This document shows positions 1 through 25,114 of a stretch of 25,114 nucleotides of DNA, piece by piece. The notes under the pieces are model-generated. The model ran no database searches and was not told the DNA's origin. It saw only the letters and a program-made list of their open reading frames with translations. The position numbers and the translations under genes were made by a program. How positions within the stretch are numbered: position 1 is the first letter of the stretch; the number at the start of each line of letters is the position of its first letter. The stretch comes from a virus, in IMG/VR virus record IMGVR_UViG_3300025286_000132, positions 1-25,114 of that record; one strand, given 5' to 3'.

Positions 1-1
1 A

Positions 2-754
2 GGGGATCCTAATCTGCTTGAAACCTATAGCCCCGACCCAGGGGGCTTCCTCGATCCTCGTCGCATGCTGACCCAGAACGTGCGTGACGTGGCCCATTTG
101 GGTGGCGTCATGGGTGAGCGGGCTGGGCAGGATGTCACGTTGCCTGGGGCGTTCATACAACCGACACCCTGGATTGGGGGCGGCGGCTTACCCTTCCCGG
201 TGGGGGTCACGGGCATGGACCCAGCACTCTTCCAGCCTGCTAGCTATCAGCGCCGGATGGGGACACAGTTTGCTAAACCGACACAATTTCAGGCCATGGG
301 ACCACCAACAGACTCACACCGCTGGTTGTTTGGGTTGGACGACGCCCCCTCTGATCCCACAGAGATCAATCTGACGACCCCGGGAACTGCCGGTACAGGC
401 TATGCCCCGTATCGTGGTGGGCCTGACGCAACAAAATATCCAGCAAAAGGTTGGGGTCCCTTGGATTATGAAGGGCTCACCCAGAAAAATGTCTCCCCTT
501 CACTCAGTGTGGGTGGAGGCATCCCCCAACTCATGGCCAACCTGGAATTGTTGGGGGTAACTGCAGGGGATGATGGGAATCTCCAAGTCGATCCAGGGCT
601 CATGGCTCAAACCAAGGCCGCCAGCACGAATCCAGCCATGTTTTCGGGCACAGCAAATGTCAAACGCCGTAACCCTGCAGGGCCACAGCCAGGCACGGGG
701 CTGGACCAGCCCCAGTGGAGCCGCACGCGCCCTGATCCTGGCAGCTTCACCTAA
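2..754 (+). CDS. Presumed virion structural protein, 5'-truncated by the window edge
   Basis: The reading frame is open from base 2, so the 5' end lies outside the window; an internal ATG at 65 is unlikely to be the true start. The visible 250 residues are rich in Gly, Pro and Thr with many loop-forming segments, no signal peptide, no membrane helix and no catalytic motif that I recognise. The stop (752-754) is 9 bp before the next start, and five similarly low-complexity genes follow in the same direction, so a virion role (head-tail or internal protein) is inferred from context only. Near the C-terminus is a short basic VKRRNPAG segment, similar to basic stretches at the ends of the neighbouring proteins. 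The family is not recognised. Confidence 0.7.
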   Translation, partial: GDPNLLETYSPDPGGFLDPRRMLTQNVRDVAHLGGVMGERAGQDVTLPGAFIQPTPWIGGGGLPFPVGVTGMDPALFQPASYQRRMGTQFAKPTQFQAMGPPTDSHRWLFGLDDAPSDPTEINLTTPGTAGTGYAPYRGGPDATKYPAKGWGPLDYEGLTQKNVSPSLSVGGGIPQLMANLELLGVTAGDDGNLQVDPGLMAQTKAASTNPAMFSGTANVKRRNPAGPQPGTGLDQPQWSRTRPDPGSFT

Positions 755-763
755 GGAATACAT

Positions 764-1804
764 ATGCCTCCGCCTATACGACCGCCACAATTTGGGCAGC
801 GTGGATCCCCCCAAGGGGGTATCTATGATGATGCAGACTTTCTGCAAGATGAGGGCTGGCCAGGGACTTCTACCCCAAATGTTGGGGGGATTCCTGAGCC
901 TCTGACAGGGCCACAGGTGCCCTTCCCGACTGATCGCCAGGTTGCCGGGCCAGAAATGGGGGAGATGTCGGGGCCAGAGACGGGTGCGTGGACCGAGCCT
1001 CAGGTGGACCTGGCTGGGCCGGAGACGGGTGCGGACTACCAAGCCGATATAGGGCCTGTCTCTCCCTATCCACCAGGAGAGGGGTATGGGCCAGTGCCAG
1101 AGGCCCCTGATGTACTGGTCACTGAACCTGGTGGGGGGTATGGGCCTGCGCCCACAGGAATGTTGCCTCCAGGACCGTTCCCAGAACCGCCTCCCGGACC
1201 CCCAGGACCAGGTGACCCGGGATTTATTATGCCGGGGCCAGGGGCAGCACCGCCACCACGGCCGTCCAAGCCTGATTTCAGAGCGCCCTGGGATCCCACG
1301 CAGCAAGTCTACGACTACATGCCGGGAGACCCTGGCTACAACCCTGATGAAGGCAGGGGGATGTTTTCCCCCTGGATCCCAGGGTCTCCGCACCAACGAG
1401 CTGGGGCTCAGGAGGGGGTAGACACCTGGCAGGAGCTACATGCGCAGGCGATCCAGGATAGAGAGGGGCGTGGTCTGCGGCCACCAGGTGACTCTGTCTC
1501 ACCTCTAGACCGGATGTTGGGGGATATACGCGAGCGTGAACTAGCTCTTCAACACCTCGGGTCAATGGATCAGCTGCGGCCCATAGACCAGACAGTCACA
1601 GCCCGTCCGGACCTTCGCCAGCTCATGCCGCTGGACCGGCCAGACCTGGCTGGCTGGGCCCCGGTCGGTGAAGCGCCTCCGCCCTGGGTCCCCCCGGGTT
1701 GGAGCCCACAGGGGAGGCAAGTCGAAGAGGAACGTCGACGTACCGAGGTTCCCCCAGAACGCCGTCTGCTTGGGCGGCAGCGCCGTAGGATAGGTGACTA
1801 CTAG
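764..1804 (+). CDS. Pro/Gly-rich presumed virion protein (346 aa)
   Basis: The ATG at 764 is preceded by an AAGGA ribosome binding site that overlaps the stop of the upstream gene. The protein is low complexity: residues about 45-95 carry near-repeats around GPETGA, and about 105-170 are a Gly/Pro-rich, collagen-like stretch (for example GPPGPGDPG) with repeated GYGP motifs. The second half is more ordinary and helix-prone (about 210-280), and the C-terminus is strongly basic (GRQRRRIGDY). No enzyme motif is visible. Position in the plus-strand block and composition suggest a structural or internal virion protein; this is inference. The long minus-strand frame covering 500-1396 is a GC-rich shadow. 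Confidence 0.72.
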   Translation: MPPPIRPPQFGQRGSPQGGIYDDADFLQDEGWPGTSTPNVGGIPEPLTGPQVPFPTDRQVAGPEMGEMSGPETGAWTEPQVDLAGPETGADYQADIGPVSPYPPGEGYGPVPEAPDVLVTEPGGGYGPAPTGMLPPGPFPEPPPGPPGPGDPGFIMPGPGAAPPPRPSKPDFRAPWDPTQQVYDYMPGDPGYNPDEGRGMFSPWIPGSPHQRAGAQEGVDTWQELHAQAIQDREGRGLRPPGDSVSPLDRMLGDIRERELALQHLGSMDQLRPIDQTVTARPDLRQLMPLDRPDLAGWAPVGEAPPPWVPPGWSPQGRQVEEERRRTEVPPERRLLGRQRRRIGDY

Positions 1805-1815
1805 GGGCGAATATA

Positions 1816-3708
1816 ATGGCACCAGCACGCCGAAGACAGTATAACGGGGGATCTGAGGAGGACTACGGGGCTGGCTTCTCGCAGGGTGATTTCACAGCTG
1901 GTGGTGGGTGGTGGAACACCCAGCCTCCTGCGAACAACTTCATGGGGCCCTACGATATAGATCCGCCCCAAACCCAGCTTCCTCCCAGTGATGCACCTCC
2001 CGTTGAGGCTGCGCCTCCGCCTCCGGTCGTTGTGGAGGAGCCCTCCACTAACGAGGAGGACTACGTTGAAGAGGAGGTCTTCCCAGAGCCAGCGGCAGCA
2101 CAAGAACAGGAACCAGAGCCTCAGGTCTCCGCAGCTCCGCTCCCTCCAGCAAGGGAGGTTCCAGCAAAGCCCAAGCCAGCAGTTAAGGTTGAGTCCAAGC
2201 CAGAGGTCAAGCCCGAGCCCGAGCCAGAGGTTGAGGCCAAGCCCAAGGTACAGCCTCCAACGCCAGCGGTAACACGTGAGGCAAAGTTGCCTGAGACGCG
2301 GCAGGTTAAAACCGCTATCGAAGACCTGGTGCCACAGATTACCAACATTGAACGCGGCGACCAGCGAGATGCCTTTCTTGATTTTGTGGCCAGCCAGAAT
2401 TATCCGCCAACCCCAGATGGGCTCAAGGCACTCCTGCTCGTTGCCAATGGGTCCAAGTGGGGTGCTGGGTGGAAGCAGGTCGGGAACTCAGGCTCGATTG
2501 ATTTTGGCGATGGGAAGATTGTCGATGTCATAGAGAATTTCCAAGGGGGTGGTACTGGGTGGCACTGGCTCTTACCCGGGGCTGCCGACGACACGGTTGG
2601 CGACACGGTTGACGATACACTGGCCGTAGACGACACCATTGATGACACGGTCGACGATACAGTTGACGATACAGTTGACGCCCTGCCATCTGATCGGAGG
2701 GTCACGTCACGGCCCAAGCCTGAGGCTGGCACGTTTCCGCCAGGCACTGAAGTGCAGACCATTCGGGGAGATGAGGGTGGGGCACTCCAGGCTGGGACAG
2801 ACCTTGAGGACCCCTACTACGGCGACATCCGAGAGGACCCTTCGACGACGGATTATCCCTACAGCGTCCCCCAGCAACAGACCATTGGGATGCTCCAGGC
2901 TGGGGATGACCCTCTCTCTGAACTCATGAATGCTGCCTTGGCCGGGACTGCCTCAACGGGTGGGATGACGCCCACGCTATTTGCAGGCCAGACGCAACGT
3001 GCGTTGTCCGACATCATGGCCCGTGGGGGGCAGGGGGCCGAGATTGGATCGGAGCTGGAATGGGATGTACAAAACACCCTCCAGGAACTCATCGCCAATG
3101 CTGGGCGGTTGCCAGCGGATGCCCAACGCCGGGCCATGGCGATGGAAACCCTGCGGAATCCCATTGAGGCGTTTCGGCAGGCCCAGCTGTCCCAGGGACA
3201 GGCTGAACTGGCACGTCGTGGGTTGCTGGGGCAGGGTCCTGAGACCGGCTTCATGTCTAGGCTGGAAGACCAACTGGCTCCCATGTATGCCACAGCTGGA
3301 CAACAGCTCGCTCTGGACGAACGCGAACGGGCCGACCAGCGCTATCGGGATGCCCTGACCCAGGGAGCGGATCTGGGGATGGCCCAGGCCCAACGACGCG
3401 AGGATCGGTTGGCTTCAACCCTCCAACTTGCTACGGGGATGAACGAGGAAATGAGTCGGAATTTATTGGCGACGGCCCAGACCTGGACCGATCGGCAAGA
3501 GATGCTTGGGAACCTGGCCATCCAGAATCTGGACCAGAACATCCAGTGGAACAAGTTCCTGTATGAGGCAGGCCTTGAACGTGACCAGGTAGTGGAGTCT
3601 ATCCAGACTGGCCGCTTGGCCTCATTGCTTCCTATCTTGCAAACCTTCTTGACCCAGGTGCAGACTTCTGCCCAGGGCTTTATCCCTTACCACGAAGAGG
3701 ACCAATAG
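1816..3708 (+). CDS. Presumed internal virion protein with DDTV repeats and helical C-terminus (630 aa)
   Basis: The start at 1816 follows the previous stop by 11 bp, with AGGGG as a modest ribosome binding site. Four regions can be seen. Residues 1-110 are Pro/Glu-rich with a basic start (MAPARRRQ). Residues about 115-155 are Lys-Pro-Glu/Val repeats of rod-like type. Residues about 160-250 look globular (WGAGWKQVGNSG, FQGGGTGWHWL) and are followed at 258-288 by a tandem DDTV/DDTI repeat. Residues about 370-630 are Ala/Gln/Arg-rich and predicted mostly helical or coiled-coil (for example AQAQRREDRLASTLQLATG). No catalytic motif or membrane helix is evident. The helical C-terminal part resembles internal or tail virion proteins of phages in style only; the exact role is unknown. 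Confidence 0.75.
   Translation: MAPARRRQYNGGSEEDYGAGFSQGDFTAGGGWWNTQPPANNFMGPYDIDPPQTQLPPSDAPPVEAAPPPPVVVEEPSTNEEDYVEEEVFPEPAAAQEQEPEPQVSAAPLPPAREVPAKPKPAVKVESKPEVKPEPEPEVEAKPKVQPPTPAVTREAKLPETRQVKTAIEDLVPQITNIERGDQRDAFLDFVASQNYPPTPDGLKALLLVANGSKWGAGWKQVGNSGSIDFGDGKIVDVIENFQGGGTGWHWLLPGAADDTVGDTVDDTLAVDDTIDDTVDDTVDDTVDALPSDRRVTSRPKPEAGTFPPGTEVQTIRGDEGGALQAGTDLEDPYYGDIREDPSTTDYPYSVPQQQTIGMLQAGDDPLSELMNAALAGTASTGGMTPTLFAGQTQRALSDIMARGGQGAEIGSELEWDVQNTLQELIANAGRLPADAQRRAMAMETLRNPIEAFRQAQLSQGQAELARRGLLGQGPETGFMSRLEDQLAPMYATAGQQLALDERERADQRYRDALTQGADLGMAQAQRREDRLASTLQLATGMNEEMSRNLLATAQTWTDRQEMLGNLAIQNLDQNIQWNKFLYEAGLERDQVVESIQTGRLASLLPILQTFLTQVQTSAQGFIPYHEEDQ
2587..2680 (+). repeat. In-frame tandem repeat encoding DDTV/GDTV/DDTI units
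   Basis: About seven imperfect 12-bp units (consensus GACGATACGGTT) sit back to back inside the gene at 1816-3708 and encode DDTV-type tetrapeptides, interrupted once by LAV. The units differ at synonymous third positions, so the repeat is not a recent slippage product; the acidic pattern appears to be maintained. It separates a globular middle region from the helical C-terminal half and may be a linker or a metal-binding acidic strand (inference). Confidence 0.8.
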
Positions 3709-3711
3709 CCC

Positions 3712-4041
3712 ATGCCGACTTCCATTGACCCTAAGACAGGGAAGACGATACATCATCCCTATCCTGGGGACCCGGACTATCAAGCACCCAAGCAGGCTGC
3801 ACAGCCACAGGTGCAACGTCGTAGTAATCCACAAGGGGGTCGTCCCCCGGAGCGGCGTATCAGTCGCCAACGCCAGTTGCCTCCCCAGCAGGCGCAGCCC
3901 GGGCCAGCGCTTGGGGGCAACCCAGCCGGGCTAGGCCACTACGGGGCCCTTGGTGCGGTGCCTGGGATTGGACAGCGTGGGGCTGTGGGGCCGGAAAGTG
4001 TCCTGCCACGCCAACGTCGACGAGGGGGCCTCGATGCCTGA
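3712..4041 (+). CDS. Small basic Gln/Pro/Arg-rich protein (109 aa)
   Basis: The ATG at 3712 is 3 bp after the upstream stop, with GAGGA about 12 bp before it. The protein begins with a polar stretch (SIDPKTGKTIHHPYPGDPDY), then becomes Gln/Pro/Arg-rich and Gly-rich and ends in PRQRRRGGLDA. Predicted charge is strongly positive, which would suit nucleic-acid contact in the virion or a disordered scaffold-like part. Its 3' end overlaps the next gene by 8 bp (ATG at 4034, TGA at 4039-4041), which indicates translational coupling. The family is not recognised, and the virion role is inferred from neighbours. Confidence 0.6.
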   Translation: MPTSIDPKTGKTIHHPYPGDPDYQAPKQAAQPQVQRRSNPQGGRPPERRISRQRQLPPQQAQPGPALGGNPAGLGHYGALGAVPGIGQRGAVGPESVLPRQRRRGGLDA

Positions 4042-4378
4042 TTGGAAAAACATTATTAGCCAAGGACTGGCTGGGGCTGGTACGGGGTACTTGGCCTCGC
4101 GCATGATGGACACCGATACGCCTGCGGCCCCGACAGGGACTCCAGCAGAGATCCAGGCCTGTGCAGCCAATGGAGGCACGATGCTTAATGGGGTGTGTGT
4201 TGACCAGGAGACAGGGTTGCCCCTGACACCACGCCAGGAGCAACCAGCTGCAGCTCCCATGGGAGCCCAACTACCTTCTAGCCGTGTGATGGCTTCTTGG
4301 CATCCTGTCCCGAGTCCGGCAGACATTGCGGGTAGCGTCAGACGTCGTGGACGTACAGGGCGCAGAGCTGGGGATTAG
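4034..4378 (+). CDS. Small presumed virion protein with hydrophobic N-terminus and Cys pair (114 aa)
   Basis: I chose ATG 4034 over the upstream in-frame ATG at 3950. It has a good ribosome binding site (CGAGGGGG), and 3950 would lie deep inside the preceding gene. The N-terminus (about residues 5-20) is a short Gly/Ala-rich mildly hydrophobic helix (NIISQGLAGAGTGYLASRM). Around residues 45-60 is a compact Cys motif, CAANGGTMLNGVCV, in which the two Cys could form a disulphide or a small metal site. The C-terminus is Arg-rich (VRRRGRTGRRAGD). The function is unknown; its position between virion-type genes suggests a minor structural component. Confidence 0.62.
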   Translation: MPDWKNIISQGLAGAGTGYLASRMMDTDTPAAPTGTPAEIQACAANGGTMLNGVCVDQETGLPLTPRQEQPAAAPMGAQLPSSRVMASWHPVPSPADIAGSVRRRGRTGRRAGD

Positions 4379-4381
4379 TGC

Positions 4382-6250
4382 ATGGCTGCCTTGAGACCTG
4401 CCTTGAGACGACGTCGGCGGCCCAAGTCTGGCGGAGGAGCGTCTGGGATAGGGAACATCCTCGACAGCACCATGAAAATGCTGATGCCGATCTTGATGCT
4501 CAATCGGCAGCAAGCCTATGGACGTGAGCAGGCTGCGTTGAGTCAGCAAGCCTCTTGGGATGCAGCTCGTAGGCGTGCTGAGGAGACGGCAGGGGCAGCG
4601 ACCCTGGCACACGAACGTCAGCAAACTGCGACAGGAGAGACTGCGCTGATGGAGGCACTTGGGGCCTTTCGAGAGAATCCGGCTGCGACTGTTGAAGACG
4701 TCCAGAATGTAGCGCAGCAGCATGCCGGTGTGCGGCCCGACCTGATGCAGACAGGCCTCTACATGCAGGCCAGTGAGAACCCCACACAATTTTTGATGCC
4801 TGAGCCTACGCGCAGGTCTAAGTACTTTGCAGGGATTGGTGGGCTTGAGCCTCACCAGTTGACGGCAGCGCAGGCCCTCAACATGGCTGGAGATTATGGG
4901 TACGGTCCTGACGATTGGATGGCTCCTTATAGCGAGACTCCTGGGGCTGTCGACTATCGTGCCACCCAGCTGCCAGGCGGTGTAGGCCCCCTCCCCAGAG
5001 ATCAGCCTGAGTGGGATCAGATCGTTCCGGGTTCAGACTTGTTTCGTGGGGTTACGGAAACCCTAGAGGCAACCCAACGTGGGCATGATGTGGCAACGAG
5101 GCGGGACATGGGGCAGCAGATGGCCCTTACACAGTTCCAAACCGATGAGCGGCTGTGGGAAGATGCGCAAAAGACCGAGGATGCCCTCTTTGACACAGCC
5201 ATCGAAGCCTACATACAGCGGGATGCCCAGGATGCTTCGGCAATGCGGTTGGCAATCTTCCATGAAGCCGGGCTTAACAACAGGAAATGGATTGATTCCT
5301 TAGGGCAAGCAGCCGCAAGTCAACGCCAGATGCTGCAGTCACTCTATACCACTGAACTAAACGGCAAAAATTCCATGGAGCGGCTACGTGAACGTATTAG
5401 GTTTGAAGAGCGTGAGCTGGCACAGGTGCAGGAGTTTAATGGGTTTGAGGGTGCGCTCAGAGCACCCCTGCTAGTGCAAGTCCCTGATCCAACGTGGGAC
5501 CCAGCAGACCCTGACACATCACAGTGGCGGACAAAGATATTGCCTGTTGGGTGGACAGGACGCCTGTTCCTCGATCGAAGTGGGAAGGTCATGGGCTATG
5601 TGTCGAATGGCGGTCTTACCACCGAGCAGCGTGTAGAGTTGCAAAACCAGTACGACCCGGAGATACAGGGATCAATAGAGGAAGCGGCAGCAGCGCTCCA
5701 CAGGGACCTCCCAGAGGTGACGAACCAGCAGGCCCTAGACATTATCAAGGATGGTGGGGTGTACAACATGCTTGCCCCCCATATCATAGCGACGAATCCT
5801 GACTTCACTGGTGCACCCCCTGATGTGCAAGAGGGCCTCTTGAACATGATGCCTGCTCGCCAGGCTGAGTCCTGGGCTGGCCCAGGACAGGACCAGAATC
5901 TGCTGGCTGACCCTAGCGCCCCGTTGGATCCGACAGACCGCCAAATATGGGCGGCGTATCAAGAGCAGTTACAGCGTGCCCCTGAACGCTATGCAGAACT
6001 CATGCGCACACCGGCCTTGATTACGCCACAGGGTATTAAGATTTACCAGGAGTACTTGGAGTCTGGTGAGAATGCCTTCGGCGATGACTTTGCTGAGCGG
6101 TCGCAGGCGCTGCTAGGTGGGGGAGCTGATAAGTACCAGGCGGTTGAGAGCATGTTTCAGCTGATTGAGGAGATGATTGCTAAACGGGGTCAACCTGATA
6201 GGGCACGGCCGACAGGACCGAGCCCCTACTTCTTTGGAAGTGGTCGCTAA
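4382..6250 (+). CDS. Presumed internal virion protein, coiled-coil (622 aa)
   Basis: The ATG at 4382 is 3 bp after the upstream stop; the preceding GGGG is a weak ribosome binding site, so coupling to the upstream gene is likely. The N-terminus is extremely basic (ALRRRRRPK) and is followed by a Gly/Ser linker and a Met/Leu-rich helix (about 28-42). Residues about 45-95 and 225-355 are long charged helices rich in Gln, Ala, Glu and Arg, typical of coiled coils. Residues about 360-420 look like a small beta-rich domain (WTGRLFLDRSGKVMGYVSNG). The rest is helical with Pro-rich spacers and ends in PYFFGSGR. No enzyme motif is seen. It precedes the 1906-aa gene by 2 bp and probably acts in the same particle. 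Confidence 0.72.
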   Translation: MAALRPALRRRRRPKSGGGASGIGNILDSTMKMLMPILMLNRQQAYGREQAALSQQASWDAARRRAEETAGAATLAHERQQTATGETALMEALGAFRENPAATVEDVQNVAQQHAGVRPDLMQTGLYMQASENPTQFLMPEPTRRSKYFAGIGGLEPHQLTAAQALNMAGDYGYGPDDWMAPYSETPGAVDYRATQLPGGVGPLPRDQPEWDQIVPGSDLFRGVTETLEATQRGHDVATRRDMGQQMALTQFQTDERLWEDAQKTEDALFDTAIEAYIQRDAQDASAMRLAIFHEAGLNNRKWIDSLGQAAASQRQMLQSLYTTELNGKNSMERLRERIRFEERELAQVQEFNGFEGALRAPLLVQVPDPTWDPADPDTSQWRTKILPVGWTGRLFLDRSGKVMGYVSNGGLTTEQRVELQNQYDPEIQGSIEEAAAALHRDLPEVTNQQALDIIKDGGVYNMLAPHIIATNPDFTGAPPDVQEGLLNMMPARQAESWAGPGQDQNLLADPSAPLDPTDRQIWAAYQEQLQRAPERYAELMRTPALITPQGIKIYQEYLESGENAFGDDFAERSQALLGGGADKYQAVESMFQLIEEMIAKRGQPDRARPTGPSPYFFGSGR

Positions 6251-6252
6251 GG

Positions 6253-9200
6253 ATGCCCCCACAAGTACGTCGTCGCGGCACGCCACCTCCTGAGGAGGTT
6301 GCACCTACCCTTACACCAGCACAACAGGAAGCGTTGCGGCGGTTACAACAACTGGCCCCGCACATACGCCGGGAAAGTGTCATCGCTACATTCGAACAAG
6401 CCATTCTGGCGAATGATCCGCAGGCTATTGCGGCCATCAATGAGGCAGACCTCAGTACATTGCCACCACCCCCAGTGGAGCTTGATTTACCCGAGCTTGT
6501 GCCTGGGATGAGTACAACCGGAGGTGTGGGTCGAGGGCTTGGCCCAGATTCTGCTAGAGAGCGCCCCTCAGGGGGGATCTTCCAACCGCGTGACCTCTTT
6601 GACCTGGGCTTGGATGTGTTTCCTCGGCTGCAGCAAGGGGTCACGGCGGTAGCTGAGGGGATTCGTCCGGGTGAGGCCCCACCTTCTACGGAAGCGACTG
6701 ATCCCGCAGGAGCGACATTCATGGGGCGGCCTTATTCGCCTCCCTTCAGTGAAATGATCTTCGGGGAAGCTGAGACAGAGGATTCGCTGTTACGGCGCAT
6801 ACTGGGGGCACCGCTACGTCCACGGCCAGCAGACCCAGGCGGCCCCCGAGATTACATGCGGGCAGAAACACTCACCCCGGCAGAGCTTGAGGCAAAACGC
6901 CGAGAGCTGGACCTGCTTGGGCCTAGCGGCAACCCAGCTGCCCGCGCTATTCTTGAAAACCAGATTGCAACAGGCGAAAAGGTGAGTGGTGGGTCATGGA
7001 GTCGAGAGTTCATGGCAGCCCCGCTGGCAGAGAAGGTGAACCTGGCCCGGCATGCGGTGGCTGATGGGCTCATGACCGTCGCGGATTTCCTGAGCCTTGG
7101 GGACGCCTTGGGGGCAGCGGCCTGGTTTGGACGGAAAACGCTGCAGCAAGGTGCAGAGCGTGGGGCGGCAAAGCTTGTAGATGTCGTGACGGGTCCCAGT
7201 CGGTCTGAGCGTGCGGCGGCTGAGGCAGCTGCACGGGCACAGGATGCAACGACAACGACAGGGTTTAATGTACCGGACATCTCAGTAGACCCAACTGCTG
7301 GGGTGACAGGGCAGCAGGTTACGGTCAACGTCGATGTAGTCGATGAGATCCTTGCCAAGGTAGATGACGCTAAGGGGGCTAAGGAGGCTGCTGAGACTGG
7401 ACAGGTTGCAGGGGCCCCTGCACCGCAGCCAGCGCCCACACCCAGCCAGCCAGCGCCCGCACCCAAGGCTTCTCCGGAAGCCCTTGATTTTGTGATGCCT
7501 GAGGGGTTAAGGCGATCCAATCCCCGTTACCGTAATAGCGAGATTGCGTGGAACTCTGACCTGGACAAGGCGCTTTACATTGTCAGGAACAGGACACGGC
7601 TATCGAAGAGTGATGCGAAGTTCATGGATGTGCTGCGGAAGCACTTCCCCGGTGAATCCGATGACGCCATTCGGGCACGTGGCGATGCGGTCCTGGAGCG
7701 CATCAAGGCAACTGGCAACGTCACCGACGAGGATACCCTCTTGCATTACTGGCCCCACATGCCTGAGGTTGCTGCTCCTGCGTCAGCGGCGGCTGACACG
7801 GCCCCACCAACAGCCTCAGTGCCAGAGGAAGTGGCTGGACCCCCACTCAAGCCTGAGACTCCTGAGCCTCCATCGACGGCCCCCACACCGGTAGCCCAGA
7901 CCGCAGATGAGCTAGCTGCTGTCTCGGAACAGGCGGGCCAACTAGCTGACGATCTCACAGTGCAGGAACTACTGGATGCTGTGGACGAGGCAGACCTGGA
8001 CTGGACCAGTGAGGATATTCGAAACATTGCCGAGACAGCGGCCAAGACTAACTTGATTGGGGGTAAGGTTCCGGGCTCAGTCCAGCAAGCGCGTCAGGCC
8101 TTGGTGGATATTGGGGAGGGGTTGCAGCGAGAAGGGCTGCTTGATGATGCCGTCGAGGACACCCTTGCACAGTTTCGTGGTGGCCTTGCGGCCCCTGAGC
8201 CTTCTACCCCAACAACCGCCGCAGTCGTTGGTGATGCTGCTGGAGGCCCACAACCTGCAGCCGCCCGAGAGCCTGAGATTACCAAGGCTTTTATTAGGGG
8301 GCGTGGTTACAAGCAGCGGCTTGAGCAGTTCTTGAATGACTATGCCACCCCAGCCAATCGAGCAGACATCGAAGCGCTGTGGCGGAAAGCCCGTGGGCGG
8401 AGTGCGGGTGCAGACGATGCCCTACACCAGCTGGACCAGATTAAACAACGGGCTGATACAGGGCGTGGGCAGATTGGTGCCGCTGACGAGATTTCAGGAT
8501 TGGGGGAAAGAGTTGCGCCTGGTGCGTTGGCTCCAGGAAAGGCCCAGGTTGCTGCCACCCGTGGCCAGGCGCAGCAGGGGGCAGCTGAAGCAGCTGCGGA
8601 GGCTGAGACGCTTGTCGATGCAGGGGAAGTTGCCGCGACCAGTGCCACCCCAACGATCGGGGGCTCGCGGCGTACGGGACCTGCTGCTGAATTCACCGAG
8701 TCCAGGCATGCTGCAGGGGTTGACCCAGGACGGGTCACAGATCCTGCTGTAGGCGAGAACCTGTTTCTGGGAGGGAGTCAGGAGGCTGAAACCGCGAAGC
8801 GTGCTGCGTTCATTCAGACCTACACCAAGCTTGGACGTGGGCAGTTCTCGGCGGCCGAGGTTGCTTCCCAGGTAGATGACTACATTGCGACGATCAAGAC
8901 CGCAGCACGGTCGTTGCGCGAGGGTAATATTGCGGAGGCCCATACCCAGTACACAAAGATTTTCAACAAGCTGCATGAGACGTTAGATCCCAAGCCTGGG
9001 TACCTTGATCCGGCAGTCACGGAAGCCAGTAAGACTGCGCGCCAACGCACGGGGACACGGTCTAGCCAGCGGGCTGCGCATGTACAGTCCTGGGCCCAGG
9101 ACCCTGCTGGGTACTCACGGGCTGAGCAGCAAGCCATTGATCGCGTCAAGCGGTCCTTGGCTCTGATCCAAGATGAAAGTGGGGCTGCGTTTCATACTGA

Positions 9201-11973
9201 TGACTCCATTGAGGCCTTCATCAGTGAACTGCGGAAGCAGCAAAAGGATCTGGTCACAGATTTAGGTGGGACTGCGCAGGGGGTTGCGTCCCTGACCACG
9301 CCTGTGCACTCTGCCTGGGATGCCCTGGTAGGGTTGGAGTACCGCATTAACCGGACACGGAGCGCGGTGGATGAACTTATCACCGCCTTTCCTGAAGCCA
9401 GCATCCAGCAGAACTCCCTCTACAAGCTCGTCAATAGCTTGAATCTTCTTGGCGAGGGGGCTGAGCGACAGGTGGGCCGATGGGCCAAGGTGTTGGCGGC
9501 TCCTGAGGGTTCACAGCTCGTCCCTGCTGAAGGTGCGCAGGCCTTCGCTAAAGGGCGCAAGGGTCTACGGATTGTGGCTGGGGAAGGCGCTGCGCAGACC
9601 CCGAGTGCCCGTGTCCTGGGAGACTGGCGGGAGGTTGCTAAGGACCTAGCGACCTATGCCCAGATGTCAGACGACATTCTGGACAGTGCGGATAACCAAA
9701 TTCAATTCAACATGTTGCTTGGCATCTTCACAGACCCCAAGATTTCAGAGGGGGCTGCTGCTATGCATGTCATTGGTACTGGGCTTGGGGGTGCCGCAGG
9801 CTGGCATGGAGGTGGGCAGTTGGCTGACGAGCTGGGGCTTGAGGGTGGTGCCCGGTTTGCTTCCCAGGCCACTACTGCCCTGGGAGGTGCTCTCACGGGA
9901 GGCTATGTGCTTCCTCGCGTCCAACGGGGGCTTGTGCCCAAGGGCAAAACGTGGGCCGATCCCAAAACGGGCGAAGCGTTTTTCATGAACTCTATCCTAC
10001 AGAGTCCCCGTTCAATCCTCAAAGCCGCGAGTGGAGCCTTTGGCGGGGCACAGGTGTCTGGGTTTGAGCGTGCGGTGCAAGGCGCTATCGAGTTTGCGCT
10101 GGGGAACCGGGCACAAGGGGCAGCCTTGTACGGGGCAGGCACTGACATCATGGCTGATGCCACGCGGGAGTTGGTACGGCTGGTTCCGGGAGATACACGG
10201 TCCCTGATCAAGCAGTTCTTTGATCTTGACATGAGTACTCCGCAAGGGCGTAGGCAGTTTGAAGGGCTGTTTGGGCACCTGCCTGAGATGCAGACACCAG
10301 AAGGGCGTGCGGCCTTCGGGAAAATGCTTGAGGAGGACCGTATCTCTGGGCGTATGACGAATGCGTTAGTGGGGAAACTTTATCGTTCAAGCGATAACGC
10401 TGCCATCCACATCATGACGCAGGAGCGGCGGGGGGTACCAGGGATTTCGTTTGAGGATGCCCAGAACTTTACCCTGACAGGGAGACCAGTAACTGAAGCA
10501 GGGCAAGGAATGTTGCGTACCTTCTCTCCGCAGGACCTCCCAACAGGGGGCGGCGGGAATCCCTTTACCCGAGGGCTGTCCAATCCCTGGTTGCAGAGTG
10601 GGAAGCGCTTAGTCTCTGCGGTGCCCCGGGTAGGGATTAACATGGCTGAGCAGGGCCTCATGCGGACTGTCGCTCCGATAGCCCAGGCCGGGGAGACACT
10701 CTTCCGGCGGGGACAGGGCTTACCGGCGCTGCCCACAGGGCGTGGCACCTCGCGTCCACTCTATAGTGGGTCCCTCGCTGAAGGGGCCTCAAAGGCGCTG
10801 ACAGGCGGCCTTGGGATCGGGGCAGGTTATGGCCTCAGTGACAAGTTAGATTGGCGTACGCAGCCGCTGGTGACCGCTATGGCAGGCCCGTTGGCGGTGC
10901 CCTTCATGCTCGGGGCTGGGATGCGGGAGGGAGCTATCACGGGGAAGTCCATGCTGGAAGGGATAGGGAATGCCTTCCGAGAGCAGGTGGCTGACGTGGC
11001 CCCTATTGATGTCACGCGCCCGTTGAGTGACCTGGACCCCCAGAAGATTGTGCCCTCCACACTGAATGCCCTGACGCCTGCTATTGCCAAGGATGCGTTA
11101 CGGTGGATGGACCCGGGTGCCCCGCAGGGACGACAAACATCCCCGGCCGCTATCAGGGATGCGTATGCTGGTGGGGAATTGGATGAGGGAGCTGCATGGT
11201 TGACGGGAGGCTGGCCCCCTTACGGTGCCAAGGGTGTGGCTGCCCTGGGACAAAGCCTAATCCCAGCTGGGCCTTGGGGGGCGGGACGTACAGCCTTACC
11301 ACCCAAGCCTGTACCAGCTGTCGACTTGTTTGGGGAGCAGGACTTTGACCCCTTCAAGGCCCCACTTCCTATCCCTTTTTCCGATCGGGACCTGACACGT
11401 GGATGGGGAGAACCCAGTGGGCGTCATACTTTGCACCCTCCTACGCATGATGAACGTGTAGCCCTGGACCGTAAAATTGGTGCGGGGCCTGAGGGGCTCC
11501 CGACTGAAACAGGGTTCATGACTGGGCTGCTCCGGGCCCTTGAAAATATAGGGACCCAGACACTGTTTCCCACCAGTGGGATGCAAGAGGCCTGGACGCC
11601 GTATGGGACCGACCCTGTGCTGCGTGAACCCACACAGTTCGGGGCAGACTATACAGCGGAAGGGGTACGGCCTGTGGCCATGCAGCCTCCGAGCGCCCGC
11701 GTCAATATCACAGACCCAGAGACAGGGTTGGATCGTCCACTGAAAGGGATTTCACCGACTGGCCAGGCGCTGATACGACAGCGTCGGGCAGCGACCCAGA
11801 ATGTTGATCCCTACCTTGATATCCAGTTTGTGTTAAACAATCCTGCGATCTTGGCACAGTATGAGGCACAGCCCACACCCCAAGCCAAGAAGCTCTACCT
11901 CTTGAGTATTCTGGAGGCCCAGCAGCCTGACCCTGTTGGCCCAGCCATTGGGCGTTTGTGGGGTGGGCGGTAG
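6253..11973 (+). CDS. Very large presumed virion/ejection protein (1906 aa)
   Basis: This is the largest gene of the window (5.7 kb), starting 2 bp after the previous stop with a basic N-terminus (MPPQVRRRGTPPP). Low-complexity Ala/Pro/Thr linkers (about 390-415, 505-560, 650-690) separate likely folded modules. The module at about 418-495 (DLDKALYIVRNRTRLSKSD) is compact and charged, and I believe similar segments recur in large phage virion proteins, but cannot confirm this. Residues about 840-1120 are helical. Residues about 1170-1220 (GTGLGGAAGWHGGGQLADEL) and about 1515-1565 are Gly/Ala-rich and hydrophobic and could insert into or cross a membrane. I looked for lytic transglycosylase, peptidase and RNA polymerase motifs and found none that are convincing. 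Size, modularity and position suit a DNA-ejection or internal core protein, which is inference. Confidence 0.75.
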   Translation: MPPQVRRRGTPPPEEVAPTLTPAQQEALRRLQQLAPHIRRESVIATFEQAILANDPQAIAAINEADLSTLPPPPVELDLPELVPGMSTTGGVGRGLGPDSARERPSGGIFQPRDLFDLGLDVFPRLQQGVTAVAEGIRPGEAPPSTEATDPAGATFMGRPYSPPFSEMIFGEAETEDSLLRRILGAPLRPRPADPGGPRDYMRAETLTPAELEAKRRELDLLGPSGNPAARAILENQIATGEKVSGGSWSREFMAAPLAEKVNLARHAVADGLMTVADFLSLGDALGAAAWFGRKTLQQGAERGAAKLVDVVTGPSRSERAAAEAAARAQDATTTTGFNVPDISVDPTAGVTGQQVTVNVDVVDEILAKVDDAKGAKEAAETGQVAGAPAPQPAPTPSQPAPAPKASPEALDFVMPEGLRRSNPRYRNSEIAWNSDLDKALYIVRNRTRLSKSDAKFMDVLRKHFPGESDDAIRARGDAVLERIKATGNVTDEDTLLHYWPHMPEVAAPASAAADTAPPTASVPEEVAGPPLKPETPEPPSTAPTPVAQTADELAAVSEQAGQLADDLTVQELLDAVDEADLDWTSEDIRNIAETAAKTNLIGGKVPGSVQQARQALVDIGEGLQREGLLDDAVEDTLAQFRGGLAAPEPSTPTTAAVVGDAAGGPQPAAAREPEITKAFIRGRGYKQRLEQFLNDYATPANRADIEALWRKARGRSAGADDALHQLDQIKQRADTGRGQIGAADEISGLGERVAPGALAPGKAQVAATRGQAQQGAAEAAAEAETLVDAGEVAATSATPTIGGSRRTGPAAEFTESRHAAGVDPGRVTDPAVGENLFLGGSQEAETAKRAAFIQTYTKLGRGQFSAAEVASQVDDYIATIKTAARSLREGNIAEAHTQYTKIFNKLHETLDPKPGYLDPAVTEASKTARQRTGTRSSQRAAHVQSWAQDPAGYSRAEQQAIDRVKRSLALIQDESGAAFHTDDSIEAFISELRKQQKDLVTDLGGTAQGVASLTTPVHSAWDALVGLEYRINRTRSAVDELITAFPEASIQQNSLYKLVNSLNLLGEGAERQVGRWAKVLAAPEGSQLVPAEGAQAFAKGRKGLRIVAGEGAAQTPSARVLGDWREVAKDLATYAQMSDDILDSADNQIQFNMLLGIFTDPKISEGAAAMHVIGTGLGGAAGWHGGGQLADELGLEGGARFASQATTALGGALTGGYVLPRVQRGLVPKGKTWADPKTGEAFFMNSILQSPRSILKAASGAFGGAQVSGFERAVQGAIEFALGNRAQGAALYGAGTDIMADATRELVRLVPGDTRSLIKQFFDLDMSTPQGRRQFEGLFGHLPEMQTPEGRAAFGKMLEEDRISGRMTNALVGKLYRSSDNAAIHIMTQERRGVPGISFEDAQNFTLTGRPVTEAGQGMLRTFSPQDLPTGGGGNPFTRGLSNPWLQSGKRLVSAVPRVGINMAEQGLMRTVAPIAQAGETLFRRGQGLPALPTGRGTSRPLYSGSLAEGASKALTGGLGIGAGYGLSDKLDWRTQPLVTAMAGPLAVPFMLGAGMREGAITGKSMLEGIGNAFREQVADVAPIDVTRPLSDLDPQKIVPSTLNALTPAIAKDALRWMDPGAPQGRQTSPAAIRDAYAGGELDEGAAWLTGGWPPYGAKGVAALGQSLIPAGPWGAGRTALPPKPVPAVDLFGEQDFDPFKAPLPIPFSDRDLTRGWGEPSGRHTLHPPTHDERVALDRKIGAGPEGLPTETGFMTGLLRALENIGTQTLFPTSGMQEAWTPYGTDPVLREPTQFGADYTAEGVRPVAMQPPSARVNITDPETGLDRPLKGISPTGQALIRQRRAATQNVDPYLDIQFVLNNPAILAQYEAQPTPQAKKLYLLSILEAQQPDPVGPAIGRLWGGR

Positions 11974-11975
11974 CC

Positions 11976-12179
11976 ATGCCCGATAACGGATGGGCTGAGT
12001 ACCAACAGCTAGTCCTGGCTGAGCTCAAGCGGTTGGACGCTGGGATGCAGCATCTCCAGAAGGATGTCTCCGAGATTCACCTGGCGGTAGCAGTACTCCG
12101 TACCCGAGCCGTCACGTGGGGGGCAGTCGGAGGCCTGGTCACGTGGGGGATTGGGCTCTTGGCAGCTTCGCTCCTTTGA
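11976..12179 (+). CDS. Small coiled-coil protein with C-terminal membrane helix, possible holin/XhlA-like (67 aa)
   Basis: ATG 11976 (MPDNGWAEYQQ) lies 2 bp after the upstream stop. The in-frame ATG at 11958 lies inside the large gene and is less likely. Residues about 7-42 form an amphipathic helix with heptad-like hydrophobics (LVLAELKRLDAGMQHLQKDV). Residues about 46-67 are one hydrophobic, Gly/Trp-rich segment ending at the C-terminus (TWGIGLLAASLL). A short coiled coil followed by a terminal membrane helix is the architecture of XhlA-type phage lysis proteins and of several small phage membrane anchors. Facing it at 12194-12424 on the other strand is a second small membrane protein. A holin or anchor role is plausible but not proven. 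Confidence 0.6.
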   Translation: MPDNGWAEYQQLVLAELKRLDAGMQHLQKDVSEIHLAVAVLRTRAVTWGAVGGLVTWGIGLLAASLL

Positions 12180-12189
12180 TATACTACAG

Positions 12190-12200
12190 AGGCTCAGCCT
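12190..12200. other. Short dyad at the convergent junction of the two gene blocks
   Basis: Plus-strand genes end at 12179 and minus-strand genes end at 12194, leaving 14 bp. The sequence AGGCT-C-AGCCT is a perfect 5-bp dyad with a one-base centre that overlaps the stop of the minus-strand gene. It has no loop long enough and no U-tract, so it is not a classical intrinsic terminator. It is recorded because the junction separates opposing transcription units and no other termination signal was seen. Confidence 0.3.
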
Positions 12201-12424
12201 TCGCCAGGGTGGGGTGTCGAAGACGGTGTCGTACGGGGCCCCTGACGCGCACTCCACCCACTCTTTAGCGGCACAATCCGCACCCCATACACCGCACTCA
12301 AGGCAGCCAGGACCCCGGCCAGGAAGGCGGCCCCCAAGGTAGGGTAGGGGTAGGCGTCAACCCCCCACACGGCAGCCCCCACCAGGCCTACCATCAAGAC
12401 ATTCGCTCCAAGTTGTGTCAGCAT
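12194..12424 (-). CDS. Two-helix small membrane protein, holin candidate (76 aa)
   Basis: I prefer the ATG at 12424. It has GGAG six bases upstream (GGAGACTAAG-ATG) and directly follows the polymerase stop (12426-12428). The alternative ATG at 12436 adds four residues and overlaps the polymerase by 11 bp. Residues about 4-22 and 29-49 are two hydrophobic, Gly/Ala/Val-rich segments (LMVGLVGAAVWGV and GAAFLAGVLAALSAV) separated by a short DAYPYPT turn, followed by a polar Ser/Pro/Arg/Gly-rich tail. Two membrane helices in under 80 residues is the usual shape of class II holins, which permeabilise the inner membrane for lysis. It is the last gene of the minus-strand replication operon, an uncommon place for a holin, so another membrane function is possible. 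Confidence 0.6.
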   Translation of the reverse strand: MLTQLGANVLMVGLVGAAVWGVDAYPYPTLGAAFLAGVLAALSAVYGVRIVPLKSGWSARQGPRTTPSSTPHPGEG

Positions 12425-12425
12425 C

Positions 12426-15146
12426 TTAGTCTCCATAGAGTTTCATTGCGCCCCACGCTGGACCCCACTGAGCCTCGACATCAACGGCAAGGTGTGTGCC
12501 CATGCGCCATTCAGGGGGGAGGGGAAGCCAGGTCACAGGTTGCTCCATGATCTGGCGTACTTTGTTGATGATGTACGGGGCCTCGGCTCGGGGGCATTCC
12601 CCTACCAAGGAGTCGTGGATGAACAGGCGGAGGGATTTGAGGGCACTCGGGGAGTGCTTGGCCACCGCACAGACCGCACGCCGTCCGATCGCAGCGGCTG
12701 CATGTTGTGGGTTGAAGGCCACCAGGGCCTTGGCCGAGGGGCCATAGGTCCAGGTCCAGCTGTCATCCGAGACACGGGTCCAGGACAGCACGCGGAAGTA
12801 CCGGTGAATCATGCCCGAGGGGTTGCGTACCCACCCTGCCCCAGCGGTGATGCCCAGCCCAGGGTCATGCCCACTCTCGGTCCCGTCCACACTGAGGCAC
12901 AGCCCTTGTTGCCAGGTGGTAATCTCTGGGAAGAGTTCATCGTAGAACTGGAAGAAGGCCTTGATGTCCTTGACCGGCACCACCCGGTTGAGTTCCTTGA
13001 GCAGCACCTCTTGTGCCTTGAAGGGGCCCATCATGTAGTGGTGCCCATGCACTAGCCGCTTCCGCACGAAGCGTTCTCTGGGGAACTGCCGCTTGAATTG
13101 TTTGAGGCTGGCCCGCAGGGTGTCATCATCCCACTCCAGCTGGGGCAGGTCAGTAGCTGGAATTTTTTTGTCCAGGTGATGGAGGGCATAGGCGTTGACG
13201 TAGTCGTGTACCCCCATACGGGCCAAGCGAATGAGCTTGGGGCTGCGCGCAAAGTAGCCCACAAGCAGGGCTTCGATGCCGGTGTAGTCCAGCTCCCAGA
13301 ACACGGAGCCCTTCGGGGCCACGAAGATATCCTTGACCAGTCCTTGCAGCCCACCTCCGTGGGGAATTTGTTGCAGGTTGGGGTTCACCATCGAGGTGCG
13401 TAAGGTGTCTGGGTTGTTGGTGATGGTGGGGTGGCACCGTCCATCGGCATGGACCGGGAGTCCACCGACCACCTGCCCCGCATCGAGCTTCCCGATGTAG
13501 GTGCCAGCGAGCTTCTGCACCTCCCGGTAGTCGAGGATGAGGGGGTAGAGTGGGTCGTCAGGGTGACGTAGCAAGAGGGCACGCAAGGCACTCTCATCCG
13601 TGGTGCGCTTCCCCTTGCGTCGAATGGCTTGGTGCTTGTGGAAATCCTGCCAGCGCTGGATGTTCTGCCAGCTGGCAACGAAAGGTTGGGGGACCTCCCA
13701 TTCGTCAGTCGGGATAATGATAGGCTCCAAGCTGAGGCTAGGGTCGTGCCCTAAGCAGGGATGGTGTAGATTTAATTTGCCAGTCTTACCACAGGCAGGA
13801 CAGTGCTTGGCTTCGGTAGCTCCGGTAACCAGATGCCCTGTCGGGAACTTGGCTCGGGCCTTGGCAACCTGCTTGAACCGTTTAGCGGTGCGAAGATTGT
13901 CCGGGATGATGTCCTGAATTTTTGTGTTGAGGGCAGTCAGCTGTCGGTCCAGGGTTTCGGCATGGGTCTGGCGGAGGGCTGCATTGACCGGCATCCCGGC
14001 CTGCTGCATGCGCTGGAACACTGGCTCACACTCCACGATTTGTTCTTGGTAGAGGTCCCACATCCCCACGGCTTTGAGCAGGTCCCATGCCTTGAGGGTG
14101 ATGCGGCGTGCTGCGTCACTGTCGATGGCGTTGTAGTACGACGGGTGCTGGCGGCTCAGGTGCTTCCAGCGTGGCTGATTGTCCAGCAGCAGGGAGGCCG
14201 CAAAGCCCAGGCTCTTGGGTAGGTCAGAGTGCAGCACGTGCCATGCAATCATCCCGTCGTAGACCGTGCCGTTGATGGTGTAGCCTTTGGCGCTCAGGCG
14301 GGGGCAATCGAAGGCGGCGTTCCACACAATCTTTGGGTTTGGGGAGGCCAAGACCGCAGCAATGATGGGTTGGGTACGCCGTGTCACGCGCAGGCTCAAG
14401 GCTTTCCCAGGCCGCGAGGCAAAGCTGATACGTGTGATGGGGCCGGTCGCCTTGAGGTCAAGGGCGTCCTCATCCCTGGCCTTGTCTGAGGTTTCAATGT
14501 CAAAGGCGATAGGGGTGGTGGGGTCACGCAGCTCATGCTGTGTCCACCGTGTGGCTGCACTGATGGTCGGGTCGAGGACATAGGTAGTGGTGGCCCGGTG
14601 ATACCCGGCGGTCGTGATACGCATGGCCAGCTGGAGGTCATGGATGAGGACTGCTTCGAAGTTAGGGTTGCCTCGCAGGATGTAGCTTGGGTGCACCGAG
14701 GGGAGGAGCAGATGGTTACGCCAGTAGGAGACATAGCCTCTGGCATCAATGACAGACCCTTCGGGTTTGAACTGGCGCAGGGCGGTGTTCCCTAGCGGGA
14801 CAATGACCCGAGGGCGGAGGGCTTGAATGGCTGGGTACAGGTGGGTCTTCCAACACTTGGCTAACGCCTTGGGGATGGCAGGAAGATTGATGTCATTATG
14901 GGGTGGGCGGCACCAGAGCGCGTTGGCGAGGGAGAACTGACTGCGCTCAAACCCGGCACGGGCAATGCAGTCATTCAACACTCGACCGGCTGGCCCCACG
15001 AAGGGCCGACCGGCCTGCGCTTCTTCAGCACCGAGGGCCTCGCCGACGAGGAGGACACCAGCGGTGCCCTCCCCATCGAGAGACATAAACCCTTGGCCTG
15101 CGTTATCGAGGGGACACCCTCGACAGGCATCAGGTTTGGTGTGCAC
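12426..15146 (-). CDS. Uracil-DNA glycosylase (family 4-like) fused to family A DNA polymerase with 3'-5' exonuclease
   Basis: The start is GTG, sharing one base with the stop of the upstream gene (TAGTG). Residues 1-180 match family-4 UDG: GEALG at 35-39, GRPFVGPAG at 46-54, HPSYILRGNP at 152-161, and Cys8, Cys11, Cys79 and Cys98 spaced for a 4Fe-4S cluster. Residues 212-350 are a 3'-5' exonuclease with intact motifs: D216 and E218 (FDIET), D280 (NAAFD), and Y338 with D342. The polymerase follows: thumb motif REVQKLAGTY (541-550), NPNLQQIP (588-595) and motif A ELDYTGIEA (618-626, D620). Motif B has R692, K696 and Y704, but His700 stands where E. coli Pol I has Phe762. Motif C is HDS (844-846) where HDE is usual. 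A Cys/His-rich insertion (CPAC at 449-452, H461, H462, C464) looks like a zinc knuckle. It is expected to be the replicative phage polymerase; whether the UDG part is active is unknown. Confidence 0.93.
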   Translation of the reverse strand: MHTKPDACRGCPLDNAGQGFMSLDGEGTAGVLLVGEALGAEEAQAGRPFVGPAGRVLNDCIARAGFERSQFSLANALWCRPPHNDINLPAIPKALAKCWKTHLYPAIQALRPRVIVPLGNTALRQFKPEGSVIDARGYVSYWRNHLLLPSVHPSYILRGNPNFEAVLIHDLQLAMRITTAGYHRATTTYVLDPTISAATRWTQHELRDPTTPIAFDIETSDKARDEDALDLKATGPITRISFASRPGKALSLRVTRRTQPIIAAVLASPNPKIVWNAAFDCPRLSAKGYTINGTVYDGMIAWHVLHSDLPKSLGFAASLLLDNQPRWKHLSRQHPSYYNAIDSDAARRITLKAWDLLKAVGMWDLYQEQIVECEPVFQRMQQAGMPVNAALRQTHAETLDRQLTALNTKIQDIIPDNLRTAKRFKQVAKARAKFPTGHLVTGATEAKHCPACGKTGKLNLHHPCLGHDPSLSLEPIIIPTDEWEVPQPFVASWQNIQRWQDFHKHQAIRRKGKRTTDESALRALLLRHPDDPLYPLILDYREVQKLAGTYIGKLDAGQVVGGLPVHADGRCHPTITNNPDTLRTSMVNPNLQQIPHGGGLQGLVKDIFVAPKGSVFWELDYTGIEALLVGYFARSPKLIRLARMGVHDYVNAYALHHLDKKIPATDLPQLEWDDDTLRASLKQFKRQFPRERFVRKRLVHGHHYMMGPFKAQEVLLKELNRVVPVKDIKAFFQFYDELFPEITTWQQGLCLSVDGTESGHDPGLGITAGAGWVRNPSGMIHRYFRVLSWTRVSDDSWTWTYGPSAKALVAFNPQHAAAAIGRRAVCAVAKHSPSALKSLRLFIHDSLVGECPRAEAPYIINKVRQIMEQPVTWLPLPPEWRMGTHLAVDVEAQWGPAWGAMKLYGD

Positions 15147-15673
15147 TACGGTCGGACGAAGTAGAAGATGTTCGCCCGTGCCGGGACCTTTTTACCAGAG
15201 GTAGGGCTGACCACGTAGGGGAGTTTCTCCCCAGGCTTCTCGGGGTTATCGGGGAAGTCCTGATAGTTGTTGGCCAGGACCTCGGAGGCATCCTTGTCCC
15301 AACAGCGCCACGAGACTTCAGCTTCGAACAGGCAGCCTGCCGTGGAGCGCACCGCATCCATTGCGGCGTCCACATCATTGTCTGCCAAGGGTTCCAGCTG
15401 GCAGGCCTTGAGGTAGTCGGTCAAGCGTGAGCCATTGCCGCTGCGCTTGGGCTTGAAGCTGGCCTTCACGTACCGGATGGAGGTGTAGTACCCCTCGGGG
15501 GCGTCCTCGATGTCGAGGTCCATCTCCACGCCGAGGTAGCCCTCATCTTCGATGAAGGTAAACTCAGTCGGAGCCTTGAACGTGTAGCGTCCAGCGGGTA
15601 CGGGGCCTTCAAATTCACGGTCATCCCACTGGGTGGGGTCGGGGCCTTTGAGTCCTTTGGGATCAAATGTCAT
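15146..15673 (-). CDS. Possible single-stranded DNA-binding protein (175 aa)
   Basis: The ATG overlaps the stop of the ATPase gene upstream (ATGA, 15670-15673), and its TAG overlaps the GTG of the polymerase, so all three are translationally coupled. The sequence is beta-rich in its first half (GRYTFKAPTEFTFIEDEG, then YTSIRYVKASFKPK), with aromatic and basic residues alternating as in OB-fold proteins. A helical segment LTDYLKACQLEPL follows, then another beta hairpin with FEAEVSWRCW. Phage proteins of this size and pattern next to Sak4-type ATPases are often OB-fold SSB-like proteins. The acidic C-terminal tail typical of bacterial SSB is absent; the protein ends in IFYFVRP. Assignment rests mostly on context, and a structure prediction would settle it. 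Confidence 0.5.
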   Translation of the reverse strand: MTFDPKGLKGPDPTQWDDREFEGPVPAGRYTFKAPTEFTFIEDEGYLGVEMDLDIEDAPEGYYTSIRYVKASFKPKRSGNGSRLTDYLKACQLEPLADNDVDAAMDAVRSTAGCLFEAEVSWRCWDKDASEVLANNYQDFPDNPEKPGEKLPYVVSPTSGKKVPARANIFYFVRP

Positions 15674-16560
15674 TGAGCTTTGCTCCTTTGTTTCAATCTA
15701 GCAGAAAGTTCTTTGGCAGCTGCCGCTTCACGGGCAGCCAGTAAACGTAGGGCTTTCACAAGCGACGCCGGTTCAATCGATGGTGGAACCTCTACCTCCT
15801 TTCCCGCCTTCGGGAGGCGGGGATTCGACAGGACCACGGTGCGTGGCCCCAAGTGTTGGTCGGTATGGGGGGACAGGTGCAGGTAATACTTCCCACTGGT
15901 CATGGCACACCGGAAGGTGTAGTCCATCCAGCGTGGCAGCTGTCCGGTCAAGGCTTCCCCAACCACCAACGGCCCTAAGACTGGGGTGTTGGCTGCACTC
16001 TCCCCCCGCCTGACCCCAGCGGTATAGATGTGGGGGACGGGAGGCTTGGGGGCCAGCACCCCTTCACGAATCTGGAGCTGGGCCATGCCGTAGTGTGCCA
16101 TGTTACTGGTGCCCACCTTGAGCATGTCCTTCCCCTCTCGGAGGACCACGTTCCAGGCCCCTTCCCCTCCGATGTTGGTACCGTTGGAGGACATGGTTGC
16201 CATCGCTGACATCAGGAGTTCAGCGTAGGCCGTGAGTCCTTCGTGCACGATGAGCCCGACACCTTCCTTGGCGACGGGTTCATACTTCCCTTCCTCGGTG
16301 CGCACCTCTCCGCGCAGCGCATGGTGCATCCACATCCACGGGTTCCCTTGTGGGGTGTAGGCTGTGACGGCCCCATGCTCTTGTAAAATTTTGTAGGGTT
16401 TGATGGAGCCACGGTCAGCCAGGAAGACAGCTGCCGTGGTACCCTGGGTGACGTACAGTTCTTCAATCAGCTCGGCAATCAGGGTTGACTTGCCGTGTCC
16501 AGTGTCTCCGAACAGCAGGACGGATAGGTCTTGCGGTAGGGAGAGCGGTTGCTCAGCCAC
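15670..16560 (-). CDS. Sak4/RecA-like ATPase, putative recombination mediator (296 aa)
   Basis: The start is GTG 16558-16560, one base after the stop of the small ORF upstream, with a strong GAGGAGG ribosome binding site. The Walker A motif is GDTGHGKST at residues 18-26, in a leading strand typical of RecA-fold ATPases (LSVLLFGDTG). The expected second acidic strand is at 101-109 (VGLIVHEGL), where many relatives have a DSI-type sequence; here Glu107 takes the acidic place. The middle (about 125-165) is conserved-looking (GGEGAWNVVLREGKDMLK, then MAHYGMAQL). The C-terminus is a long Ala/Lys/Arg helix. Small phage P-loop proteins of this kind act in annealing or strand exchange with an SSB partner and a nuclease. 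The neighbours on both sides fit that role. A DnaB-type helicase is unlikely given its size and lack of helicase motifs. Confidence 0.7.
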   Translation of the reverse strand: MAEQPLSLPQDLSVLLFGDTGHGKSTLIAELIEELYVTQGTTAAVFLADRGSIKPYKILQEHGAVTAYTPQGNPWMWMHHALRGEVRTEEGKYEPVAKEGVGLIVHEGLTAYAELLMSAMATMSSNGTNIGGEGAWNVVLREGKDMLKVGTSNMAHYGMAQLQIREGVLAPKPPVPHIYTAGVRRGESAANTPVLGPLVVGEALTGQLPRWMDYTFRCAMTSGKYYLHLSPHTDQHLGPRTVVLSNPRLPKAGKEVEVPPSIEPASLVKALRLLAAREAAAAKELSARLKQRSKAQ

Positions 16561-16650
16561 TCAGTCCTCCTCTGCTATATGGTCACGAACGTAAAGCGCG
16601 AACAGTATCACATAGATAATCCACAACGCGATCCACAGCATCCTGATCAT
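16561..16650 (-). CDS. Tiny single-pass membrane peptide (29 aa)
   Basis: A 29-codon ORF fills the gap between the nuclease and the ATPase exactly. Its ATG overlaps the nuclease stop (ATGA, 16647-16650), and its TGA ends one base before the GTG of the ATPase. Residues 1-20 are a single hydrophobic, Trp/Ile/Leu-rich helix (MIRMLWIALWIIYVILFALY) followed by a charged tail (VRDHIAEED). The tail codons also carry the AGGAGG ribosome binding site of the ATPase, so the ORF could serve as a coupling leader as well as a peptide. GGAG lies about 13 bp before its ATG, which is only fair. No family is recognised. It is below common gene-finder length cut-offs. Confidence 0.5.
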   Translation of the reverse strand: MIRMLWIALWIIYVILFALYVRDHIAEED

Positions 16651-17846
16651 CCCGGCTCGGCTCCACTCAGGAGTTCATGGATATCCTGCTCGGCCTTGTG
16701 GTGTGGGTGTCGTGGTTTGTAGCCACCTCCTTTCAGGGGGTGCCGGTGTACGGCAGGGACATGGCAGGCTTCGAAGTAGCTGCACCGGCCATACCCAGTC
16801 TCGCACTGGTTGATGTTCATCGGGAAGCGCTTCCGATGTTCGTCGGGGGTGGCTCCGTGGATGAGACGCAGCGCCTCAATTTGTTTCTCTCGGGCCACTA
16901 CCTGTGGGACGATCTCCTCCTCCATCAGCTCCTTCTTGAGGAAGAGCGGGGCCGTTTGGGGGTAGCACTTGGACAGTAGCTCTGGGTCCTTGTCAGCCAA
17001 GCGATCAATCCAGCCTTCGATACCCCCGTAGGGATAGTCCCAGGTGTGGAACCGCTCAAACCCTGAGCGTCGCTTGCTCCCGAAGGTGGGGTCAGTGACA
17101 CCGGGGGTACCGGGGTGTCGGTAGCCGTAGACCAAGGGGTGATAGAGGACTCCCTTCCGGCCGCTGCCCTTGGACAGTCCCTGAATCCATGCCCCGGTCA
17201 GGGTCACCCCCAAGGCCTTCTCGCAGGCCAGCATGGTGAGCTGTTGTTGCAGCCCCCAGTCCCACTTGCGATTGTTCCACGAGGTGAAGGTCTTGAAGTC
17301 TGGGTACCAGATGTCCCCGGTCTGCTTGTCCTTGAGCAGCAGGTCTGGGCGCATCATGAAGATGACCCCGTCCACCTCCATTTCCAGCTCCTGCTCGACG
17401 GCCATGGGTTCATACTGCTCCATCCAGCGAGGCCAGATGGTCTTGAAGAACCCAATGATCAGGGCCTGTGCGGTGTCCTGCTGGTCCGGGGTCAGGGTAT
17501 CCCAGACCTTGGCCTGCTCACTAAGGGGGTTGCCATGCCCCTTCATCATGTAGAGGCCTGCCTCTTCGGGAGGGCACCGGTTCTCTTGTGATGGCACCCA
17601 GCGTGACCGGAGTGGGGATAACCCTGAGTGGGAGCCACGGGTATACTCTAGAATCTGGTACTCCAACCCTTCGTGCACGGCCAGGCCAAAGGCCAGGGCT
17701 GGGGAGGGGGTGCTTGGGACAATCCCAATGGGGCGAGCCGGGTGCACAGGCCCGTCGAGGTCGTCCGTGTATTCGGTGAGCCAATAGCGTTTGCGCGCAC
17801 AGGCCCAGTCTGTCTCAATACGAGACCTGTCTACTAAAATACTCAA
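16647..17846 (-). CDS. Cas4/RecB-like PD-(D/E)XK Fe-S nuclease (399 aa)
   Basis: The start is TTG (17844-17846), chosen because AAGGAGG lies six bases upstream. The domain order matches Fe-S PD-(D/E)XK exonucleases: Cys16 in WACARKRYW, AFGLAVHEGLEY with His58, RPDLLL with Asp168, DFK (Asp183, Lys185) as the D-x-K catalytic strand, a QQQL helix at 199-202, and a C-terminal Cys cluster (Cys348, Cys355, Cys361 in CETGYGRCSYFEAC). Together with Cys16 the cluster would hold a 4Fe-4S centre, as in Cas4 and AddB. Such phage enzymes usually resect DNA ends for recombination-dependent replication. It leads the operon nuclease, ATPase, ssDNA-binding candidate, polymerase. No CRISPR array or cas1/cas2 is nearby, so an adaptation role has no support here. 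The His-rich C-terminal tail (about 365-385) is unusual. Confidence 0.85.
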   Translation of the reverse strand: MSILVDRSRIETDWACARKRYWLTEYTDDLDGPVHPARPIGIVPSTPSPALAFGLAVHEGLEYQILEYTRGSHSGLSPLRSRWVPSQENRCPPEEAGLYMMKGHGNPLSEQAKVWDTLTPDQQDTAQALIIGFFKTIWPRWMEQYEPMAVEQELEMEVDGVIFMMRPDLLLKDKQTGDIWYPDFKTFTSWNNRKWDWGLQQQLTMLACEKALGVTLTGAWIQGLSKGSGRKGVLYHPLVYGYRHPGTPGVTDPTFGSKRRSGFERFHTWDYPYGGIEGWIDRLADKDPELLSKCYPQTAPLFLKKELMEEEIVPQVVAREKQIEALRLIHGATPDEHRKRFPMNINQCETGYGRCSYFEACHVPAVHRHPLKGGGYKPRHPHHKAEQDIHELLSGAEPG

Positions 17847-17850
17847 TCTC

Positions 17851-17857
17851 AGCCTCC
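17851..17857 (-). promoter_or_regulatory. Strong ribosome binding site that decides a TTG start
   Basis: On the minus strand AAGGAGG is followed by six bases and then TTG at 17846. No ATG or GTG gives a comparable arrangement for the nuclease, and the TTG includes the first conserved helix before Cys16. Confidence 0.75.
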
Positions 17858-17863
17858 TTCATC

Positions 17864-17878
17864 TGTGATACTATCACA
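17864..17878. promoter_or_regulatory. Perfect dyad TGTGATA-C-TATCACA in a 35-bp divergent intergenic region
   Basis: The 35 bp between the divergent starts at 17846 (minus) and 17882 (plus) contain a perfect inverted repeat with 7-bp arms and a one-base centre. Its placement, three bases before the plus-strand ATG and about 17 bases from the minus-strand TTG, suits an operator controlling both directions. The half-site resembles the CRP half-site TGTGA, but the spacing is 5 rather than 6 bases. TGTGATACT could also serve as an extended -10 element for the plus strand. No convincing -35 box was found on either strand. Confidence 0.55.
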
Positions 17879-17881
17879 CCT

Positions 17882-18796
17882 ATGCAACTTGAGTCATTAC
17901 TTCCGCCCCGTGAAGTGAGCATCCTGGCTGGTGCCAGTGGTGCTGGCAAGTCGACGCTCTTGCTTCAGTTTCTCAAGGCGTGGCTGGCTGGTGAGCCCTT
18001 CTTGGAGGTCCCACCACCTACGGATCGGGTCACCTATCTGGCTGGTGACCGGTCCATTCAGTCCCTCCAACACCGGGCTGATGATGTCGGGATTGACTTG
18101 GACACCATCCCGCATGCGTCCTTGGTAGACGATGCCACCATCGACATCGAACGGTTCAAGCTGGACCCGCTGGCCCTGCTCTGTGGTTTACTGGACCAAT
18201 TGAAAGGTCCGCTGTTTATTGTGGACCCCTTGATTGTGTTCTTGGGGGTGGACCTTAACCGGTATAACCTCGTCGCTCCACAGTTGATTCGGTTGAATCG
18301 GTTCTGCCAACTGCGTGGGTATACGGTACTGGGTACCCACCACACTACCAAGGCCCGCTCGGACTTCTCCTTCCTGCGTCCACAAGACCGCATCTCTGGA
18401 AGTTCAGCCCTCAGTGCGTTCACCTCAACCCAACTGGCGCTCACCTCACCCGATGAGGTGCAGCACAACCTCCCGATGTTGGAGGCAGCGGCTCGGTTGG
18501 ATGTGGTCAGCCACTTGGCTGCCCCCGAAACCCACTGGTTGAGTCGAGATGAACAGGGCTTGTTCAATCCGATGGGACCAGAAGCCGAGAAGATTCTCCA
18601 AGTGTGTGGCCCAGCTGGACTGGCGGTGTATCAGGCCATCCCCTCCGGGGCACACCTAGAGACTGCCGAGATTCTGACAGCCCTCGACGGGGTGACCTCA
18701 CGGGCCACCATCTTCCGGCAACTGGAGAAGCTCGTGACAGCCAACATCCTCCAACGTCAGGAGCGAGGGTGCTACTGCCGCGTGTCGATTCACTAG
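17882..18796 (+). CDS. RepA/AAA_25-like ATPase with C-terminal winged helix (304 aa)
   Basis: This is the only plus-strand gene in the right-hand block. Walker A is GASGAGKST at 17-25; Walker B is LFIVDPL at 111-117 with Asp115. GTHHTTK at 151-157 and ISGSSALSAFTSTQLAL at 171-187 follow in the order seen in RepA-type hexameric ATPases of plasmids and phages (AAA_25 group, RecA fold). Residues about 246-297 resemble a winged helix (TAEILTALDGVTSRATIFRQ), usual for origin or partner binding. It probably acts as replicative helicase or helicase loader. No Shine-Dalgarno sequence is visible before the ATG, so translation may be leaderless or regulated by the dyad just upstream. Its stop TAG overlaps the TAG of the converging gene in CTAG. 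A DNA-repair KaiC-like ATPase is the alternative. Confidence 0.72.
   Translation: MQLESLLPPREVSILAGASGAGKSTLLLQFLKAWLAGEPFLEVPPPTDRVTYLAGDRSIQSLQHRADDVGIDLDTIPHASLVDDATIDIERFKLDPLALLCGLLDQLKGPLFIVDPLIVFLGVDLNRYNLVAPQLIRLNRFCQLRGYTVLGTHHTTKARSDFSFLRPQDRISGSSALSAFTSTQLALTSPDEVQHNLPMLEAAARLDVVSHLAAPETHWLSRDEQGLFNPMGPEAEKILQVCGPAGLAVYQAIPSGAHLETAEILTALDGVTSRATIFRQLEKLVTANILQRQERGCYCRVSIH
18793..18796. other. Convergent genes sharing one CTAG as both stop codons
   Basis: The palindrome CTAG reads TAG on both strands. The plus-strand ATPase ends at 18796 and the minus-strand small protein ends at 18793, a four-base tail-to-tail overlap with no room for a terminator between the two transcription units. 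Confidence 0.85.
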
Positions 18797-19164
18797 TGCA
18801 CGGACTCATCCGAGACAGGCAGCAGGGGGAACGAGGGTGCCTGGGACTGCTGCATAAAGCTCCGGTCCTCGGGTAAATCACACGAGGCCCACAGTCCATC
18901 CATTAAGCGGAAGCACATCTGCCCCTGTTCAAGGGGAGTGCCGCACTCTCTGACCATCAGGGTCAGCACACTCATGAGGGCCGTGATGAGCTGGCCTCGG
19001 GACATGTCATTGTCGTCAGCCTTCTCGACAATAATCTGCGCAAAGCCTACCGTGGTGCGCACCGCCTCAGGCGTGGTGCCCAAGGCTGACGCTGCACGCA
19101 GCACAGACTCATCATCGTCTAGGTTCAGGTCGATCGTCAGGGGAATATCAGTTACCGCTTTCAT
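18793..19164 (-). CDS. Small acidic protein of unknown function (123 aa)
   Basis: The ATG at 19164 is preferred: it has AAGGG seven bases upstream and follows the peptidase stop by one base (TAGCATG). The longer frame back to 19272 would run deep into the peptidase gene. The N-terminus is acidic (DLNLDDDESVL), followed by a helix-turn-like region (SALGTTPEAVRTTVGFAQ) and a hydrophobic amphipathic helix (QLITALMSVLTLMV). There are three Cys but no metal pattern. The stop shares the four bases CTAG with the stop of the plus-strand ATPase. The family is not recognised. It is in one unit with the M15 peptidase, so a lysis accessory role is possible but unsupported. Confidence 0.6.
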   Translation of the reverse strand: MKAVTDIPLTIDLNLDDDESVLRAASALGTTPEAVRTTVGFAQIIVEKADDNDMSRGQLITALMSVLTLMVRECGTPLEQGQMCFRLMDGLWASCDLPEDRSFMQQSQAPSFPLLPVSDESVH

Positions 19165-19165
19165 G

Positions 19166-19534
19166 CTAAGCCCTTCTCGGGGTGGGTGTGTCGCGCTGGC
19201 GAATGTCCCACTCCACGTGGATATGGGTATAGTGTCCGGGGCTGTCGAAAACCACATCGAAGCCCAGTTCAAGATTTGATTTCAGGTAATCGGACAGGCT
19301 TTTCATGACCTGCTTGCTGTTACGTGCCTGCCCAAGCTGTACTTGGAAGTCCACGGCTCGGTTCTTATAGTGGAGGCTCTTCTCCGAGTGGGCGTGGTCA
19401 TTCATGCTGGTGATGTGGACATCGTGGCCGTGGCGGGCGCTCCAGACCACGACCAGATTCAGCAACCGCACGATGGGGTCCTCCAAGAACCCAACACGCA
19501 CGGGGTGACCGTTCAATCCACTGAAGACAATCAT
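19166..19534 (-). CDS. M15-type peptidase, candidate endolysin (122 aa)
   Basis: Residues 53-62 (SLHYKNRAVD) match the SxHxxxxAxD zinc-binding pattern of the M15/Hedgehog-fold DD-peptidases, with ligands His55 and Asp62. GHYTHIHVEWD at 100-110 supplies the HxH (His104, His106) and the following Glu. These enzymes cleave D-Ala or L-Ala-D-Glu bonds in peptidoglycan, and small single-domain forms (about 120-170 aa) are common phage endolysins. The ATG at 19534 overlaps the stop of the preceding coiled-coil gene (ATGA), with GGAGGAGGGG upstream. No signal peptide or cell-wall binding domain is present, so export would need a holin; candidates are at 11976 and 12424. At 122 residues it is near the lower limit for the family. 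Confidence 0.8.
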   Translation of the reverse strand: MIVFSGLNGHPVRVGFLEDPIVRLLNLVVVWSARHGHDVHITSMNDHAHSEKSLHYKNRAVDFQVQLGQARNSKQVMKSLSDYLKSNLELGFDVVFDSPGHYTHIHVEWDIRQRDTPTPRRA

Positions 19535-19752
19535 CGAGGGTCCCCTCCTCCGGTGGCTGTGTAGTCTGGCCCGGCGTCTGGTGTGTGCCGGTCACGCATG
19601 GGAAACACAGCCGTGTCTAGCTTATCAACTCTGGCTTCAAGGCGGCACACGATCTGGTCGAGGGTGTGCAGCTCATCGGTGAGCTGGGCTAGTCCAGCCT
19701 TGATGTCCTCATACATGGTACGTTCGCTGGGCTTGGCGATGAGTCGTGTCAT
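19531..19752 (-). CDS. Small coiled-coil protein (73 aa)
   Basis: The ATG at 19752 has AGAGGA five bases upstream; an internal Met at residue 13 is a weaker alternative. Residues about 12-50 form an amphipathic helix with a heptad-like pattern (IKAGLAQLTDELHTLDQIVC and then RLEARVDKLDTAVF), and the tail is polar and Gly-rich. No membrane segment is present. It is first in the unit that holds the M15 peptidase, coupled to it by ATGA, and lies directly downstream of the repeat-bearing control region. It may be a small partner or inhibitor of the peptidase or a DNA-binding dimer, but the sequence supports only the coiled coil. Confidence 0.6.
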   Translation of the reverse strand: MTRLIAKPSERTMYEDIKAGLAQLTDELHTLDQIVCRLEARVDKLDTAVFPMRDRHTPDAGPDYTATGGGDPR

Positions 19753-19823
19753 TGGATTCCTCTCTCAATTTTTGATCAGGCCTCAGCCTCTCTACCCCTT
19801 GACTGCCTTAATACATGGGGTTG

Positions 19824-20011
19824 TGAGACTAAGGCCCTAGATTAGTAATAAGTAGTACAGGTACAGCGAGTTAGGAAAGTCTCACCCTCCCTGAAATCAC
19901 CCCCTTTCAGGTGGGACGATGAGACTAACTTGTCTCAAGTCTCAGCCAGTCTCACGGCCCTGAGACTAGGGTAACTCCTGTCTGGTGTATGGGTTAGGTG
20001 TCGAAGTCTCA
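19824..20011. repeat. Array of eight 7-bp repeats TGAGACT/AGTCTCA (iterons or operators)
   Basis: Copies start at 19824 (TGAGACT), 19878 (AGTCTCA), 19920 (TGAGACT), 19931 (TGTCTCA, one mismatch), 19938, 19948 (both AGTCTCA), 19961 (TGAGACT) and 20005 (AGTCTCA). Several are arranged as inverted pairs: 19920/19932 with a 6-base spacer and 19948/19961 with a 6-base spacer. The rest of the window has only scattered copies, for example at 7392 and 7854 inside a gene. A dense mixed-orientation array in the sole non-coding gap fits replication-origin iterons or a repressor operator cluster. The AT-richer stretch at 19838-19866, which contains GTACAG twice in tandem, could be a melting region. Confidence 0.7.
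19890..19911. other. Inverted repeat CCTGAAA-8-TTTCAGG
   Basis: A perfect 7-bp stem with loop TCACCCCC lies between the heptamer copies. It is not followed by a T-run on either strand, so a classical terminator for the DUF932 unit is unlikely; a protein-binding dyad or a weak terminator or attenuator is possible. Confidence 0.4.
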
Positions 20012-20015
20012 CGAA

Positions 20016-20810
20016 TCACACCATATTTACCGGGCTGGTGTTTGCCGAGGCCAGCTGGAAGGCACGGCCTACGTTGAGCGTGCTGTTGTACTGGGCTGCG
20101 GGCTTCAGCACTTTCAGCACACGGGTGCAGGCGTTGTGTAATCCCCATGCGGTGCGGGGTTGGCAGTCAGGCTCGGCCTCGGTGGGCTTGAAGTAGCAGC
20201 GGGACACATCGTCGAACAGGTGGAGGGGCATGGCCCCGGCGTTGAACAGGTCGAAGATGCGGGTCTTGGCTGCCGTGTCAGTGAGGATGGTGTGTCGGAG
20301 CTGGTCCATGTCAGCCAACAGCGCACGGCTCTGGTTGATGAACTTGTTCAGGGCCTCCGAGATGAGGAGCTGCAGGTTCAGGTAGAGGGTCAGCTTGTGG
20401 CGCATCACGAACTCGCTGCCCGACAGGGACAGGTTGTCGCAGACAAAGACCCTCGCACCAGCCACACCACGCAGGGCGAAGGACTGGTTGGTGGAGGAGC
20501 GGAACCCGAAGCAGGTACCGAGGCCGTCACGCTGGAGGGCTGAGCTGTCCACGCCCTGCACACGGTAGTCCCGGAGGTCCATCACCCCGAAGAGCATGTG
20601 CCCCTTCTGGGCGACACCAAGCTGGGTCTTGGCGACCGTCCAGCCTCGGTCATGGACCTGCTTGGTGATGGCTTCCACCACTTCATAGTGGGGGATGGGT
20701 CGATGCCGTGGCCCCATCGGTTTAGGGGTGCCCAAGGCATAGAGGTCAGACAGCTGCACGTGGTGTGAACCGGGGCGGTGAATCATGAGGGTGCCGTTAG
20801 TTGTGGTCAT
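20016..20810 (-). CDS. DUF932-type phage/plasmid protein (264 aa)
   Basis: The ATG at 20810 is selected: it has AAGGGA eight bases upstream and follows the HTH gene stop (20812-20814) by one base. The longer frame to 20867 would run into that gene. The family pattern is visible: GHMLFGVMDL at 70-79, GFRSSTNQSFALRGVAG at 102-118, VCDNLSLSG at 123-131, then the HK pair near 138. These match the DUF932 core, found widely in phages and plasmids near replication genes and not biochemically defined. The C-terminal half is helical and ends with a small polar tail. It is the last gene of the right-hand minus-strand unit and lies just before the repeat array, so an origin-related role is a reasonable guess only. 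Confidence 0.75.
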   Translation of the reverse strand: MTTTNGTLMIHRPGSHHVQLSDLYALGTPKPMGPRHRPIPHYEVVEAITKQVHDRGWTVAKTQLGVAQKGHMLFGVMDLRDYRVQGVDSSALQRDGLGTCFGFRSSTNQSFALRGVAGARVFVCDNLSLSGSEFVMRHKLTLYLNLQLLISEALNKFINQSRALLADMDQLRHTILTDTAAKTRIFDLFNAGAMPLHLFDDVSRCYFKPTEAEPDCQPRTAWGLHNACTRVLKVLKPAAQYNSTLNVGRAFQLASANTSPVNMV

Positions 20811-20811
20811 C

Positions 20812-21249
20812 TTATTTCCCTTCCCACATGGCGAGGAGTTTCGCCAATGTGACTTCGATATTCTCAAGGCTCTTGAGGATGTGGTTCTGCACAGTCGAGG
20901 GTTCTCCGAGGTCGATCATCGCAGGGGGTGGGGCAGCCTTGGGCTGTGCGCTTCTGGGACCCGGCACCTCCCGGACGTCAAGGCCCGTAGGGTGTGCGGC
21001 TCGACGGGTGCTTGCTTCCAACGCAGCCTCGCGTCGCTTGGCTGCTTCAGCCTGCTTCCGTAGCCGGGCTGCCGAAACCTCTTGCCGTGCCGCAGCCAAG
21101 GCCTGCACCTCACTGAGGAGGACATACATATGTGCCCGCTTCTGGGCTTGGTGCACAGACTTGAGACGGCCATCGTTGACCATCCCACGGGCTGCCGAGA
21201 TGGTGATCCCGAGGATGTGTGCGGCGTCTCCCATTTTGATGTAAGGCAT
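20812..21249 (-). CDS. HTH DNA-binding protein with coiled-coil (145 aa)
   Basis: Residues about 4-45 resemble an excisionase/MerR-type helix-turn-helix: MGDAAHILGITISAARGM followed by VNDGRLKSV and a small beta wing ending in YVLLSEVQ. A long Ala/Arg/Lys helix (about 48-80) and a Pro-rich linker follow, then a C-terminal helix (NHILKSLENIEVTLAKLLAM) that may oligomerise. ATG 21249 has AGGA five bases upstream. Such proteins bind DNA as regulators or origin factors. This is the only clear small DNA-binding regulator in the window and is therefore a candidate to bind the heptamer array about 0.8 kb downstream or the dyad at 17864, which is inference. An excisionase is less likely because no integrase is seen. 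Confidence 0.7.
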   Translation of the reverse strand: MPYIKMGDAAHILGITISAARGMVNDGRLKSVHQAQKRAHMYVLLSEVQALAAARQEVSAARLRKQAEAAKRREAALEASTRRAAHPTGLDVREVPGPRSAQPKAAPPPAMIDLGEPSTVQNHILKSLENIEVTLAKLLAMWEGK

Positions 21250-21270
21250 GTGGTTCCTGTCCTTTCTGGA

Positions 21271-22149
21271 TTAGACAACAATCAGGGTGTCCGTTGCGTC
21301 GACAGCCTTGGGGTCCTCCCCGCCCAAGGTCATGTCTACAGGGGTGGTGATGGTGCCTTGGCGTGTGGTCCAGTAGCTCGGGGTGGTCCAGTAATCTGAG
21401 GTGGCACGCAGCACCCCTTTGATGAGGGCCAGGGCTTGGGTGCGGGCACTGAGGTGGGTGCCGTCCTTGCTGCGTCCCTCCTCCGCCATCGGACAGACCC
21501 GCACTTCCAAGGTGCCGTGCTGCTCAAAGGCACTGTAGTTCACCGCCAGGTACCGACTCCAGCGGTCATTGATGCGGTTGGGTCGACAGTAGGCATCGAC
21601 CTCGTCGCTCGATCGGCCCTCTCGGAGGCGGTTCTCCAGCCAGTACTGGGTCATTGAGGTGCAGCCCTCGCCGACCTCCCGTAGGGTGTGGCGCAGATGC
21701 CCCCAGTAGTTCGGGTCGAAGCTGAAGTCATGCAACCCTTGGGAGCAGCCGAGGTGGACGTGCATTCCCGTGCGGGCATCGACCCCGTCAGGGTAGGAGC
21801 GGTGCACCCATCCCTTCAAGGCTGACCATGACTGGAGGATGGGTGACGCCGCTTCGCCAGCGATGTAGTCATCATCACTGAAGGTCGACCCATCACACTC
21901 AACGGAGCCATCGTACTTGAGGTCACGATTGTTCCGCTCTTCGTGGTCGTCGGCATCGGTGCTTGGATAGTGCAGGTCGTAGCAGTCACAGCAGTAGTCC
22001 CAGTCCCCATGCTCATTCTGCACACAGTACTCACAGTCCTCCGGGTCTGGAGGGTCGGGCAGGTCCACACCCAGCCGTTCCCAATACCCTTCAAGCTCGA
22101 CGCCTACGGTGGTGATACCAGCCGGGAACGATTCGATTGTCTGGGGCAT
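21271..22149 (-). CDS. Amidoligase-family enzyme (glutamine-synthetase-like fold) with zinc-ribbon insertion (292 aa)
   Basis: The protein carries the ordered motifs of the Amidoligase_2 family: GVELEG at 16-21, DGSVE at 80-84, GEAASP at 98-103, GMHVHLG at 128-134, RYLAVN at 199-204 and GTLEVRV at 212-218. The family is predicted to use ATP to join a carboxylate to an amine, giving amides or peptide-like bonds. Between the first and second motif a Cys-rich insertion (CEYC at 39-42, CCDC at 53-56) with many acidic residues looks like a zinc ribbon. ATG 22149 has AAGGAG overlapping the stop of the amidotransferase gene upstream, so the two are coupled. The partner can supply ammonia from glutamine. 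The substrate (host protein, cell-wall peptide, small metabolite or phage protein) cannot be read from sequence. Confidence 0.83.
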   Translation of the reverse strand: MPQTIESFPAGITTVGVELEGYWERLGVDLPDPPDPEDCEYCVQNEHGDWDYCCDCYDLHYPSTDADDHEERNNRDLKYDGSVECDGSTFSDDDYIAGEAASPILQSWSALKGWVHRSYPDGVDARTGMHVHLGCSQGLHDFSFDPNYWGHLRHTLREVGEGCTSMTQYWLENRLREGRSSDEVDAYCRPNRINDRWSRYLAVNYSAFEQHGTLEVRVCPMAEEGRSKDGTHLSARTQALALIKGVLRATSDYWTTPSYWTTRQGTITTPVDMTLGGEDPKAVDATDTLIVV

Positions 22150-22152
22150 CAG

Positions 22153-23049
22153 TTACTCCTTGGATGGGGTGAGTTCAAGGTCCATGGGACAGGCGAAGAC
22201 ATCAAACTCGACAGCGCACTCTTCGCAGACGACCTGCCCGTCGACGGTGCAATCATAGCCATCACCTGTGGTCATGACCTCTTCCGAGCAGCCAGCACAG
22301 CGCATGACCACGGAATCACTGGTGTAGAAGTCCTCGTCTGGGTCACCGGCAGACCCAGCAGGGTAGTGGTAGCCCACGAAGTGATCCCCGTAGGGGTCAG
22401 CTCGGGTGGGCAGCAGGGGTTGACGCTTGACCCCGGTCGGGGACCAGAGGTGCCCGCCCCAGTAGTGGTCAGCGTGGGTCCAACAGTGGTGCAGGTTGCT
22501 GTAGTAGCAGCCCGTGGTGGTGTCATCTTCCCCGTCACCCTCACTCCATGTGCCGTAGCGGGTGATACCTTCCGGGGTGAAGAGTGCCAGCTTCCCTGCT
22601 TGGGTAGCGAGTTGGGCAGCCACACCCTCACGCTCGGCCTGCCCTTCACGCCACAGCACATAGGCCATGATGCGGGTGTCGGACACAGGGCCTCGGAGCT
22701 TGGCACGCCGTTCAAACTGGGCGTGCTGGTTCCAGACCCCGTTGTGGAACAGGAGTTCTCGGGCCTGTCCTTGCAGGGTGATGCCCACCTGACGGCTGAC
22801 CGGGAAGGGATGGCACAGCTGTCGGGAAATCCCTCCGTGGGTGGCGAAGCGGAAGTGCACCACGAAGGGGAGCGGGAGGGTCGGGATGAGGGCTTGGGCT
22901 TCCTCCACGGTGAGGCCCTTCTCCCACGTGACCAGCCGATCGGCAGGCTGTTGGTACGCCACCCCGATACCATCACTGTTGCTCAAGTGGGCGGCATCGA
23001 CTTCAGTGGCAGACGGACGGGCAGAATCTGCGATGATGATTAAGCACAT
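22153..23049 (-). CDS. Class II (Ntn) glutamine amidotransferase with C-terminal zinc ribbon (298 aa)
   Basis: The ATG at 23049 is chosen because it places the nucleophile Cys at residue 2 (MCLIII), as class II amidotransferases require after Met removal, and GAGGAGG lies five bases upstream. The longer frame to 23142 would overlap the upstream gene. Conserved motifs are NSDGIG (24-29), HFRFATHG (65-72), HNG (102-104) and SDTR with Asp124. These form the glutaminase site that releases ammonia from glutamine. After about residue 175 the protein departs from the family: a Cys/His/Trp-rich stretch (HHCWTHADHYWGGH) and a C-terminal CxxC pair (Cys251/254 and Cys275/278) look like zinc-binding modules. 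No synthase domain is fused, so the amidoligase next door is the natural acceptor partner. Confidence 0.88.
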   Translation of the reverse strand: MCLIIIADSARPSATEVDAAHLSNSDGIGVAYQQPADRLVTWEKGLTVEEAQALIPTLPLPFVVHFRFATHGGISRQLCHPFPVSRQVGITLQGQARELLFHNGVWNQHAQFERRAKLRGPVSDTRIMAYVLWREGQAEREGVAAQLATQAGKLALFTPEGITRYGTWSEGDGEDDTTTGCYYSNLHHCWTHADHYWGGHLWSPTGVKRQPLLPTRADPYGDHFVGYHYPAGSAGDPDEDFYTSDSVVMRCAGCSEEVMTTGDGYDCTVDGQVVCEECAVEFDVFACPMDLELTPSKE

Positions 23050-23059
23050 AGATACCTCC

Positions 23060-23662
23060 TCAGGTAGCGAGCTGGATGGTGGTGCGGCTGGTCTTAGGCC
23101 ACGGAATATGCTGCTGCCGCAAGCTGCCAAAGGCTCCGGCAAGGTTGGCTTCGACGAGGGGTTTCTCTATCGCACCCCGCTGCCCATCGTCGAGGGACCG
23201 TGGGGTGAAGAGACTCTCGGGCAGTCTGGTGCGGAGTTGGATACGGACCTTCCGCTCTAGGGTATTGACCGCCATACGGATGAAGGCCAAGTGCCGTGTC
23301 CACTCATGGTCAAAGCGGAGTGAGGGTGTCGTGTCCCGGCTGACCACATCCGAGAGGTGCAGGTTCCACGCCTTGTGTCCTTCAGTGTCACCCTCGGTGT
23401 TAAGGTCAAGCGGGGTGATGGTCTGGACATCCTGACTGGCGGTGCGGATATCCATGAAGGTGCTGGTGTTGGTCCCGTTGTCGACGCTGTACTCAGCTTG
23501 GTGGAACAGCCACTCTCGCACTGAGGCATGCACCTTGAAGGTCAGGTCGACCGCTTCGTAGCGTGACACGTCTTCAGCGAGGTCATAGGGAGAGATGCGG
23601 GTGATGGTGTAGCTACACAGGGGTTCACCCTTGGGAATGTGAATGACTCGTCTGTCTGGCAT
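23060..23662 (-). CDS. Unknown protein in the amidoligase operon (200 aa)
   Basis: ATG 23662 has GAGGAGGG five bases upstream. The first half is beta-rich (VDLTFKVHASVREWLFHQAE, then TFMDIRT), and the second half includes a helix with aromatic and basic residues (FDHEWTRHLAFIRMAVNTLE) and a Ser/Thr/Arg-rich tail. No signal peptide, membrane helix, Cys cluster or known motif is seen. It ends 10 bp before the amidotransferase start and is in the same direction, so it may be the substrate, carrier or regulator of the amidoligase system, or simply a co-transcribed phage protein. The family is not recognised. Confidence 0.65.
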   Translation of the reverse strand: MPDRRVIHIPKGEPLCSYTITRISPYDLAEDVSRYEAVDLTFKVHASVREWLFHQAEYSVDNGTNTSTFMDIRTASQDVQTITPLDLNTEGDTEGHKAWNLHLSDVVSRDTTPSLRFDHEWTRHLAFIRMAVNTLERKVRIQLRTRLPESLFTPRSLDDGQRGAIEKPLVEANLAGAFGSLRQQHIPWPKTSRTTIQLAT

Positions 23663-23694
23663 GTGTGCCCTCCTCGGGCTAACGGGTTGCCGGG

Positions 23695-24126
23695 TTACTG
23701 CTCGTCACGGTCGAGACGTTCAAGCTCCTCCTTTCGGTCCTCTTCCAGGTCGTCGTAGCCCATGTCCTCTAGGACAGAGGCTGCTCTGTTGTACTCATCC
23801 GGTGGGTCGGTGTCGCTGTCCTCTGGATAGGCTAGTGCCCCACACTTAGGGCATTCCCCAGAGGGCAACGTCCCGTCCGTGCCGCAGCGTTCCCACAGGC
23901 TCTTCGCCTCGTTGAGGTCGGCAACGGTCCCTGTCCAAGCACAGTTATCACAGGCAACGTGGTCTAGTGCTCCCCACTCTATCCGTGCCTTGTCCAGTGC
24001 CGCTTGCTGCTCTCGTGCCTCCCACTCTAAGCTCAGCCTCTGATCTTCCCAGTCAGCGTTGAACTGCTGCGCTGACTTTGCGAGTGACTTTCCAAAGGCG
24101 AACAGGTCTTGTCCGAGCTTGGTCAT
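23695..24126 (-). CDS. Zinc-ribbon protein with N-terminal helix (143 aa)
   Basis: The N-terminal half (about 5-52) is a charged amphipathic helix (FGKSLAKSAQQFNADWEDQR). Residues about 59-95 hold two CxxC knuckles (CDNC and CPKC) spaced about 30 residues apart, as in rubredoxin-like zinc ribbons, with an extra Cys between. The C-terminal third is strongly acidic (DDLEEDRKEELERLDRDEQ), a possible DNA mimic or partner-binding tail. The ATG overlaps the stop of the preceding gene (24123-24126), with AAGGAG five bases upstream. It is the third zinc-ribbon protein within 3 kb. The function is unknown. Confidence 0.65.
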   Translation of the reverse strand: MTKLGQDLFAFGKSLAKSAQQFNADWEDQRLSLEWEAREQQAALDKARIEWGALDHVACDNCAWTGTVADLNEAKSLWERCGTDGTLPSGECPKCGALAYPEDSDTDPPDEYNRAASVLEDMGYDDLEEDRKEELERLDRDEQ

Positions 24127-24371
24127 TGGTTCTCCTTGGGGGACTCTAGCCAGTGAGCGTACTGCTGGTCGTAGTACTTGCGCACAAGGCCAGGACTTAG
24201 GTTCAAATCCTGTAGCACATCAAGCATCAGGGCTAACTCACCCCGCCCATTCTCAATGAGGGCAAGTGTCTGTCTTACCTCCTGCGCTAGGGTGCTGTGG
24301 TAGGCGTCGCCACGGCAAAGCTCAGATTGCAGGTCGGTAAGCCTAAGGTGTAGCATGTCCAGTCTGGTCAT
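24123..24371 (-). CDS. Small helical protein (82 aa)
   Basis: Start ATG 24371 has AAGGAGG five bases upstream, and both ends overlap neighbours by ATGA. The sequence is alpha-helical throughout (LDMLHLRLTDLQSELCRG, then LALMLDVLQDLNLS) with no membrane segment, and has an aromatic patch near the C-terminus (YYDQQYAHWLE). The family is not recognised. It belongs to a chain of tiny coupled genes typical of early phage regions that often encode host-takeover proteins (inference). Confidence 0.6.
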   Translation of the reverse strand: MTRLDMLHLRLTDLQSELCRGDAYHSTLAQEVRQTLALIENGRGELALMLDVLQDLNLSPGLVRKYYDQQYAHWLESPKENQ

Positions 24372-24664
24372 TGGTCCTCCTTCGTCAGGCGTGCCTTATT
24401 GATTGCCTCCTGAAATCGGTCCCGGTCAAACCGTGGATTGTCCTGCTTGCAAATGTCCTCAATGCCAGTCTGGATGAAGTGTATGGCTTCCTTCACATGA
24501 ACCGCCTCAGGGTGTAGGTGGGCATAGGATGCCCCGAGCAGATCCGCCAGCTCAATATAGTCCTCCTGCTCAGGCCAGTAGCAGTCCACAAGGCAGTAAC
24601 AGAGTAGGCCAAACTCCATCACGGCCACGGCAGCAGTCAAGGCCAGGGCTAGTTCAATGCTCAT
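24368..24664 (-). CDS. Small membrane-anchored protein (98 aa)
   Basis: Residues about 3-27 are a single N-terminal hydrophobic helix (IELALALTAAVAVMEFGLLC) with Cys near the end, followed by an acidic cytoplasmic-type domain of about 65 residues with helices (ELADLLGASYAHLHP). GAGGAGGAG lies five bases before the ATG, and ATGA overlaps connect both neighbours. A cleavable signal peptide is less likely than an anchor because no small-residue cleavage site follows cleanly. The family is unknown. Confidence 0.6.
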   Translation of the reverse strand: MSIELALALTAAVAVMEFGLLCYCLVDCYWPEQEDYIELADLLGASYAHLHPEAVHVKEAIHFIQTGIEDICKQDNPRFDRDRFQEAINKARLTKEDQ

Positions 24665-24873
24665 CGGCTCCTCCTCTCAAATTCAGCCATTGTCGCCATT
24701 ACAGCAGCGTCGATGGACAAGCCCGAGCCAGTCGCAACAACCGGCCTCAGTAAATTCCCCGACACCATCTTGACCGGCGCTCCACCACGAATGGCACCCA
24801 CATACTCAGAACCATCGAGCAAAAGCTCTACAGTCCTCACGTTCCCGTTCCGGTCTCTGCTTTTGACTTCCAT
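24661..24873 (-). CDS. Small protein of unknown function (70 aa)
   Basis: It starts two bases after the stop of the 53-aa gene (TAGAGATG) and overlaps the next start by ATGA. The N-terminal half is beta-like with alternating charged and hydrophobic residues (NGNVRTVELLLDGSEYVGAI), and the C-terminal half is helical (SIDAAVMATMAEFERRSR). The ribosome binding site is weak (GAGG at 8-9 bases), so translation probably depends on coupling. No family is recognised. Confidence 0.55.
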   Translation of the reverse strand: MEVKSRDRNGNVRTVELLLDGSEYVGAIRGGAPVKMVSGNLLRPVVATGSGLSIDAAVMATMAEFERRSR

Positions 24874-24875
24874 CT

Positions 24876-25037
24876 CTAGGGCCTCGCCTTCAACTCGCGG
24901 CCACGATATGCAGCCGCCTCAGAGAACAGGTAGCGCTCGACCTCCGAGCTATTGGCAGGTCGCTCGACCCGTTGGCCTTGATCATCGTACTCGGTAGGGG
25001 CTGGTGCCCACCACGATACGGTCTTGTCTGGCTTCAT
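24876..25037 (-). CDS. Tiny polar protein (53 aa), not in the supplied ORF set
   Basis: Reading the minus strand from ATG 25037 gives 53 codons to TAG at 24876-24878. AAGGGGAG lies five bases before the ATG, and ATGA links it to the gene upstream. The N-terminus is Trp/Pro-rich (KPDKTVSWWAPAPTEYDDQG), and the rest is a charged helix (SSEVERYLFSEAAAYRGREL). Without it, 24874-25114 would look empty, although the ATGA-coupled pattern of its neighbours continues through it. The function is unknown. Confidence 0.6.
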   Translation of the reverse strand: MKPDKTVSWWAPAPTEYDDQGQRVERPANSSEVERYLFSEAAAYRGRELKARP

Positions 25038-25114
25038 CGGCTCTCCCCTTGGGCTACGGTCTTGACCAGCCGCACGGCCTGTCCGTTGGGCTGTACCAGC
25101 TCACTCACGAGTAC
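25034..25114 (-). CDS. C-terminal fragment of a gene cut by the right edge
   Basis: An open frame enters from the right edge and encodes 26 residues (VLVSELVQPNGQAVRLVKTV and a short tail) before TGA at 25034-25036, which overlaps the next ATG as ATGA. The start lies outside the window, so no function can be given. The coupling supports it as real coding sequence. Confidence 0.5.
   Translation of the reverse strand, partial: VLVSELVQPNGQAVRLVKTVAQGESR

Follow-up and report, generated by a model that had tools for sequence, protein, structure and literature searches.

A divergent phage amidoligase/glutamine amidotransferase gene pair with cysteine clusters in both proteins

The right part of a 25,114-base virus record (the window, i.e., the whole stretch of DNA analysed, which is a fragment of 25 kb) carries two adjacent genes, for which an earlier note had proposed an amidoligase and a class II glutamine amidotransferase (GAT). 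The locus raises the questions of whether the two enzymes had been correctly recognized, whether their adjacency is more than accidental and what such a pair might do for a phage.

Gene layout and identity of the two enzymes

Both open reading frames were found on the minus strand exactly where the earlier note had placed them, with 3 nt between the GAT stop codon and the ligase ATG, and every motif it had listed was located: GVELEG, GMHVHLG and GTLEVRV in the ligase, and MCLIII (the beginning of the protein), HFRFATHG and HNG in the GAT. The features of the locus are as follows.

20812..21249, minus strand: gene of an HTH_17-like protein downstream of the ligase, same array (PF12728 E 5.3e-4, below its cut-off)
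21271..22149, minus strand: GS-fold amidoligase (Amidoligase_2-like), 292 aa (clade hhalign, AF2, VIA-align)
21982..22035, minus strand: zinc-ribbon-like insert in the ligase domain, C39-x2-C42-x10-C53-x2-C56, between the GVELEG and DGS motifs (conserved Cys)
22153..23049, minus strand: class II GAT, 298 aa, Ntn glutaminase domain at residues ~1-190, C-terminal Cys cluster (family profile, AF2 and Foldseek)
22156..22161, minus strand: AAGGAG, Shine-Dalgarno-like site of the amidoligase gene, abutting the GAT stop codon at 22153-22155 (sequence)
22216..22299, minus strand: C-terminal zinc-ribbon-like element of the GAT, C251-x2-C254...C275-x2-C278 (conserved Cys, weak profile matches)
23060..23662, minus strand: g200, 200 aa, no known family, upstream of the GAT and linked to the pair in the window lineage (kin contigs)

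The pair belongs to a minus-strand array in the right part of the window, which includes g70, g98, g82, g143, g200, GAT, ligase, the HTH-like gene (kept in the close kin L003), a DUF932-like gene and others and then reaches an exonuclease-like gene and a family A DNA polymerase. The ribosome site of the GAT gene, GAGGAGG, overlaps the stop codon of the preceding g200, which, together with the similar arrangement at the GAT-ligase junction, makes translational coupling of all three genes plausible. Both reading frames are preserved in relatives at 38–56% identity and, since dozens of unrelated viral contigs show the adjacency as well, the pairing is more than a matter of chance. The polymerase (12426-15146, minus strand), conserved across all related contigs, has an N-terminal domain of the uracil-DNA-glycosylase (UDG) superfamily (PF03167 E 2e-24; DNA_pol_A E 8e-23). 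A small protein encoded at 19166-19534 on the minus strand (SLHYKNRAVDF...HIHVEW) gave no Pfam match and resembles by eye the core of an M15-type cell-wall peptidase; its gene occurs in most kin contigs reaching that far, with or without the GAT/ligase pair.

The single GAT sequence remained below every Pfam cut-off (best PF13230, GATase_4, E 0.17) and matched PHROG 25883 at 2e-5. The profile of 55 family members matched the GlmS glutaminase domain (1xff) at 2.1e-12, and PurF as well, with HFRxATHG, HNG and SDT aligned to the glutaminase motifs of GlmS. The AlphaFold2 model was confident over residues 1–190 (domain pLDDT ~90–98) and corresponded to 1xff with a Foldseek E of 2.7e-7 and a probability of 1.00, indicating the Ntn-hydrolase fold. 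A cysteine directly follows the initiator methionine in all 55 aligned sequences and, apart from C2, the residues R67, N103, G104 and D124 are likewise invariant (55/55); these are equivalent to the nucleophile (C2), the glutamine carboxylate contact (R67), the oxyanion hole (N103-G104) and the amino contact (D124) of GlmS, with R73 and D123 (glutamine binding) and N98-G99 (oxyanion) as the counterparts there. The invariance of the residues recognizing the alpha groups of glutamine points to free glutamine as the probable substrate. These results support a class II (N-terminal Cys, Ntn) glutamine amidotransferase with predicted glutaminase activity, in agreement with the earlier description of a stand-alone glutaminase with Cys at position 2. 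While sharing the Ntn fold and the glutaminase residues with GlmS (1xff) and PurF, the protein has no fused synthase domain, its partner ligase being a separate gene, and differs further by its C-terminal Cys cluster. Distant relatives are present in annotated phages, including the 'glutamine amidotransferase' genes of Marvin-type mycobacteriophages; a single-sequence tblastn search of annotated phages returned nothing at 1e-5.

The single ligase sequence had no match in Pfam, NCBIfam or PADLOC, and its profile found nothing significant among solved structures, where YbdK and glutamine synthetase appeared only at E 0.5–0.8. Direct hhalign comparison of the five-member window clade with 15 PF12224 (Amidoligase_2) members, none of them from this clade, gave a probability of 97 and an E of 8.7e-11. 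The AF2 model (pLDDT 84.8, pTM 0.78) resembled glutamine synthetases and YbdK, weakly so in Foldseek (best E 0.018, above 1e-3); in VIA-align the best 50 rows were all chains of the GS/GCS superfamily (Z 8.2–9.4 over 167–197 residues), the top Z of 9.4 belonging to a glutamine synthetase. Residues G16, E18, E20, E99, H130 and E215 are invariant in 57/57 sequences and R217 is present in 56 of them, so that the acidic, His and Arg residues expected at the metal/ATP site are in place, and the order of the motifs, G-x-E-x-E, GMHxH and E-x-R, is that of glutamine synthetase. The frame at 21271-22149 is thus supported as a GS-fold amidoligase of the Amidoligase_2 type, for which ATP-dependent amide ligation is predicted from sequence and model. 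It shares the catalytic-domain fold and the ExE / HxH / ExR order with glutamine synthetase and GCS2 (YbdK), while being shorter, single-domain, only ~10–15% identical, furnished with a Cys-rich insert and genetically tied to a GAT. The amidoligase fold suggested earlier was therefore recovered by the clade profile and the structural alignment, the single sequence failing the Pfam cut-off, and catalytic residues showed no loss among homologues, being invariant in 55/55 GAT and 57/57 ligase sequences. Since each window protein on its own misses the Pfam cut-offs, both enzymes were assigned through family profiles, residues and folds.

Linkage of the two genes in related and unrelated phages

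Scanning of viral contigs with the GAT alignment as bait produced 80 loci, 77 of which were not near copies of the window. A GS-fold ligase gene was present on the same strand within 4 kb, usually adjacent, in 72 of these 77 loci, and on the opposite strand in none. It was an Amidoligase_2-like frame in 70 loci (upstream of the GAT in 68 and downstream in 2, most within 100 bases), while L029 and L032 had a phiEco32-type COOH-NH2_lig directly upstream instead (E 4.4e-12 and 9.4e-15); in these two, one ligase family has been swapped for another and the GAT retained. Four of the remaining five loci (L016, L039, L081 and L092) were interrupted by a contig end. The in-house ligase HMM was in its final form trained on GAT neighbourhoods, so that independent support comes from the clade hhalign comparison and from PF12224, which was found in 27 of 49 survey records (25 over cut-off) against 0 of 14 control genomes. 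Pairwise distances of ligases and GATs correlated with a rho of 0.42, compared with a maximum of 0.19 in 2000 permutations, and neighbour clustering revealed no third gene common to the loci beyond subsets. With 72 of 77 loci paired and the exceptions mostly cut by contig ends, the linkage foreseen in the earlier note proved consistent: the partner is nearly obligatory wherever a GAT of this type occurs, and the two genes form a conserved, accessory and mobile module. Chance pairing of ligase and GAT, also considered, was rejected by the same survey.

Several loci had a deviating composition. In L046 (3920-6831) a gene of the same GAT family neighbours GroES- and GroEL-like genes, and the surrounding 4 kb contain no ligase. 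L042 and L065 each contain two ligase and two GAT genes, in line with a coupling of the two enzymes, and L036 has two GATs. In L012 (1840-3579), a Bifidobacterium phage, the ligase is apparently split by a frame change between the GHIHV and TIELR motifs, either by a programmed shift or by sequencing error, with only the 3' part annotated, from a GTG start.

The accessory nature of the pair was evident from the closer relatives. The order g200-GAT-ligase was found at the same place in L099 and L105, detected by their polymerase, and in L111 and L113, detected via the GAT, while L103 and L104, which share the polymerase-exonuclease-ATPase block (64–70% identity for polymerase and ATPase), had neither the pair nor a detectable g200 in 8–10 kb upstream. 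Ligase and GAT are therefore present or absent together and are gained or lost as a unit. The g200 gene directly precedes the GAT in L003, L016, L017, L099, L105, L111 and L113 (25–89% identity), and its product showed no homology to the ligase. In another lineage (L021-L028) the pair sits in the head-gene region with the major head protein downstream. A scan of bacterial and archaeal genomes for the window clade yielded 58 matched stretches, none of them a relative, and thereby no cellular source or host. In L103, a phage without the pair, a 467-aa protein (559-1962) is encoded upstream of the polymerase at a comparable distance; it matched PHROG 1314 (E 1.4e-20), named HNH endonuclease there, and has by eye a metallopeptidase-like HEATH motif.

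Amidoligase/GAT pairing has already been described in phages. UFV-P2/LUZ24-like phages have amidoligase, GAT, ATP-grasp and AIG2 genes (PMC3890496) and phage tf has the pairing (PMC3517423); PMC5498523 describes an amidoligase/GAT cassette in RIO-1-like podoviruses, and PMC10580990 the pairing in OM43 phages, citing Marvin too. With phiEco32, LUZ24, RIO-1, Marvin and the OM43 phages as precedents, the window pair is a new, divergent member of a known group. It has in common with the phiEco32/LUZ24/RIO-1-type cassettes, Aeromonas phage LAh_9, Marvin gp105/gp106 and the OM43 phages the same-strand adjacency of a GS-fold ligase and a class II GAT, and with the LAh_9 and Marvin relatives also the presence of Cys clusters; in contrast to known pairs, its gene order is inverted (GAT first), the insert lies inside the ligase domain, g200 is linked and both proteins fall below Pfam thresholds. 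The amidoligase beside a class II GAT, a feature of the phiEco32/RIO-1-type cassette, is present in the window and its kin; COOH-NH2_lig (PF14395), ATP-grasp and GGACT were not seen among the Pfam-scanned proteins of the 25-kb window, nor PF14395 and GGACT in the related contigs, all of them fragments (a positive control was detected), and the pair is not assigned to the full cassette. The PADLOC anti-phage defence catalogue had no match for GAT, ligase or g200.

Cysteine clusters in both proteins

Less expected in the window, besides the inverted gene order and the linked g200, were the Cys clusters in both proteins, which were not brought up for this enzyme pair in the literature searched. 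In the ligase, C39, C42, C53 and C56 are invariant in the five clade members (39–88% identity), and as an insert the cluster is missing from most of the distant relatives; in the GAT, C251, C254, C275 and C278 are invariant in six clade members (45–93% identity), the cluster weakly matching PHROG 4331/10625 and FYVE. Ligases of other lineages have an N-terminal array with up to eleven CxxC motifs, and in L029 matches to LIM and double-zinc-ribbon domains are fused to the COOH-NH2_lig. When loci with at least two CxxC motifs in a protein were counted, 44 of 66 had them in the ligase or in the tail of the GAT, 14 in both and 22 in neither. The clusters are predicted to bind metal; being absent from both proteins in 22 loci, they are not essential.

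Possible role of the pair

From the fold and the conserved residues, the N-terminal cysteine of the GAT would hydrolyse free L-glutamine to ammonia, and the GS-fold ligase would activate a carboxylate with ATP-Mg to an acyl phosphate, on which the attack of ammonia would produce an amide. Glutamine synthetase proceeds in this way, except that here a partner subunit would provide the ammonia. More weakly, the zinc-ribbon-like elements may contact one another or dock a macromolecular substrate (peptide or protein). A further conjecture, drawn from publications on related phages, is that the product, i.e., a cell-wall precursor or a host or virion protein that has been modified, might help the phage, e.g., by excluding competitors. 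We consider it probable (about 0.6) that the two genes form an accessory module with which the phage would make amides from a carboxylate in a glutamine-dependent manner, with the activity predicted from residues and folds and the two proteins as a putative complex. Glutamine-dependent tagging or amidation of a substrate, as proposed in the earlier note, fits with it; that interpretation is supported as regards the identity of the enzymes and their functional link, while the prior phage descriptions, the zinc-ribbon-like clusters and the upstream gene had been overlooked. Points against the module are the ligase Foldseek E above 1e-3, the failure of both proteins alone at the Pfam cut-offs and the GAT without a nearby ligase in L046.

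A specific version of this explanation would be cell-wall modification for superinfection exclusion, in which D-Glu or diaminopimelate of peptidoglycan precursors would be amidated by the pair, a reaction that hosts carry out with MurT/GatD and AsnB-type enzymes. PMC3267633 describes host stem-peptide amidation with matching chemistry, and the idea has been put forward as a conjecture for phiEco32/RIO-1-type cassettes (PMC5498523, PMC10580990, PMC11318856). In the window fragment, moreover, no ATP-grasp, second ligase or cyclotransferase gene like those of the cassette was seen, zinc ribbons would not be expected for a small precursor, and the nearby M15-like peptidase gene, which kin lacking the pair have too, provides no special link to it, which leaves this version possible and rather doubtful. 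GS-fold ligases are also able to use other amines than ammonia, so that the GAT could act on the product of the ligase instead of supplying it. In this alternative, the ligase would couple an amine (peptide, lysine or polyamine) to a carboxylate, either gamma-glutamyl or other, and such linkages would be removed or trimmed by the GAT, accompanied in relatives by GGACT-type enzymes. The amine use by the GS-fold relatives GCS (YbdK) and Pup ligase and the fusion of the GAT in several relatives to a GGACT gamma-glutamyl-amine cyclotransferase domain, an enzyme type opening gamma-glutamyl-amine bonds, are in line with this. We nevertheless regard it as unlikely, as GGACT occurred in only 7 of 46 records, with none seen in the window clade, and the invariant residues for the free alpha groups point to free glutamine.

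Hypermodification of DNA bases, through amidation of a modified pyrimidine or attachment of an amino acid to it, is disfavoured and seems very improbable. A UDG-type domain, such as the phage polymerase carries, hints at unusual bases in some phages and zinc ribbons can bind nucleic acid, whereas the scanned window proteins included no base-modification enzyme, thymidylate-synthase-family genes were present in only 1 of 45 related records and the pair lies among head genes in one lineage. Returning to amide synthesis, the zinc ribbons (in ligase, GAT or both) might mark a phage system amidating or conjugating a macromolecule (host or virion protein) with glutamine nitrogen, with an exchangeable ligase (Amidoligase_2 or COOH-NH2_lig, both of which have Cys clusters in certain phages) and a constant GAT. 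This proposal is speculative and we do not expect it to hold; if true, it would represent a viral post-translational amidation machine.

The literature searched contained no substrate for phage amidoligase/GAT pairs, and the window pair is of interest as part of an unsolved family rather than as a new kind. Such pairs are widespread in very different phages, cultured ones included (Marvin, LAh_9, Bifidobacterium phages), and the survey provides residues for mutation, a zinc-ribbon lead on the type of substrate and phages in which deletion tests are feasible. Elsewhere in the window, a 1906-aa protein (6253-11973, plus strand) with no PHROG match adjoins several family-less proline-rich proteins and evolves fast, with 25–31% identity in kin.
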